Shown one piece after another: positions 1-64,000 of a stretch of DNA of 64,000 bases (position 1 is the stretch's first letter; each line of letters starts with the position of its first letter). This stretch comes from Nitrosopumilaceae archaeon. Its GTDB lineage: Archaea; Thermoproteota; Nitrososphaeria; Nitrososphaerales; Nitrosopumilaceae. The stretch covers positions 1 through 64,000 of the forward strand of contig JAHELB010000002.1 of NCBI GenBank assembly GCA_024644385.1. The letters run 5' to 3'. A program made the translations under genes and the position numbers. The notes under the pieces were generated by a model. That model was not told the origin of the DNA and made no database searches. It saw only the letters and a list, made by a program, of their open reading frames with translations.

Positions 1-74
1 ATTCTGGGCAACGAGCATCCATGAAATCCATAGGTGCTTAAGATATTTAATCATAATTACGTGAGGTAGTCCAT

Positions 75-148
75 GCGGAGTTAGTTTAGCCTGGTATGAC
101 GTCAGCTTCCCAAGCTGAAGGTCGCGGGTTCAAATCCCGCACTCCGCA
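75..148 (+). tRNA. tRNA-Gly (CCC), no encoded CCA
   Basis: Acceptor GCGGAGT/ACTCCGC, anticodon arm TCAGC-TTCCCAA-GCTGA, T arm GCGGG-TTCAAAT-CCCGC. Confidence 0.96.
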
Positions 149-152
149 TTTG

Positions 153-1115
153 TTATAATTCTCTAATTGCTTGTTCAATTATTCCTCTATCTTGGGCTTT
201 TGGATAAAACTTTAGATAATTTTTCAGATCCTCTTTTGCTTGCGAATATTTTTTTTGTTTTTCTCTGATATATGCACGGTTTTTGTAAATTTTTGCTGAT
301 CTTTTAGGATTGATTTCTATAGCTTTTGTATAACAAGATTCTGCCTTTTCAAATTGATTTGATCTTAGATAAAAATTTCCCAGTCCGTTATAGGATAGAT
401 AATATCTGTTATTGAGATTAATACTTTTTTGATAATATTTTATACAGTCTTCGGAATTCTGGGAACTAAGAATTCCACCTAACAAATGAAATGCCGTGGG
501 ATTATTGTTATCAGTCTGAATTGCTTTCATTAAACATTCTAATGCTTTTTGAGAATTTTTTTGAATATTCAGTTTTTCGGAAATAAAACACAGCCGATTT
601 GACTCCTCATCTAATTTTTTTTGTATGTTTAAAGGCGAGACAATTTCTTGAGGAGCCAAAATTATCAGTAATCTTCCCTCTTCGGCCCATTGTTTATCAA
701 ATTTTTCTTGGGGGATTGCCCCTTCTTGCAGCTCTCCTTCTTGTGTTCCTTTTTGAATATAATGAAGAATTGTATTATTGATATCATCATACCCTGAAAT
801 TACCGATGCATGCTGGGTAATTTCAGGGATTCCCGGTAAAATTACGATAGGAGGGATGCCATTATCTATTATTTTTTTTAATTCTGCTAAAGAAGAATGA
901 ATTATTTTGCAGACCAAGCCGTTCCGTTCGGCAAATTCAATTCCTTCTATTAAGATACTTCCAGAGTTGCTTGGGTATTGTTTAGCAAGTTCAAAAGCTT
1001 CTTCCATAGGTAAATTAACATTCCAATATTTTGATACAACATTAATTGGTAAGGGTAGACAAATATTTTCTTCCTGGACTAGAGGAAGTAAAAGTTCATG
1101 ATTTGGTGAATTCAA
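153..1115 (-). CDS. C39-like peptidase domain fused to TPR repeats
   Basis: N-terminal NICLPLPINVVSKYW and HASVISGYDD resemble C39-like Cys/His motifs; C-terminal TPRs (AFHLLGGILSSQ, YYLSYNGLGNFYLRSNQFEKAESCYTKAIEINP). Confidence 0.7.
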   Translation of the reverse strand: MNSPNHELLLPLVQEENICLPLPINVVSKYWNVNLPMEEAFELAKQYPSNSGSILIEGIEFAERNGLVCKIIHSSLAELKKIIDNGIPPIVILPGIPEITQHASVISGYDDINNTILHYIQKGTQEGELQEGAIPQEKFDKQWAEEGRLLIILAPQEIVSPLNIQKKLDEESNRLCFISEKLNIQKNSQKALECLMKAIQTDNNNPTAFHLLGGILSSQNSEDCIKYYQKSINLNNRYYLSYNGLGNFYLRSNQFEKAESCYTKAIEINPKRSAKIYKNRAYIREKQKKYSQAKEDLKNYLKFYPKAQDRGIIEQAIREL

Positions 1116-1151
1116 TGAAATGAAATGGTTGGGGAGAGTTATTAAAACTAA

Positions 1152-1694
1152 TCAAAGTAAACAGAATTGATAGATTAGGTCTTTACCATCATGGGTCATT
1201 TCGGGATGAAATTGAGTTCCAAAAATGAATTTTCCATTATATTGAATAATTTCTTTCTCACAGTTTTTTGAATAGGCTATGCTGGTTAAAAATTTTGGTA
1301 ATTTAGAAATTTCATATCCGTGACTTTCAAAAACCATAATTTTTTTTGTGGTAAGAATATTTTCTTTTTGAGTAAAAATTTCTTCATGGCCTTTTTGATA
1401 AGTTTTCAATTTCCTTATAGTGCCTCCTAAGGTGAGAGCTAAAATTTCTGCTCCATAACAAATTCCAAATAATTTTTTATTATTTTGAATGCTATGTAAT
1501 ATCACTTTAGAGTTAATTTGATTAATTTTTTTTTCATTTTTTCTACGCCCTGAAAGAATAAAGGAATCATATTTTCCGAGTGAGTCTATTTCTAGTTCAA
1601 AGGGAGATGTTTTTTTAAATAAAAAATTTTTTTCCTTTAGAAATTCGATCAAATTTGGAGTGTATATTGATCCATTATCAATAACAAGTAACAA
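1152..1694 (-). CDS. Class I glutamine amidotransferase (GMP synthase glutaminase subunit-like)
   Basis: FGICYGAEILALTLGG nucleophile elbow and FGTQFHPEM His-Glu motif. Confidence 0.85.
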   Translation of the reverse strand: MLLVIDNGSIYTPNLIEFLKEKNFLFKKTSPFELEIDSLGKYDSFILSGRRKNEKKINQINSKVILHSIQNNKKLFGICYGAEILALTLGGTIRKLKTYQKGHEEIFTQKENILTTKKIMVFESHGYEISKLPKFLTSIAYSKNCEKEIIQYNGKFIFGTQFHPEMTHDGKDLIYQFCLL

Positions 1695-1939
1695 TAATTT
1701 TTATTCCTATTATTGTTAATTTAGGTTTTCAGCATAAAGGGGATGAAACAAAATTTGGTACACACCACTCTGACATTCTATCACTTTGCAATATTTTTGT
1801 TATTGCTTTCTCAAATAAAGGAATTAATTAAAAATAAATTCAATTCTAAATATAAGGAATTTGTGGATAATTCATACTTATTTCTCTATGAATTAGACCA
1901 AGTACAATTCAGATAGAAGATCTAAAGAGGAGTAAGGTA

Positions 1940-4798
1940 CTAGACCCCTACTTCAATCGAAATATAATGCATTTCTGGTATACTGTCCTTTACTACAATT
2001 GTACCAATATTGACTCGATTTCCTTCTTCCCAAATGAATACTCTTTCACTTCTTGGTATTACCAAATCAGAAATAAATTCTGATAAGAATGATTCAGTTT
2101 CTCCTCGGTCCTTTTCAGTAAAGAAGAAAATTTCTCCCTCTTTAAAGGAAAGTGGTACCTGAATTGATGTGGGTTGTGAAACCTCAATTCCCTCATTTTC
2201 GAAAATAGATTTTATAATGTCAATTCTATCTTGCCTGTTCAATTCTATTACGTTTGGATCTGGTGATGAGGTATCAACAACTCCTGAGACTTTTTGTAAG
2301 TATGCTTCAAAGGCTTTTTGCTGAGTGGTACCTAAACCAACATAATATTCTCCGGTGAAAGCTGCTCCTACAGCTGCTATGGTTCCTAATTGAGCCACTA
2401 CTCCTCCAGCTCCTGCAGTATAAACTGGAATAAAGTAAACGTCATGCTCTCCTACTCTGTATAAAATATTATCACCAATCCTTGGATTTCGTAACAGGGT
2501 CTTTAATTGCGCAAATTCTGGATCTCTATCTAAAGCCTCCCGTACAGCAGTTGGACCAATTAATTTTGTTGTAGAATTTAATGGGACTTCATAAAATTGC
2601 ATTTTTCCTAGATTGGAAAGATCATTTTCAACTACCATGTATCCTGCAAGATTTCTTCCTTGAGAACCTCTTAATTCTAGCGAAAGAAGACCAACAAACT
2701 CTGTTGATTCAAATTCGGGTGGTTTTGCTTGAATATAATAAGTGTCCAAACCAGTTGGAATTTCATAAAATTCATTGGCCTGAATAAATTTCTCAACATT
2801 AGTTACATGGTAAATGTTATACATTTCGGTTTTCCAATTAAATAATTCAGATGGATATCGTATTTGCTCTTCTAGCCAATCTGGAATTGTAACAAATTGC
2901 TCAGAATATTGTTCTGAGAACATTTCTGTAAAAAAGTCATTACCTGTTTTCAATAATTGAATATCACCGTCTTGAGTATCAACTAGTGCATATCCTACTA
3001 AGCGCAAGTAAGGATTTGATGCTGACCATGGGACATTACTAGTATCAAAACCAATAATCAATGGAACTAACCAATAGGTTTTTTCACCATCAGTTACTGG
3101 AAGAGAATCTAGTTCCTTTCCGAATAAATCATATAGGAAATACGGGTAAAGAATTTCCATTCTATCATGAACATCTTTGTATCTCATAATATGAACAGAT
3201 TCACCCGGGAACGAAAGGAGGAAATTGGGTTCAAAAGTCCAGCTTAAAGGAGGTGGAACATCAATTCCTCCTTCACCATCATAAAATACTCCCCCAAGTT
3301 CTGCACTGACATCTCCTCTAGAAAGTGGGTATGCTGACCAGGTTTGCTCAAAAAGACCGCCTTCACCGTAATAAATTTCTCGTTGTTTGAAAAACTCACT
3401 ACTGTCTACAATTTGACCTCCTGTGGCATCAAGGGTAAGAAATCCATTAGGAACGTGGGTGTAAACCAGGTGTTCATTATACCATCTATTTTCAGCGGCT
3501 ACAGTTGTTGGTAAAACTGGTTTCATAGAAGCAGTCCAATACAATTGGTTATCAAAGCGAAGAATGTCGTTATCTTCAAAGTCTACATATGGTATCAACC
3601 CAATCTCAGGTTTTAATTTTGCAAAAGCTGCTTCCCAATCCCAAATTCTAATTACATCTAAAACATCTGCATTTTGGCTAACATAATTTTTTATATTATT
3701 TGGGGAAATATTTGGGAGTCTAACGTCATGATTATTTTCTTGTATCTTCTCTAATTCACCTAGATACCTGTTAATTCCTACCTGTTGAGCCGTATAAGGA
3801 CCCAAATATTCAATTTTTCTAGAATCTGCAATGCTGTTATTTACAGAAATAACTGCTATTACAATAATTACAATTACCAAAATTGAAAAAATTCTAATGT
3901 AAACATCTCTCTTGAACATGTGAGTGAGAACCCTTGATCTTATTTTATCTGCTAATGAAAAAGCTAAAAATGCAAATCCAACTATCAAGGTGCCTCCAAT
4001 TACATATCTTGAATTGTAATCTATTTGATCAGTAAAAAATAGGTTAAATCCAATCCAAATAATTCCAATTCCTAAAATAGATTCTATTATAGATACATAA
4101 TTCAAATATCTGGGCTTTCCTTCATTAGAATCCTGAACAAAGGAAGTTATTACATCAATTATTCTATGAATCCCAACATATAACACCAAGCGGAGACCGA
4201 TTGCCGCTAGAACAGACGGAATTAAAATGATTAATGCTGGAATCATTGGCACGACTTGTTCTGTGGCATAGTTAGGATTAGTATCTGGAGTTACAAATGG
4301 TAAGGAAAATAATGCTGGTAAGTTTTCAATTCCTAAAGAATTTCCATCAAGGAAGGATATTGCTGCGAATCCAAACATTGTGTTTACAAAAAAGGCACCA
4401 AAAAGTAGAATCTTGGTTATTTGCCAAATTACAAATTGTGGAGTACTTAACTTGAAATCTTTAAAGCGAGGAATATTATTTGAAAGGGATTGCTGTGGTC
4501 CTTGGCCAATGAATCCTATAGCAGTTTTTACAGCGTACCAAAAAATTGAAGACCTCGATATGATATTTATCCGAACTAGTGCAATAGCTGCAAGGATAAG
4601 CGCAGATACAATTGAATAGTAAAGAGGTTTGGTGAATTTTTCTCCAAATTCAGTAAAATTCATTGAAAGAATTACTGCTTGATTTCCAGCGAGTACGACA
4701 ATGGCTATTACAATAATTGCAACGATTCCTAACCGTATGAATTTTCCAGCATCAGGAGGTGGAGCTTGTTTATCAGTAGCGGCGCTATACAAAATCAA
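1940..4798 (-). CDS. UPF0182 family large membrane protein
   Basis: 952 aa, N-terminal multi-TM region and long extracellular domain typical of UPF0182. Confidence 0.85.
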   Translation of the reverse strand: MILYSAATDKQAPPPDAGKFIRLGIVAIIVIAIVVLAGNQAVILSMNFTEFGEKFTKPLYYSIVSALILAAIALVRINIISRSSIFWYAVKTAIGFIGQGPQQSLSNNIPRFKDFKLSTPQFVIWQITKILLFGAFFVNTMFGFAAISFLDGNSLGIENLPALFSLPFVTPDTNPNYATEQVVPMIPALIILIPSVLAAIGLRLVLYVGIHRIIDVITSFVQDSNEGKPRYLNYVSIIESILGIGIIWIGFNLFFTDQIDYNSRYVIGGTLIVGFAFLAFSLADKIRSRVLTHMFKRDVYIRIFSILVIVIIVIAVISVNNSIADSRKIEYLGPYTAQQVGINRYLGELEKIQENNHDVRLPNISPNNIKNYVSQNADVLDVIRIWDWEAAFAKLKPEIGLIPYVDFEDNDILRFDNQLYWTASMKPVLPTTVAAENRWYNEHLVYTHVPNGFLTLDATGGQIVDSSEFFKQREIYYGEGGLFEQTWSAYPLSRGDVSAELGGVFYDGEGGIDVPPPLSWTFEPNFLLSFPGESVHIMRYKDVHDRMEILYPYFLYDLFGKELDSLPVTDGEKTYWLVPLIIGFDTSNVPWSASNPYLRLVGYALVDTQDGDIQLLKTGNDFFTEMFSEQYSEQFVTIPDWLEEQIRYPSELFNWKTEMYNIYHVTNVEKFIQANEFYEIPTGLDTYYIQAKPPEFESTEFVGLLSLELRGSQGRNLAGYMVVENDLSNLGKMQFYEVPLNSTTKLIGPTAVREALDRDPEFAQLKTLLRNPRIGDNILYRVGEHDVYFIPVYTAGAGGVVAQLGTIAAVGAAFTGEYYVGLGTTQQKAFEAYLQKVSGVVDTSSPDPNVIELNRQDRIDIIKSIFENEGIEVSQPTSIQVPLSFKEGEIFFFTEKDRGETESFLSEFISDLVIPRSERVFIWEEGNRVNIGTIVVKDSIPEMHYISIEVGV

Positions 4799-4920
4799 AC
4801 TTCTTTTAGGTTTGGCAAATTAATGTCTTACCAGAAAAAAGAAAAATTTAGCATTTAATTTCTATTCTAAAAGAGTAAAACACCCAAATTTCTAGTATAT
4901 TTAGCCTATTCTATAGAAAT

Positions 4921-6042
4921 CTAAGCGATTGTCGCTAAATTCTTACAAATCATGTAGACTGCACCATAAGTTGGGATTGTAACAATTTCATTATTAAAGG
5001 GGCCAAACTTCTTGTTTTTTAATTTAAATTCTATGGGGCAACTTGCCTGTATTTCAACAGTGTTTTCATTTAGAAATGATGATTCTGAGTAAGGATCGAA
5101 ACTTTTAAGATCTTTGCAAAAAATTTTGGTCAACCCACTTTTGCTATTTAAGGAACCAGGAAGTCTAAAAATTCTATGAATATCCATTGTTACATTTGGA
5201 TCTATCTGAGCCCCAATGATTGTAGAAATATTTTCCAAATTTTTGTGAAATTTTGAATATCCACCAGAAATTAATTCTGAAATTATTTTTGAGCGTTTTG
5301 ATTTGGACCCAAAAATTTCTTTAGAGAATCTTCCCCTCCAACCTCTTTCTTCAAGATCAGGAAATAAGGAGCGTTGGGGCTTTAATTTTTTCATTCCAAA
5401 AGTTTCAGGGATTGCCCCTCTAAACATTATATAATCGACTAATTCTGATCTTTCTCTAGAGCCAAGCGTTAGAAATTGTGAATTATAAACATAAACATGA
5501 AAGCCCTCGTTTCCAGAAAAATAAATTTTAATATTATTTTTTTCTACACCTAGATCCTCAATTAAAATATTTAATAATTTGAATACTTCCTTTTTTGATC
5601 CTTCAATACAATTTTTACACGGTAATGATTTAATTTCTATTTTTTTAGAATTACAGTGCAAGCATTGATGATTTGAATTGGATACTTGATTACATTCATT
5701 GCATTTAGTAATAGAGTGACTTAGCCTACAATCTAATTGAAGATCTTTGGCATCAATGTCAAAAATAAGATCAGCTTCTTTCCAATCTTTTTCATTCATC
5801 GATAAATTAGGAAATGAGTAATAGGCATTGGAGCAATAAACATCAGACGGAATATTTTGCATAAGTAAAAGATGTAATTCCTTATTATCCTTTAATGAGA
5901 TATGTCGCATCATTCCGGAATTAAATTTTTGAAACCCAAATTCTCTTTCAGAAGTCCTTTCTGGTACATGAATAAGATCAAAATGATCAAAATAGTATTT
6001 TTTGAATGCGTCTTCTAAAAATTTAACTTCTTTTTCCTGCAT
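4921..6042 (-). CDS. priS: DNA primase small (catalytic) subunit
   Basis: YYFDHF, REFGFQ, DLIFDIDAKDL; abuts priL. Confidence 0.93.
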   Translation of the reverse strand: MQEKEVKFLEDAFKKYYFDHFDLIHVPERTSEREFGFQKFNSGMMRHISLKDNKELHLLLMQNIPSDVYCSNAYYSFPNLSMNEKDWKEADLIFDIDAKDLQLDCRLSHSITKCNECNQVSNSNHQCLHCNSKKIEIKSLPCKNCIEGSKKEVFKLLNILIEDLGVEKNNIKIYFSGNEGFHVYVYNSQFLTLGSRERSELVDYIMFRGAIPETFGMKKLKPQRSLFPDLEERGWRGRFSKEIFGSKSKRSKIISELISGGYSKFHKNLENISTIIGAQIDPNVTMDIHRIFRLPGSLNSKSGLTKIFCKDLKSFDPYSESSFLNENTVEIQASCPIEFKLKNKKFGPFNNEIVTIPTYGAVYMICKNLATIA

Positions 6043-7068
6043 TTACTTTCTTTTTTTTCCAAATTGTAGAGGGTTAAAGATATTGTCACATTCAGGGATA
6101 GCAAAACAAAGATTTTGTGTTTTTAGTTTTTCACATGATGGACATGAATATTGAGTACCACTTCCTGAGGCTCCGGCTAGGTGATTTAACTGGTATAGGG
6201 TAACTCTTTCGTTGTAGTCTGGGGCGTTTTTAAATAATGGGGCAATTTGTTCAACCGATTGGTTTCTGGATAACAAAAAGGTGGCCAACATGAATCTACC
6301 AGAATGAGGAAGGTTTTCACCCTTTTCGAGAACTTCAATGGCGTGTTTTATGCAAGGTGGATATTCTCCTGTAGTAACACTATATGTTACAAACTTTTTT
6401 GATAATGAAATTAGTTGCTTTACCGGCTCTTCAAATCCTGAAATCATTGAAGGGGTTTTGGCATTAATTATTTTTGAACTAATATAACTGCTCAATTCTT
6501 TTCGAATTAACCTAACAGTTTCATGGGGAGTTAGAAAAACAAAACCATTTCCAACACGTCGATTGATTAACTTCCATTCTCGTTCATGAAAATTAACGGA
6601 GTGTTTTAGATAATTGGAAATTGGAATGATAAAATAGTCATCTTGTTTTTTAATTTGAATTGAAAATAAATCATCAATTATTCTTATAGCCAATTCTTTT
6701 TTGGATTCATCAGTAATATTTGCAAGATCTTTTTCTAAATATTTTTCAGCACGTCTGGCTTCTGCCAAAGCAAATCTTTTGATTAGTGTATTCATTCCAG
6801 TTAATTTTAGTAAGACGATAGCCAAAAGAAAAGAAAAAACTTCTCTTTCCAAGACATAATCTTTTGATGCTTCACCATCTATCAAATCGGATTTGTAAAT
6901 TTTGCCATCGGCTGAAACCTGAACTCTACTCAAGGCTTTTTCTAGAGATATTTTCAAGTCAGGATCAATTCCAAATTGATCAAGTGAAAAACCCTTATCT
7001 TTAAGATATTGACCAGCATCTGCTAGAAAGGGATATTTTGCAATTTCATCTTTTCCCAGGGTTATCAT
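6043..7068 (-). CDS. priL: DNA primase large subunit
   Basis: Directly upstream of priS; C-terminal Cys-rich region YSCPSCEKLKTQNLCF. Confidence 0.92.
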   Translation of the reverse strand: MITLGKDEIAKYPFLADAGQYLKDKGFSLDQFGIDPDLKISLEKALSRVQVSADGKIYKSDLIDGEASKDYVLEREVFSFLLAIVLLKLTGMNTLIKRFALAEARRAEKYLEKDLANITDESKKELAIRIIDDLFSIQIKKQDDYFIIPISNYLKHSVNFHEREWKLINRRVGNGFVFLTPHETVRLIRKELSSYISSKIINAKTPSMISGFEEPVKQLISLSKKFVTYSVTTGEYPPCIKHAIEVLEKGENLPHSGRFMLATFLLSRNQSVEQIAPLFKNAPDYNERVTLYQLNHLAGASGSGTQYSCPSCEKLKTQNLCFAIPECDNIFNPLQFGKKRK

Positions 7069-7158
7069 GAATATAGATTAAGAATGTTGACTTAAAAATC
7101 TGATTTTCATTTGATGATAGTTGCTGATTTAAATATTGTTTAGATAAAATTCTCAAAT

Positions 7159-7998
7159 ATGCTGATCGGTTGTCATGTTTCAATTTCAGGATCAATCGAT
7201 ATGGCAATCGATAATGCAGTTAAAAGAAAATGTTCAGCTTTTCAGATTTTTACTAGGAATCCTAGAGGATGGCATGCTAAGGAACTGATGGATCAAGATA
7301 TTAAAAATTTCAAAGAGAAGCTAAAATCTAGTAAAATTGATAGGTTTTCAACTTGTGCTCATATGCCATATTTACCTAATCTTTCAAGTCCCAAAAAGGA
7401 TGGATTCGAAAAATCAGTAAATTCCTTAATTGAGGAAGTTGAAAGATGTGGGAAATTAGGAATTCCTTATCTGGTGACTCATCTTGGTAGTCATTTGGGA
7501 ACAGGCGAAGAAGCAGGAATAAAGAGACTTGTGAAAGGATTAACAAAAGCTGCTAAGGTTAAAAATGACGTGATGATTTTGTTGGAAAACACCGCTGGCC
7601 AAAAAAATTCTGTTGGATCAAAATTTGCGCAACTTGGAGAAATTTTTAATGAATTAAAACCCTCAAAGAGATTTGGGGTTTGTTTTGATACTTGCCATGC
7701 ATTTGTATCTGGTTACGATTTAAGGACAGAAAAAAATGTCAAAGAAACTTTTAAGGAATTCGATAAACATGTTGGTATGGAACATCTTAAAATTTTACAT
7801 CTTAATGATGCCAAAGGAGAGATAGGATGTAATTTAGATAGACATTATCATATTGGTTTAGGTAACATTGGAGAGGAAGGAATGGCTGCTGTAGTTAAAT
7901 TAATTATGAAAAAGAATATTCCAATTGTATTAGAAACTCCAATCGATGATACAAGGGATGATTTTGAAAATGTTAGAATAGCAAAGGGGCTTGTATAA
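7159..7998 (+). CDS. nfo: Endonuclease IV (AP endonuclease)
   Basis: GCHVSISGSIDMAI, HLGSHLGTGEE, LENTAGQ, CFDTCHAF, LHLNDAK. Confidence 0.95.
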   Translation: MLIGCHVSISGSIDMAIDNAVKRKCSAFQIFTRNPRGWHAKELMDQDIKNFKEKLKSSKIDRFSTCAHMPYLPNLSSPKKDGFEKSVNSLIEEVERCGKLGIPYLVTHLGSHLGTGEEAGIKRLVKGLTKAAKVKNDVMILLENTAGQKNSVGSKFAQLGEIFNELKPSKRFGVCFDTCHAFVSGYDLRTEKNVKETFKEFDKHVGMEHLKILHLNDAKGEIGCNLDRHYHIGLGNIGEEGMAAVVKLIMKKNIPIVLETPIDDTRDDFENVRIAKGLV

Positions 7999-8020
7999 AA
8001 AATTAGAGAAATGATAATTA

Positions 8021-9478
8021 ATGAATTATGAAGAAGTAATGAAACTAGCACTTGAAAGAGGATTTTATTTTCCTAGTTGTGAGGTGTATGCTGATGCCCA
8101 GGCTGGATTTTGGGAATACGGTCCATCTGGTGTAGGTTTGAAAAATAAATTTCTTGAATTATGGAGAAGAGAACTGGTAAGACGAGATGGAATGCTTGAG
8201 ATAGATGGTTGTCAAATTATGTCAAAATCTGTTTTTGAAGCATCTGGACATTTGGGAAGTTTTGCTGATCCCATCATAAAGTGTAGAAAGTGTAATGCCA
8301 CTTTTAGAGCCGATAGAACAATCGCTGAAGTTGCGAAAATAGAAATTCCAGAAAGCGCAGATTTGGAGGAATTTGATAAGGTGATTCAGGAAAATGGAGT
8401 TAAATGTCTAAAATGCAAGGGGGATTTTGAGAGTACAAGGAAATTCAACATGATGTTTAAGGTGGGTATTGGCCCAGAAGAAGAAATTGCTTACCTTAGA
8501 CCTGAAACATGTCAATCAATTTTTGTGGATTTTCCAAGGTTGTTTAAGATAATGCGGGGAAAACTACCTTTAGGAATAGCGCAAGTTGGTAAAAGTTTTA
8601 GGAATGAAATAGCACCAAGGCAAAGTCTACTTCGGCTTCGAGAATTTTATCAGGCAGAAATTGAAGTGTTTTGTAATCCAAAAAAGTTGGATGAAATGGA
8701 AAAATTTTTAGAAATTCAAAATACGGTAATAAGAGTTCAAACTGATTCTGAACCCGTGTCAATGAGCTGTAAAGAAGCGGTAGAATCAGGAGTAATTCCT
8801 AACAAGTTTGTTGCATATTATCTAGGAATTTTAACTGAATTTTATGAAAAAACCGGAGTGGATATTACCAAAAGTAGATTTAGAAAACTAGGTGATAAAG
8901 AAAAAGCATTCTATGCAGAAGTTGCCTTTGATTTTGAAGTTGAAACAACTATAGGATGGCTGGAATTGGTAGCTTGTAACTATAGATCAGACTATGACCT
9001 TTCTAGCCATGCAAAAAAAAGTAAAGAGAAATTCGAGGTTATGGATAATGATGAAAAAGTTCTTCCCCATGTATTTGAAATTTCGATGGGAATTGATCGA
9101 AGTTTGTATACTATTTTAGAACATTGTTTACGAGATGATAAAGAAAATGAACGGACTGTTTTGTCACTCAAACCATATCTGTCTCCCATTCATGTGGGAG
9201 TACTATCCTTAGTAAAAAAAGATGGATTAAAAGAAAAAACAGATGAAATATATCTTCAGTTGAAAAGAAAATTTGACGCATTCTTGGATCATTCTGGTGC
9301 AATAGGAAGAAGATATAGAAGATTAGATGAAATTGGATCACCCTTTGCAATTACTGTTGATCATCAAACATTGGAAGATGAAACTATTACCATAAGAATA
9401 AGGGATAATATGGAGCAAAAGAGGATAAAAATTTCTGAGTTATACTCTATTCTTTCTGAATATACGGCATATCCTTAA
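8021..9478 (+). CDS. glyS: Glycyl-tRNA synthetase
   Basis: FYFPSCEVYADAQAGFWEYGPSGVGLKN, YLRPETCQSIFVDF, class II motifs. Confidence 0.96.
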   Translation: MNYEEVMKLALERGFYFPSCEVYADAQAGFWEYGPSGVGLKNKFLELWRRELVRRDGMLEIDGCQIMSKSVFEASGHLGSFADPIIKCRKCNATFRADRTIAEVAKIEIPESADLEEFDKVIQENGVKCLKCKGDFESTRKFNMMFKVGIGPEEEIAYLRPETCQSIFVDFPRLFKIMRGKLPLGIAQVGKSFRNEIAPRQSLLRLREFYQAEIEVFCNPKKLDEMEKFLEIQNTVIRVQTDSEPVSMSCKEAVESGVIPNKFVAYYLGILTEFYEKTGVDITKSRFRKLGDKEKAFYAEVAFDFEVETTIGWLELVACNYRSDYDLSSHAKKSKEKFEVMDNDEKVLPHVFEISMGIDRSLYTILEHCLRDDKENERTVLSLKPYLSPIHVGVLSLVKKDGLKEKTDEIYLQLKRKFDAFLDHSGAIGRRYRRLDEIGSPFAITVDHQTLEDETITIRIRDNMEQKRIKISELYSILSEYTAYP

Positions 9479-9592
9479 TCCGGACAAGATGAGGGTCATT
9501 CTAGTTTAGATATTAGCAAAACTAGGCACAAATCCGTGCTTGGGTATGATATTTATTAAAAATTAATAACCCTTGATTTTTGGAGTGAACGT

Positions 9593-10768
9593 ATGTCTGA
9601 GGCGAGGAGAATTGCTATTGGAGAAAATGCTCAAGTTTCAATAATAATTCCAACCTATAATGAGTCTAATAATATCATACGAATCCTAAAATCAATTGGG
9701 GAGAATTTACCAAAAAATGTAATCGCTGAAGCCATTGTGGTTGACGATAATTCTCCTGATTCTACTGGAAAGATTGTGGATGATTATCTAAAAAATGTAA
9801 AAAAAATTGCGGGGTATACAATGAATATAATTCACAGAACTTCAAAAAATGGTCTAAGTTCTGCCATTCTTAGTGGAGTTCAACGAGCAAAGGGAGACAC
9901 AATTGTTGTAATGGACAGTGATTTTTCTCATCCACCGCAAATTATTCCAAAAATGATAGAATCGTTAAAAAAATATCAATGTGATTTGGTAATTGCTTCG
10001 CGTTATATCAGGGGGGGTAAAATTAACGGTTGGACCTTAAAAAGAAAATTAATGAGTAAAATTGCCACCTTAATTGCCAAAAAAGGATTAGGAGTAAAAA
10101 CAAATGATCCTATGTCGGGATTTTTTGCATTTAAAAAAAATATTTTAAAAGGAATTAATTTTGATGCAATCGGTTACAAAATTCTTTTAGAAATTCTTGT
10201 AAAGAAAAGTGAGATAGCCGTAAAGGAAATCCCCTATACATTTGAGAATAGACGTTTTGGTTCAAGTAAATTAGATAGAACTATTGTAACAGATTATTTC
10301 AAATCTGTATGGAAATTATACAAATTTGGAAAACCTAAAGAAAAGGAAGAAAAACGTAATTCTGTCCGTTTTCTTTCCAAAGCAAGTAGATTTTACACTG
10401 TTGGGTTGTCTGGGTTTGGCATAAATTATTTTATTTCATTACTATTTTCAGGTGGGATATCTGATTTATGGTATTTACATGCAACCATCATTGGAATTGT
10501 AGTATCAATTACTACAAATTTCCTTTTGAACAAGACATGGACATTTGGTGATAGAGACTTTTCAACGAAAAAAACATTCAAACAATATGGAAAATTTGTG
10601 ACATTTAGTTCACTTGGCGCACTAGTGCAGTTAGCAATGGTGTTTTACTTGGTTGATGAATATCAGTTATCTTATCCTGTTTCTCTAGGTTTAGCGGTTC
10701 TTACTGCAGCCTTTGGAAATTATATTCTAAACAAAAAATTTACATTCAAAGAAAAGGTTTGGGGTTAA
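9593..10768 (+). CDS. Family 2 glycosyltransferase (dolichol-phosphate mannosyltransferase-like) with C-terminal GtrA-like membrane domain
   Basis: SIIIPTYNESNNI, VVDDNSPDSTG, DSDFSHPP; GtrA-like LNKTWTFGDR and ILNKKFTF. Confidence 0.92.
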   Translation: MSEARRIAIGENAQVSIIIPTYNESNNIIRILKSIGENLPKNVIAEAIVVDDNSPDSTGKIVDDYLKNVKKIAGYTMNIIHRTSKNGLSSAILSGVQRAKGDTIVVMDSDFSHPPQIIPKMIESLKKYQCDLVIASRYIRGGKINGWTLKRKLMSKIATLIAKKGLGVKTNDPMSGFFAFKKNILKGINFDAIGYKILLEILVKKSEIAVKEIPYTFENRRFGSSKLDRTIVTDYFKSVWKLYKFGKPKEKEEKRNSVRFLSKASRFYTVGLSGFGINYFISLLFSGGISDLWYLHATIIGIVVSITTNFLLNKTWTFGDRDFSTKKTFKQYGKFVTFSSLGALVQLAMVFYLVDEYQLSYPVSLGLAVLTAAFGNYILNKKFTFKEKVWG

Positions 10769-10813
10769 TTTGAAAAAAGAAAAACAAAAAGAGTGATCTT
10801 TCGCCTTAACCCT

Positions 10814-11470
10814 CTATTCAAATGAAGAAGATGAAGACTGAGACGAAAGTCCAGTTTGAGATGGTACAGATGGGAATTTATCACCAATCTGTTGTTCAGC
10901 AACTGCGGAAGCTTCTTGAAGAATCTTTTCAGTTTCTTCACTTGAAGAGTCACTTTCTAGACTAAATGAGTCTCCTGCCAAAGAGTCCATCATTAATCCA
11001 TTGAGTGTTTGTGTCATTGAATTCAATTCTGAGTCTGCTTCTGGCATGAATCTTCCAAGTGATGACTTCAATCCCTTCATTGTAGACATCGCTGGTCCAA
11101 TTGCTACCATTGCATCGCCAAGGTCATGAATAGTTGTCAATCGTAATTGAACTTGTTCTAATGACATTCTTGCATTGCCGAGCATTTTTGTAACTTTACG
11201 AATTTCAGCTAATTCGTTTGACAATACTTTACTTGTGCTAGTATCATGTTGCTGCATTGCAGTCACGATTCGTTTGAAGAGTTGCGCATCTCTTTCGTGC
11301 AGTTTTCCTAACATCGAGTCCATCTTACTTATTTGGACTTGTAGTTTATTTACTGCAGTTTGAATTCGTGGTTTTAATGCACCCTGTGGTTGTACTGCAT
11401 CACGTATTTTGCCAGTTACACTTTGAGTCTCTTGTCGAGCCCAAGTCTTGTCGAAATTTGGCATGCTCAA
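10814..11470 (-). CDS. cdvB: CdvB/ESCRT-III (Snf7-like) paralog 1
   Basis: LKPRIQTAVNKLQVQISKMDSMLGKLHERD...SNELAEIRKVTKML ESCRT-III core; homologous to 36483..37127. Confidence 0.9.
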   Translation of the reverse strand: MSMPNFDKTWARQETQSVTGKIRDAVQPQGALKPRIQTAVNKLQVQISKMDSMLGKLHERDAQLFKRIVTAMQQHDTSTSKVLSNELAEIRKVTKMLGNARMSLEQVQLRLTTIHDLGDAMVAIGPAMSTMKGLKSSLGRFMPEADSELNSMTQTLNGLMMDSLAGDSFSLESDSSSEETEKILQEASAVAEQQIGDKFPSVPSQTGLSSQSSSSSFE

Positions 11471-11561
11471 TGATTTAGAAATTGATTCTTAATGAGCGGT
11501 GTGTATTTAGATCGACTTTAGACTAAATTTAGCTAACAAACTATTATGATGGTTTTAAAGA

Positions 11562-12335
11562 ATGTTATCTATGACTAGAATTGCTGTATTTGATTCAGGT
11601 TTAGGCTCTTTGTCAATAATTAAAGCAATACAAAGACTTTGTAAATCAGAGATTATTTATTTTGCAGACCAAAAAAATTACCCCTACGGAAATAAACCTA
11701 GAAGGCAGTTGGATCAAATTGTGAAAAAGTCCATCAAATTACTTGAAAAGAAATTCAAACCACAAATAATTGTAATAGGATCAAATACCCCTACAATAAT
11801 ACTAGACATCAAAGGGAATAACATTTTTGGTGTAAATCCCCCAGTTAAACAAGCTGTAAAGAATACTAGAACCAATCATGTGGCAATACTTGCTACAAAA
11901 AGTGTGGTAAAAAGTAAAAATTTATCCATTTATATTAAAAATTGTAATATTGCGAATAAAATAAAAATTCATAAAATTAATGCATCCGAGCTTGTTAATT
12001 TAGTAGAATCAGGAAAATTTATTGATGATAAAAAATTTTGTAAAAAAATAATTAATAATGTATTAAAAAAAAATTTTTTGAAAAATAATATAGATGTTGT
12101 CACATTATCTAGTACTCACTTACCATTTCTAAAATCGATTTTACAATCAGAGTTTCCTAATATTCAGTTTATTGATCCAGCAGAAAAAATTGCAAAAAAA
12201 ATTTTTAAAAGAATTAACAAGAAACAACGAAATCGTAATTTGTTGAAAATATATTCATCAGATGAAACTAATCGGTTCCAAAAAATTTTAATTAATATGG
12301 GTATAAAAAATAAAATAAATTATTTGTCTATTTGA
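11562..12335 (+). CDS. Glutamate/aspartate racemase-like protein (MurI fold) lacking both catalytic Cys
   Basis: IAVFDSGLGSLSII, YPYG; VIGSNTPT in place of ACNTAS and LSSTHLP in place of LGCTHYP. Confidence 0.8.
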   Translation: MLSMTRIAVFDSGLGSLSIIKAIQRLCKSEIIYFADQKNYPYGNKPRRQLDQIVKKSIKLLEKKFKPQIIVIGSNTPTIILDIKGNNIFGVNPPVKQAVKNTRTNHVAILATKSVVKSKNLSIYIKNCNIANKIKIHKINASELVNLVESGKFIDDKKFCKKIINNVLKKNFLKNNIDVVTLSSTHLPFLKSILQSEFPNIQFIDPAEKIAKKIFKRINKKQRNRNLLKIYSSDETNRFQKILINMGIKNKINYLSI

Positions 12336-13092
12336 TTAAAGATTTCCTATATCCATGACTAAAATTTTTATCATAAAGTTTTGAATATTCATAAGAATTT
12401 GAATCAATTACATCACTAATAATTACAATTGCGGTTTTGGTGATTTTTTCATCTCTAACTTTTTTTGTTATGTCATCAAGTGTACCCTTAACAATTTTTT
12501 GATCCTTCCAGCTTGCCCTATATACTACAACAACTGGCGTAGATTTTTTGTAACCCCCAGCGATTGATTCTTTTACGATATCAGGAAGGAGATGAACACT
12601 TAGATAAAAAATCATAGTGGCTTTGTGTTTAGCCAATTCAGAAATTTTTTCTCTTTTTGGGACCTTTGTTCTCGATTCTGCTCGAGTTACAATAATGGTT
12701 TGGGTTATGCCTGGTAGGGTAAGCTGAGTCCCCAATGCGGCAGCTGAGGCTAAAAAGGCCGTAACTCCAGGAACAACTATTGATGAAATTCCTTTTTTTA
12801 GTAAATTGTCCATTTGCTCTTTAATTGCACCATAAATTGAAGGATCTCCGTCATGTAATCTTACAACCAATTTGTTTTTTTTTGCGTTCTTGTATAAAAT
12901 GTCAAAAATTTCTTCTCGTACTAATCTTGAAGCATCATGTAGTTTTCCTTTTTTACAAAGTTTAAGAATGGCAAGAGGAATTAAGGAACCAGAATAGACT
13001 ACAACATCTGCTTTTTGAATTAATTTTTTTGCTTTAATTGTTATTAGTTCAGGATCACCTGGTCCACATCCTACAAAGAAAACATTAGACAC
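12328..13092 (-). CDS. cobM: Precorrin-4/cobalt-precorrin-4 C11-methyltransferase
   Basis: VFFVGCGPGDPELITIKAKKLI, VVYSGSL, RLHDGDPSIYGAIKEQ. Confidence 0.92.
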   Translation of the reverse strand: MSNVFFVGCGPGDPELITIKAKKLIQKADVVVYSGSLIPLAILKLCKKGKLHDASRLVREEIFDILYKNAKKNKLVVRLHDGDPSIYGAIKEQMDNLLKKGISSIVVPGVTAFLASAAALGTQLTLPGITQTIIVTRAESRTKVPKREKISELAKHKATMIFYLSVHLLPDIVKESIAGGYKKSTPVVVVYRASWKDQKIVKGTLDDITKKVRDEKITKTAIVIISDVIDSNSYEYSKLYDKNFSHGYRKSLIK

Positions 13093-13807
13093 GCTTTACC
13101 ACCAATATTGAAAAGTATTTTGTCGTCAAAGTTCCATCATTAACTTCACCTAAGGTTAATTTTCTAATTATTTCATTGTTAGTTCCAAGGTCCTGACCAA
13201 TGGCAAAAATTGAATTATCAGGGAATCCGGACTCTTTTAGCAAATCTATAACTTTATCAAAATATCTTCCATCCTTGAGGAAAACCATAGTTTCAGAATT
13301 TTTTGCAATCTCCTTAACAGTACTCAAATCATAACAGGAGGGAATTATTGAAACTTTTTCTGCACCCTCTGCAATACTTATTCCCACCTTTGATGCAAAT
13401 GTAAAAATTGAAACAATTCCTGGAATTGCACTAATCTTCATTGTAGGATGATTTGTCTTAATTTCTTTATGCATATACATCCATGTGCTATAGAGGTATG
13501 GATCTCCAACGGTGAGATAGACTACATTTTTTCCTGACAATACTTTCTCTGCCATAATTTTGGCGTTTTTTTTCCATGATGCTTCAAGGATTTCCTTATC
13601 TTTTGTCATTGGAAAAATTAACCGGACAATTTCCTGATTTTTAGATTTATCAATTAGATTTGAGACCACGGAGAGAGCTATACTAGGTCTATCCTCTTTT
13701 GAGGCAGGACACATTATTACATCAGCATTATGAATAGCATTAACTGCTTTTACTGTAAGTAATTCAGGATCACCTGGTCCTACTCCAATTCCGATAAGTT
13801 CAGGCAT
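13085..13807 (-). CDS. cbiL: Precorrin-2/cobalt-factor II C20-methyltransferase
   Basis: LIGIGVGPGDPELLTVKAV, VVYLTVGDPYLYSTW. Confidence 0.9.
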   Translation of the reverse strand: MPELIGIGVGPGDPELLTVKAVNAIHNADVIMCPASKEDRPSIALSVVSNLIDKSKNQEIVRLIFPMTKDKEILEASWKKNAKIMAEKVLSGKNVVYLTVGDPYLYSTWMYMHKEIKTNHPTMKISAIPGIVSIFTFASKVGISIAEGAEKVSIIPSCYDLSTVKEIAKNSETMVFLKDGRYFDKVIDLLKESGFPDNSIFAIGQDLGTNNEIIRKLTLGEVNDGTLTTKYFSILVVKRV

Positions 13808-13843
13808 GAAAATAATTATTTTGTTCCCAATTAAAAAGCTAGA

Positions 13844-14434
13844 TTAAATTTTAGTAGCCGAAATAATCGTTACAGGATTTCGTGCTAGCAACATGGTACC
13901 TTTCGTTGTTTTTTTACTCTTTGAAATTGTAACCTGAGTGATATCAACCGAATTAAACGCTAATTTTTCAAGAATTGATAAAACAGAATACAAAGTCTCG
14001 ATAAGTATAATGCCTATTACAATTCTTCCACCGGACTTTAATTTTTCTTGAGATAATTCCACAATTTCTTTGGTATCTCCACCAGTACCTCCAATAAAAA
14101 TAGCGTCAGCTTTTCCTAATTTTGGAATTTTTTCTTTGGCATCGCCGGAAATAACTGAAATATTAGAAACACCAAACTTTTCAATATTTTTTTTTGTTAA
14201 CTCGATTGCATTAGGATCATAATCGATTGATATTACTTTTCCTGAATTTTCTACTTGTAACGCAGCCTCAATTGAGATAGATCCACTTCCACATCCAACA
14301 TCAAATACAGTTTGCCCTGGATTAAGTCGAGCTTTACTCAGTTGGATGGTTCTTACTTCTTCTTTGGTAATTGGAACCTTTTCGGTTCTTTCAAAAAATT
14401 CATCTGGAATTCCTGGAGTTTTATAATTCCACAT
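13844..14434 (-). CDS. cbiT: Cobalt-precorrin-6B C15-methyltransferase (decarboxylating)
   Basis: GIPDEFFERTEKVPITKEEVR, VFDVGCGSGSISIEAA, AIFIGGTGG. Confidence 0.92.
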   Translation of the reverse strand: MWNYKTPGIPDEFFERTEKVPITKEEVRTIQLSKARLNPGQTVFDVGCGSGSISIEAALQVENSGKVISIDYDPNAIELTKKNIEKFGVSNISVISGDAKEKIPKLGKADAIFIGGTGGDTKEIVELSQEKLKSGGRIVIGIILIETLYSVLSILEKLAFNSVDITQVTISKSKKTTKGTMLLARNPVTIISATKI

Positions 14435-14465
14435 ACACTATGCTCCTTTATAATAAATAGTAAAT

Positions 14466-14942
14466 TTAGAGATTAATTCCACTAGAAACACTTCCTGCAT
14501 GGACTAGGGTATATGTCACAATCCAAGTAAACAGATACAAGAAAATATAACTTCCAATTCCCTGTGTAACAATTTTTTTTCTATCAGAAGAAGGTAATTG
14601 CATTTTCATTCCTTTTGCAATTACAATAGTTCCAGCAAAAATAATAATCATAAAACCAATTGAAGACCAACGTCTTTCTTCACCTTCAATATCTTCAAAA
14701 ATAAAGGTAGCAGCAGTACCCGCAATAATTGCCAAACAGACTCTTAACCAGAATAATTTGTTTAGTTTTCTTTCTTTTTCGCTGTTTTCAGCCTGGTTTT
14801 TTTCAGGTTCTGAAGGGGGGGTGATTGGCGAATCAGTAGATTCAATTTCCGGAGTTTCCTCAGGTTTATTCTCTATAGATTCCTTTTTAGAATCTTCAGG
14901 ATTGGGTGTAGGTTTTGATATTTTTTTTTTATGTTTTGCCAA
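14466..14942 (-). CDS. Conserved hypothetical membrane protein with charged/Pro-rich N-terminus
   Basis: Low-complexity KPTPNPEDSKKE... then several hydrophobic segments. Confidence 0.6.
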   Translation of the reverse strand: MAKHKKKISKPTPNPEDSKKESIENKPEETPEIESTDSPITPPSEPEKNQAENSEKERKLNKLFWLRVCLAIIAGTAATFIFEDIEGEERRWSSIGFMIIIFAGTIVIAKGMKMQLPSSDRKKIVTQGIGSYIFLYLFTWIVTYTLVHAGSVSSGINL

Positions 14943-15046
14943 TGAAATTTCTAGTGTGTCTCAATTAATCCTCGTTTAAAATCTTTGGTCATAAAATAAG
15001 CATAATAGACCGCAAGGATATAATTTCACTCGATGAACAATTCACT

Positions 15047-16963
15047 ATGACCCTTGCAGGCATAGAGTTAAATTATTTAGTGAATAAAATTTCGGAACAA
15101 GTTCAAGGTTACTATGTTAGTAACATTTGGGGAATAACTAAAGATAGTATTTTATTCAAATTACACCATCCAGAAAAATCGGATATTTTTATGATGATTT
15201 CAACTTCTGGGGTTTGGTTAACTTCAGTAAAAATTGATCAAATTGAACCTAATAAATTATTAAAAAGATTACGGAGTGATCTTCTTAGATTTAAAATAAA
15301 AAAAATTGAACAGATTGGATCTGAAAGGATAGCATATTTTACTTTTACAGGATTTGATAAAGAATTTGTAATTATTGGAGAATTTTTTGGTGAGGGAAAT
15401 ATTTTACTTTGTAATGAAGAAATGAAAATTCTAGCTTTACAGCATTCAATTGATGTAAGACATCGTAAGTTAGTAGTTGGTTCAAAATATGTCACTCCAC
15501 CTCAAAGCGGAATAGATATTTTTCATATAACCGAATCCGATTTTAAAGATCTCAAAACCTCTGAACTAATAGGAGGAAAATGGTTAGGAAGAACTTTAGG
15601 CTTACCAAAAAAATATGTTGAAGGTATTTTTGATTTGGCAAATATTAATTCGAAAAAAGTTGGTATGAGTTTAACTGAAAAAGAGATCCAAAAAATTTTT
15701 CAAACTACGAAAACAATTGTTTCAGATGTAATCTCAGGTAATCATAGTTGTATAATAGTTCGTAATGAAAAAACTGAAGTGATTCCTGTAAAATTAGGCA
15801 AATTAGAAGAAAAATGTGTTCGAGTTAATAGTTTCATGGAAGGATTAGACATTGTTTTTACGGAAAATATTGTAGCCAAAGGAAAAAGTGCCCAAACAAC
15901 TGAATCTGATAAAAAAATTAAGGACCTTGAAACGCAACTATCTGAACAGGAAAAGGCTATAGAAACAGTAAAGGAAAAATCAAAATACATTACAAATTTA
16001 GCAAATTCCCTTTATGAAATGGTATCAAAAGGGATGATTTCTATAGAAGATATTAATGCTCAGAGTATTCTATCTGAGCACAAGGCACAGCTATCTAAAG
16101 AAAAAGGAATCTCTTTAATTGTCATCAGAGATGAAAAAATAAAAATCAACCCTCAATCATCACTTCAATCGATCGCTTCAGGGTTGTTTAATGAAGCAAA
16201 ACGTCAATCTGGTGCTATTAAATCAATTGAGCAAATAAAAAATAAAACCCAAAAAAAGCTTGAAAAATTAAAAAATAAAACCGAGTTGGAAAAGAACGAG
16301 ATTTTAGTTTCTGAAGTTAGGAAAAAAAATTGGTATGAACGCTATAGATGGTTTTTTACTTCTGATGGAATGCTTGCTATCGGAGGACGAGATGCTCCAT
16401 CAAATTCAGCAGTTGTAAGAAAACACCTTGCAAAGAACGATAAAATTTTTCATGGTGATATTTTTGGATCGCCATTTTTTATACTTAAAGATGCAGAAAC
16501 CACATCCACCATTAGTATGAATGAAGTGGCTCACGCTACGGTTTGTTTTAGTAGAGCTTGGAGAGAAGGAATGCATGGTTTAAGTGCGTTTTGGGTACTT
16601 CCCGATCAGGTAAAAAAATCAGCCCCAAGTGGCCAATTTCTTCCAAAAGGATCCTTTACCATTGAAGGTAAAAGGAATTTTGTAAATATACCATCCCTTA
16701 AATTAGCTGTTGGTATAATTCCACAGGATGACCATTATCTTCTGACATCTGGTCCACCAGCACCAATTAAAAAAAATTCTGTTTGTTATGCAATTATTGA
16801 ACCACATGGTTCAGATATGGTTGAGGTTGCAAAAAAAATTAGACTAGAATTTTCAAAGTTAGAAGAAGAAATTACGAAACTGATAAGCATAGACGATTTT
16901 GTCAGGGCTCTTCCAGCTGGGCAAAGTCAGATTAAGGAAGTGAGTTATGGAGATGCCTCTTGA
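15047..16963 (+). CDS. rqcH: RqcH/Tae2/NEMF family (NFACT) ribosome quality control factor
   Basis: NFACT-N start MTLAGIELNYLVNKI, central coiled coil, NFACT-R WYERYRWFFTSDGMLAIGGRDAPSNSAVVRKHL. Confidence 0.93.
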   Translation: MTLAGIELNYLVNKISEQVQGYYVSNIWGITKDSILFKLHHPEKSDIFMMISTSGVWLTSVKIDQIEPNKLLKRLRSDLLRFKIKKIEQIGSERIAYFTFTGFDKEFVIIGEFFGEGNILLCNEEMKILALQHSIDVRHRKLVVGSKYVTPPQSGIDIFHITESDFKDLKTSELIGGKWLGRTLGLPKKYVEGIFDLANINSKKVGMSLTEKEIQKIFQTTKTIVSDVISGNHSCIIVRNEKTEVIPVKLGKLEEKCVRVNSFMEGLDIVFTENIVAKGKSAQTTESDKKIKDLETQLSEQEKAIETVKEKSKYITNLANSLYEMVSKGMISIEDINAQSILSEHKAQLSKEKGISLIVIRDEKIKINPQSSLQSIASGLFNEAKRQSGAIKSIEQIKNKTQKKLEKLKNKTELEKNEILVSEVRKKNWYERYRWFFTSDGMLAIGGRDAPSNSAVVRKHLAKNDKIFHGDIFGSPFFILKDAETTSTISMNEVAHATVCFSRAWREGMHGLSAFWVLPDQVKKSAPSGQFLPKGSFTIEGKRNFVNIPSLKLAVGIIPQDDHYLLTSGPPAPIKKNSVCYAIIEPHGSDMVEVAKKIRLEFSKLEEEITKLISIDDFVRALPAGQSQIKEVSYGDAS

Positions 16964-17444
16964 AAACGAAATTGAGCCAAAATTTTTTGTAGATGCAATG
17001 TTAGGAAATATCGCAAAAAAATTGAGAATAATGGGCTTTGATACTAGATACTTGACCAATATTGAAGATGGTGAATTAATTAGAATTTCAAAAAAGGATA
17101 ATCGAATTATTATTTCAAGAGATGAAGATTTGATTAGAAAAGCCTTAAAAAATGGGATTAAGGCAATTCTTACAAAAAATATCCATGAAATTGAACAATT
17201 TCGTGAAATTATTAAAGAATCAAAATTGAAAATAATTAAGATAAATGGAGAAAGAGCAAGATGTCCAATGTGTAATTCGAAAACTGAATTGGTGAATAAA
17301 AAAAATATTCAAAAAAAAATTCCCAAAAAAGTTTTAGAATATAACGAAAAATTTTGGATTTGTAAATTTTGTGATAAGATTTTTTGGGAGGGCACACATA
17401 TAAAAAATCTTCAAAAATTTATTGGTGAATTAATTGAAAGATGA
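16947..17444 (+). CDS. Mut7-C RNase (PIN-like) domain protein with zinc ribbon
   Basis: FFVDAMLGNIAKKLRIMGFDTRY, SRDEDLIRKA, CPMC...CKFC; overlaps the 3' end of rqcH. Confidence 0.9.
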   Translation: MEMPLENEIEPKFFVDAMLGNIAKKLRIMGFDTRYLTNIEDGELIRISKKDNRIIISRDEDLIRKALKNGIKAILTKNIHEIEQFREIIKESKLKIIKINGERARCPMCNSKTELVNKKNIQKKIPKKVLEYNEKFWICKFCDKIFWEGTHIKNLQKFIGELIER

Positions 17445-18051
17445 AATGATGATCTCAAAAAATGATGGAGAAAATCTTGTAAAAACAGCTAGAAAAATAG
17501 TCACTGAATTTCTAAAAAATGGAACAACAACAAAACTGGAGGCAAGGTTTCAAAAGGATTTTTCATTTAAATCTGGAGTTTTTGTTACTTTGAATACCTC
17601 GTCAGGTTTGCGTGGTTGTATTGGATATCCCTTTCCAGATAAACAATTATTTAATGCTCTTAGAGACGCAGCAATTTCGGCTGCTACTGAGGATCCAAGA
17701 TTTCCTCCAGTGAAATTCGAAGAACTTGATTCAATTACTTTCGAAGTTACAGTCCTTACACCACCCATAAAAATAGAAGTAAGTAACCAACAAGAATATT
17801 TATTAAAAATCAAAGTTGGACAAGATGGATTAATTGTAAGGCATGGATATAATTCGGGATTACTTCTACCTCAAGTTCCAGTTGAATATGGATGGACCGA
17901 ACAAGAATTTATGGAACATGCTTGCGAAAAGGCAGGATTACCTAAAGATTTTTGGAAAAAGTCAGAAACGGAAATTGAAAAGTTTGAAGGAATTGTCTTT
18001 AAAGAGTTAAAACCTAATGGTAAAATTATTCAAGAAAAGTTATTGGATTAG
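17434..18051 (+). CDS. AMMECR1 domain protein
   Basis: GVFVTLNTSSGLRGCIGYPFP, AAISAATEDPRFPPV, LLPQVPVEYGW. Confidence 0.92.
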   Translation: MKDEMMISKNDGENLVKTARKIVTEFLKNGTTTKLEARFQKDFSFKSGVFVTLNTSSGLRGCIGYPFPDKQLFNALRDAAISAATEDPRFPPVKFEELDSITFEVTVLTPPIKIEVSNQQEYLLKIKVGQDGLIVRHGYNSGLLLPQVPVEYGWTEQEFMEHACEKAGLPKDFWKKSETEIEKFEGIVFKELKPNGKIIQEKLLD

Positions 18052-18418
18052 GAGATTCAGTATCTAATAATATTTTTTTTCCATTTTCAAGAGATGAAAA
18101 TTCTTCTTCGGTAATTGTAATAAGTGGAATATTTGCCAGAGCACATCCGGTTGCTACGGTTAAGTCAACCTTCTCACAAATCATCGCAATTGGCGCTGAA
18201 TTATTAGATTTGATAGAGTAAATGGTGTATGCTCCTACACTACTACCAATACCATATGGAAAAACCAAAATTGTTCCTTTTACTGATTTTTGGAATAAAT
18301 CATGATGTTCGTCACTTATTATTCCAGTTTTTTTATCCATTGTTCCAAGAAAATTAATTGGATTTTGTGATTTTAGAATTATTCCTTGGACTTTTCCTTT
18401 TACTAGAATTTTTTTCAT
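18026..18418 (-). CDS. Aconitase X swivel domain (DUF126; mevalonate 5-phosphate dehydratase small subunit)
   Basis: ISDEHHDLFQKSVKGTILVFPYGIGSSVGAYTIY. Confidence 0.88.
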   Translation of the reverse strand: MKKILVKGKVQGIILKSQNPINFLGTMDKKTGIISDEHHDLFQKSVKGTILVFPYGIGSSVGAYTIYSIKSNNSAPIAMICEKVDLTVATGCALANIPLITITEEEFSSLENGKKILLDTESPNPITFLE

Positions 18419-19569
18419 TTGGTCTCATCTTGAATAATTTTAGATAATGATTTGAGGTTTACATTCACGCCATTAGAATTTTTAAGGTAATAGGCACCTT
18501 TGATACTGTTAGTTGTTACTCCATCAACTGTTTCTTTCTTAATCAAAGGCGTCAAGCAGGTGCAACAGTCGGAAAGAATTTCACATCCTGCTTTTTCCAA
18601 TTGTTTGGTATGTCCTAATCTGGTTGCTTGCTCTTTTACAGTTCTGGGGCAAAAGATCATACATCTTTTTTTGAACGATCTTCCTTTGAGCATTAAAGCT
18701 AAATCGGAGATTTCTTCAAGTCCCAATTGGGGACTTCCAAGCGTGATTAAATCTCCTTTTTCACATGTGTTTAATTCATCATAAACTTTAGTCATCTCAT
18801 CGTCATCAAAATCGATTTTTTCAGATTCGTGATCATCTTCATCAAAATTGAATTTTGCACAGGTTCCTGAAGTGCCCATTCCCCCACAAAGTGATTTACA
18901 GCTTCGCCGGTCCATCTTTCCAATGCCAGAAATGTTTACTGATTCATTACCAACTTTTCCTGCAAAAAAACCAAGGAGTCCATAAGTTAGTTCATTAGGA
19001 TTTTCAACTTTCATCCGAATCGTAAGGTTTGAGGAGATCTCTTTTCTTAATGAAGAATATGGGCTTTTACCTGTCAACGCGCTTGCCAGTGCACTAAATG
19101 CACTTTCTTTGTTAGTTTTTAAATTATCAAAAGAATTTGCGTGAATTGCTGCGTTACTTTCTGCGAATGATACCTGAGTTCCTGCTTTTGGAATTTCAAA
19201 AATTTCGTAAGGAATACAAGAAAATGAAGGAATAACTCCCATCGTTTCGTACGATTGTTTAATTGAGAGTTGTTTTGAGATGAAGTTATCCTCTAAATTA
19301 TATTTCGAGACACTATCAATATCAAATCCCATAGGATTAAGACTGGTCTTTACCTTGACTCTAGCATTTTTACTCATATTGGAGAGAAACTCCTCACCAG
19401 CATCTCCTATTGTATTATAATTAACCCCAGAAAGATGTGCCCACTCTATTGGAATTAGTTTTTCTGCATCGGTTGCCTCTCCGGTTGCAACTAAAATTCT
19501 ATAAGCTGTCTGCATAGTTTCTCCATGCTCACCTTTTAATGCAGATTCTTCTTCTTTAGTTAGATCCAT
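18415..19569 (-). CDS. Aconitase X catalytic domain (mevalonate 5-phosphate dehydratase large subunit); start placed at MDLTKEEESALKGEHG
   Basis: GEHGETMQTAYRILVATGEATDAEKLIPIEWAHLSGVNY; the N-terminal extension of the given ORF is antisense to nth. Confidence 0.88.
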   Translation of the reverse strand: MDLTKEEESALKGEHGETMQTAYRILVATGEATDAEKLIPIEWAHLSGVNYNTIGDAGEEFLSNMSKNARVKVKTSLNPMGFDIDSVSKYNLEDNFISKQLSIKQSYETMGVIPSFSCIPYEIFEIPKAGTQVSFAESNAAIHANSFDNLKTNKESAFSALASALTGKSPYSSLRKEISSNLTIRMKVENPNELTYGLLGFFAGKVGNESVNISGIGKMDRRSCKSLCGGMGTSGTCAKFNFDEDDHESEKIDFDDDEMTKVYDELNTCEKGDLITLGSPQLGLEEISDLALMLKGRSFKKRCMIFCPRTVKEQATRLGHTKQLEKAGCEILSDCCTCLTPLIKKETVDGVTTNSIKGAYYLKNSNGVNVNLKSLSKIIQDETK

Positions 19570-19600
19570 TAGTAGTTGTTGGTTATTACAGATATAATAC

Positions 19601-20278
19601 TTGTACGTAAAAATTTTGATAGAGATGAAAAAAATTCTCCAAGGAATGCAAAATACAATGAATTCTGTCAAGCCTCCAAGAATGACTGCTCTTCGAAAAC
19701 TCCATGAGGCAGAAACAGGAGGTCCATTTAGTATTTTAATTGGAACCATACTATCTGCGCGTACAAAAGATGAAAGCACAACCAAGGTCGTAAAAGCTTT
19801 ATTTTCCGAATACAAAAATGCAAAGGATCTTGCAAATGCCAAATTAAAAAATATTGAAAAAATTATCAAGCCTATTGGATTTTATCATGTTAAAGCTAAA
19901 AGAATTATTGAAGTTGCAAAGATTATTGATTCTAAATATAAAGGAAAAGTACCAGCTGATCTTGAAAAATTAGTAGGACTTCCTGGTGTTGGCAGAAAAA
20001 CTGCAAACTGTGTTTTAGTTTATGCTTACGATAAACCAGCAATACCGGTAGATATCCACGTTCATAGAATCTCAAATAGATTAGGTTTGGTTGATACAAA
20101 AACTCCAGAAGAGACGGAATTTGAATTAATGGAAAAAGTTCCAAAAAAATTTTGGCTTGAGATAAATGATACATTTGTGATGTATGGTCAGAATATTTGT
20201 AAGCCAATTTCTCCAATGTGTGATGTTTGCAGGATTAAAAAATTTTGTAAATACTACAAAACTAAGACCTCTTCTTAG
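19601..20278 (+). CDS. nth: Endonuclease III (likely start at internal Met MKKILQ, 19625)
   Basis: LSARTKDE, LPGVGRKTANCVL, HVHRISNRLGL, C-x-C cluster CKPISPMCDVCRIKKFC. Confidence 0.93.
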   Translation: MYVKILIEMKKILQGMQNTMNSVKPPRMTALRKLHEAETGGPFSILIGTILSARTKDESTTKVVKALFSEYKNAKDLANAKLKNIEKIIKPIGFYHVKAKRIIEVAKIIDSKYKGKVPADLEKLVGLPGVGRKTANCVLVYAYDKPAIPVDIHVHRISNRLGLVDTKTPEETEFELMEKVPKKFWLEINDTFVMYGQNICKPISPMCDVCRIKKFCKYYKTKTSS

Positions 20279-20927
20279 TTACAAAAAGAATTGCTACAAT
20301 AATTCCAATAGCAGCCGCAAGATAAAATGGAAATAAGGCAATTACATTTTCTGAAGGATTTCCTGAAAGAATTTCAATTATCATACTTCCAGAATTTACT
20401 GCAGGAGGATCAGTGGGGCTCTCCATCCCATGAACAGAATACGAATCGATTACAAATGAACCAATATTTAGATTCGAGACTGTTATTCTGGCCCCGTTAT
20501 TTACTGTCAATCCTCCTCTTTCAGTATAAGACATTATTAATTTGGTAGCAGGGTACCAACCCCTTTCAAGGTCTCGTTGTACAACTACATACCCTTCTCG
20601 TTCCGTATTTACTGCTACCCAAAATTTTTCATCAGGGGGTCCGCCCATTCCTATTTCTACAAATTTGTCAGAGTTTTTATCATAAAATTTGAAAACTCCA
20701 TTTCCTTTTGGATTCTCATACACAAGGTTGTTATCAATTGTTAACTGCCAGCTAATTGCATGATCATTTTCTAAATCTACAATAATTGCATCTCTTGAAA
20801 TTTTGTTAAATTCTTCGAACGGAATTTCTATTGTATCAATTATTACAGAAGGGTTTTTTACTTCCTGACCAAATACGGGTGAAAAAAGAAATCCCAAGAG
20901 AAAAATCAAAGATATTACAGTTTTCAT
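20262..20927 (-). CDS. Secreted protein with signal peptide and C-terminal TM anchor, unknown function
   Basis: N-terminal MKTVISLIFLLGFLFSPVFGQ; C-terminal FYLAAAIGIIVAILFVTKKRS. Confidence 0.7.
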   Translation of the reverse strand: MKTVISLIFLLGFLFSPVFGQEVKNPSVIIDTIEIPFEEFNKISRDAIIVDLENDHAISWQLTIDNNLVYENPKGNGVFKFYDKNSDKFVEIGMGGPPDEKFWVAVNTEREGYVVVQRDLERGWYPATKLIMSYTERGGLTVNNGARITVSNLNIGSFVIDSYSVHGMESPTDPPAVNSGSMIIEILSGNPSENVIALFPFYLAAAIGIIVAILFVTKKRS

Positions 20928-20957
20928 GGATTAAACCACTTTTGAGTGAATAAATAT

Positions 20958-22097
20958 CTAGTCAACAAATGGGTGTGAATGATTCAAGATTACTTTGGCC
21001 ACCTCAGGTCTTAAGATAAATTCTGATGGGGCTTGCCCATTTTGAATCATTTCTCTTAGTTTTGTTCCGCTAATTTGCTCTTTTGACTCATCACCATGGG
21101 GACATGCTTTTGGATTTGTATATGTTAAGCATTTCTTGCAATAGAAAAATGCAGGGAAGAATACAGGTGAAATCTCTAATTCTGGATAATCATCAAATAT
21201 TTTTTGGGCTGCAAAAGGATCATAAAAACTTCCTACTCCAGCGTGATCCCGGCCTATAATGATATGTGTACATCCATAGTTTTGCCTCATTATTGCATGG
21301 TGGATAGCCTCTTTTGGACCAGCATATTTCATTTCAGTATGTAAAGTCCCAAGTTTACATCTGTTTTCTGGATAATAGTTTTTTATCATAGTTTCATAGC
21401 ATTTTATAATTACTTCATCAACAAAGTCTCCGGATTTTTTCTTTCCAATTATTGGGTTGACAAATACCCCATCCCTTGTAGTTATTGAAGTTTTTTGAAG
21501 CATCTCATGAGCAACATGAGGAGGGTTTCGTGTTTGGAAAGCACAAATAGTTTTCCAACCCGCTTGAGCAAATGTCTCTCTTGTTTGTAAAGGAGTTAAT
21601 CGGTTTTTTCTAATTTCACTCTCCTCTGGTCTTTTAATATAATCTATTTTTCCGCCAACAAGGAAATCATGCATGTTCATAGTTTTGGCCACACCGGGGT
21701 GTGAATTATCAGTTGTTCCATATACTCCTTGAGCGGTTTTTTTCTTATCAAAAGAAAATGTTTCCTCAACATGGAGTGCGGCTACGCCCAAACCCTGATG
21801 ATTTTGTAGCAAAACATCTCCAGCATCTTTCATTTTTTTTGCATTTGATTCGTCCACATCTAGAACAATAGGAATGGTCCAAGCTAATCCACTTGATAAT
21901 CTCCCTGTAGATACAACATTTTCAAAATCCCGTTGCCCTAAAAATCCCTCAATAGGGCTAAAAATTCCATCTGCTATATTTTCGACATCATTTGCAAGAT
22001 CTTCGGAAATCGAAACTGGAAGCATTCCCGAGGCATCAATTTTGTTTATTCTATTTACCAGAATTCCACCGTGGGGTTTAATGGCCTCATTACTCAA
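20958..22097 (-). CDS. sat: Sulfate adenylyltransferase (ATP sulfurylase)
   Basis: [55 protein letters not shown]. Confidence 0.96.
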
Positions 22098-22099
22098 AA

Positions 22100-22831
22100 T
22101 TATACTCCTTCAGGTGAATGTAATCCACACTCTTTGGTTTCATCACTTTCCCACCACCAACGGCCTGCTCTTAAATCTTCACCATCCTTAATGGCTCTTG
22201 TACAAGGGTCACATCCAATGCTAGAGTACCCTTTGTCAATAAGAGAATTGTAAGGTACGTTATTCTTTTTAATATAATTCCAAACTTGGTCCCAACTCCA
22301 ATCAAGTAAGGGGTTTACTTTGACGATTCCGTTGTATTTCTCATCAATTTCAAGCATTTTGGCATTTTCTCGGGTTGATGTTTGATCTCTTCTAATCCCT
22401 GTTATCCATCCATCCAAATTTGCCAACATTTTCCGTAGTGGTTTTACTTTTCTAATTCCACAACAAAGGCGTCTATTTTCTACGCTATCATAAAAAAGAT
22501 TGATTCCCTTGGTTTGAACCATTTCTTCAACTTCCCTTGCTTCTGGAAACATTATCTCAAAAATTACATTGTATTTTTTTGAAAGATTATCCATTATATC
22601 ATAGGTTTCTTGCGGGAGTCTTCCAGTATCTAAGGTAAAAAACCGAAATTTTGGATTAATTTTTGTCATCATATCAATTAATAGTGAATCTTCAACCCCA
22701 AAGCTCGATGCCTTTGCAACTTTAGGATGCAAGTTATCTGATGTCCATTTTAGTGCATCTTCAGCAGTTTTTAATGTGGGGTTAACCTCATCTAGCTCCC
22801 TTTGAGTAAATTTTACCACAGTAAGATCCAT
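22100..22831 (-). CDS. cysH: Phosphoadenylylsulfate/adenylylsulfate reductase, [4Fe-4S] APS-type
   Basis: [47 protein letters not shown] (CC...CxxC cluster). Confidence 0.93.
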
Positions 22832-22857
22832 TGTTAATTGTTTTATATTGATTACCC

Positions 22858-24033
22858 GTGATTTTTATCCTAAATTATAAACAGGTAAAATTGAAAAGAA
22901 AAAAGATGAAAGAAGTTTCCTATGTAGTGGTCTTTCCTACAATATTTTCTAAAAATAAAATTCCTCAATTGATTTCAAATATTAAAAAAATTCTAAAAAT
23001 TAGAAATCAAGATTTCCAAACAATAAAACGAGATGGGGAAATTATTTTAGTTAATTCAACTGACCCAGTTTTCTCCTCGTCTGCCATCAATTTACTTTTT
23101 GGAATTGAAAAAATAGCTATTGCGCGACAAATAAAAAATGATTTTAAGACAATTGTATCTGAAATTACTGCTATAGGTGGAAATTTACTTCTAAAAGGAG
23201 AAAAGTTTCTTGTTAAAGTGGAGGGAAAATCCAAGGGATTTTTTCCAAAGGATATAGAAATTGCTGCAACGTCGTCAATAATAGAAAAAAAATCTAATTT
23301 AGGTGCTAAACCTGGAACGGAGGGAGATTATGACAAGTTACTATATACCTATTTGACAAAAAATAATGCATACGTTTGCATCTTTATAGATAAAGGACAG
23401 GGAGGAATCCCATTTAATTCTAAAAAACAAAATACAATTTGTAGTATCTATGATGAAATATCTGCAGTTTCATGTTTTGAAACAATAAAACAAGGTTTTG
23501 ATTCGAAGATAATAGTTTGTTATCGAAAAAAATCAGAATTAATGAATTTATCTAAAATTATAAATCAAATAATTCCTAGATTAGTTAAAGAAAAAATTTC
23601 AATAGATTTTTTTCATATAAAGGTAAATTCCTCTGGTGCAAAAAATTATCTGACCTTCATAAACTCTGTAATTGATATTTTACTTCATGAAGCAAAATTA
23701 AATAAATTAAATTATGTCTCCCTTTCCCTCTTTCCTCTAATTTTTTCTCAAAAGTTTATAGAATTTTACATTAAAAAAATATTTCAGCACAATAAATTAC
23801 CAATTATTCCTCTTAGTGGAGTAGATTACAAATTGTTTGAAGAAGCAAAAGAAATTGGTTTAGAAAAACATATCTCAAATATGAATAAAATAATCCAAGT
23901 AAATTCAAAGGAGATTCCTCAAATCTCGCCACAAATAATAAAATTTGCATTATCTACGAAGAAGACCGTTGATGTAGAAATTGGTCCAAATAATGTGCAT
24001 GATATTTTAGATTCTTTGGAAGAAAATCATTGA
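22858..24033 (+). CDS. THUMP-domain protein resembling ThiI but without an intact PP-loop (likely start MKEVSYV, 22906)
   Basis: THUMP-like N half (KFLVKVEGKSKGFFPKDIEIAATSSI); C half has GQGGIPFNS where SGGxDS is expected. Confidence 0.6.
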   Translation: MIFILNYKQVKLKRKKMKEVSYVVVFPTIFSKNKIPQLISNIKKILKIRNQDFQTIKRDGEIILVNSTDPVFSSSAINLLFGIEKIAIARQIKNDFKTIVSEITAIGGNLLLKGEKFLVKVEGKSKGFFPKDIEIAATSSIIEKKSNLGAKPGTEGDYDKLLYTYLTKNNAYVCIFIDKGQGGIPFNSKKQNTICSIYDEISAVSCFETIKQGFDSKIIVCYRKKSELMNLSKIINQIIPRLVKEKISIDFFHIKVNSSGAKNYLTFINSVIDILLHEAKLNKLNYVSLSLFPLIFSQKFIEFYIKKIFQHNKLPIIPLSGVDYKLFEEAKEIGLEKHISNMNKIIQVNSKEIPQISPQIIKFALSTKKTVDVEIGPNNVHDILDSLEENH

Positions 24034-24064
24034 GAATTTAAACAACGTCATTCGATTTCTGTAC

Positions 24065-25300
24065 ATGTATAAAATTGGTGAATTTATTTACCCATGGGGA
24101 AGTGGTCATTATTCTCGTATGATAAGATTTCATGAGGTATTTTCTGACTTTATGAAAGAAGATTTTGAGGTTCATTTTTCCAGTAAAGATCATGTTTACC
24201 AGAAATTATTAGAAAAATTTCCAAATGAAAAAAATAAAATTCATAATATTTTGATGCCAACTCCAATTGATGGAAAATTTGGTCCAAGTATCACTTTATC
24301 TATGTTAAATTTTTTGTTACCGATTGCAGGAAATCCACCGCTTGTAAATCAAATTATTAATTATTTGAGAGAAGAAAGAAAACTATACGATAAAGAAAAA
24401 TTTGATCTGGTAATCAATGATGGAGACATGGGGTCAAATATTTTAGCAAGAAATCGCAATATCCCAAGTCTCTTCATTACTAATCAATTTAAACCAAAAT
24501 TGTATAAATCAAGAATATACCTTTATCCTTCACTTTATTTTATTGCAAAACAAATTGCTAAGGCCAGAAAAATTATTGTAGCTGATTCTCCACCACCTTA
24601 TACCCTTTGTGAATTTAATTTAAATTTTCCAAAGGAAATTGAAAAAAAAGTATCATACGTTGGTCATTTTACAAATAAGAAAAATATTCTTAAAACTCCT
24701 ATCTCTGATCTTGAAAAAATTATTCAAGGTAATGATTTTGGATATTGGATGAGAACAGGAAACAAGTCTACCAATGACGGTACTGGAAAACGATTTGAAG
24801 AAGTTTTCCATCAAGATGAAATGAAAAAAGAAAAAAGGATAATTTCTCACGCCAAAAATGATTCTGCAATTAATTCTGTAACTGGCATGAATGGAAAGAA
24901 ATATAGTATATCAGAAACCTTAGAAAAAAAAATCGATTGGCTTCAAATAGATGTAGGCTATTTGTCAGAGCAAGAAAAGGAGGAGGTGTTGAGTTTAAGC
25001 CAATACGTGGTTGTAAATGGTTCACATACTGTAATGGGGGAAATATTAGGGGGTAAATCCAAACCAGTAATAGGAATTCCAATTTACGACGAGCATACAA
25101 ATAATATTGAATGGGCACAAAGAAAAAACTTGGCTATTTTAGCCAAAAAAACAGGGCACGTGATTAATGGAATAAACATGATCAAAGAAAATTACGAAAA
25201 ATTTATGGAGAATTTAACGGATTTTTCAAAGAATTTTGTTTCAAATGGGGCTGAAAATACAGCAAAGATTGCAGTTGAGGCCCTAGAAGAAAAGAGATAA
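24065..25300 (+). CDS. Glycosyltransferase, GT-B/UGT-like
   Basis: YPWGSGHYSRMIRF N-terminal; VVVNGSHTVMGEILGGKSKPVIGIPIYDEHTNN acceptor/donor-loop signature. Confidence 0.78.
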   Translation: MYKIGEFIYPWGSGHYSRMIRFHEVFSDFMKEDFEVHFSSKDHVYQKLLEKFPNEKNKIHNILMPTPIDGKFGPSITLSMLNFLLPIAGNPPLVNQIINYLREERKLYDKEKFDLVINDGDMGSNILARNRNIPSLFITNQFKPKLYKSRIYLYPSLYFIAKQIAKARKIIVADSPPPYTLCEFNLNFPKEIEKKVSYVGHFTNKKNILKTPISDLEKIIQGNDFGYWMRTGNKSTNDGTGKRFEEVFHQDEMKKEKRIISHAKNDSAINSVTGMNGKKYSISETLEKKIDWLQIDVGYLSEQEKEEVLSLSQYVVVNGSHTVMGEILGGKSKPVIGIPIYDEHTNNIEWAQRKNLAILAKKTGHVINGINMIKENYEKFMENLTDFSKNFVSNGAENTAKIAVEALEEKR

Positions 25301-25323
25301 AGGAATATTTCGGGAATTTTAGT

Positions 25324-25393
25324 TATCTGGCACGCGGGAGTTCGATGGGCGAACTGACCGAAAGGGATGACGATAATATCCGCGTGTCAGATA
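25324..25393 (+). ncRNA. Candidate structured RNA A (strand inferred)
   Basis: 14-bp closing stem TATCTGGCACGCGG/CCGCGTGTCAGATA (one G-U), inner hairpin AGTTCG-ATGGG-CGAACT, CUGA-CC-GAAA-GG-GAU-GACG k-turn-like motif. Confidence 0.6.
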
Positions 25394-25457
25394 TTTTAGT
25401 AATCGATCTATAGATATGTGGGAAGGCTTTTATGGAAAAAATTAAGGCATATCAGCA

Positions 25458-25766
25458 GTGCCTAACTGTCCAGAATGTACTGCAAGAGAAAAGAAGAAAA
25501 TTCAATCAAAGTACGAAGAAGACACACCTGAAGAGGAAAGGGGGAGAGATGATTTATTCAAGTTATTTGATGAGATAGATTTTCCAATGAAAATGGATAC
25601 TTCAACAAAGCATTTCATATGTAAAAGATGTGGACTTTATGCAACAAGAGAACAAGTTTCAGATATTCGATATAAATTAAATCAAAGAGAACGAACAAGA
25701 GAAGATAAACAAGATGATTACCTTGAGTGGTGGCAAAAAAGCAAAAAAGACAAAGAGCTAAACTAG
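25458..25766 (+). CDS. Small conserved hypothetical with two CxxC pairs (GTG start)
   Basis: CPEC and CKRC pairs; charged helical linker. Confidence 0.7.
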   Translation: MPNCPECTAREKKKIQSKYEEDTPEEERGRDDLFKLFDEIDFPMKMDTSTKHFICKRCGLYATREQVSDIRYKLNQRERTREDKQDDYLEWWQKSKKDKELN

Positions 25767-25777
25767 AGCTGGTATTT

Positions 25778-26173
25778 ATGGTAAAAAAGAAAGATGATAT
25801 TCCTGAATGGGTTTCTGATGAAATTCAAAATGCAAAATTTAAGAAACCTGAAGAATTGAAGAGATCTGGATATATTTTGGAGATTTATGATGCTGATAAT
25901 AAAATAGATACTCAGTTATATGATCCAGTTGAGGATGGAAGACATATTGTAACTATGGATGTACCAAAAAAAATTAAAATTTCAAAATTAGAGAAAGGGG
26001 TGGTTTATGAATTTATTTTTGATCAACACAAAGCCCCTTTAAGCAAAAAAGTTACTGAGTTTTTACAAAAAGAAAAGGAGATAGAGATGGCAGCCATTTA
26101 TCAATTTGAATTAAAATCATTGGAACTTTTAGATGTAGGTTCAAATGAATCTGCAGACATTGATGAAGAATAA
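25778..26173 (+). CDS. Conserved hypothetical (start trimmed to MVKKKDDIPEW)
   Basis: The ORF as given (25727) overlaps the upstream gene; Met at 25778 gives a sensible start. Confidence 0.7.
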   Translation: MVKKKDDIPEWVSDEIQNAKFKKPEELKRSGYILEIYDADNKIDTQLYDPVEDGRHIVTMDVPKKIKISKLEKGVVYEFIFDQHKAPLSKKVTEFLQKEKEIEMAAIYQFELKSLELLDVGSNESADIDEE

Positions 26174-26180
26174 TCTATGC

Positions 26181-26975
26181 TTATTCTTGAATAGATAACT
26201 GTTTTTTAAAAGATGAACCTAGAATTGGGTTTATCAGATATGGAAAAGTTGTCTTTATCCAAACGACTATTCTCACTATAGAGGGAACTATAATTTCTAA
26301 TCTGGGAGAATTTGCTGCCTTTAAAACTGCTTTTCCTACAGTTTCTGCGCTAAGAGTGGTGGGTGAATATTTGGGCATTTTTTCAAATGATTTATGATCA
26401 AAGAAATTTGTTCGAACCATTATTGGACTCACTACAGTTACTCCAATTCCTGTTCCTTTAAGCTCGTGTTTGAGTCCTTCTGAAAATCCCAGCATGGCAA
26501 ATTTTGTAGCACAGTAGGAAGCAATTCCAGGTAGTCCAAAACTCCCTGCAACTGATGCAACATTCACAATATGACCAGATTTTTTTTCAATCATTGAGGG
26601 AAGAAAATTTTTGATGCAATAAATCATTCCAAAATAATTTGTTTCCATTTGTGATTCAATTTCTTCTATAGGTAATTTCGAAATGGATCCATAAATCGCA
26701 AATCCAGCATTATTTACAAGAATATCTACTGTTCCATATTTTTCTAATACAGTTTCAGACATTTTTTTGACCTGAGATTTATCAGAAACATCACAAACAT
26801 ATACAAAAGTTGAAACATTTAATTTTTTTAGTTCCTCATCTACTTGGTCTAGTTTTTCTTGACTTCTAGATACTAAAATAATATTAGCTCCTTTCTTTGC
26901 AAATTGTATAGCTGATGCTCGTCCAATTCCTGATGAAGCCCCAGTAATCAGTACAACTTTATCTTTAAAATCCAT
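26181..26975 (-). CDS. Short-chain dehydrogenase/reductase
   Basis: VLITGASSGIGRASA, NNAGFA, SYCATKFAM. Confidence 0.93.
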   Translation of the reverse strand: MDFKDKVVLITGASSGIGRASAIQFAKKGANIILVSRSQEKLDQVDEELKKLNVSTFVYVCDVSDKSQVKKMSETVLEKYGTVDILVNNAGFAIYGSISKLPIEEIESQMETNYFGMIYCIKNFLPSMIEKKSGHIVNVASVAGSFGLPGIASYCATKFAMLGFSEGLKHELKGTGIGVTVVSPIMVRTNFFDHKSFEKMPKYSPTTLSAETVGKAVLKAANSPRLEIIVPSIVRIVVWIKTTFPYLINPILGSSFKKQLSIQE

Positions 26976-27009
26976 AATTCAAAAATTCTCTTAAAAGATA
27001 AAGTGGTTT

Positions 27010-28026
27010 CTATTCATGTTCAACCTTACTATATTTACTGAGGGCTAATTTTACAAGTAAGAGCCAAGTAACTGCAATTGGGACATAATAAGTTGCTATT
27101 CGCCAACCAATTACTGTATTCCATATTGTATTTCCTTCTAGAATTTCTAGATTGAAGGGGTTTTGATTGTTCAAGTACGCAACAATTCCAAATTCGGCTA
27201 GTCCGGAACCACCAACTGTAATTGGTAAATTTCCGATGGCGTTTGCCCCCATTACTGCCATAATAGAATCAAAGGCTCCTATTACATACCCGGTTCCAAA
27301 AGCAATAATCATAAAAGAGATTCCATAAAATGACCAGGATAACAAGGATAGGAAAAATGAAGTTGTGAATATTTTTTTAGACTCACTAGTTCTTAGGTTT
27401 TTTTTGCTCATTACACAAACTTCTTCCATCCAAGAATTTGTTTTAGTTACAATGTTTTTGCCTTTTTCTTTTCCCAATTTCTCAACTAAACCTGAAATAA
27501 TTTTTGGAAGCTGAAATATTCTCTTTGATGATAAAAAGAATAAAACCATCCATAATGTGGTTACAAAGATACTTGTTCCTAAAATAATGACTCCTACAAC
27601 ATATGCACCACTAATCAGTGCAATTATTCCTGCCATGATGGACAATAAACCAGCAGCCAATACCTCGGTAACTATATCCATAATTGCAATCCAAGTAGAT
27701 TTTGAGGGAGGGACACCTTTCTTATGAAGATAATAAATTACAATAAACTCTGCTCCTACAAACATTGGCGTCGTAAATTTAATAAATTCACTCCCAACTC
27801 TTACTCCTGTTAATTTCCAAAAAGAATCAAATTTTCCTAAATATTGTTGTGCAATGTAGGCAAATTTTATTCCTTGAACACCCAATTTTATCATCATAGC
27901 AATTACTGCCATCACAAATGGAAAAATTCCAATGGCCAAAACATCTTCTATTTTAATATCAAATTGAAAGGCGATAAACAGAATAGGGATAAGAGTTACC
28001 GGAATTACAATTATTCTCCAATTCAT
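27010..28026 (-). CDS. Lysylphosphatidylglycerol synthase TM region/UPF0104 flippase-like protein
   Basis: Multi-TM; GSEFIKFTTPMFVGAEFIVIYYLHKKGV, NLPITVGGSGLAEFG. Confidence 0.8.
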   Translation of the reverse strand: MNWRIIVIPVTLIPILFIAFQFDIKIEDVLAIGIFPFVMAVIAMMIKLGVQGIKFAYIAQQYLGKFDSFWKLTGVRVGSEFIKFTTPMFVGAEFIVIYYLHKKGVPPSKSTWIAIMDIVTEVLAAGLLSIMAGIIALISGAYVVGVIILGTSIFVTTLWMVLFFLSSKRIFQLPKIISGLVEKLGKEKGKNIVTKTNSWMEEVCVMSKKNLRTSESKKIFTTSFFLSLLSWSFYGISFMIIAFGTGYVIGAFDSIMAVMGANAIGNLPITVGGSGLAEFGIVAYLNNQNPFNLEILEGNTIWNTVIGWRIATYYVPIAVTWLLLVKLALSKYSKVEHE

Positions 28027-28138
28027 TTGAAAATTTTTTTATAGATTCAAATATGAAAGTTGACCCAATTTTATGACCAATATTCCTATGCCTACATCTA
28101 GTTTGAAATATAAGCCAATCTGGTAAATTAAGAAAGTA

Positions 28139-28897
28139 TTGAAAACGATTTTTGTAACCGGAACTGCAGGGGCTGGCAAATCTTTACTCTCTTCTAAATT
28201 ATATGATTATTACACACAAAATGGAGCATTCGCTGCTGTTTTGAATCTAGATCCTGGTGTTGAAAATCTTCCTTATACATGTGATATCGATGTTAGAGAT
28301 TATGTCGATATTGTTTCAATAATGAAACAATATGATTTAGGACCAAATGGAGCATTAATAATGGCAAATGATCTAATTGCTTCGAAAATAGATGATATTA
28401 GAAGTCAAATTGAAAAAGTAAATCCCGATTACTTGTTGGTTGACACACCAGGACAAATAGAATTATTTGCTTACAGAACTAGTGGGAAATTTATTGTTGA
28501 GAATTTGACTGCGGAAGAAAGAACAAGTATTTTTTTGTTTGATGGTTCTCTCATCACTACACCAATTAATTTTGTTTCTCTTGCCCTGCTTGCAACTTCA
28601 ATAAGATTACGCTTAAACATTCCTACAGTAAATATTATCACTAAAATAGACGTTATAGGTTCAAAGCTTAAAGACATTATTCAATGGTCAAATAACATTA
28701 GATCACTGGAAAATGCAATAGCAAACGAATCCGATGGAGAAACTTATACGTTAACTACCAATATTTTACGAGGATTAAATCTTAGTGGTTTTGCTCAAGG
28801 ATTAATTCCCATTTCTAATGTAACAGGGGATGGATTGGTAAATTTGGAAGTAGCATTAAGCAGAATTCTTAATTTGGGAGAAGAGGTAGAAGATTAG
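28139..28897 (+). CDS. GPN-loop GTPase (TTG start)
   Basis: FVTGTAGAGKSLL, NLDPGVENLPY, GPNGA, DTPGQIELF, TKID. Confidence 0.94.
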   Translation: MKTIFVTGTAGAGKSLLSSKLYDYYTQNGAFAAVLNLDPGVENLPYTCDIDVRDYVDIVSIMKQYDLGPNGALIMANDLIASKIDDIRSQIEKVNPDYLLVDTPGQIELFAYRTSGKFIVENLTAEERTSIFLFDGSLITTPINFVSLALLATSIRLRLNIPTVNIITKIDVIGSKLKDIIQWSNNIRSLENAIANESDGETYTLTTNILRGLNLSGFAQGLIPISNVTGDGLVNLEVALSRILNLGEEVED

Positions 28898-29821
28898 ATG
28901 GCTAGGTCCATTACAGTTGTTGCACCCTCTTCTACTGCAAATTTAGGCCCAGGGTTTGATGTCTTTGGATTAGCATTAGATGCATTTTTTGATGAAGTTA
29001 CACTAACAAAAAAAATAACAAAAAACGTTAGCATTCAAACTGGTGATGATATTCCAACAAATCCTGACAAAAATACTGCAGGATTGGTTGTAAAAAATAT
29101 GATGAAAAAATTTAACATAAAAGATGGGATAGAAATTAAAATAAAAAAGAATGTGCCTGCGGGATATGGAATGGGAAGCAGTGCTGCTTCGGCTGCTGCT
29201 GCTGCTGTGGCGTTTGATAAATTGTACAGGTTAAAGCTTGATGGAAATTTATTGGTAGAATGTGCCGGGGTTGGTGAAAAGGCCAGTGCGGGTGCAATTC
29301 ATTATGATAATGTTGCAGCCTCAGTTTTGGGAGGATTTGTAATAGTAAGAACCAATCCGCTAGATATCATAAAAATTGATCCACCCGCTAATCTTAGAAT
29401 GGTTATAGGTGTTCCACATTTAAAAGTCCCAAAAAAGAAAACCAAAGTTTCACGAGGAGTGATCCCAAAAAAAATTAATTTTACAGATAGTATTTTGAAT
29501 TTATCAAATGCTTCAGCGATAGTAGCTGGATTTATGAATAAAGATTCGGAATTAATTGGAAAATCAATAAAAGATGTAATAGTTGAACCTGCTAGGAAAC
29601 AATTGATCCCTGGATTTTCAAAAGTTAAAGAAAATGCACTGAAAGCTGGAGCTTTAGGAGTTACAATTAGTGGGGCAGGTCCTTCGGTGATTGCTTTTTC
29701 AAATAGTTCTGGAAATCTAAAAAAAATAAGCCGTGCTATATCAAAGGGATTTATTTCTGCAAAAATACAAAGTCAAACTATAATTTGCAAACCCAGTATT
29801 GGTGCTTCAATAAAAAAATAA
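28898..29821 (+). CDS. thrB: Homoserine kinase
   Basis: APSSTANLGPGFDVFGLAL, PAGYGMGSSAASAAAAA, GVTISGAGPSVIAF. Confidence 0.95.
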   Translation: MARSITVVAPSSTANLGPGFDVFGLALDAFFDEVTLTKKITKNVSIQTGDDIPTNPDKNTAGLVVKNMMKKFNIKDGIEIKIKKNVPAGYGMGSSAASAAAAAVAFDKLYRLKLDGNLLVECAGVGEKASAGAIHYDNVAASVLGGFVIVRTNPLDIIKIDPPANLRMVIGVPHLKVPKKKTKVSRGVIPKKINFTDSILNLSNASAIVAGFMNKDSELIGKSIKDVIVEPARKQLIPGFSKVKENALKAGALGVTISGAGPSVIAFSNSSGNLKKISRAISKGFISAKIQSQTIICKPSIGASIKK

Positions 29822-29836
29822 TTTGGAGATAAATAA

Positions 29837-30511
29837 ATGAAAAAAGCTGTTGTAGTATTTAGTGGTGGAATGGATTCAGTCTGTGCTGCATCCTACTTAA
29901 AATCTAAATACGAGCTTTACGGAATTTCATTTTCATATGGTCAAAAGGCTAACAAAGAAATAATGGCAGCAAAATCCTTAGCAAAAAAATTATGTTTAAA
30001 AAAACACAAGATAGTAGATATTGGTTTTATGAAAGAATTGTATGGGGAATCTAACGTATTAACTAGTTCCAAAAAGAAGATTCCAAGTAAATTTAACTAT
30101 TCTATTGTTGTTCCTATTAGGAATGCTGTTTTTCTGTCTATTGCCTCAGCATGGGCATATACTCTAAAAGCCTCTTTAGTTGCCTTTGGAGCCCATACTG
30201 GTGATAAGAACTATCCTGATTGTCGACCAGAGTTTGCAAAAAAATTAGAAGCCTCGTTTAATCAAGGAGAGATTGATGGCATAAAAACAGGCCTGCGAAA
30301 AAAAATAGTGATTTGGTCTCCCTATAAAGAAAGTTTTTCTAAAAGTGATTTATTAAAATTTGGCTACCAAACAATAGGAGATTCAATTTTTAAAACTTGG
30401 AGTTGTTATTTAAGTGGAAAGTTTCATTGTGGTGTTTGTGAATCATGTAACAATAGAAAATTTGCTTTTGATAAATCTGGGATTAAAGACAAAACAAAAT
30501 ATTTTAAATAA
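29837..30511 (+). CDS. queC: 7-cyano-7-deazaguanine synthase
   Basis: VVVFSGGMDSVCAA PP-loop, SYGQKANKE, CGVCESCNNRKFAF zinc site. Confidence 0.95.
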   Translation: MKKAVVVFSGGMDSVCAASYLKSKYELYGISFSYGQKANKEIMAAKSLAKKLCLKKHKIVDIGFMKELYGESNVLTSSKKKIPSKFNYSIVVPIRNAVFLSIASAWAYTLKASLVAFGAHTGDKNYPDCRPEFAKKLEASFNQGEIDGIKTGLRKKIVIWSPYKESFSKSDLLKFGYQTIGDSIFKTWSCYLSGKFHCGVCESCNNRKFAFDKSGIKDKTKYFK

Positions 30512-30513
30512 TT

Positions 30514-30762
30514 TTAGTATTTATTTCTAAGAATTTTCTTTTTGAGAATAAGACCTCGAATTATTATAAACCATATAAGGAAACAAGCACCAAAGGTTCC
30601 AGTTAAAATCCAATTACCAACATCAGGGGTCACTTCAAAGGATTCGGCAACTTTGAAAGAAATTGCAAACGAAATAACTATCACAAGTGAGACCTCAATA
30701 ACATACCATATCCAATTTGGAAATGACTCTTTAGGAATGTGGATGTTATCATGAGCAACCAT
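30514..30762 (-). CDS. Small hypothetical membrane protein
   Basis: Two hydrophobic segments in 82 aa. Confidence 0.6.
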   Translation of the reverse strand: MVAHDNIHIPKESFPNWIWYVIEVSLVIVISFAISFKVAESFEVTPDVGNWILTGTFGACFLIWFIIIRGLILKKKILRNKY

Positions 30763-30802
30763 GGAACTTGTGTTAAATATTGAATATTTAATTTTTCAGG
30801 TA

Positions 30803-31435
30803 TTAAAATGACGAATTTGAGGAGGTTTTGCGTATCATAGCCATAATACTTTCTTTTTCTTCTTTATTTTCATAAACTCCTCGAGAAGCAGATGTTGTCA
30901 ATGTCGCATCATTTTTTACTCCTCTCATTTTCATACAGAGATGTTCGGCATCTGCTACTACTATTACTCCTTTAACTCCTTGAGCAAATAATTCATCAGC
31001 TATATTCTTTGTTAAGCGTTCTTGAATTTGAAGTCGTTTTGAAAACTTTTCTACTAATCTTACAAGTTTTGATATTCCAAAAACCATACCATTTGGAGAA
31101 TAGGCAATGTGGATTTTACCGAAAAATGGCAACATATGATGCTCACACATTGAATAAAACTGGATATCGCGCGCCACAACTGTATCAGAATCTTCTGAAA
31201 ATTGTACCGATAGTTCAGATTCAGACTCGTACCCATTGAAGATTTCCTGATACATCCGTCCAATCCTATCAGGAGTATCTTTGAGTCCTTCGCGAGTAGG
31301 ATCTTCTCCAATTTCAATGATTAACTCTCTGACCAATTTTTTTACACGTTCTTTATCCATTAGATATTCTGAGGGAATTTTTCTAGTATTTGAACCTAGT
31401 CTAGCATTTAGCCTGGTGGTAATATTATGGAGCAC
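30803..31435 (-). CDS. folE: GTP cyclohydrolase I (type IA)
   Basis: SMCEHHMLPFFGKIHIAYSPNG, GVIVVADAEHLCMKMRGV. Confidence 0.96.
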   Translation of the reverse strand: MLHNITTRLNARLGSNTRKIPSEYLMDKERVKKLVRELIIEIGEDPTREGLKDTPDRIGRMYQEIFNGYESESELSVQFSEDSDTVVARDIQFYSMCEHHMLPFFGKIHIAYSPNGMVFGISKLVRLVEKFSKRLQIQERLTKNIADELFAQGVKGVIVVADAEHLCMKMRGVKNDATLTTSASRGVYENKEEKESIMAMIRKTSSNSSF

Positions 31436-32138
31436 CTATGAACTTGTGGAGTTGTGGTACTACCTTAACATCAATGTAATACGGATAGACTATATCATAT
31501 AGATTTAGAAGGAGGTCCAAAGACGGTTCAGCTATTCCATAAGTTGGTTGAATTACGAATCCATCAATTTGATTCTTTGAAATGGAGCTGAAAATATTTT
31601 CTACCAAGTTCGAAAATTCTTTTAATTCTGTTCTAGAGCTTACAACAATTTTGATATAAGTTGTTTTCTTTGCATTTACAGAAGATTTAAGACAATTAAT
31701 TGAACTTTCAATTAATTTTTCATAATGTTGGGAGTCAACAAATTCAGAATCTTTTGTCTTCAATTCGATTTTAACAATGTCAATAAATGGCAAAACGTGA
31801 TTAAATCTATCAACATCAAAGCAGGATGATTCAAGATAGGTTGGAATTTTCTTACTCTGAACAAATTTTGCAAGTTCAGCTACTGCTTCATGTTGGATTA
31901 AAGGATCTCCTCCGGTAAAATTTACTTTGTATGTTTGGCGTCTAAGATTGGAATCTATTAGATTACATGCCTCTTGGATTTCGTATTCCTTTCCAGAATC
32001 AAGTGGTAAGGATTCTTTGGTATCGCAATAAAAACAGGTAAAGGGGCATCCAGATAATCTTACAAAAAGAGTTTTGGTACCGTAAAGAATTCCTTCTCCC
32101 TCTACTGATGTAAATATTTCAAATATTCTGACTTTCAA
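31425..32138 (-). CDS. queE: 7-carboxy-7-deazaguanine synthase (radical SAM)
   Basis: SVEGEGILYGTKTLFVRLSGCPFTCFYCDT, VNFTGGDPLIQ. Confidence 0.95.
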   Translation of the reverse strand: MKVRIFEIFTSVEGEGILYGTKTLFVRLSGCPFTCFYCDTKESLPLDSGKEYEIQEACNLIDSNLRRQTYKVNFTGGDPLIQHEAVAELAKFVQSKKIPTYLESSCFDVDRFNHVLPFIDIVKIELKTKDSEFVDSQHYEKLIESSINCLKSSVNAKKTTYIKIVVSSRTELKEFSNLVENIFSSISKNQIDGFVIQPTYGIAEPSLDLLLNLYDIVYPYYIDVKVVPQLHKFIGAP

Positions 32139-32178
32139 GTACTGGTTATAATTTTTTTCAATATTTATTCAGTGAGCT

Positions 32179-32379
32179 TTAATGCATTACGGGTTCTTTG
32201 GCGTAAAATAATCCCGAAATAAAAAATACTACGCCTAAAATTCCTATCAAGCTTCCCACAAATTCTATTGTGCTTTGCATTTCAACTTCTAATGGAGACC
32301 ATAACCATGCCATCAATGCACCAACTACAATCATCGGAATACCCACCCCAATACTAATTTCCTTAGAAGCCATGCTCAA
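32179..32379 (-). CDS. Small hypothetical membrane protein
   Basis: Two hydrophobic helices in 66 aa. Confidence 0.55.
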   Translation of the reverse strand: MSMASKEISIGVGIPMIVVGALMAWLWSPLEVEMQSTIEFVGSLIGILGVVFFISGLFYAKEPVMH

Positions 32380-32421
32380 TGCTGTTTGGAAAATGTATAT
32401 GAAGTTTATGATAATAAATGA

Positions 32422-33417
32422 CTAAATTTGGATTTTCTCAAGTATTGATACCAAGGCATTGAGTAATACAGTTGCCTTTTCAAATTCTCTTTTATCTAAG
32501 TGATCTTTAATGGTTAAGATATTTTTGTTAATTCCCTGTATGAATTCTTCATTGAATTGTTGGGAGTTGGAAAGTTCAAGTGCTGATTCTTCAAGATCCA
32601 TAATTCGTAATTCCAAAAGATTTTTTTCTGAAATTTCATATTGTTGTTGAAGTAATAAGATCTTTCTTACTTCATTGACTACCTCTGATGGAGTGTTTGC
32701 CATTGCTAGACTTTGCCTGGAACTAGTTAGAATTTGAATGATGTCTTCTGACATTCCTGTTTTTTGTCCATGTTCGATTAATCGATCAAGTCGGTCTAGA
32801 TATGTCTGGGCAAAATCTTGAGCACGGTTTGATTCTTGTTGTGAAGCCTGTTGACGCAGTTTTGCATTATATTCTATAATTTTTTCTTTGATTTCTTTAA
32901 TTGTTTGTGTTGCTTCCTCGTATTGATAATTATTAATTTGATTCATTGCATTTGAAAACAAATTATCTAGTACAGAAAAATCCATTGTTGAATTTTGGTT
33001 TTTTGCTATGGCTTTTAGGTTGGTAACATAACTTTGCATTCTATGAAGATCGTTTGAGGGATTTGGAACACTTGGAGTTGGTTTGGGTTCAGGCTGAGGC
33101 GTTGGTTGAGCGGTTAAAAGATGAGAGATTTTTGTGAATATCTTCATTGAAGAAAGAAAATGCTCTCTAGCTGAGGTCAAATCATCATTTGCAAGTGCAT
33201 TTTCCAAAGCTAATACTTCACTTTGGCCTTCTTGAAACAAGGTTTTGATTTCCTCAGAAGAGTTATTAGAGATTTGGCTTTGGATTTGATTCTGTGCACC
33301 ATCAGCAATTTTTTTCAAAATGTGGGGGTTGTCTTGTGCATAAGCCAAACCTTGAGCGCTCCCAAAAACGAGACTTGTTGTTAAAATCAAGAAAATAAAA
33401 AGTGTAATGGATTTCAT
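32422..33417 (-). CDS. Secreted coiled-coil protein of unknown function
   Basis: Signal peptide (MKSITLFIFLILTTSLVFGSAQGLAYA), long Gln/Glu-rich helical segments; 4-bp overlap with upstream gene. Confidence 0.7.
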   Translation of the reverse strand: MKSITLFIFLILTTSLVFGSAQGLAYAQDNPHILKKIADGAQNQIQSQISNNSSEEIKTLFQEGQSEVLALENALANDDLTSAREHFLSSMKIFTKISHLLTAQPTPQPEPKPTPSVPNPSNDLHRMQSYVTNLKAIAKNQNSTMDFSVLDNLFSNAMNQINNYQYEEATQTIKEIKEKIIEYNAKLRQQASQQESNRAQDFAQTYLDRLDRLIEHGQKTGMSEDIIQILTSSRQSLAMANTPSEVVNEVRKILLLQQQYEISEKNLLELRIMDLEESALELSNSQQFNEEFIQGINKNILTIKDHLDKREFEKATVLLNALVSILEKIQI

Positions 33418-34445
33418 TCCTCTTCCTCCAAATCTTTCTTTAAGGTTACCAGGTTTTGCATGTCTTTTTTATCGATTTCAATTACTCCCAATCTTTCTAG
33501 TCGTTTTACCGCCCTCCACATAGTTGTTCGTGGTTGAAGGAATTTTTTTCTTAATTCACTCTCAAATGCTTTTCCACCATTTTCAGAAATGAATTTAACG
33601 ATTTTTTTATCATCTTCTCGCATGTCAGGTCTAAAATCAAAAATTGCTTGTGGATTGATTTTTTCCTCGTCTTTTTTTTCGGAAATAATTTCCGCTTGAA
33701 TTTTTGGTTTAGATAATTTGGATTTGTTTCTTTGTATTATTACAGTAACTCCAGCAATGCCAGCAGCAATTAATCCACCAAATATTATTGGAACAGTATA
33801 ATCCTCAGTAGGACTAGGAGTGGTTTGGGGGGGAGTGTCTATTTGATTTTGAGGGGTACCAAGTATGTAATTTATTTCAGTAGGACCGCTGGATAATTCT
33901 AATTTTGTTTGCTCTTCCATTATTTCCATATTTTTTGGAATCGTACTCATTCCGACAATAATGGAGTTTGATGGCATTAGTAAAGTGTAATCAGTTGGAG
34001 AATCTAGAGAAAAGGTCCAAACCCTTCCTTCTTTTGAAATAAGGTCATGAATGTCATAATCTACCATAATGCTAGATGAGCCCAAAGTGTCGATTGTGGC
34101 TTGATTTTCTATTATTTCACTAGATAGCAAAAATCCTTCTTCACCCACTGCGACAAAATTATCAACAGATGGACCGAATAAAATAAGATCATAATCAGGC
34201 AAAAATGCATCGACATCTAATTGAAGAGATACATGTGTAGAGCCATCTGAATAGGTGGTTAATTCTAGGGTTCTGGTAGAGCTGAATGAGGTCTGCATTG
34301 GCATACCTATAGCCACGACAATTAAGCCTGCAAGTATCAGGGGCATCTTAATCATCGTATTGAGAATACGCTCAGTCCTTACAAAAAGCATTCCATCTTC
34401 TACTAGTGATTCCATCCTATGGATAGGTACAATTTCTGGGTTCAA
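33414..34445 (-). CDS. Membrane-anchored winged-helix regulator: TM, extracytoplasmic domain, TM, cytoplasmic wHTH
   Basis: Pro/Thr linker TPPQTTPSPTEDYT, TM VPIIFGGLIAAGIAGVTVII, C-terminal MWRAVKRLERLGVIEIDK. Confidence 0.78.
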   Translation of the reverse strand: MNPEIVPIHRMESLVEDGMLFVRTERILNTMIKMPLILAGLIVVAIGMPMQTSFSSTRTLELTTYSDGSTHVSLQLDVDAFLPDYDLILFGPSVDNFVAVGEEGFLLSSEIIENQATIDTLGSSSIMVDYDIHDLISKEGRVWTFSLDSPTDYTLLMPSNSIIVGMSTIPKNMEIMEEQTKLELSSGPTEINYILGTPQNQIDTPPQTTPSPTEDYTVPIIFGGLIAAGIAGVTVIIQRNKSKLSKPKIQAEIISEKKDEEKINPQAIFDFRPDMREDDKKIVKFISENGGKAFESELRKKFLQPRTTMWRAVKRLERLGVIEIDKKDMQNLVTLKKDLEEEE

Positions 34446-34448
34446 TGG

Positions 34449-34736
34449 CTAATACCTTAAATTCATGCTCTCAACTAGACCTTGGAATCTCTTGAATTCT
34501 TGAAAAAATTCAAGTCCTTTTTGTGTAATCAAAAAGACTCTATTCCTATCATTTTTGACTGACTCGACCAAGCCTGCTTCTACCAGTTTCTCACATTTGT
34601 CTAGTACTGCATAGTGAGATAGGTTGGCTTTGCGAGATATTGCAGATATAATGATTCCATCACGTCCACCATTTGCGGTAACGTCAAGGATATCACCCAT
34701 TATGCCCATTTCGGACCTGTATTGTTGTTTTGACAT
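34449..34736 (-). CDS. Winged-helix transcriptional regulator
   Basis: ISAISRKANLSHYAVLDKCEKLVEAGLVESVKNDRNRVFLITQKG. Confidence 0.85.
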   Translation of the reverse strand: MSKQQYRSEMGIMGDILDVTANGGRDGIIISAISRKANLSHYAVLDKCEKLVEAGLVESVKNDRNRVFLITQKGLEFFQEFKRFQGLVESMNLRY

Positions 34737-34782
34737 GTCCTAGTGTACGATTAGTTTGTTTATGAGGAATATTTTGAAACCT

Positions 34783-34806
34783 CAAAGCGGAACACAAAGC
34801 GGAACA
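34783..34806. repeat. 12-bp perfect tandem duplication CAAAGCGGAACA x2, possible operator
   Basis: CAAAGCGGAACACAAAGCGGAACA upstream of the wHTH start. Confidence 0.7.
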
Positions 34807-35053
34807 CCAATTTCATCCAAAAAAATAGCAAATTTTGACAGTTTTTGCATTTTTAGAAAAATTTGGAATAAAATTGTCACCTGAAATTTTGTTGTAAATT
34901 TTTGTAATTTTTTGAAAAATGATCAAAAACAAACTTTGCTAAAAATTCTTGGAATTTCCTTGATTTTTATCCGGTTTTAGCCAAATTTTGTATATAAGGA
35001 ACAGGACGTTTCGTTAATATTCCTAAACTATCTTCGCAAGAATCCTCCGATTA

Positions 35054-35734
35054 ATGGAAAAATACCATAACAACACTGTCAGAGTAATAGCAATCTTGTT
35101 TATGCTATCAACTGCCCCCTTGGCTGTTACCTACTCTTATGCCGAAACCGAAGACAAATCTGAACCACAAACCCTTCAAAAAAATCCAAACTATTTGACC
35201 GACTCTAACGTAAAACTTGGAGTAATTTTTACTGAAAAAATAGACGATGGGGACTTGGAGGTACATGAGGTTGTTTTGCCAGAAAATCCTACAAAGTCGG
35301 AAGTGAATAGAATTCTTTCTTTGGAAGGAACCTCAGGATGGTCGTATATTGACTATACTGGATATCATTCTGGGATAGTAATTTTTGATGGAAAACCCTC
35401 GAAATTTGGAGAGAATCATTTGAAGATTTCAGTCAATGGAAAACTAAATCTCTCCACCGGAGAATTAGATCTGAAACTAGTTGGAAAATCGACTAGTCCC
35501 AGTCCCAAAACCACTGAAGATCTATCAAATGAAAAACTTGGTTACAGAGTTATATTCTCTGGAAAAATGATAGAATCGGGTGAAAAAAACGAATTTGCCT
35601 ATGCATTTATGAATTCTACCCAAAAAAATTCTGAAATAAATCCAGATATCAAAAATTTGTCATTCGGAAATACAGGCTTTGAATCAGCTGATTCTTGGGA
35701 CGGTAAACAAAAAGTTAGAAATACATTTTTTTAA
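35054..35734 (+). CDS. Secreted hypothetical protein
   Basis: Signal peptide; preceded by TATA-like TTTGTATATAAGG near 34990. Confidence 0.65.
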   Translation: MEKYHNNTVRVIAILFMLSTAPLAVTYSYAETEDKSEPQTLQKNPNYLTDSNVKLGVIFTEKIDDGDLEVHEVVLPENPTKSEVNRILSLEGTSGWSYIDYTGYHSGIVIFDGKPSKFGENHLKISVNGKLNLSTGELDLKLVGKSTSPSPKTTEDLSNEKLGYRVIFSGKMIESGEKNEFAYAFMNSTQKNSEINPDIKNLSFGNTGFESADSWDGKQKVRNTFF

Positions 35735-35841
35735 TATATTTCTCAATTTTTTTCTTTTTTTATTAACAAAAAATCATTCACTGGGTCAGTTTTGAGAATT
35801 CATAATAACTTTTTATTCGTATTTTCTAGTTAAATTATAAA

Positions 35842-36327
35842 ATGTTTGATAAATTCAAGAATCAAGAAGGAGGAGAAATGGTAAAAGAAAAGCCCAATGA
35901 AGAAGCAAGAGAACCTGAAGAAGCAATTAGAGTAGAATCTTCATTTTCTGAGAAATCCAGTGAAATTGGAATTGGGGTTCTAATGGATAAACGTGCCAAA
36001 CTAGACGAGGCAGTAGATTATGTAGGTTTAATGATAAAAAATTTAAAGGATAAAAGAACCCGGCTTGAAAAAGAAATTGAAGATGAATCTGTTGATATTA
36101 AAAATTTAAAGGAAAAATTAGAAAAAGTTAGTGCCTACATAGATGAGGAAAATCAAGGAATTAAAGAGCTAACCCAAAAGAGGCAGGAGGTAGAAAATGA
36201 AGCAGATGAGGTAGGATCGATAATTAACAATTTGAAGGAGAAATTATCAGGGATCGATAGAATTGTAGATGGGGAAGGAGATATCGTAAAGAAGATCAAA
36301 GAATCTCGAGAATCCATAGAAAGCTAA
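35842..36327 (+). CDS. Coiled-coil protein with imperfect internal repeats
   Basis: Repeated IKNLKDK / IKNLKEK / INNLKEK units. Confidence 0.65.
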   Translation: MFDKFKNQEGGEMVKEKPNEEAREPEEAIRVESSFSEKSSEIGIGVLMDKRAKLDEAVDYVGLMIKNLKDKRTRLEKEIEDESVDIKNLKEKLEKVSAYIDEENQGIKELTQKRQEVENEADEVGSIINNLKEKLSGIDRIVDGEGDIVKKIKESRESIES

Positions 36328-36482
36328 TGAAAATAAACTGATGTAAATTAAAAATCTTTTTCTTATTTTGCATTAGTAAGAAATTGTTTTGGCATTAAAA
36401 AATTATTACAAAATATAAACCCACGAATTATTTTTGACCCTAATTTTTAATATTCAGTAAAATGATCAATGAAAATTAAATT

Positions 36483-37127
36483 TTAAAGGAATTTGCCCGT
36501 TGTGGTACCTGACGAAGTTGAGGATGGAACTGAAGGAAATAAATCTCCAGTAGAGTTTTCTGCAACCGCCGCTGCCTCTTGTAATATTTTATCTGATTCT
36601 ATACTGGTTGTCTCATCAATACCAAAGGCACCGTCTCCGGCGAAACTTTCAGTCATAAATCCTCCCAACATGTCTGCCATTTGACTGATCTCTTGTTCGG
36701 CACCAGGCATTATCTTTCCTAGAGAAGATTTGAGATTTTTCATGAGTCCCATGGTTGGCATTATTGTCATTACGGTATCACCGATATCATTTGTGGTGGT
36801 TAATCGTAATTCAATTCTCTCTAAAGCGATTCGTGCATTGCTTAAAATTTTTGTTACTTTTCTTATTTCAGCTAATTCACTTGATAAGACTTTACTTGTT
36901 TGAACATCATGATGTTGTGTTGCCTCTACTATTCTTTGAAATATTTTTGAATCTCTTTCTTTTAATTTGATTAACATTCCATCTAATTTTGAAATTTGTA
37001 AACTTAGTTTTTTAATTGCAGTCTGAACTCGTGGTTTTAGTGGACCTTTGGGTTTAATTGCATCATTGATAATTTCAGTAATACCTGGTTGTGGTTGTTT
37101 AGTCCACTTGTCTTGTAGATTTGCCAA
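36483..37127 (-). CDS. cdvB: CdvB/ESCRT-III (Snf7-like) paralog 2
   Basis: LKPRVQTAIKKLSLQISKLDGMLIKLKERDSKIFQRIVEATQHHDVQTSKVLSSELAEIRKVTKIL. Confidence 0.9.
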   Translation of the reverse strand: MANLQDKWTKQPQPGITEIINDAIKPKGPLKPRVQTAIKKLSLQISKLDGMLIKLKERDSKIFQRIVEATQHHDVQTSKVLSSELAEIRKVTKILSNARIALERIELRLTTTNDIGDTVMTIMPTMGLMKNLKSSLGKIMPGAEQEISQMADMLGGFMTESFAGDGAFGIDETTSIESDKILQEAAAVAENSTGDLFPSVPSSTSSGTTTGKFL

Positions 37128-37282
37128 TATTCCGAATTTAAAAATTAATACTTAATTTCCAGTGTAAAATTTGATTCACTGTAAATAAAATTAACCTTAC
37201 AAAAGTTAGTCTTTCCCTAGGAAAAAGATTTTCAGGCACGCTCAGAAATTTTTTTTTACTCTATTAGAAATAAAAAAGTGAA

Positions 37283-37714
37283 GTGAAAAAATTATTTCTC
37301 ATTATTCCAGCCGTGATAATTATTATTGTAGTTGCTTTAGGCTCCCAAACTGATAAGGAAAATACAAAAAGTGAACCTTTTTTTCATGTAACCCTAGCTA
37401 GTCCTGAATTATACGATAACGGAATTTATTTAAGCCAGTTTTTTTTAGAGAAAGGAGAATATTTCTTTAGGTTTGTGCCTAATGGTGATAGTCCCCAAAA
37501 TCTTACAATATCCTTAGTAGGAGATGACTTTGAGTTTTCTGAAAATTTCAAATTAATTGGAACCTTACACAAAACTGGAATCTCTGAATATTACACGTGG
37601 GATTATGATGGGGACAAATCATTTTTGATTTCAACCCAAAAAGAAATTTCTATTCAGATCAATCCAAATGGAAATGTGAGGGGAAGTGTATCAGTTGATA
37701 TCCTCAGAAAATAG
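37283..37714 (+). CDS. Signal-peptide/TM-anchored hypothetical (GTG start)
   Basis: MKKLFLIIPAVIIIIVVALGS then beta-rich domain. Confidence 0.65.
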   Translation: MKKLFLIIPAVIIIIVVALGSQTDKENTKSEPFFHVTLASPELYDNGIYLSQFFLEKGEYFFRFVPNGDSPQNLTISLVGDDFEFSENFKLIGTLHKTGISEYYTWDYDGDKSFLISTQKEISIQINPNGNVRGSVSVDILRK

Positions 37715-37717
37715 GAG

Positions 37718-37808
37718 GCGTGCCCCCTAGTTACAGAACTATGAGAGATTTCCTCTCGTGGTCAGGGGTTGGAGACCTGATTGCCTTTTTCGTTCTGCGA
37801 GGCCACGC
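37718..37808 (+). ncRNA. Candidate structured RNA B (strand inferred)
   Basis: Nested/branched stems: GCGTGCC/GGcCACGC, CAGAAC/GTTCTG, ATGAGAG-ATTTC-CTCTCGT, GG-TCAGG/CCTGA-ttg-CC. Confidence 0.6.
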
Positions 37809-38126
37809 GATTTAGTCGATAGGAATTATGTCCTTCGGCATTAATTATTATAGTAATTTTTACTATTTATTAATTAATGAAATTTTTTATGTATTTTCCA
37901 ATAATTCTTGAAATTATTTGATATGTTTTTTTAGAGAAATCAATCCTAAAAAAAATTTTTAAAAATTCAAATTAAAAAAAAACTCAATGTTTAAAATTAG
38001 TAAAAATATTGAAGCGAAAATCTTGTTATCCCATATTATTCAAAGATAAAATTTTTAACCAAATTGAATTTCTTTTCCTGAAATTTCCTTAATGGGTATA
38101 AATTACGATTTTTACTCTGAAAAATA

Positions 38127-38870
38127 TTGAAATTAGAAGGCAAAGTCGCATTAGTTACAGGTGCAAGTCGAGGTATTGGATTTGAAATTGCCAAAATTTT
38201 TTCTGAGAATGGCGCCAAAGTAGTACTCACCTCAAAAAATTCCCGACAATTAGAAGATTCTGCTAATCAATTAACCAATACAACATCAGTACCGGCAGAC
38301 ATTAGAAAAGAAGAAGAAGTTAAGCAAGTGGTAAAAAAGACAATAGAGATATTTGGAAAACTGGATATTTTGGTAAATAATGCAGGCGTTTTTCCAAAAA
38401 TAAAGCAATTACATGAGATCTCAGAATTAGAGTGGAACGATGTTTTAGATGTAAATCTTACAGGGCAGTTTAGATTTACAAAATTTGCCATCCCGTATCT
38501 GCAAAAGACTTCTGGAACAATCATAAATATTTCATCGGATGCGGGACTAAAAGCCTATGAGGGATTTAATGCTGATGCATACTCGGCAACAAAAGCGGCT
38601 TTGATTGTTCTTACCAAGTGTTGGGCATTAGAATATGCAAAAGATAAGATTCGAGTAAATTGTATTTGTCCGGGTGTAGTTGATACAGATATGACCAAAC
38701 CATTTTTGATTACCCAAAAAGATAGAGAATTTATGAATAATGATCATCCACTAGGAAGAATAGGTGCCCCCGAAGAAGTGGCAAAGTCAGTTTTGTTTCT
38801 TGCTTGTGAGGATTCTTCTTGGACTACAGGAGCAATTTTGGCTGTCGATGGAGGACAATCAACTAAATAA
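38127..38870 (+). CDS. SDR-family 3-oxoacyl-ACP reductase-like (TTG start)
   Basis: ALVTGASRGIGFEIA, NNAGVFP, YSATKAAL, PGVVDTDM. Confidence 0.93.
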   Translation: MKLEGKVALVTGASRGIGFEIAKIFSENGAKVVLTSKNSRQLEDSANQLTNTTSVPADIRKEEEVKQVVKKTIEIFGKLDILVNNAGVFPKIKQLHEISELEWNDVLDVNLTGQFRFTKFAIPYLQKTSGTIINISSDAGLKAYEGFNADAYSATKAALIVLTKCWALEYAKDKIRVNCICPGVVDTDMTKPFLITQKDREFMNNDHPLGRIGAPEEVAKSVLFLACEDSSWTTGAILAVDGGQSTK

Positions 38871-38911
38871 TTTCAAATCAGTTTAATACTGTGCATAATG
38901 TAATTTTAATT

Positions 38912-39118
38912 ATGAATGACAAAAAGAAAAAAGCAAAATTAATTATTTTACTAGGAATTATTTGGATAGTCGTTACTTTACCCTTACCCTGGATAATTAA
39001 TAATCCCCAAGTTTCAGATTCTCAATTCAATATCATTTTATCAATCATTGGTGTGATGTCGATTCCATTCATAATGCTTGGAGTGGCATGGACTTTAAAA
39101 CCAGAGTTAACAACCTAG
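38912..39118 (+). CDS. Small hypothetical membrane protein
   Basis: Two hydrophobic segments; start trimmed to MNDKKKKAK. Confidence 0.55.
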   Translation: MNDKKKKAKLIILLGIIWIVVTLPLPWIINNPQVSDSQFNIILSIIGVMSIPFIMLGVAWTLKPELTT

Positions 39119-39128
39119 GTAGTTTACA

Positions 39129-39944
39129 TTGAAAAAAATTCCAATCGTTAATAAAATTCCAGAGTTAGATATAGCTTTGCAGGCTGCAATTGAAGCGGGA
39201 AATGCAATTTTAGATATTTATGGTAAAAATTATGAGACTTTGATAAAAAAGGATGATTCTCCTATTACAGAAGCTGATCTGAAAAGCAATGAAATAATTA
39301 AACACGTTTTATCCAAGACGGTTCATAGTATTTTGTCTGAGGAGGATAAAGATGATCAAAATAGGTTATCTCAAGAGATTATTTGGATTGTAGACCCATT
39401 AGATGGAACCTCTGATTTCATAGATAAAACGGGAGAATTTACGGTAATGATCTCTTTAGTAAAAAACAAAAAACCTATCTTGGGTGTAATTGGTTGGCCA
39501 ACAGAAAATACTATTTTTGCTGCTCAAAAAGGAAGCGGTGCTTTCAGATATTTAGAAGGCGACTGGGAGAAAATTTCAGTTAGTAAAACTTCAGACTTGA
39601 AACAATCTAGAGCTATAGGATCTAGACACCACCTCTCAAATAAAGAAAAGAGGTTTATAGAAAAATTAGGTTTTAAAAATTTCACAAGTATCGGAAGTTC
39701 ATTAAAGGTAGGGAAAATTAGTTCTGGTGAAGCTGAAGCATACATCACTACAACTAACAAAATGAAAGAGTGGGATTCTGCCGCGTCGTATTGTATTATT
39801 TCTGAAGCTGGAGGAAAAATGACAGATATCTGGGGTAATGATTTGTCCTATAACAACAAAGATGTTTATCATCAAAATGGGATTATAGTTACTAACGGAT
39901 TAATCCATAACAAAATACTGGAAGAATTTAAAAAATTAAATTAG
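39129..39944 (+). CDS. cysQ: 3'(2'),5'-bisphosphate nucleotidase/inositol monophosphatase family
   Basis: SPITEADLKSN, ILSEED, WIVDPLDGTSDFI, WDSAASYCIISEAGG; convergent with cysC (TTG start). Confidence 0.9.
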   Translation: MKKIPIVNKIPELDIALQAAIEAGNAILDIYGKNYETLIKKDDSPITEADLKSNEIIKHVLSKTVHSILSEEDKDDQNRLSQEIIWIVDPLDGTSDFIDKTGEFTVMISLVKNKKPILGVIGWPTENTIFAAQKGSGAFRYLEGDWEKISVSKTSDLKQSRAIGSRHHLSNKEKRFIEKLGFKNFTSIGSSLKVGKISSGEAEAYITTTNKMKEWDSAASYCIISEAGGKMTDIWGNDLSYNNKDVYHQNGIIVTNGLIHNKILEEFKKLN

Positions 39945-40451
39945 ATTTCTTCCTTTAAGGAATTTTTTAACTTTATTTGAACTATCTGAAAGAGGTTCAT
40001 TTTCTGTATCCACTACAAGATCTGCTTTTTCTGGCGCCTCGTAAGGATCGTCAATTCCTGTAAACCCCTTTATTTCCCCTTTTCTTGCCTTTGCATACAT
40101 TCCTTTGACATCTCTTTCTTCACATTTTTCTAGAGAACATTTAACAAAACATTCTGCAAATTGATCTCCCGCACCGATGATTTCTCTTGCTTTTTCTCTA
40201 TTCTCAAGATAAGGAGAAACTAGAGATACTGCACTTGGAACCCCATGTTTTAGTAAAAGTTTTGCTAAATGAGCAACTTTTTTGTTATGCTCATCTCTGC
40301 CTTCTTTTGAAAAATCTTTAGGTGAGAACCATTCTCGTAACTCATCACCATCAAGCATAGCCAAATTTGGAATATCTTTTTGTAGATCTTTGACGATTGT
40401 GGTCTTTCCTGAGCATGGGAGACCAGTCATCCAAAGAACAAATGGCTTCAT
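39936..40451 (-). CDS. cysC: Adenylylsulfate kinase
   Basis: MTGLPCSGKTTIVKDL, LDGDELREWF, SLVSPY, GFTGIDDPYE. Confidence 0.94.
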   Translation of the reverse strand: MKPFVLWMTGLPCSGKTTIVKDLQKDIPNLAMLDGDELREWFSPKDFSKEGRDEHNKKVAHLAKLLLKHGVPSAVSLVSPYLENREKAREIIGAGDQFAECFVKCSLEKCEERDVKGMYAKARKGEIKGFTGIDDPYEAPEKADLVVDTENEPLSDSSNKVKKFLKGRNLI

Positions 40452-40489
40452 ATTGTTTTGTAAGTTTAATACGACATAAAGAGCTTACG

Positions 40490-41035
40490 TTAAATTTGAA
40501 ACCATGGTTGATTTTCTAGGAAATCTATTTCTTTTATCATGTCTTCTTTCTTTTTTGTAATGGCAGTAACTGATCTATATTGTTCATACATTTCAGTTTC
40601 TTCTTCTTTTGATAGAACCTCAGCTTCTGCTTGATCAAAAAATTTGTTTTCTTTGTTCAGATGATCAAAAAGGTATACTGAATAAGTTCTCAAAAACCTT
40701 GAAACTGGCTCCCTTGCATCTTCCCCTTTTTTCCATCTTTGCAAATGTTTGTTAATCTCCCTTGCAATGTTTCTTCCAAATTCATGTTCTATCATAAATT
40801 TTCTAATTTCGTCTTTTAGAGTATCATAACTTACTACACATGGAAAGTAAGAATTTTCCTCTCTAGAATGATGAATGGTATCGACAAATTCGTAAATAAT
40901 TATGGTTATCTTATCAATATCTGAAAAAGGAATATTTGATCCATTGGATATCTTTTCGGAACATTTTTCTATAATTTTTTGTAGACGTCGAACCTGGTCA
41001 TGGTCAGCCCTAAGTTCTCCTGTTGCACTCAACAA
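40490..41035 (-). CDS. Hemerythrin HHE cation-binding domain protein
   Basis: RADHDQV, TIHHSREENSYFP, IEHEFGRN, YLFDHLNKENKFF. Confidence 0.88.
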   Translation of the reverse strand: MLSATGELRADHDQVRRLQKIIEKCSEKISNGSNIPFSDIDKITIIIYEFVDTIHHSREENSYFPCVVSYDTLKDEIRKFMIEHEFGRNIAREINKHLQRWKKGEDAREPVSRFLRTYSVYLFDHLNKENKFFDQAEAEVLSKEEETEMYEQYRSVTAITKKKEDMIKEIDFLENQPWFQI

Positions 41036-41157
41036 AAATTGGTTTTTAATGTGAGATTTAATTGGTTCGTAATTTTTTTAAATTAATCATAAACATTGAA
41101 TCAATCTACCTTGACTAATTTGCCTTTTAATAAGTAATAATCAGAATCACCTATAGA

Positions 41158-42552
41158 ATGAATCCAGTTTTTTTTGGAGTTTTGGAGACAATAAGAGGGC
41201 AATTAGGTGATCTAGGTTTTTTGAATAGTATTGATATTAATTTCATACTTGTTAAACTAAGTGAGTTTCAGGATTTCATCAGTACGTTAAGCCAAGAAGG
41301 GCCAATTGCCTCTGCTCATGTATTATTACTTGCTGCAGGTGTGGTTATATTTTCAGGGGTTATTGGAGAGGCCTTTTTTAAAAAAACAGGGATACCCGAC
41401 ATTGCATTTTTGATGATATTAGGAGTAATTATAGGACCAATTCTTGGAATAATTCAACCAGTAGCGGTTTTACAAATTGTTCCGTATTTTGCAGCTTTGG
41501 CGTTGATAATAATCATGTTTGATGGAGGATTAAATTTAGATCTAAAACATATTGTAAAAACAGCTCATTTTGCCTTTACCTTGGCAATACTTGGTTTTAT
41601 TTTATCAGTTGTAATTGCAACTTTAGCAGTACATTATGCTCTAGATTGGTCATGGTTGGAAAGTATTCTTCTTGGGTCAATAGTTGGAGGGAGTAGTTCG
41701 GTAATTGTATTTGGACTTGTGAGAAATATTAGAATTTCAGAGGAAGCCAAGAATATGCTTAGTTTTGAATCTGCCTTAACTGATATCTTATCTACAATTA
41801 TCGCCTTTATTCTATTTGGAGCAATACTTGCAGGTCAATTTGACCTCCAGGTTTTACAAGAAACTTTGGGAAGAGCAATCGTTGTAGGACTAGTTTTAGG
41901 TTTTGGAGTAGGAATTCCTTGGATGTATGTGTCTACCAAACTAGCCAACACTCAACATGCTTACATGCTTACATTGGGAATTTTGTTTGTCCTATTCTTT
42001 TTGGCAGTTTCCTTTGGGGAATCAGGAGCGCTGACTGCATTGGTATTTGGATTAATGATTGGTAACAGGAAAAATCTTGCAAAGATTTTGAGATTCAAAG
42101 TTCCAAGAATAGAGGTTGATGATCCAACTCATAACCAGTTAACGTTTTTGGTAAGGTCTTTCTTTTTTGTATTTGTAGGATTATTGGCAAGTATAGGTAG
42201 TATTGAATATGCTATTCTAGGAGTTGGAATTACAATTGCAATTTATTTTGGAAGATTGATTGTGGGTAAGATCACTTTAACCAAAAGATTTTCATTGTTA
42301 GATAAGAAGGTCACCTATTCAATGATTCCTCGCGGTTTAGCTGCGGCGGTATTGGCAACAATTCCTTTAACCTTAGGACTACCAAATGCAGAGATTTATC
42401 CTCAAATTGTTTTCTTTATTATTTTAGCTTCAGTAATCATTACCACAATTGGTTTAGGACGATCAAAGAAAATTCCACCTCCGGAACCAAAAGAAGGTGG
42501 TTTTATTAAAAAACCTCCAGAGGATTCTCAAAAAAATAAGGAAAAAAATTAA
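41158..42552 (+). CDS. Cation:proton antiporter (CPA family)
   Basis: GEAFFKKTGIPDIAFLMILGVIIGPILG, FDGGLNLDL, GGSSSVIVFGLV, MIPRGLAAAVLAT. Confidence 0.9.
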   Translation: MNPVFFGVLETIRGQLGDLGFLNSIDINFILVKLSEFQDFISTLSQEGPIASAHVLLLAAGVVIFSGVIGEAFFKKTGIPDIAFLMILGVIIGPILGIIQPVAVLQIVPYFAALALIIIMFDGGLNLDLKHIVKTAHFAFTLAILGFILSVVIATLAVHYALDWSWLESILLGSIVGGSSSVIVFGLVRNIRISEEAKNMLSFESALTDILSTIIAFILFGAILAGQFDLQVLQETLGRAIVVGLVLGFGVGIPWMYVSTKLANTQHAYMLTLGILFVLFFLAVSFGESGALTALVFGLMIGNRKNLAKILRFKVPRIEVDDPTHNQLTFLVRSFFFVFVGLLASIGSIEYAILGVGITIAIYFGRLIVGKITLTKRFSLLDKKVTYSMIPRGLAAAVLATIPLTLGLPNAEIYPQIVFFIILASVIITTIGLGRSKKIPPPEPKEGGFIKKPPEDSQKNKEKN

Positions 42553-42557
42553 TAGAT

Positions 42558-42857
42558 TTAGGATTTTAGTTTTTTGTTTATCTTTTGAATATATTGTTGA
42601 CTATATTGCGTAAATAATTGAATTTTATCTTGGGCAAGAGCCATAGCTCCTGGTCTACTATTAACATGATTTTCTAATAATTTTTGTTCTTTTAACAATT
42701 TTTGCAGGGTCTCTTTGGTTTGTCGTTCAAGTTTACTTGTTAAATGTTGTAGTTCAGCATCAAGCAGATTTTTTGTATCTGGAAATGCTGGGGGAGACGC
42801 ACCAATTATTTCTTTCATGGTAATTTGACCAAATATTTTTTTATCAAGTTCGATCAA
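42558..42857 (-). CDS. Small helical hypothetical protein
   Basis: Complete 99-aa ORF in a gap, helical composition. Confidence 0.5.
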   Translation of the reverse strand: MIELDKKIFGQITMKEIIGASPPAFPDTKNLLDAELQHLTSKLERQTKETLQKLLKEQKLLENHVNSRPGAMALAQDKIQLFTQYSQQYIQKINKKLKS

Positions 42858-43006
42858 TTTTTTTCTTCCATTAAATGTGTTATAAATTCAATACTACAAA
42901 ATTTTAATTTATTAGAATTGAATTTCTATTGTTCGTTGATTTTTTATTTATGTTCAGAGGTAATTATCAAATATGAAATTAGAAATTAGAGTATTATATT
43001 ATAAAT

Positions 43007-43237
43007 TTGAAATTCAAGGAGGAAAAATTGACTTATTGTAACGGAAAATGCACGAATTTCAAGGCTCAAAAACCATCCAGGATGGGTAGGTATGCTTCTG
43101 GACAAAAACGATGTAATTATTGCGAAATTTTTCTAAAATATGATGGAGTCTCTTGCCCTTGTTGTAATAGACAACTAAGATGTCTCCCTAGAAGCAGAAA
43201 AGGTAAAGAGCGTTATTTAGAACAAGTTATTTCCTAA
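43007..43237 (+). CDS. Small Cys-rich putative zinc protein (TTG start)
   Basis: CNGKC, CNYC, CPCCNRQLRC. Confidence 0.7.
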   Translation: MKFKEEKLTYCNGKCTNFKAQKPSRMGRYASGQKRCNYCEIFLKYDGVSCPCCNRQLRCLPRSRKGKERYLEQVIS

Positions 43238-43276
43238 AACTGTTAGAAAAACAAAAAGTGCTTATTTATTAGGATA

Positions 43277-43564
43277 ATGTATATTCATATCATGCCTATT
43301 CCAGATGATGTACAAGATTTTATTGAAAAGCAAATAAAATTAATGATTTCACAAACTGAAGCATATTTGCCCTTTATCAAAATCGCATATCCTTATTCAA
43401 AAAATCTGGCAGATGCATGCTACAATCTAATTGTGGGTAGTGCAGTATCAATTTTTGTAAATCAATATGCTATGAGGATGAAATATCCCACTGCTGAAGA
43501 TTTTACTGAATTTGGAAAAATTACGGTAAAGTATCGAGATCAAATTGACCAGTTTTTCAAATAA
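43277..43564 (+). CDS. Conserved hypothetical
   Basis: Complete 95-aa ORF between annotated genes. Confidence 0.55.
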   Translation: MYIHIMPIPDDVQDFIEKQIKLMISQTEAYLPFIKIAYPYSKNLADACYNLIVGSAVSIFVNQYAMRMKYPTAEDFTEFGKITVKYRDQIDQFFK

Positions 43565-43957
43565 TTACCGAATTTGGATTTTGTGACCTGAAGCTTCTTT
43601 TGGTATTGTAATTGTTAACCTACCTTTGTTAAATTTAGCAGTTGTTTTTTTATCATCGATTTTCTTAGGAAGGGTAAGAGTTTTTTTAAAATATTCAAAT
43701 TTTGTTTTTACACCTAATTTTTCTTCTAAATAGCTCTCTTGTAATTTTGCTTCAACGGAAATCGAATTTTCATTAATTGTTATTTTTATATCGTTTTTGT
43801 TTACAAGGGGAAGATCGAATTCTAGTATCCAATTTGTTTCAAATTCCCTTAGACAAGAAAGTGGGGAGAGAGTCTGTTGATCAATATCATCGTTTAACAA
43901 TGAGCTAATTGACGGCGATAAGATTCCAAATTCAGGGATGTTTTCTTTTTTATCCAT
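43565..43957 (-). CDS. Hsp20/alpha-crystallin family (likely start MDKKENIPEFG)
   Basis: NWILEFDLPLVNKNDIKITINENSISVEAKL; FNKGRLTITIPK; AGGTGAT just upstream of the internal ATG. Confidence 0.87.
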   Translation of the reverse strand: MDKKENIPEFGILSPSISSLLNDDIDQQTLSPLSCLREFETNWILEFDLPLVNKNDIKITINENSISVEAKLQESYLEEKLGVKTKFEYFKKTLTLPKKIDDKKTTAKFNKGRLTITIPKEASGHKIQIR

Positions 43958-43961
43958 AAAA

Positions 43962-44681
43962 TCACCTGTAAATTTGTGGAGGTCTACCAACCTTTTTTTC
44001 TTGTTGTAAGGAACGAATTGTTTCTTCCATTAAATTTCTATGTTGAATTCGTAACCATTCAATTTTCTTTTGTATATCACCTGTGTCTATTTTTACATCT
44101 AATACCCTAGCTAGAGTAGTAATTGCTACAATAGAGGCCTCAGGATCAGGGAAAAAGGGATGGCATTCAGCATATAAGATTAAGGCGGGGATTTGAGATT
44201 TTCTAAAAGATGTAATCATTGCGGCATCTGTTCCAAAAATTGAACCTGCTAAGAATTTGGAAATTCTAAAATCATAAAGGAGTTTTTCTAATGACTTGTG
44301 TGTAACTAGACCATAAATTTTTGAAGCTTTAGGATCTTTGTTTATTGTTTCCATTCCGCTTATGATAATTATCTTTTTTATTAGATTTTTTTTGGCATAA
44401 TCTATAATTGACTCCGCAAAGTCATATGCAATAAAAGGATCAAATGGAAGATCAGACAATATAACAAAAAGATTATTTTTTTTATAGATTCGTATGGGTG
44501 GGAGGATTTCTCCGTTTTCGACAAATAAGGTAGGAGGTAGATCAGGATGCTCTATTTCTCCTATTTGACTCATTTCTAAATGATGAATTAAATATGAAAC
44601 GGTAAAAGTCCCTACAAGACCATTACTTGGGAATCCTACAAGTAATATGTTTTCTTTAAGTGATTTTTTGCTAGTTTGCAT
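43962..44681 (-). CDS. PAC2 family protein (proteasome assembly chaperone-like)
   Basis: LLVGFPSNGLVGTFTVSYLIHHL, HPDLPPTLFVENGEILPPIRIY, IFGTDAAMI. Confidence 0.88.
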   Translation of the reverse strand: MQTSKKSLKENILLVGFPSNGLVGTFTVSYLIHHLEMSQIGEIEHPDLPPTLFVENGEILPPIRIYKKNNLFVILSDLPFDPFIAYDFAESIIDYAKKNLIKKIIIISGMETINKDPKASKIYGLVTHKSLEKLLYDFRISKFLAGSIFGTDAAMITSFRKSQIPALILYAECHPFFPDPEASIVAITTLARVLDVKIDTGDIQKKIEWLRIQHRNLMEETIRSLQQEKKVGRPPQIYR

Positions 44682-44683
44682 AA

Positions 44684-45871
44684 TTAGAAGACAGGTAATC
44701 CCATTTTTCTAATACTAGGTTTTGACCTTTGTTTTGCCCGTTTAGAAAGATTTCTTAAAAGTTTTTGGCTAATCTCTTCTAAAACTTCACTTAGATCAAA
44801 TCCAACAGATTTGTAAATTAATGGAGCACGATGAGTTGTAGAAACTCTTATTGTAACCTCAAATTTTCCTTCTCTCTTTCCGCCGCTTCTTTGTTTTTTA
44901 ATTAAAACTCTTGCTTCGTGAATTTCTGAATAAGTTTTTTGTAATCTTTTTAGAGTTTTTTCAAATTTAGACCTAATCAAATTAGAGTTACGTTGATCTT
45001 CAGGCATTCCAACTATAAATAATGGAATTTGTGTTTCAATTTTGGATGCTAACAATCCTAGGATATCTTTGAAGGTAATTATTCCTTGTAGATTGTCCCA
45101 GAGATTAACAAGACAACATGTTGTATCACTTTTTAGCATAGATTTGAGAATTTTATTTAAATCATCATTCGGCGAACATTGAGGAATCCTGGTGCTACCA
45201 ATATTCCCAATTCTTGATTCTAATTTATGAACTCGGTTTGCTCCTATTGAGAAACGACCTAAACTTTCCTTGGGTAATATAGTCTCCAATAGATGAAATG
45301 AAGTCAGAACTTGTTTTATTTTGCCATTATTTAGGACTGGGAGATGATCGATTTTTTTACTAGTCATTATTCTTTTTGCGTTACTCAATGATTCGTTTGC
45401 ATCAATTATTGTAGGATTTTGTGTGTAGATTAGATTGGCTTTTATCCATTTGTTATCCTTTAATGAAAGTAATTTAAGAATTGATTTTGCAGTAACAACA
45501 CCTATAATTTTATTTTTGGAAACAACTGGAACTTCTCTTGTTTTATAATGGGTCATTATGTGGGACGCTTTTTGAATAGAATCCTCCGGAGAGACATATG
45601 GGACTGGAGAAAGAAAGGCATCTACTTTCATGGTTGTTATATTTTTTGCATTTAGCAAAGAAAGGATGTTAGTTGATAGGGTAGATTTTCCATTTATACA
45701 AAATACATCATAGGCATTATTTCTGCTAATTTTATTAATTACCGAAGATAGTGTTTCGTTAGGTTCAATAATTGTAGGTTTTGATATTAGTCTCTTTATT
45801 TTGGTAGATTGTAAATCTTTAAGATGTTCATAAATTGTATCTGTAATCATTTGATCTATCTGATAAATCAC
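44684..45871 (-). CDS. CBS-domain protein with C-terminal HPF/RaiA-like domain
   Basis: Repeated CBS units; tail EARVLIKKQ...KFEVTIRVSTTHRAPLIYKSVGFDLSEVLEEISQKLLRNLSKRAKQR matches S30AE/HPF beta-beta-beta-alpha pattern. Confidence 0.8.
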   Translation of the reverse strand: MIYQIDQMITDTIYEHLKDLQSTKIKRLISKPTIIEPNETLSSVINKISRNNAYDVFCINGKSTLSTNILSLLNAKNITTMKVDAFLSPVPYVSPEDSIQKASHIMTHYKTREVPVVSKNKIIGVVTAKSILKLLSLKDNKWIKANLIYTQNPTIIDANESLSNAKRIMTSKKIDHLPVLNNGKIKQVLTSFHLLETILPKESLGRFSIGANRVHKLESRIGNIGSTRIPQCSPNDDLNKILKSMLKSDTTCCLVNLWDNLQGIITFKDILGLLASKIETQIPLFIVGMPEDQRNSNLIRSKFEKTLKRLQKTYSEIHEARVLIKKQRSGGKREGKFEVTIRVSTTHRAPLIYKSVGFDLSEVLEEISQKLLRNLSKRAKQRSKPSIRKMGLPVF

Positions 45872-45922
45872 CCTGTTTTAAATTAAAAGAAACCTCTAGA
45901 TTTTCAAATTTGATTTTCATGT

Positions 45923-46834
45923 GTGATATTTGAGTTCATATATTTAACCGCAAAACTATCAATTGAATTATTGTTATTAAAAAATGCTAGTTTAAATCAA
46001 ATAATAATAAAAAAAACTATTACCATCAACCCAAATACTAGTTTGCTCGATGCTAGAGGAATTTTACTTCGACATAATTTAAAACGACTTGTTGTGATTA
46101 ATTCTAAAAAAATTCCAGTTGGGATTATTACGGAAAAAGATATCGCAAAGACGATTTATGCTTTAGGTGACAAACCGATTAAATCTGTAAAGGTTTCAGG
46201 GTTTATGTCAAAAACACTATTTACCGTAAAAAAATCGGCATCAGTATATGATTGTGCTAAATTAATGAGAAAACATCGTATTAGTTCAGTTATTGTTTTG
46301 GCGAGAAACGGAATTTTAGAAGGGCTAGTTACAAAAACAGATTTAGCTTCAATTTTTCTAACACATGCTGTTTCTCCACTTAAAGTTTCAAAAATAATGA
46401 CTAGACGAGTAGTTACTGCAATGCCAGGAGATTCTTTGCTTTTTGTTGAAAGTTTGTTAATTCATAACAGAATTTCAAGAATTGTTATCCAACGAGATAA
46501 AATCCCTGTTGGAATAATCACATACAGAGATTTTGTGCCAGCGAAATTGCCATATTGGATTTCGCAATTTGCAGACCCTAAGGAGGTGGAGGATTATAAA
46601 ACCAAGAATTACCTTGGAGAGTTTCAAGTAAACCAAATGAGTCATTTACTTCAATTCAAAGCTGTAGATATTATGACGTCTAATCCAATTATAGTAAAAG
46701 CTGATGAGGATGTTAGTGTAGCTGTTTTATTAATGATAAGAAATGGTATAAGTGGAATACCAGTTGTAAAAAATTCCAAACTAGTAGGAATTATCACAAA
46801 AGCAGATGTTGTAAAAGCTATAGCAGAGGCTTAA
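45923..46834 (+). CDS. Four-CBS-domain protein
   Basis: Repeated IPVGIITEKDIA / ILEGLVTKTDLA / IPVGIITYRDFV / LVGIITKADVV. Confidence 0.9.
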   Translation: MIFEFIYLTAKLSIELLLLKNASLNQIIIKKTITINPNTSLLDARGILLRHNLKRLVVINSKKIPVGIITEKDIAKTIYALGDKPIKSVKVSGFMSKTLFTVKKSASVYDCAKLMRKHRISSVIVLARNGILEGLVTKTDLASIFLTHAVSPLKVSKIMTRRVVTAMPGDSLLFVESLLIHNRISRIVIQRDKIPVGIITYRDFVPAKLPYWISQFADPKEVEDYKTKNYLGEFQVNQMSHLLQFKAVDIMTSNPIIVKADEDVSVAVLLMIRNGISGIPVVKNSKLVGIITKADVVKAIAEA

Positions 46835-46835
46835 T

Positions 46836-47285
46836 TTATTTCACTATTAATAAGGAACAGGGGGAATTATTTGCAAGTTTATTTGATACACTACCAAGAA
46901 AAAATCTCGCTGTGGCACCAAGACCTTTACTTCCCACTATCATTAGATTACATTTTTTATTTTTAGCAAGTTTTACAATTTCATTTGTTATATTTCCCTC
47001 TTTTATTATCGTAGTTACATCAAGTCCTTTGTCATTAGCAGTTTTTTTTCCTTTCAGTAGAACTCTATTTCCAAACTTTCGAAGAATTTCTAGATACTCT
47101 TTTTTATCTAACAAATTTAACGATGGGGATTTATCAACGACATAAACTAAAATCAAATTTGATTGGTAAACTCTGGCAAGATCACACGCTTGAATAAGAG
47201 CTTTTTGAGAATTGTCCGAACCGTCTAATGGAACCAGGATGTTCATGTATAATGATTTTCTCATATTATAAAAAATCATAATCAT
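46836..47285 (-). CDS. Universal stress protein (UspA family)
   Basis: NILVPLDGSDNSQKAL; MIVGSKGLGATARFFLGSVSNKLANNSPCSLLIVK. Confidence 0.93.
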   Translation of the reverse strand: MIMIFYNMRKSLYMNILVPLDGSDNSQKALIQACDLARVYQSNLILVYVVDKSPSLNLLDKKEYLEILRKFGNRVLLKGKKTANDKGLDVTTIIKEGNITNEIVKLAKNKKCNLMIVGSKGLGATARFFLGSVSNKLANNSPCSLLIVK

Positions 47286-47387
47286 AGATATTAAACTAAA
47301 CCGTTGAAAATCAATTTGGAAAGAGTTGATTATTAAAATTGATAATCTAGATTTAGTATTAATTCATAAAAGTTAATTTGTATAGAA

Positions 47388-47816
47388 ATGATTAGGAAAA
47401 AAATAAAGAAAATTCTTGTTCCTTTAGACGGATCTAAAAATTCCATGAGGGGTCTGGATGAGGGAATTTATCTTGCAAGGCAATGTCAGGCAACAATTAC
47501 GGGCTTGTATGTTATCCCAATTTTTCCTAGAAATTTTGTTGATGCCATTATGCCATTTCAAATCCACCTAACAAAGATCGCAAAAAAATTTATGAGTGAA
47601 GCAAAAGACAGATGTGCCCAAAAAGGAATTGTTTTTAAATCTAAAATTATTTTTGGCAGTCCAACCGTGGAGATTGAAGAAGTATCGCGTAAGGGAAAAT
47701 TTGATATTATTATTATGGGTTCTAGGGGGCAAAGTGGATTAAAGGAAGTTTTTTTGGGCAGTGTAGCAAATGCGGTTGTCCATAAATCAAAAGTACCAGT
47801 GTTAGTGGTGAAATAG
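47388..47816 (+). CDS. Universal stress protein (UspA family)
   Basis: KILVPLDGSKNSMRGLDEG; IIMGSRGQSGLKEVFLGSVANAVVHKSKVPVLVVK. Confidence 0.94.
   Translation: MIRKKIKKILVPLDGSKNSMRGLDEGIYLARQCQATITGLYVIPIFPRNFVDAIMPFQIHLTKIAKKFMSEAKDRCAQKGIVFKSKIIFGSPTVEIEEVSRKGKFDIIIMGSRGQSGLKEVFLGSVANAVVHKSKVPVLVVK
47396..47513 (+). repeat. 118-bp perfect repeat, arm 1 (inverted relative to 49148-49265)
   Basis: Base-by-base reverse-complement comparison. Confidence 0.95.
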
Positions 47817-47823
47817 TAATAGT

Positions 47824-48294
47824 ATGTTCTCAAAAATGTTGACTAAAATTTTAGTCCCGTATGATGGCTCAAAATTTTCAGCAAAGGCATTAACACGAGC
47901 TATGGAGCTTGCACACAACCTTGATTCAGAAATATTTTTATTTTCTGTAGTAAATGTAGGATATATTTCTCCTCCAGGATTACTCCGTAGTTTAATTAAA
48001 TCAAAAGAAGAAAAAGCTGCTATTAAAAAATGGTCAAAATCAGTTAAAGCGGATGCAGAAAGAATGTTGAAAAAGGCTGTAAAAAAATGTCAATCAAAAG
48101 GAATTACTGCATCATTTTGGATTGATCAGGGAGAAATTGCAAGTAAAATTTTGGATTTTGCAAAAGACAAAAAAATTTCATTAATAGTTATTGGAAGTCA
48201 GGGGCTTCATGGGATAGGACAATTAAAGACTTTAGGAAGTGTAAGTAGAAGGGTATCTGAAAATGCAAAATGCCCAGTTTTAATAGTAAGGTAA
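47824..48294 (+). CDS. Universal stress protein (UspA family)
   Basis: KILVPYDGSKFSAKAL; IVIGSQGLHGIGQLKTLGSVSRRVSENAKCPVLIVR. Confidence 0.93.
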   Translation: MFSKMLTKILVPYDGSKFSAKALTRAMELAHNLDSEIFLFSVVNVGYISPPGLLRSLIKSKEEKAAIKKWSKSVKADAERMLKKAVKKCQSKGITASFWIDQGEIASKILDFAKDKKISLIVIGSQGLHGIGQLKTLGSVSRRVSENAKCPVLIVR

Positions 48295-48331
48295 CCTAAT
48301 TTTCTTTCGTTATATTAAAAATTAAATTTTT

Positions 48332-48772
48332 TTATTGTTCTTTTTGCATTCTGGTAAGGATTTGATCACAGATTTTTCTCATTTCAGAGTCAGATCCAAT
48401 ACTACAAATTTCCACTAAATCCGATGTTGTTATTATCCCCACAACTTTGTTGTCCTCTATTACTGGTAATTTGTGAATGTGATTTTCCTTCATTTCTTCA
48501 GCTGCTTCCCAAACTGTTTCATCAGGATCAATTGATATCAGGGGTGAGGACATTACTTGTTCTATTGGAGAGGTGATTGGCTTTTCTTTAGAAACAATGC
48601 GTTTAACAAAGTCTCTTTCTGTAAGAATTCCTACCGGTAATCCATCTCTAGTTGCAATGATACATCCAATATTTTTATCATCCATTAATTTTGCTGCTTC
48701 TTTGATAGTTGCCAAAGAATCTAAGGAATTTACCTTGTCAATCATGACATCCCTTACAAAGGTATGGGCCAT
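48332..48772 (-). CDS. CBS-pair protein
   Basis: AAKLMDDKNIGCIIATRDGLPVGILTERDFVKRI; KVVGIITTSDLVEI. Confidence 0.92.
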   Translation of the reverse strand: MAHTFVRDVMIDKVNSLDSLATIKEAAKLMDDKNIGCIIATRDGLPVGILTERDFVKRIVSKEKPITSPIEQVMSSPLISIDPDETVWEAAEEMKENHIHKLPVIEDNKVVGIITTSDLVEICSIGSDSEMRKICDQILTRMQKEQ

Positions 48773-48844
48773 ATTTTTAACACAAATGTTATTCTAATAA
48801 AGAAGATCCCAATTTTCATCTTGAGAAAGTAGTTTATGATAAAA

Positions 48845-49267
48845 CTACTTTACGATTAAAATGGGTATATTGGATTTATGAAGAACTGAGTTTGAAGTGC
48901 TTCCAAGAAAAGCTTCTTTTAATCCACTTTGCCCCCTAGAACCCATAATAATAATATCATATGATTTTTTTTTTGAGAAATTAATAATTTTAGAAGCCTC
49001 ATCACCATATACTACTTGGTCATCAAAAACAATTCCATTTTGTGCAGCTCGTTTTTTGGCTTTTGCCATAAATTTAGCGGCATTATTAAGTAAGTATTTT
49101 TCAGCGTATGAAATTTGAGAATTAGTTTGGGGTTTTGCTAAGGGAACAACATACAAGCCCGTAATTGTTGCCTGACATTGCCTTGCAAGATAAATTCCCT
49201 CATCCAGACCCCTCATGGAATTTTTAGATCCGTCTAAAGGAACAAGAATTTTCTTTATTTTTTTCAT
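48845..49267 (-). CDS. Universal stress protein (UspA family), paralog of 47388..47816
   Basis: Near-identical N-terminal and GSRGQSGLKE regions to 47388..47816. Confidence 0.94.
   Translation of the reverse strand: MKKIKKILVPLDGSKNSMRGLDEGIYLARQCQATITGLYVVPLAKPQTNSQISYAEKYLLNNAAKFMAKAKKRAAQNGIVFDDQVVYGDEASKIINFSKKKSYDIIIMGSRGQSGLKEAFLGSTSNSVLHKSNIPILIVK
49148..49265 (-). repeat. 118-bp perfect repeat, arm 2 (inverted)
   Basis: Reverse complement identical to 47396-47513. Confidence 0.95.
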
Positions 49268-49408
49268 AAATAATTAATTGTAAAATAGAATTTAAGAAGT
49301 TTTCAAAATATCATCAATAATAATTCCAAAATAGTATTCTCTTGTTTGATTTTCAAGAATGAGATTATGCGAAGTCTCTATAATACTTGAAAAACTAAAT
49401 TAAATGAT

Positions 49409-49873
49409 ATGGAATCTAGGGCTAGAGGTATTACGGTAAAGAATATTATGAATAAATCGATTATTTCCGTTGACGCCACTCTTTCTTCCAATGAGGCTGC
49501 AAAAATGATGGAAGATACAAAAGTAGGTGCCGTAATTGTGATGGAGAACAACACGCCGATAGGGATTGTTACAGATAGAGATTTTGCAATTAAAATTGTA
49601 GCTCATGCTTATCAAATTACAACTCCAGTAAAACAGATCATGTCTTCTCCACTTATTGCCACCAGTCCAGATGAAACAGTTTTGATGGCTGCAGATCTAA
49701 TGTATACCAGGGATATCAGGAAATTGCCTGTAATTGACAATGACAAAGTGGTGGGGATAGTTACAGCTTCAGATCTAGTTAAACAACTAGCTATATCAAC
49801 TGAGGAGGATATCCAAAAAATGTATCATGAAACTGTAATCAAGGTTTACAAACAATATAGTCCTTATAATTAA
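49409..49873 (+). CDS. CBS-pair protein
   Basis: EAAKMMEDTKVGAVIVMENNTPIGIVTDRDFAIKI; KVVGIVTASDLVKQL. Confidence 0.92.
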   Translation: MESRARGITVKNIMNKSIISVDATLSSNEAAKMMEDTKVGAVIVMENNTPIGIVTDRDFAIKIVAHAYQITTPVKQIMSSPLIATSPDETVLMAADLMYTRDIRKLPVIDNDKVVGIVTASDLVKQLAISTEEDIQKMYHETVIKVYKQYSPYN

Positions 49874-50253
49874 CCTTGATTAACTAAGGTAGTCATTATA
49901 GATTTTCCTGCAATTAAGGCACCAATTGATAACCCAATGTTTGTTACAATATTAACTGCTAATGTTGTATAATGATGATTATCTAATAGATTGCTAGAAT
50001 CAAGGGCAAAAGAAGACATGGTTGTCAAAGATCCACAAAATCCTACAGCCGCTAATAGAGAATATCTACCATCGAGATTCCATTGTTCTGATAATACTAT
50101 AAAAATTCCTAAAACGAAGGCTCCAATAATGTTAACAATCAAAACATTCACTGGAAGGGTATTGAAAATTAACGGTGATTCAGTAATCTTGTACCTTAAA
50201 AAAGCGCCAAAAACAGATCCTACTGCCAAAAAAATAAATTCTAAACCTTTCAT
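49870..50253 (-). CDS. crcB: CrcB/Fluc fluoride channel
   Basis: VGSVFGAFLRYKI, LIVNIIGAFVLGIF, GFCGSLTTMSSFA. Confidence 0.93.
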   Translation of the reverse strand: MKGLEFIFLAVGSVFGAFLRYKITESPLIFNTLPVNVLIVNIIGAFVLGIFIVLSEQWNLDGRYSLLAAVGFCGSLTTMSSFALDSSNLLDNHHYTTLAVNIVTNIGLSIGALIAGKSIMTTLVNQG

Positions 50254-50448
50254 TTTCTATCCACTATTATCGTCTTTTTTAATAGTATTAACATGACTTG
50301 ATATCAATTTGATTCCACACGTAAAGTAAATTATAATAATTTAATTTTAATTTAGATTATGAAAAATAGATTGATTTAGACTCCTTCGTTTAATTTATCA
50401 TGAAAAATGTAACTAGGATTTTTATAGGTTCGGTATTTTTCCAAGCTA

Positions 50449-50640
50449 ATGACCCTTAAACTTCGCTGCGATGAATATGGGTTTGAGTGTGATTTTTCTT
50501 TAGAAGGAGAAAAAAGCCTTGAACTACTCGAAAAGCTAAGAATACATTTTGAGGAAGAACATGGAATAGAATATCCGATTGATGCAGTAATTCAGATGAT
50601 TGTAAACCGTGGCCATTCTCTTGATTCTATAAAGAAATAG
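50449..50640 (+). CDS. Small conserved hypothetical
   Basis: LRCDEYGFECDF...HFEEEHGIEY: possible Cys2/His2-like site. Confidence 0.6.
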   Translation: MTLKLRCDEYGFECDFSLEGEKSLELLEKLRIHFEEEHGIEYPIDAVIQMIVNRGHSLDSIKK

Positions 50641-50820
50641 AAAATTTTAAGAATTAATTTTTTATTTATTTTTAACATTTATTAGAATGTATGATATATT
50701 AAAAAATAAGTTTAGTTTTAGAAATTAATGAGGAATTTTTGGTGAAGAAAGTCTTATTTTGATTTCAAAATTACCTCCTTCGATTTGTTTTTATGTTTTG
50801 TATAACATTTACTAGTAGTA

Positions 50821-51741
50821 GTGGTAGCGTATTATTCTAGTGATTATGATGTCAAGTGTCAACTCGATACTTGCAAAACCTACCCTGTGATAACAGATTC
50901 AAATAGAGGAGAAGTTTTTTGCGGGGGTTGCGGGCTTGTCTTAGTGCAAAACTTGGACGACATGTCACAAGAAAATCATAGTTATAGTTCAGAAGATTTT
51001 ATGAAAAATGCCAGAACGGGTCCTGCAACATCACTTACAATGTACGATAAAGGATTATCAACGGTGATAGGAACTAACAAGGATTCTTCTGGAAACAGTT
51101 TATCAAGTAAAACCAAGTTTGAATTTAAAAGACTTCGCACATGGGACCAAAGGAGTAAATCAAAAACAACTTCTTCATTAAGTAAGGCCTTTACACTATT
51201 ACATGGAATGAAAACGAAAATTGGGGTATCTAATAATGTAGTCGAAAATGCGGCATATATTTATCGAAAAGCAGTAAGTGCCAAACTTACAAGAGGGCGA
51301 ACTATGTCATCATTAATTGCAGCATCTTTGTATGCTTCATGTAGGCAAAATAATATCCCTCGTACCCTAGACGATATTGCGCTTGCTGGAAATGTGGAGC
51401 GAAGGATTTTATCAAGAGATCTAAGAACAATCATAAAAAAACTATCCTTGAATCTGAATCAATATGATACTGCATCATTTATTGTAAAGATTTCAAATAA
51501 CATGAATTTAGGTGAAAAAACTAAAAGAGATGCCTTTGAAATTCTAAAAAGATGTGAAGATGAAGGAATTACCGCAGGAAAACACCCTGTTGCACAGGCA
51601 GCCGCATCATTATATATTGCATGTATTGTTAATGGGGAAAAAATTAGTCAAAAAAAGTTTTCAGTTGAATCTGGAGTTAGCGATGTTACAATTCGAAATC
51701 GGGCATCATTAATCAAAAAGACTTTAAGAATAGCTGACTAG
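50821..51741 (+). CDS. tfb: Transcription initiation factor IIB (GTG start)
   Basis: Zn ribbon C...C...CGGCGLV, two cyclin-fold repeats (LIAASLYASCRQNNIPRTLDDIA; AAASLYIACIVNGEKISQKKF). Confidence 0.95.
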   Translation: MVAYYSSDYDVKCQLDTCKTYPVITDSNRGEVFCGGCGLVLVQNLDDMSQENHSYSSEDFMKNARTGPATSLTMYDKGLSTVIGTNKDSSGNSLSSKTKFEFKRLRTWDQRSKSKTTSSLSKAFTLLHGMKTKIGVSNNVVENAAYIYRKAVSAKLTRGRTMSSLIAASLYASCRQNNIPRTLDDIALAGNVERRILSRDLRTIIKKLSLNLNQYDTASFIVKISNNMNLGEKTKRDAFEILKRCEDEGITAGKHPVAQAAASLYIACIVNGEKISQKKFSVESGVSDVTIRNRASLIKKTLRIAD

Positions 51742-51746
51742 GTTAA

Positions 51747-52130
51747 TTATAAAATTGTTATTGACGAAAAAGGTTTTTCATATAATATTTCTTGAAGTTG
51801 ACTTACCAATTCCATTATTACTTTGATCTGCTCCAAAGTTATCGCTCTAAGATTTTCAATTATTTTATTTAATTCATTAATTTGTATCTGTAAGTTGAGA
51901 TTTTCCTCTCTTAGTTTTGAATTTTCTTCTTTTAATTTTTGAATTTTTTCTGTATCACTTTCTTCTGGAAATGGGTCTCGAATTGGTTCAGGTTCTGGAA
52001 CTTTAATAGGTTTAGGTTCTGGAGATGGTTCTGGTATTTTTGGTGGCTCTGGCTCTTGAGCAAAAACTGGTAAAATTAAAAATAATGAAAAAATAATTAT
52101 TATTAATCCAAAGTTTAAATTCTTTTTCAA
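51747..52130 (-). CDS. Secreted Pro/Glu-rich protein with coiled coil
   Basis: Signal peptide; PEPEPPKIPEPSPEPKPIKVPEPEPIRDPFPEE; leucine-heptad helix. Confidence 0.6.
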   Translation of the reverse strand: MKKNLNFGLIIIIFSLFLILPVFAQEPEPPKIPEPSPEPKPIKVPEPEPIRDPFPEESDTEKIQKLKEENSKLREENLNLQIQINELNKIIENLRAITLEQIKVIMELVSQLQEILYEKPFSSITIL

Positions 52131-52225
52131 TTAATCATTACCCCAATTTAATGAATTAATTTTTTGTATATGAATATAATTACTGTTTTCTATTACTGAT
52201 AATAGATATGAAATGAAAAAAGAAA

Positions 52226-52444
52226 TTATTTAAAGAAATCAAATTCTTGATCTTTTTTCTGTTTTGGTAGGTCTTCCATAACGGCTTGGACTACTTCATT
52301 ATGATTGTAGGTAAGATGTCGTAGGAATTTTGCAGATTCGTCAGATCTGGTTTTCTCGTCTGCAAACAACATTTCAGGACTACTCAATTCTTTCATCATT
52401 ATATTGCATTCTTTACATGGATCGAAGTCAAGATAGAGTTTCAT
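52226..52444 (-). CDS. Small hypothetical protein with CxxC (CKEC)
   Basis: Complete 72-aa ORF upstream of cdc48 region. Confidence 0.5.
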   Translation of the reverse strand: MKLYLDFDPCKECNIMMKELSSPEMLFADEKTRSDESAKFLRHLTYNHNEVVQAVMEDLPKQKKDQEFDFFK

Positions 52445-52474
52445 AATTTCAAGGTATATTCCTTAGTATTTAGA

Positions 52475-54616
52475 CTATTTTATAGAATGAGTCATGGGTG
52501 ATTCAGTCTTTCTAGGCTTGACTTTATCAATTGCATCTAAAAGATCCCTCTGTGTAATCTTGATTTCCTTTATGTTTGGTGACTTTCCTCCAACATATTT
52601 TTTGAGCGCTGAAATGGCAGCTCTATTGGTAACAGCCGCTATTTCGGCTCCATTAAAGCCATCCGTTAGTTCAACCAGTTTCAAGATGTTTACATCGCTT
52701 GCGAGTGGTTTCTTTTTTGTATGAATGTTGAAAATCTGCTCCCGTCCTTGGGTATCTGGATTTGGTACTTCTATTATCCTATCAAATCTTCCAGGTCTGA
52801 GTAATGCTTCATCTACAATATCTAGTCTATTTGTAGCACCAATTATCAGTACGTTGTGTAATTCTTCAAGTCCATCAATTTCTGTGAGAATTTGAGAAAC
52901 TACACTTTCAGTTACATGAGATTCAGATCCGCCGCTTCCTCTTCTAGGTACTAGCGCATCTACCTCATCAAGAAATATTATACAAGGCGCAGCCTGACGA
53001 GCCTTTCTAAAAATTTCTCGTACTCCCTTTTCTGATTCTCCCACCCATTTTGATAGTAATTCTGGGCCTTTGATACTGATAAAATTAGATTCAGTCATTT
53101 TAGCTAAAGCTTTTGCAATCAAAGTTTTTCCTGTTCCTGGTGGTCCATGTAATAATATTCCTTTAGGAGCTTCCACGTCAACAAAATCAAAAGCTTCTTT
53201 GTATTTGATTGGCCATTCAACTGCCTCTTTAAGTTCTTCCTTTAATTCTGCTAGTCCTCCTACATCATTCCAACTAACATTTGGAATCTGAACTTGCACT
53301 TCACGCAATGCACTTGGTCGAACTTCTTTGAGAGCATCAAGGAAGTCTTCACTTGTTATCTTAATTTTTTGAAGAATTTCAGTTGAAATTTTATCTTCAT
53401 CAAGATCAATTTCAGGTAGAATTCTCCTCAAAGACCTCATCGCCGCTTCTTTAGATAAAACTTCTAAGTCTGCACCGACAAAACCATGGGTAGATTTGGA
53501 GATTTGGTTAAGGTCAACCGTTTCATCAATTGGCATTCCACGGGTATGAATAGAAAGTATTTCGTGTCTTCCTTCTGCGTCAGGAATTCCAATCTCTATT
53601 TCTCTGTCTAGTCTTCCTGGTCGTCTAAGAGCAGGATCAATTGAATCTGGTCTGTTTGTGGCTGCAATTACTATTACTTTTCCCCTACTTTTCATTCCGT
53701 CCATTAATGTCAAAAGCTGGGAAACTATTCTTTTTTCAAGTTCTCCGGAAACCTCCTCTCTTTTAGGTGCAATGGAATCGATTTCGTCTATGAAAATTAT
53801 ACTTGGGGCGTTTTCTTCTGCTTGCTTGAAAATATCTCGTATTCTCTCTTCGCTCTCTCCATAATATTTTCCCATAATCTCAGGTCCGCTAAGCGAGATA
53901 AAGTGAGCGTTAGTCTCACCTGCAACTGCTTTTGCCAAAAGAGTTTTTCCTGTTCCTGGAGGCCCGTACAATAATACTCCTTTTGGAGCTTCAACTCCAA
54001 TTTTTTCAAATAATTCCGGATGTCTCATTGGTAATTCAACCATTTCACGTATTTTTTGGACTTCAATTTTTAAACCACCTAATTCATCATATGTAATTCG
54101 AGGAACTGATGCATCGATTGCTTTGGTCATTGGACCAAGTTTGAAAACAGTATTTTCTGTTACAATTACTGGTTTTGATGGTTTGGTACTTGTAATCACA
54201 AACTGAATTCTTCCTCCCATTTGTGTACTTAATGCGATTGTATCTCCGGCTGTAAATACATGATTCAAATAATTATAAACCATATATTCTTGCAATCCCT
54301 CAATGGAAACTTTTTCTGTTGGGGATAAGATAATTTGTTCTGCAGATACTGCTTCGACAGATTTAATAGAAATTTTATCTCCAATTCCTGCACCAATATT
54401 TTGTCTTGTAATTCCATCAATTTTGATTAAGCCTGTTCCATATTCTTCTGGAGAACCTGGCCAAAGCTTTACATGTGTTTTTTTATTGTAAGTTAATTCT
54501 AAAATTTGTCCTGTATTCCAATTCGTATCTTCAATAATTTTTGGATCAACTATAGCTCTTCCTCTTCCCACATGTTGTTGTGGAATTTCTTCAATTTTTA
54601 AAATAATTTCACTCAT
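52475..54616 (-). CDS. CDC48/VAT family AAA+ ATPase
   Basis: Double [62 protein letters not shown]. Confidence 0.97.
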
Positions 54617-54645
54617 TTAATCACCATAAAAAATTTTTGGGGGGG

Positions 54646-55143
54646 TTATTCAACCTCCACCGTTTTACCCTTGGGTTTTTCATCCTTTGCTAGTTTAAAG
54701 ACTAGCTCAAGAATCCCATTTTTGTACGAAGCTTTTGCAGAATTTTCCTCAACTTTGTATTGTATTGGAACATTGACGTGATATTGTTTTTCTCCGTGTT
54801 CTGCAGAAATATTTACTAATTTGTCTTGTACCAAAATCTTGACATCAGATTTTTCAACCCCTGGCATCTCAGCTACAAGTTTTACAAGTTTTTCTTTATC
54901 ATCAAAGATTGTGTCAACGACAGGTTCTCTTGTTTTGGATTCTGGAAGTGACTCAGGTTTTACATTTCCATATTCTTGTACAATGGGTTTTCCATTAGGC
55001 CCGACAGTCATTGTATAACCATAATAATATGGACCGTCCTTTGCTCCCTTGGTTTTGAATTCCTCAAAAATGTCATCTATATCAAAAAAAGAGCTTGACA
55101 TTTTTTTGAAGATTCGATTGAATTCATCGTCAAATATTGTCAT
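54646..55143 (-). CDS. Hsp20/alpha-crystallin family
   Basis: KLVKLVAEMPGVEKSDVKILVQDKLVNISAEHGEKQYH; YKNGILELVFK. Confidence 0.88.
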   Translation of the reverse strand: MTIFDDEFNRIFKKMSSSFFDIDDIFEEFKTKGAKDGPYYYGYTMTVGPNGKPIVQEYGNVKPESLPESKTREPVVDTIFDDKEKLVKLVAEMPGVEKSDVKILVQDKLVNISAEHGEKQYHVNVPIQYKVEENSAKASYKNGILELVFKLAKDEKPKGKTVEVE

Positions 55144-55157
55144 ATTTATCTACTATA

Positions 55158-55173
55158 TGTAATATATATTACA
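55158..55173. promoter_or_regulatory. 16-bp perfect palindrome TGTAATATATATTACA in hsp20 promoter region
   Basis: 15-30 nt upstream of the hsp20 start codon, overlapping the expected TATA region. Confidence 0.6.
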
Positions 55174-55263
55174 ATATATAAATTTTACTTACAAATACAT
55201 TATTTCTTACATAATGCTATTATATTTGACATTATATAAGATTATTTGGTGAGGCTAACTAAC

Positions 55264-55917
55264 ATGTCAGTACCTGAAGTAGTCAGAGAAATCATAACAC
55301 GAAATCGGTCAATTTTTGACTGTATGAAAATGGATTTAATCAATTACACAGCACTTGCAGTAAAAATTCAACCTGATGTTGAGAGAGTTCTTGGAAATCC
55401 TGTAAACTTGAATACTATTGTAGTTGCGATCAAACGATATGCTGATTCCTTTGAGATAAAGGATGAGGTGGAGGATAAATCTGTGTTAAAAAATGCTAGG
55501 TTATCTCTAACAGATGGAATAGTTGATATTAAATTTTCATTAAATGATTCTCAAGGAATAGATCCTTTAACAATTTTAGATAAATTTTCAAAAATTACTA
55601 GTAACTATGACTTTTTTCGGTCCCCTGACTCGTTTACATTTCTTTCCGAAGACCTAGATGGAATTCGTAGAATCTTTGATTCTCTCCCAAATCAGGAAGA
55701 TATTTTCAATACAGGTTTGGCTAAAATTAAAATTTCTATTCCACCAAACAAGAATAAATCTGATGTAGTATCTTATGTGGCAGAGGTTTTACATGATAAT
55801 GGAATTGAGTTGGTAAATGCGTTTTTCAGCCAAGATAACATAATAATAATTCTGAATGAAAGGGATTCATCAAGAGCATATGACATTCTTCATTCTGACA
55901 TTATTAGAACCTCCTAA
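55264..55917 (+). CDS. Conserved hypothetical, possible regulatory (ACT-like) C-terminal region
   Basis: MSVPEVVREIITRNRSIFDCMKMDLINYTALAVKIQPDVE, ferredoxin-like pattern near C-terminus. Confidence 0.6.
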   Translation: MSVPEVVREIITRNRSIFDCMKMDLINYTALAVKIQPDVERVLGNPVNLNTIVVAIKRYADSFEIKDEVEDKSVLKNARLSLTDGIVDIKFSLNDSQGIDPLTILDKFSKITSNYDFFRSPDSFTFLSEDLDGIRRIFDSLPNQEDIFNTGLAKIKISIPPNKNKSDVVSYVAEVLHDNGIELVNAFFSQDNIIIILNERDSSRAYDILHSDIIRTS

Positions 55918-55982
55918 GTTCGTGTTTTTCTGGAAAGCCAAACTCATAGGATATATTCTACCATTTTGGGAGGTAAATCCTA

Positions 55983-57338
55983 TTGGTAAAAAATAAGAAA
56001 AAAATTGTCATTTTGGGGGGTGGATATGGAGGAGTTGAATGCACTAGAAAATTAGAGGGTTATTTTAAGAAAAATGATGAAATTGAAATTGTTCTTATCA
56101 GCGAAGATAACTTTCTATTATTTACACCAATGCTTCCTCAGGTAGCAGCTGGGATGCTTGCAACCAGACATATAGTAATGCCAATTCGTACAATTATAAA
56201 AAAAACAACATTTTATGAAGGGAGGATAAAAAACATCGATCCTTATGGGAAGATTGTAAATTTGTGGGGAACCAATGAAAAGAGAGGAGTTTCTATTCAT
56301 TATGATTTTCTTGTAGTTTCACTTGGAAGTGAAACTAATTTCTTTGGTATGAGTGATGTGGAAAAATATTCCTACACAATTAAGAACCTAAACGATGCCA
56401 TGACAATTCGAAATAGGGTAATTGATATGTTAGAACAAGCTGAAAATGAACCAAATCCAATCCTTAGGAAGAGTTTACTTAATTTTGTAATTGTTGGTGG
56501 AGGTTTTGCTGGAATTGAAACAGCGGGAGAACTTATGGATTTTTTGTTAGATGCGAGAAAATATTATCCTAATATCGAGAAAGGTGAGATCAAGGTATCT
56601 GTTTTAGAAGCTTTACCAAATATTTTACCTGGATTTAGTGAAAAGTTAGCAAAGTTTGCCCATAGGTTATTGACAAAACATGGAATCGTAATTAAATTAA
56701 AAACAGCTGTAACAAGTTTTGACGGACATGAGATAATGACGAAAAGAATTGAGGAAAAGATAGAGAATTCAGAAATCTCAGAAAAAGAAGCAATTCAAAC
56801 CAAGACAATGATTTGGACAGCCGGGGTTACCCCTGTTAATACCATTAAAAGATCAATGTTTAAAACTGAAAGAGGAAAAATAATCGTAAATGACTTTTTA
56901 GAAGTTCCTCAATTCCCTGGAGTTTTTGCAATTGGTGATTGTGCTCTTTTTGTAGACCCAACCACGGATCGACCATTTCCTCCAACAGCACAACTAGCTG
57001 AGGCTCAAGCAAAAGCAGCTGCATATAATTTGTATTCCTTAATTAGAAATCAAACCATGAGGAAATTTGAATATAAATCACGTGGACAAATGGCAATTAT
57101 AGGAAAAAGGAATGGGGTCGCTTCTTTTTTTGGGATGAATATTAGTGGTATTTGGGCTTGGGCTTTATGGAGAAATGTTTACATTTCAAAAATCCCCAAG
57201 TGGGATAAACGATTAAGAGTTTTATTAGATTGGACCATTGATATGTTTTTTGATAGAGATATTTCGAGATTAAGGTTTTCAGATAAAGAAACATCAAAGG
57301 AATACAAAGTTCTTGATGAGGTTGATGATGTTTGGTAA
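55983..57338 (+). CDS. Type II NADH dehydrogenase-like FAD oxidoreductase (TTG start)
   Basis: IVILGGGYGGVECTRKL, FVIVGGGFAGIETAGEL, GVFAIGDCALF, FPPTAQLAEAQA. Confidence 0.93.
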   Translation: MVKNKKKIVILGGGYGGVECTRKLEGYFKKNDEIEIVLISEDNFLLFTPMLPQVAAGMLATRHIVMPIRTIIKKTTFYEGRIKNIDPYGKIVNLWGTNEKRGVSIHYDFLVVSLGSETNFFGMSDVEKYSYTIKNLNDAMTIRNRVIDMLEQAENEPNPILRKSLLNFVIVGGGFAGIETAGELMDFLLDARKYYPNIEKGEIKVSVLEALPNILPGFSEKLAKFAHRLLTKHGIVIKLKTAVTSFDGHEIMTKRIEEKIENSEISEKEAIQTKTMIWTAGVTPVNTIKRSMFKTERGKIIVNDFLEVPQFPGVFAIGDCALFVDPTTDRPFPPTAQLAEAQAKAAAYNLYSLIRNQTMRKFEYKSRGQMAIIGKRNGVASFFGMNISGIWAWALWRNVYISKIPKWDKRLRVLLDWTIDMFFDRDISRLRFSDKETSKEYKVLDEVDDVW

Positions 57339-57397
57339 AAAGAAAATACTCCCTTTTACGCTAGAATTTAAACAATAACTAAATAATTATTTTTGTT

Positions 57398-58915
57398 TTA
57401 TTTTCTAATTTTATAAATTAGAACTGCGGGTGCAACAAAATACATGCCAACATTCAAAAGAATAATACTTGTTCCATAACCTAAGACCTCTTGCTCGGAA
57501 TCAATATTGATATGATTTAGAATTGATAATGATGTTAACATTGGAGTTATTGCAAGTTTTACAGTTTCTTTAAAAATTGGATTTTCTCGCTCTAAATCAG
57601 CTATTATGGGTGAAAAGGAATAGTATAATTGGTTAAATCCACTCATAAAAGCCGCACCAGATTTGGTTGAAAGTAGAATGTTATCTCTTAATTCCCGTAA
57701 TTGTTGCACTTGAGGTGCAAGTTCAGAGCCAAATGTTGCAGTAGCTATTAGACAACCTCCACCCTCCTCACTTGTTGTGGGCTCGGATAATATTTTGAAG
57801 GAATCAACAGAATCATCAAATTTTGATAGTTGGATATCAAAGTCATCCATTCCATTACTGTAAGCAAATGTGTAAAATTTATCAGGGCCAGAAATGGTTG
57901 TCTCCTTAAACTTTACATTAAATGATTGGGTATTAGTCTGGAAAATTCCCTCAGCATTGGTGACATAAGCTTCCATTCCTTTTATTTTTGATTTTTCTTG
58001 CGAGAGTATTATCAGATTACCAGTAGATACTACCTCTTCAAGTAATTCATTTTTTTCTTGTATAAAATCATCAAAGGTTTTTCCTTCCTTTTCAATTATT
58101 CTCAAAGAGATTACGGGATTGATCTCTCCTGTTTGAGGGCCTACTGCTACAACGTCGGGAGTATTTTCATCGGTTTTTGGGGGTGTTTGTAAGGACCAAC
58201 CTTCTGGTGCTGAAAATGAAACATCTAACTCTTCATTTTCAAACAATTGACTTCCCGTTTCAGATATTGGTGTGGTTGGGGTTTCAATTATTTCTTCAAC
58301 TCTTTCAGGTTCCCCTAAATCAAGTATGCCTGGAACCTCGGAGCGATTTTCAGTTGTTGCCTTTATTATCATCGCTTTATCGGCATCAACTGGAATGTCT
58401 CTTGAGCCCGTTTCAAGGGAGGCGATTTTATCTAAAGTTTCAAAACTTTCATCAGTTGCAATTCTTCCAAATACCGTATATTGTTGGTCCAAGAAATTAG
58501 AGTTTTGATGAACGATGAAAAATTGTGAGCCCGCACTATCTGGATTTTGGGCTCTTGCCATTGAAACTATACCACGATTATGTTTAATTGAATTAAATTC
58601 AGCGTTTATAGAATAGCCTGGATTTCCCTGGCCCCAAGAAGTGCTATTATCAATGTTTTTTGTATTGGGATCTCCTCCCTGTATCATAAAACCTGGTATA
58701 ATTCTATGAAAAAGTACTCCATCATAAAATTTACTTTCAGTCAAATTTATGAAGTTTCCAACATGTATTGGAGCATCTTCAGGAAAGAATTCTATTACAA
58801 TTTCTCCTTGATTAGTTTCCAAAATAACTAACTTATCATCAGATTGTCCAAATGATAAATTTGGTATTGTAATTAATACAAATGCAAGGACCAAAAAAAT
58901 GAAAAATTTTTGCAA
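57398..58915 (-). CDS. Secreted cyclophilin-type peptidyl-prolyl isomerase with C-terminal CFI-box-like domain
   Basis: VLFHRIIPGFMIQGGDP, AGSQFFIVHQ; C-terminal GGCLIATATFGSELAPQVQQLRELRDNILLST. Confidence 0.92.
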   Translation of the reverse strand: MQKFFIFLVLAFVLITIPNLSFGQSDDKLVILETNQGEIVIEFFPEDAPIHVGNFINLTESKFYDGVLFHRIIPGFMIQGGDPNTKNIDNSTSWGQGNPGYSINAEFNSIKHNRGIVSMARAQNPDSAGSQFFIVHQNSNFLDQQYTVFGRIATDESFETLDKIASLETGSRDIPVDADKAMIIKATTENRSEVPGILDLGEPERVEEIIETPTTPISETGSQLFENEELDVSFSAPEGWSLQTPPKTDENTPDVVAVGPQTGEINPVISLRIIEKEGKTFDDFIQEKNELLEEVVSTGNLIILSQEKSKIKGMEAYVTNAEGIFQTNTQSFNVKFKETTISGPDKFYTFAYSNGMDDFDIQLSKFDDSVDSFKILSEPTTSEEGGGCLIATATFGSELAPQVQQLRELRDNILLSTKSGAAFMSGFNQLYYSFSPIIADLERENPIFKETVKLAITPMLTSLSILNHINIDSEQEVLGYGTSIILLNVGMYFVAPAVLIYKIRK

Positions 58916-58987
58916 TAAATTTCCTCAAATTATCTTACATAAAAGCCAATTGTATTAGTTTTTAACAAGTCAATTTTATGATCGAAT

Positions 58988-59479
58988 ATGGAACCTGATG
59001 AGAAAATTCAGGCACATTTAGTATCGGTGTGGAGAGAGTCAAAAAAATTCTTTTCTGTTGGGGGAAGAGAAGGCATGTTAATTTTAACGGACAGACATCT
59101 AATGTTTGTTCATAAAACTGAGGCAAAAAAGAAATGGTGGGAAGCAATCAGACAAAGACAAACTGTTCATTTTTTAAAATCAAAAAGTACAATGATTACC
59201 CATGATGGGTATAATGAAGAAAATCTAAAAAATGATTTGGAAAATGAAAAGAATATTGAATTAAGATTTGATGACATTCTAGACATTTCGTTTGAAGAAA
59301 AAATCTGGGGGAGTATATTAATTGTTGAATATCAAAAAAATGAAAAACTTGAGAAACATCAATATTCTATTGCCCAAGATTGGGTAAAATATCCCGCAAA
59401 AGAGCCTACCAAATACATGAAAGTAGATTGGGAACCCTTTGTGCAATATATTAAAGATAGACAAAAAATTACAAGGTAG
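58988..59479 (+). CDS. Conserved hypothetical, PH/GRAM-like
   Basis: REGMLILTDRHLMFVHKTE reminiscent of PH-like bacterial/archaeal domains. Confidence 0.55.
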   Translation: MEPDEKIQAHLVSVWRESKKFFSVGGREGMLILTDRHLMFVHKTEAKKKWWEAIRQRQTVHFLKSKSTMITHDGYNEENLKNDLENEKNIELRFDDILDISFEEKIWGSILIVEYQKNEKLEKHQYSIAQDWVKYPAKEPTKYMKVDWEPFVQYIKDRQKITR

Positions 59480-59480
59480 G

Positions 59481-60197
59481 TTGGGGAAAATCTATGCAGT
59501 GGGTGTTGGGCCGGGCTCATCAAAATATGTTACAAAAATTGTAAAAGAAATAATTCAGAATTGTGATATCGTAATTGGATACAAATACACTTTGGAAACA
59601 ATCCAAAACCTGTTAGAGGGAAAAGAAGTCCATGAGGTTACAATGAGTAACCAAGAGGAGTCTTATCAAAAAATTTTACCTAATTTAGACAATCGTTCTT
59701 TGGTAATCCCTTTTACTGGAGATGTTAATTTTTCTGAATCAGAAGTTGTAGATCGACTAATTGAAATTTTTGGTGAGATTGAAATAATTCCTGGAATTAG
59801 TTCAGTTCAGGTGGCTGCATCAAAAGCAAAAATCCCGTTAGATAAATCCAAAGTAATTACAATGCACGTAACGGCTTCCATAGAAGAAAAGAAACTAGAA
59901 TTACAAAAAGCCCTAATTGATGGCCTTAGTGTTATTTTGATTCCACGTCCATGGCCCAAACAACCAGAAAAACATTTTATGCCATCAGAAGTTGCAGTTT
60001 ATCTCAAAAAGAATAATTTTTCCACAAAAAATATGAAAGTTCATGTTTTTGAAAATTTAACTACTGAAAAGGAGGCTAGTTTTGTAGGGACAGTAAAAGA
60101 TTTGGAGGGAATGGAATTTTCGGACCTGTCTGTAATGGTGTTCAACCAAACAGAATTAGATTCCTATATGAATTACAAGTGGCAATGGGAAAACTAG
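59481..60197 (+). CDS. cbiE: Cobalt-precorrin-7 C5-methyltransferase (TTG start directly after upstream stop)
   Basis: GKIYAVGVGPGSSKYVTKIV, EIIPGISSVQVAASKA. Confidence 0.88.
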   Translation: MGKIYAVGVGPGSSKYVTKIVKEIIQNCDIVIGYKYTLETIQNLLEGKEVHEVTMSNQEESYQKILPNLDNRSLVIPFTGDVNFSESEVVDRLIEIFGEIEIIPGISSVQVAASKAKIPLDKSKVITMHVTASIEEKKLELQKALIDGLSVILIPRPWPKQPEKHFMPSEVAVYLKKNNFSTKNMKVHVFENLTTEKEASFVGTVKDLEGMEFSDLSVMVFNQTELDSYMNYKWQWEN

Positions 60198-61117
60198 TTT
60201 CCCTGTTGATTTTTAGTCGATCCAAGAATAATATTGTCTACATTAGGGAAAGAGTAGGCAACTATTTCCATCCAAGGATATTTTGGATCATATAATCTAT
60301 AAAATCCCATTTCCTCAAATTTTATGTCAAGTGATTCTCCAGGTAATATTTCGGGAGTAGAAATTCTTCCATCAATAGTAAAAGGATTATACCTATCACC
60401 ATAGTTTTCTTTTCCACTAACAATACTATGAGAAACAATATCATTATTTACAAAAGTAATTGTTGTTCCAGGCTGTATGGTAATTCTATCTTTTGAGAAA
60501 TAACTTAATCTTAAAGGATTTGTATCGGCACGGCTTTTGGTTTCACCACTTTCAATATAGTTTTGTACTACTCCTTGTTTTGAGGCTCCTTGAAGGATAT
60601 GTATTGTTAACTTTTCATCATCAATACCAACATCTGTTGTCTTGACTATCTTTGTTAATTGAGAAAGTTTTGAAGTGTAAATAATTTTATAAGAATTATC
60701 TATTGTGTTAATTCTTCCCGTAAATCCATATATTGAGCCATTTTTACTCTCTTCAACTAACCGCCCAAAAAAACTAATGGTAGTATCAAAACCTCCTACA
60801 CTTTCAATATTTCCGTTAATTCTAATATATCGACCCTCCCGAAGAAATTTACCATCAAGTTCTGAAATTATAAAATCTTCATTATCCAGGGTGATAAATC
60901 CATCTTCTATCAAAAAGTCTATACTACTACCTACTTGTATTTGAGATGATAAACCAATATCAATTTCTGAAAGTCTGATTCTCTCTTCAGTTACTGCAAA
61001 CCCTGATCCTTCAAGTAGATAGGCTGAATTTTCATTTACTTCAGCAAAAACATCATTTATGAAAAATCCCGAAGAAAACACAAACAAAACTAAAAGTCCC
61101 AAAATAGAATTATTCAC
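60194..61117 (-). CDS. Secreted protein with C-terminal cupredoxin-like domain lacking canonical Cu ligands
   Basis: TIQPGTTITFVNNDIVSHSIVSG...GFYRLYDPKYPWMEIVAY. Confidence 0.75.
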   Translation of the reverse strand: MNNSILGLLVLFVFSSGFFINDVFAEVNENSAYLLEGSGFAVTEERIRLSEIDIGLSSQIQVGSSIDFLIEDGFITLDNEDFIISELDGKFLREGRYIRINGNIESVGGFDTTISFFGRLVEESKNGSIYGFTGRINTIDNSYKIIYTSKLSQLTKIVKTTDVGIDDEKLTIHILQGASKQGVVQNYIESGETKSRADTNPLRLSYFSKDRITIQPGTTITFVNNDIVSHSIVSGKENYGDRYNPFTIDGRISTPEILPGESLDIKFEEMGFYRLYDPKYPWMEIVAYSFPNVDNIILGSTKNQQGN

Positions 61118-61197
61118 ATTATGTTTTTCTAATTATTTAGTTTATAATTTACTACTAAATTTTTTTAGACTGGGTGGACAAATCACTGATTTTTAGG

Positions 61198-61734
61198 CTA
61201 AAGAGTAGGCATCTCAAAGCCTTCCTCTTGAGCGAGTTTTATCATATAATCTTCCAAAAATCCACCGGCTAAAAGCAATCCCACTACAATCCCAATTTCA
61301 ATTAGAGTTGGTTTTAGGAAAGGGTTAAAATTAGTTTTTTTGCTAATTGCTCTAATTAAGATAAAACTCCTTGATGTTGCAAGCGAATAGGCACAAAGCT
61401 CCATTATTCCAAATGGTGAAAAGTATAGAATAGCAAGTGGTGGAATTTCTTTTAGTTCGGGTGCTAAAACGGTTATAGCAGAAAATGCGTATCCTGTGGA
61501 CCATGCTGAAAACAAACCCCAAGCAATTCCAAATCCAGGGATAAACATTGGTAAAGCTATTGTAGTATTATGAATGAAAATTCCCATACCATCGATGTCT
61601 TTAACCAATTTTTCAAATTCCTGCATGAAAATATTTGCGTCCTCTTCACTTACTTCAAACATTGTTCCTATTTGAAATACCAAACTAAACAATCCCATGA
61701 ACACGAAAAACGTAATAATTCTAATTCTAGACAT
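61198..61734 (-). CDS. SpoIIM/DUF95 family membrane protein
   Basis: GFGIAWGLFSAWSTGYAFSA, PFGIMELCAYSLATS. Confidence 0.82.
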   Translation of the reverse strand: MSRIRIITFFVFMGLFSLVFQIGTMFEVSEEDANIFMQEFEKLVKDIDGMGIFIHNTTIALPMFIPGFGIAWGLFSAWSTGYAFSAITVLAPELKEIPPLAILYFSPFGIMELCAYSLATSRSFILIRAISKKTNFNPFLKPTLIEIGIVVGLLLAGGFLEDYMIKLAQEEGFEMPTL

Positions 61735-61810
61735 GAACGTTCTTTTAAAATTACAATATTTGAGGGTTAGGCATAGGCGCAGATTTAATAAAACCAGAAG
61801 ATATTCTTGA

Positions 61811-63253
61811 ATGTTGAAGAAAGAATTATCTCTTGTTTTGAATTACGCTTTGAATAAAGGATTTCAAATTCATCCTAGTGCTTTTGAATTTTTAGAAAAT
61901 GTAGATGTAAAAAAACTTGAAAGAATAATTAAAGAAATAGTACGAGAAAAGATAAAACAAAAATCCTTTCAGATTAATCAAGATGATCTGGAAAATTATT
62001 TTGGAATTAAAGAAGATAAGGACCTTCTAGGTGAATACAAAATTCTTTTTGATCCATCCTCAAAAATTACAAGTGCTGAGGGGATTATTGGTTATAATTT
62101 CTTATTTGCTAGTCGATTTAACAAACTAAAAAGAATCATTTCTGATAGGCCTGAATCAAAATTGTTAAAGACTATTGCTTCGATAAAATCGTCAAAATCA
62201 AATGAGGATGTGTACGTTTGTGGTCTAGTAACTGCAAGAATTAGTGAAAGAAACATTACCAAATTATTGGTAGAAGACCCTTCAGGCTCGCTTGAAGGGA
62301 TTATTTTTGATAATGATCTCCAAAAGACCGCAGATTTATTATTAAATGACCAATTTGTTATGGCACGAATAGGGTTTGGGAAGAATTCAGGTTTTATTAT
62401 TAAGGATTTAATTTCTCCAGATATACCAGATCAATCATCAAATAGATCAGAATCAGAAACTTTTGCGGTTTTTCTTTCCGATTTGCATATTGGGAGTAAG
62501 TATTTCATGGAGAATGAATTTAAGGAGTTTATTTTTTGGTTATCTGGCCCTGATCCTGTAGCACGTAAAGTTAGATTTGTGTTAATTTGTGGGGATGTTG
62601 TAGATGGAGTTGGCATATACCCAAATCAAGACAAAGAGTTAGTTTGCCAAACTATTGAGGAGCAATTAAAAAAGATGGAGGATTTATTAGATAAAATTCC
62701 AGATCATATTAAAATTTTCATTATGCCTGGAAACCACGACCCAGGAAGAAGGGCATTACCACAGCCTGCAATACCAAAAAAATTCAATCCTGGACTATGG
62801 GAAAGAGAGAATGTGATAATGTTGGGTAATCCGGCTGTTATTTCTTTGAATGGAGTAAAGGTATTGATGTTTCATGGACAAAGCATCGATGATATTGTAA
62901 AAACTACGCCTGGATTGAGTTATGATAGTCCTACAAATGTCATGAAGCAACTTCTGAGGACACGGCACCTTAGTCCAATTTATGGGAGTCAAACGCCTAT
63001 TGCGCCAGAGTTAGAGGATCTTTTGGTAATTGAGGAAATACCAGATATCTTTCATGTTGGTCATGTTCATCGAGCTCAGTTAGATCTGTACAAGGGTATT
63101 CTTTTAGTCAACTCGGGTTCTTGGCAAAACCAGACCCCCTTTCAAGCCAGCGTTGGGATGACCCCAAATCCTGGAATTGCCTTAATGGTAAATTTAAAAA
63201 CATTTCAAGTACTACATCAAAATTATAATTCAAATTTAGACAATATCTTGTAA
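61811..63253 (+). CDS. polB: DNA polymerase D small subunit (DP1)
   Basis: SDLHIGSKYF, ICGDVVDGVGIYPNQ, IFIMPGNHDPGRRALPQPA, GHVHRAQ. Confidence 0.94.
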   Translation: MLKKELSLVLNYALNKGFQIHPSAFEFLENVDVKKLERIIKEIVREKIKQKSFQINQDDLENYFGIKEDKDLLGEYKILFDPSSKITSAEGIIGYNFLFASRFNKLKRIISDRPESKLLKTIASIKSSKSNEDVYVCGLVTARISERNITKLLVEDPSGSLEGIIFDNDLQKTADLLLNDQFVMARIGFGKNSGFIIKDLISPDIPDQSSNRSESETFAVFLSDLHIGSKYFMENEFKEFIFWLSGPDPVARKVRFVLICGDVVDGVGIYPNQDKELVCQTIEEQLKKMEDLLDKIPDHIKIFIMPGNHDPGRRALPQPAIPKKFNPGLWERENVIMLGNPAVISLNGVKVLMFHGQSIDDIVKTTPGLSYDSPTNVMKQLLRTRHLSPIYGSQTPIAPELEDLLVIEEIPDIFHVGHVHRAQLDLYKGILLVNSGSWQNQTPFQASVGMTPNPGIALMVNLKTFQVLHQNYNSNLDNIL

Positions 63254-64000
63254 AGTAAGATCATCTTTGAAGGTCTTTTTTACCATCTCAGGTGAAATTG
63301 TTAATTTGTATTTTTTTGTTCTACCATGAATACCTTGATGAATAAGCCTACCACTAATAATTCCAGATAATTCAATTTCGCTTAACATTTGAGTTATTCT
63401 ACGTTGGGTTAGTTCCTCACGGCCTACAACTTTGCATAATGTTTTGTATGTTGAGTAGATTTCTCCAGTAGATGATCCACCGGCTTTCAATATAGCTAAA
63501 ATTAATAATTTTTCGTGGAGAGGATAAGATTTTAGAGAGGTTTCCTCTTTATTTTCTTCTATTTTTAAAGAAGCCTCCCTAACATGTTCCTCAGTTACAT
63601 TTTCTGATTGCTTCCTTTCTGCAATTTCTCCTGCAACTCGTATCAAATCAATTGCTCTCCGGGCATCTCCATGTTCACCTCCTGCTAAGGCTGCACAGAG
63701 ATTTAAGGCAGGCTCTTGTACAGAATTTGGAATAAATGCGTGATTGATTCTTTCGTTAAGAATTTTTTTTATTTGGTCCACATTATAGTTGGTAAATACA
63801 ATTTCTTCTTCTCCTAGGCTGCTAATTACTCGAGGGTCAAGTTTTTCCTTAAAAGTTAAATCGTTTGAAATACCAACTAAGGTTAAAGAGCCTTGGGTTA
63901 ACCTTTCATTTGCTCGGGTTAATTGATATAAAATATCTTTACCTGTTTTTGAGGCTAGTTGAGCAAGATAATCAATTTCATCAATAACAAAAATTACGTT
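63236..64000 (-). CDS. cdc6: Orc1/Cdc6 replication initiator, truncated by window end (reading frame open past 63781)
   Basis: Frame continues to the edge with Walker-B NVIFVIDEIDYLAQLA; C-terminal winged helix; GDARRAIDLIRVAGEIAE. Confidence 0.92.
   Translation of the reverse strand, partial: NVIFVIDEIDYLAQLASKTGKDILYQLTRANERLTQGSLTLVGISNDLTFKEKLDPRVISSLGEEEIVFTNYNVDQIKKILNERINHAFIPNSVQEPALNLCAALAGGEHGDARRAIDLIRVAGEIAERKQSENVTEEHVREASLKIEENKEETSLKSYPLHEKLLILAILKAGGSSTGEIYSTYKTLCKVVGREELTQRRITQMLSEIELSGIISGRLIHQGIHGRTKKYKLTISPEMVKKTFKDDLTLQDIV

Follow-up and report, generated by a model that had tools for sequence, protein, structure and literature searches.

The window, a stretch of 64,000 nucleotides from a Nitrosopumilaceae archaeon, carries on its minus strand a single open reading frame at 44684-45871 (395 aa counted from GTG). 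Pfam assigned three CBS domains and an S30AE domain to the encoded protein (CBS whole-protein E 2.9e-28), and a fourth, degenerate CBS domain was visible at the N-terminus in the AlphaFold model. The segment 44684-45022 (minus strand), which encodes the peptide quoted in the preliminary description, is the C-terminal part of this frame. The gene is called hibA below, and the features of the locus are as follows.

43565-43957, minus strand: HSP20 small heat-shock protein gene, ATG at 43957 (PF00011, E 2.3e-14)
43962-44681, minus strand: gene for a PAC2-family proteasome assembly chaperone homologue (PF09754, E 1.9e-35), starting 2 nt past the hibA stop codon
44684-45850, minus strand: hibA coding sequence, 388 aa from the probable start, ATG 45850 (395 aa from the alternative GTG 45871)
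44687-45028, minus strand: HPF/RaiA (S30AE) domain, residues 275-388, fold β-α-β-β-β-α (Pfam, family profile, AlphaFold, Foldseek)
44705-44728, minus strand: basic motif RSKPSIRK, residues 375-382 (alignments A1 and A2)
45047-45208, minus strand: CBS4 (PF00571, 23.6 bits, 24 with neighbours)
45065-45085, minus strand: CBS4 nucleotide motif GIITFKD (G256, T259, D262)
45203-45277, minus strand: long loop between CBS3 and CBS4, residues 192-216 (gap-free alignment to PDB chain 9sr9_H)
45278-45427, minus strand: CBS3 (PF00571, 32.6 bits)
45464-45610, minus strand: CBS2 (PF00571, 45.6 bits)
45653-45799, minus strand: CBS1, about residues 18-66, degenerate and lacking the Asp of the nucleotide motif (AlphaFold secondary structure; conservation)
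45877-45905, minus strand: hibA promoter block GAAAATCTAGAGGTTTCTTTTAATTTAAA, an imperfect inverted repeat and a TATA-like stretch, ending about 25 nt upstream of the ATG (upstream-region alignment)
45923-46834, plus strand: divergent gene for a four-CBS protein, true start uncertain (PF00571, four stretches)

The N-termini of relatives from many genera start at M-I-[TSA]-D-T-I-[YH], which corresponds to residue 8 of the open reading frame. Because of these conserved N-termini and the promoter block about 25 nt upstream, hibA probably starts at ATG 45850, giving a protein of 388 aa, and GTG 45871 is probably not the start. The nearest named relative comes from Nitrosopumilus sp. SF_Bin31 (87%), and Candidatus Nitrosomaritimum khambatensis (80%) belongs to the same group. 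Two hibA copies were observed in one genome (L055 582-1763 and L034 1545-2714; 66% and 81% identical to the protein studied here). Nitrosarchaeum sp. BD3 also has a second copy (L060 9980-11163), in two overlapping frames, which reflects a frameshift or an assembly error.

HibA, a protein consisting of a four-CBS module and an HPF/RaiA domain, was described in April 2026 by Madru et al. (PMC13324472). It binds and inactivates ribosomes, is carried by 47% of archaeal genomes and was visible by cryo-EM on ribosomes of stressed Pyrococcus abyssi (PMC13324472). The Pyrococcus and Thermococcus proteins were shown to bind ribosomes and AMP and to inhibit translation, their deletion had a phenotype, and Thermococcus barophilus needs HibA for timely exit from stationary phase (PMC13324472). 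A profile built from the protein of the window and 18 relatives matched PDB chain 9sr9_H in a single stretch running from CBS1 through to the last helix (profile positions 22-372, chain residues 11-373, E 3.3e-17). This chain has 392 aa, is present in eight PDB entries and carries the PDB label 'Dehydrogenase'; we take it to be P. abyssi HibA (Pa-HibA) because its length, its domain order and the set of entries fit, not because of a printed name. From this end-to-end match we conclude that the protein is very probably a ribosome hibernation factor, orthologous to HibA.

Both proteins share four tandem CBS domains, a long loop between CBS3 and CBS4, a nucleotide motif at the CBS3/CBS4 module, a C-terminal HPF/RaiA domain and almost the same length (388 versus 392 aa; P. 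abyssi Q9UYR4, PMC13324472). They differ in that their sequence identity is low and that in Nitrosopumilaceae PAC2 and HSP20 genes lie downstream and the gene has a conserved promoter block of its own. Thus the system is not of a new kind, its family being already published as HibA. The preliminary description had proposed a candidate hibernation factor, and that proposal is supported by the predicted HPF fold and by the match to the chain taken as Pa-HibA; the family is by this time a published one. We infer from Pyrococcus that ribosome binding and translation inhibition take place in the Nitrosopumilaceae organism too. The four-CBS module would swing, on the 50S side, into the vacant tRNA sites, where the long CBS3-CBS4 loop could reach the peptidyl-transferase centre. 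Translation would be blocked, and the 70S ribosome would be kept from disassembly and degradation until growth returns.

The best fold matches of the CBS module included the ribosome-bound archaeal proteins SriA/SriB, SriD and Dri, beside AMPK gamma. The Sri proteins of Methanosarcina acetivorans (PDB 9znf, 9zng, 9zni) likewise place a four-CBS module on archaeal ribosomes but have no HPF domain. Dri of Pyrobaculum (9e6q) is also a ribosome-bound CBS protein; it has two CBS modules and no HPF domain, whereas the protein here has one module plus HPF. By alignment, the CBS3-CBS4 loop corresponds to the one that HibA inserts into the peptidyl-transferase centre. Between the end of CBS3 and the first residue of CBS4 lie 36 residues in this protein and 34-42 in 17 distant relatives; residues 195-204 of the loop had low model confidence in AlphaFold. 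CBS1 gave no match in Pfam.

Conservation of the nucleotide motif was counted in 67 sequences, which came from a whole-protein search in which the motif itself was not used, 17 of them mostly from the order's other families. G-x-x-T-x-x-D was kept throughout in CBS4 alone (invariant in 67/67), and the Asp was mostly missing from CBS1-3. This sole intact motif fits the single nucleotide per module that Pa-HibA holds at CBS3/4 (PMC13324472), and the CBS3/CBS4 interface probably takes up a single adenine nucleotide. Nucleotide sensing, as the preliminary description had it, is thus plausible, with the site kept in every sequence and AMP bound by Pa-HibA. The same description called the factor energy-gated, and this part did not hold up equally well. 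A HibA-type factor whose ribosome binding is switched directly by the AMP/ATP ratio would agree with the invariant CBS4 residues and with the affinities of the Pa-HibA module (Kd 12 µM for AMP, 113 µM for ATP; PMC13324472). However, adding AMP or ATP at 5 mM to reconstituted P. abyssi complexes hardly shifted how HibA was distributed among its states, showing no clear effect on ribosome binding, and the native complexes contained no nucleotide (PMC13324472). We therefore regard direct energy gating as doubtful, though worth keeping in mind.

The part that follows the CBS domains is an HPF/RaiA domain, as the preliminary description had proposed. For the single protein, the S30AE score was 23.1 bits against the Pfam cut-off of 23.7 (E 1.3e-4), but PF02482 was matched by 37 of 67 domain sequences in the family at E ≤ 0.01. 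Searching PDB by phmmer with the C-terminal domain alone returned no match, so a family profile was required. With this profile, hibernation factors came out on top (6qbz, E 4.9e-4, followed by 6s0x, 5nd8, 8uu4 and 8rd8). The presence of the HPF fold in a predicted structure had been set beforehand as a point on which the claim should stand or fall, and the fold was found. The AlphaFold model of the domain, built from 67 sequences, had the order β-α-β-β-β-α at moderate confidence (mean pLDDT 79), and all 18 structures at Foldseek ranks 1-18 were HPF/pY/RaiA structures. The HPF domain of HibA is marked by two archaeal insertions; in an alignment to the 9sr9_H chain only, loop lengths here were within two residues of those of that chain. 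The domain shares its fold with bacterial HPF/RaiA/pY, which have no CBS module. Bacterial long HPF also has a C-terminal dimerisation domain, whereas the protein here lacks one by Pfam and ends after its basic tail. The basic motif RSKPSIRK is common to fused and standalone HPF domains.

A domain of this fold could have been kept for action elsewhere, in a nucleotide-responsive regulator like CM-3/HhpR or in a partner of DNA replication proteins. The long loop is indeed also present in the CBS modules of the transcription regulator HhpR, and pull-downs in Thermococcales tie HibA to replication and recombination proteins (PMC13324472). Membership in CM-3/HhpR was rejected, since the NCBIfam HhpR model scored only 43.7 bits against its cut-off of 520. 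Pfam found no DNA-binding domain in the protein, and the conserved basic C-terminal motif together with the HPF fold also argues against such a role, which we consider very unlikely. That the HPF likeness is a chance match to some other small α/β domain is practically negligible: the score just below the Pfam cut-off and the empty phmmer search would allow it, but the profile, the family-wide Pfam matches, the predicted topology and Foldseek all agree in contradicting it. HibA, with a genuine HPF/RaiA domain, is the reading followed below.

The description of HibA listed Nitrosopumilaceae as one of few lineages in which no hibernation factor could be identified (PMC13324472). We searched 185 genomes of the family with a completeness floor of 80% (family by GTDB grouping, Nitrosotalea included), and the counts are lower bounds. 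Full-length HibA was found in at least 65 genomes and a standalone HPF domain in at least 47, with both present in four; with two fragments included, at least 110 of the 185 carried HibA or a standalone HPF. At the class level, the HPF profile was matched by at least 114 of 200 genomes. Within the order, the Pfam S30AE model had matches in no more than 19 of the 150 genomes searched, which may explain how such factors escape notice. Among those listed, no HibA or HPF came from the small genomes (0.9-1.2 Mb) of the genus g19.

Standalone HPF/RaiA-like proteins of Nitrososphaerales are known from PMC13324472. They share the HPF domain and the basic C-terminal motif with HibA, and in relatives they take its place beside the divergent CBS gene; unlike HibA they have no CBS module. 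Thirteen of them formed one clade in the tree (support 100/99), separate and on a long branch beside the HibA groups of Nitrosopumilaceae; the tree was built from 112 columns and leaves the exact joining point of this clade undecided. In 13 of 16 loci, the standalone HPF gene was divergent from the four-CBS gene that also flanks hibA. Since both hibA and the standalone gene adjoin this divergent CBS gene, our results suggest that standalone HPF arose at the locus itself, when the CBS module was lost. The reverse was seen in three g12 genomes, where a CBS module, HibA-like and 271-279 aa long, ends after CBS4 (L154 4674-5486, L155 775-1611 and L156 5059-5886) and a standalone HPF is encoded elsewhere in the genome. 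In these genomes HibA is apparently split into two genes.

The genes downstream of hibA also follow a pattern. In closer relatives, the PAC2 gene was next downstream of hibA in 26 of 41 cases and HSP20 in 24 of 40. Of about 16 Nitrosotalea-like loci only one had the order hibA-PAC2-HSP20, and no Nitrososphaeraceae-like locus among those compared had it. The three genes probably form an operon with hibA first. In Thermococcales, hibA is controlled by the heat-shock repressor Phr (PMC13324472), and here the apparent operon, with its HSP20 gene, independently hints at the same link.

On the other side, the divergent CBS gene adjoined hibA in 29 of 41 loci of closer relatives. The best PDB match of its four-CBS product was SriC of M. 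acetivorans (9zni_6, E 1.8e-20; next match 1.3e-14), and SriC was likewise nearest in PDB for the CBS protein beside a standalone HPF. By this resemblance the divergent protein may be a ribosome factor itself. The likeness to SriC serves as a lead only, because CBS proteins all resemble one another. A cluster of universal-stress-protein and two-CBS genes was also observed beside hibA at 46836-49873; most of its gene order recurs across the genus and in Nitrosarchaeum.

The promoter block between hibA and the divergent gene was conserved across genera in the upstream alignment. It occurred only once in the genome with up to three mismatches allowed, and it stayed with hibA where the gene had been relocated (L042). 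Within the block, an imperfect inverted repeat (GAAAATC..GGTTTC) stands directly before the TATA-like stretch, and this repeat is possibly the operator of some regulator. The whole locus could be a hibernation and proteostasis island, in which HibA and the SriC-like CBS protein would be partners on idle ribosomes, the co-transcribed PAC2 homologue and HSP20 would tend the proteasome and proteins, and one stress-responsive promoter would work through its own operator. We offer this scheme as speculation that is, as a whole, rather improbable.

Ammonia-oxidising archaea live near energy limitation. The presence of HibA or a diverged HPF in most of the sampled Nitrosopumilaceae genomes turns the reported gap into a testable pattern, in which many lines from estuaries, sediment, groundwater and lakes are positive and small-genome genera, among the genomes listed, are negative. 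What is new here beyond PMC13324472 is the distribution in Nitrosopumilaceae, the standalone forms in place, the single conserved nucleotide motif and the gene neighbourhood. The linked genes are concrete candidates for the partners and the regulation of HibA.
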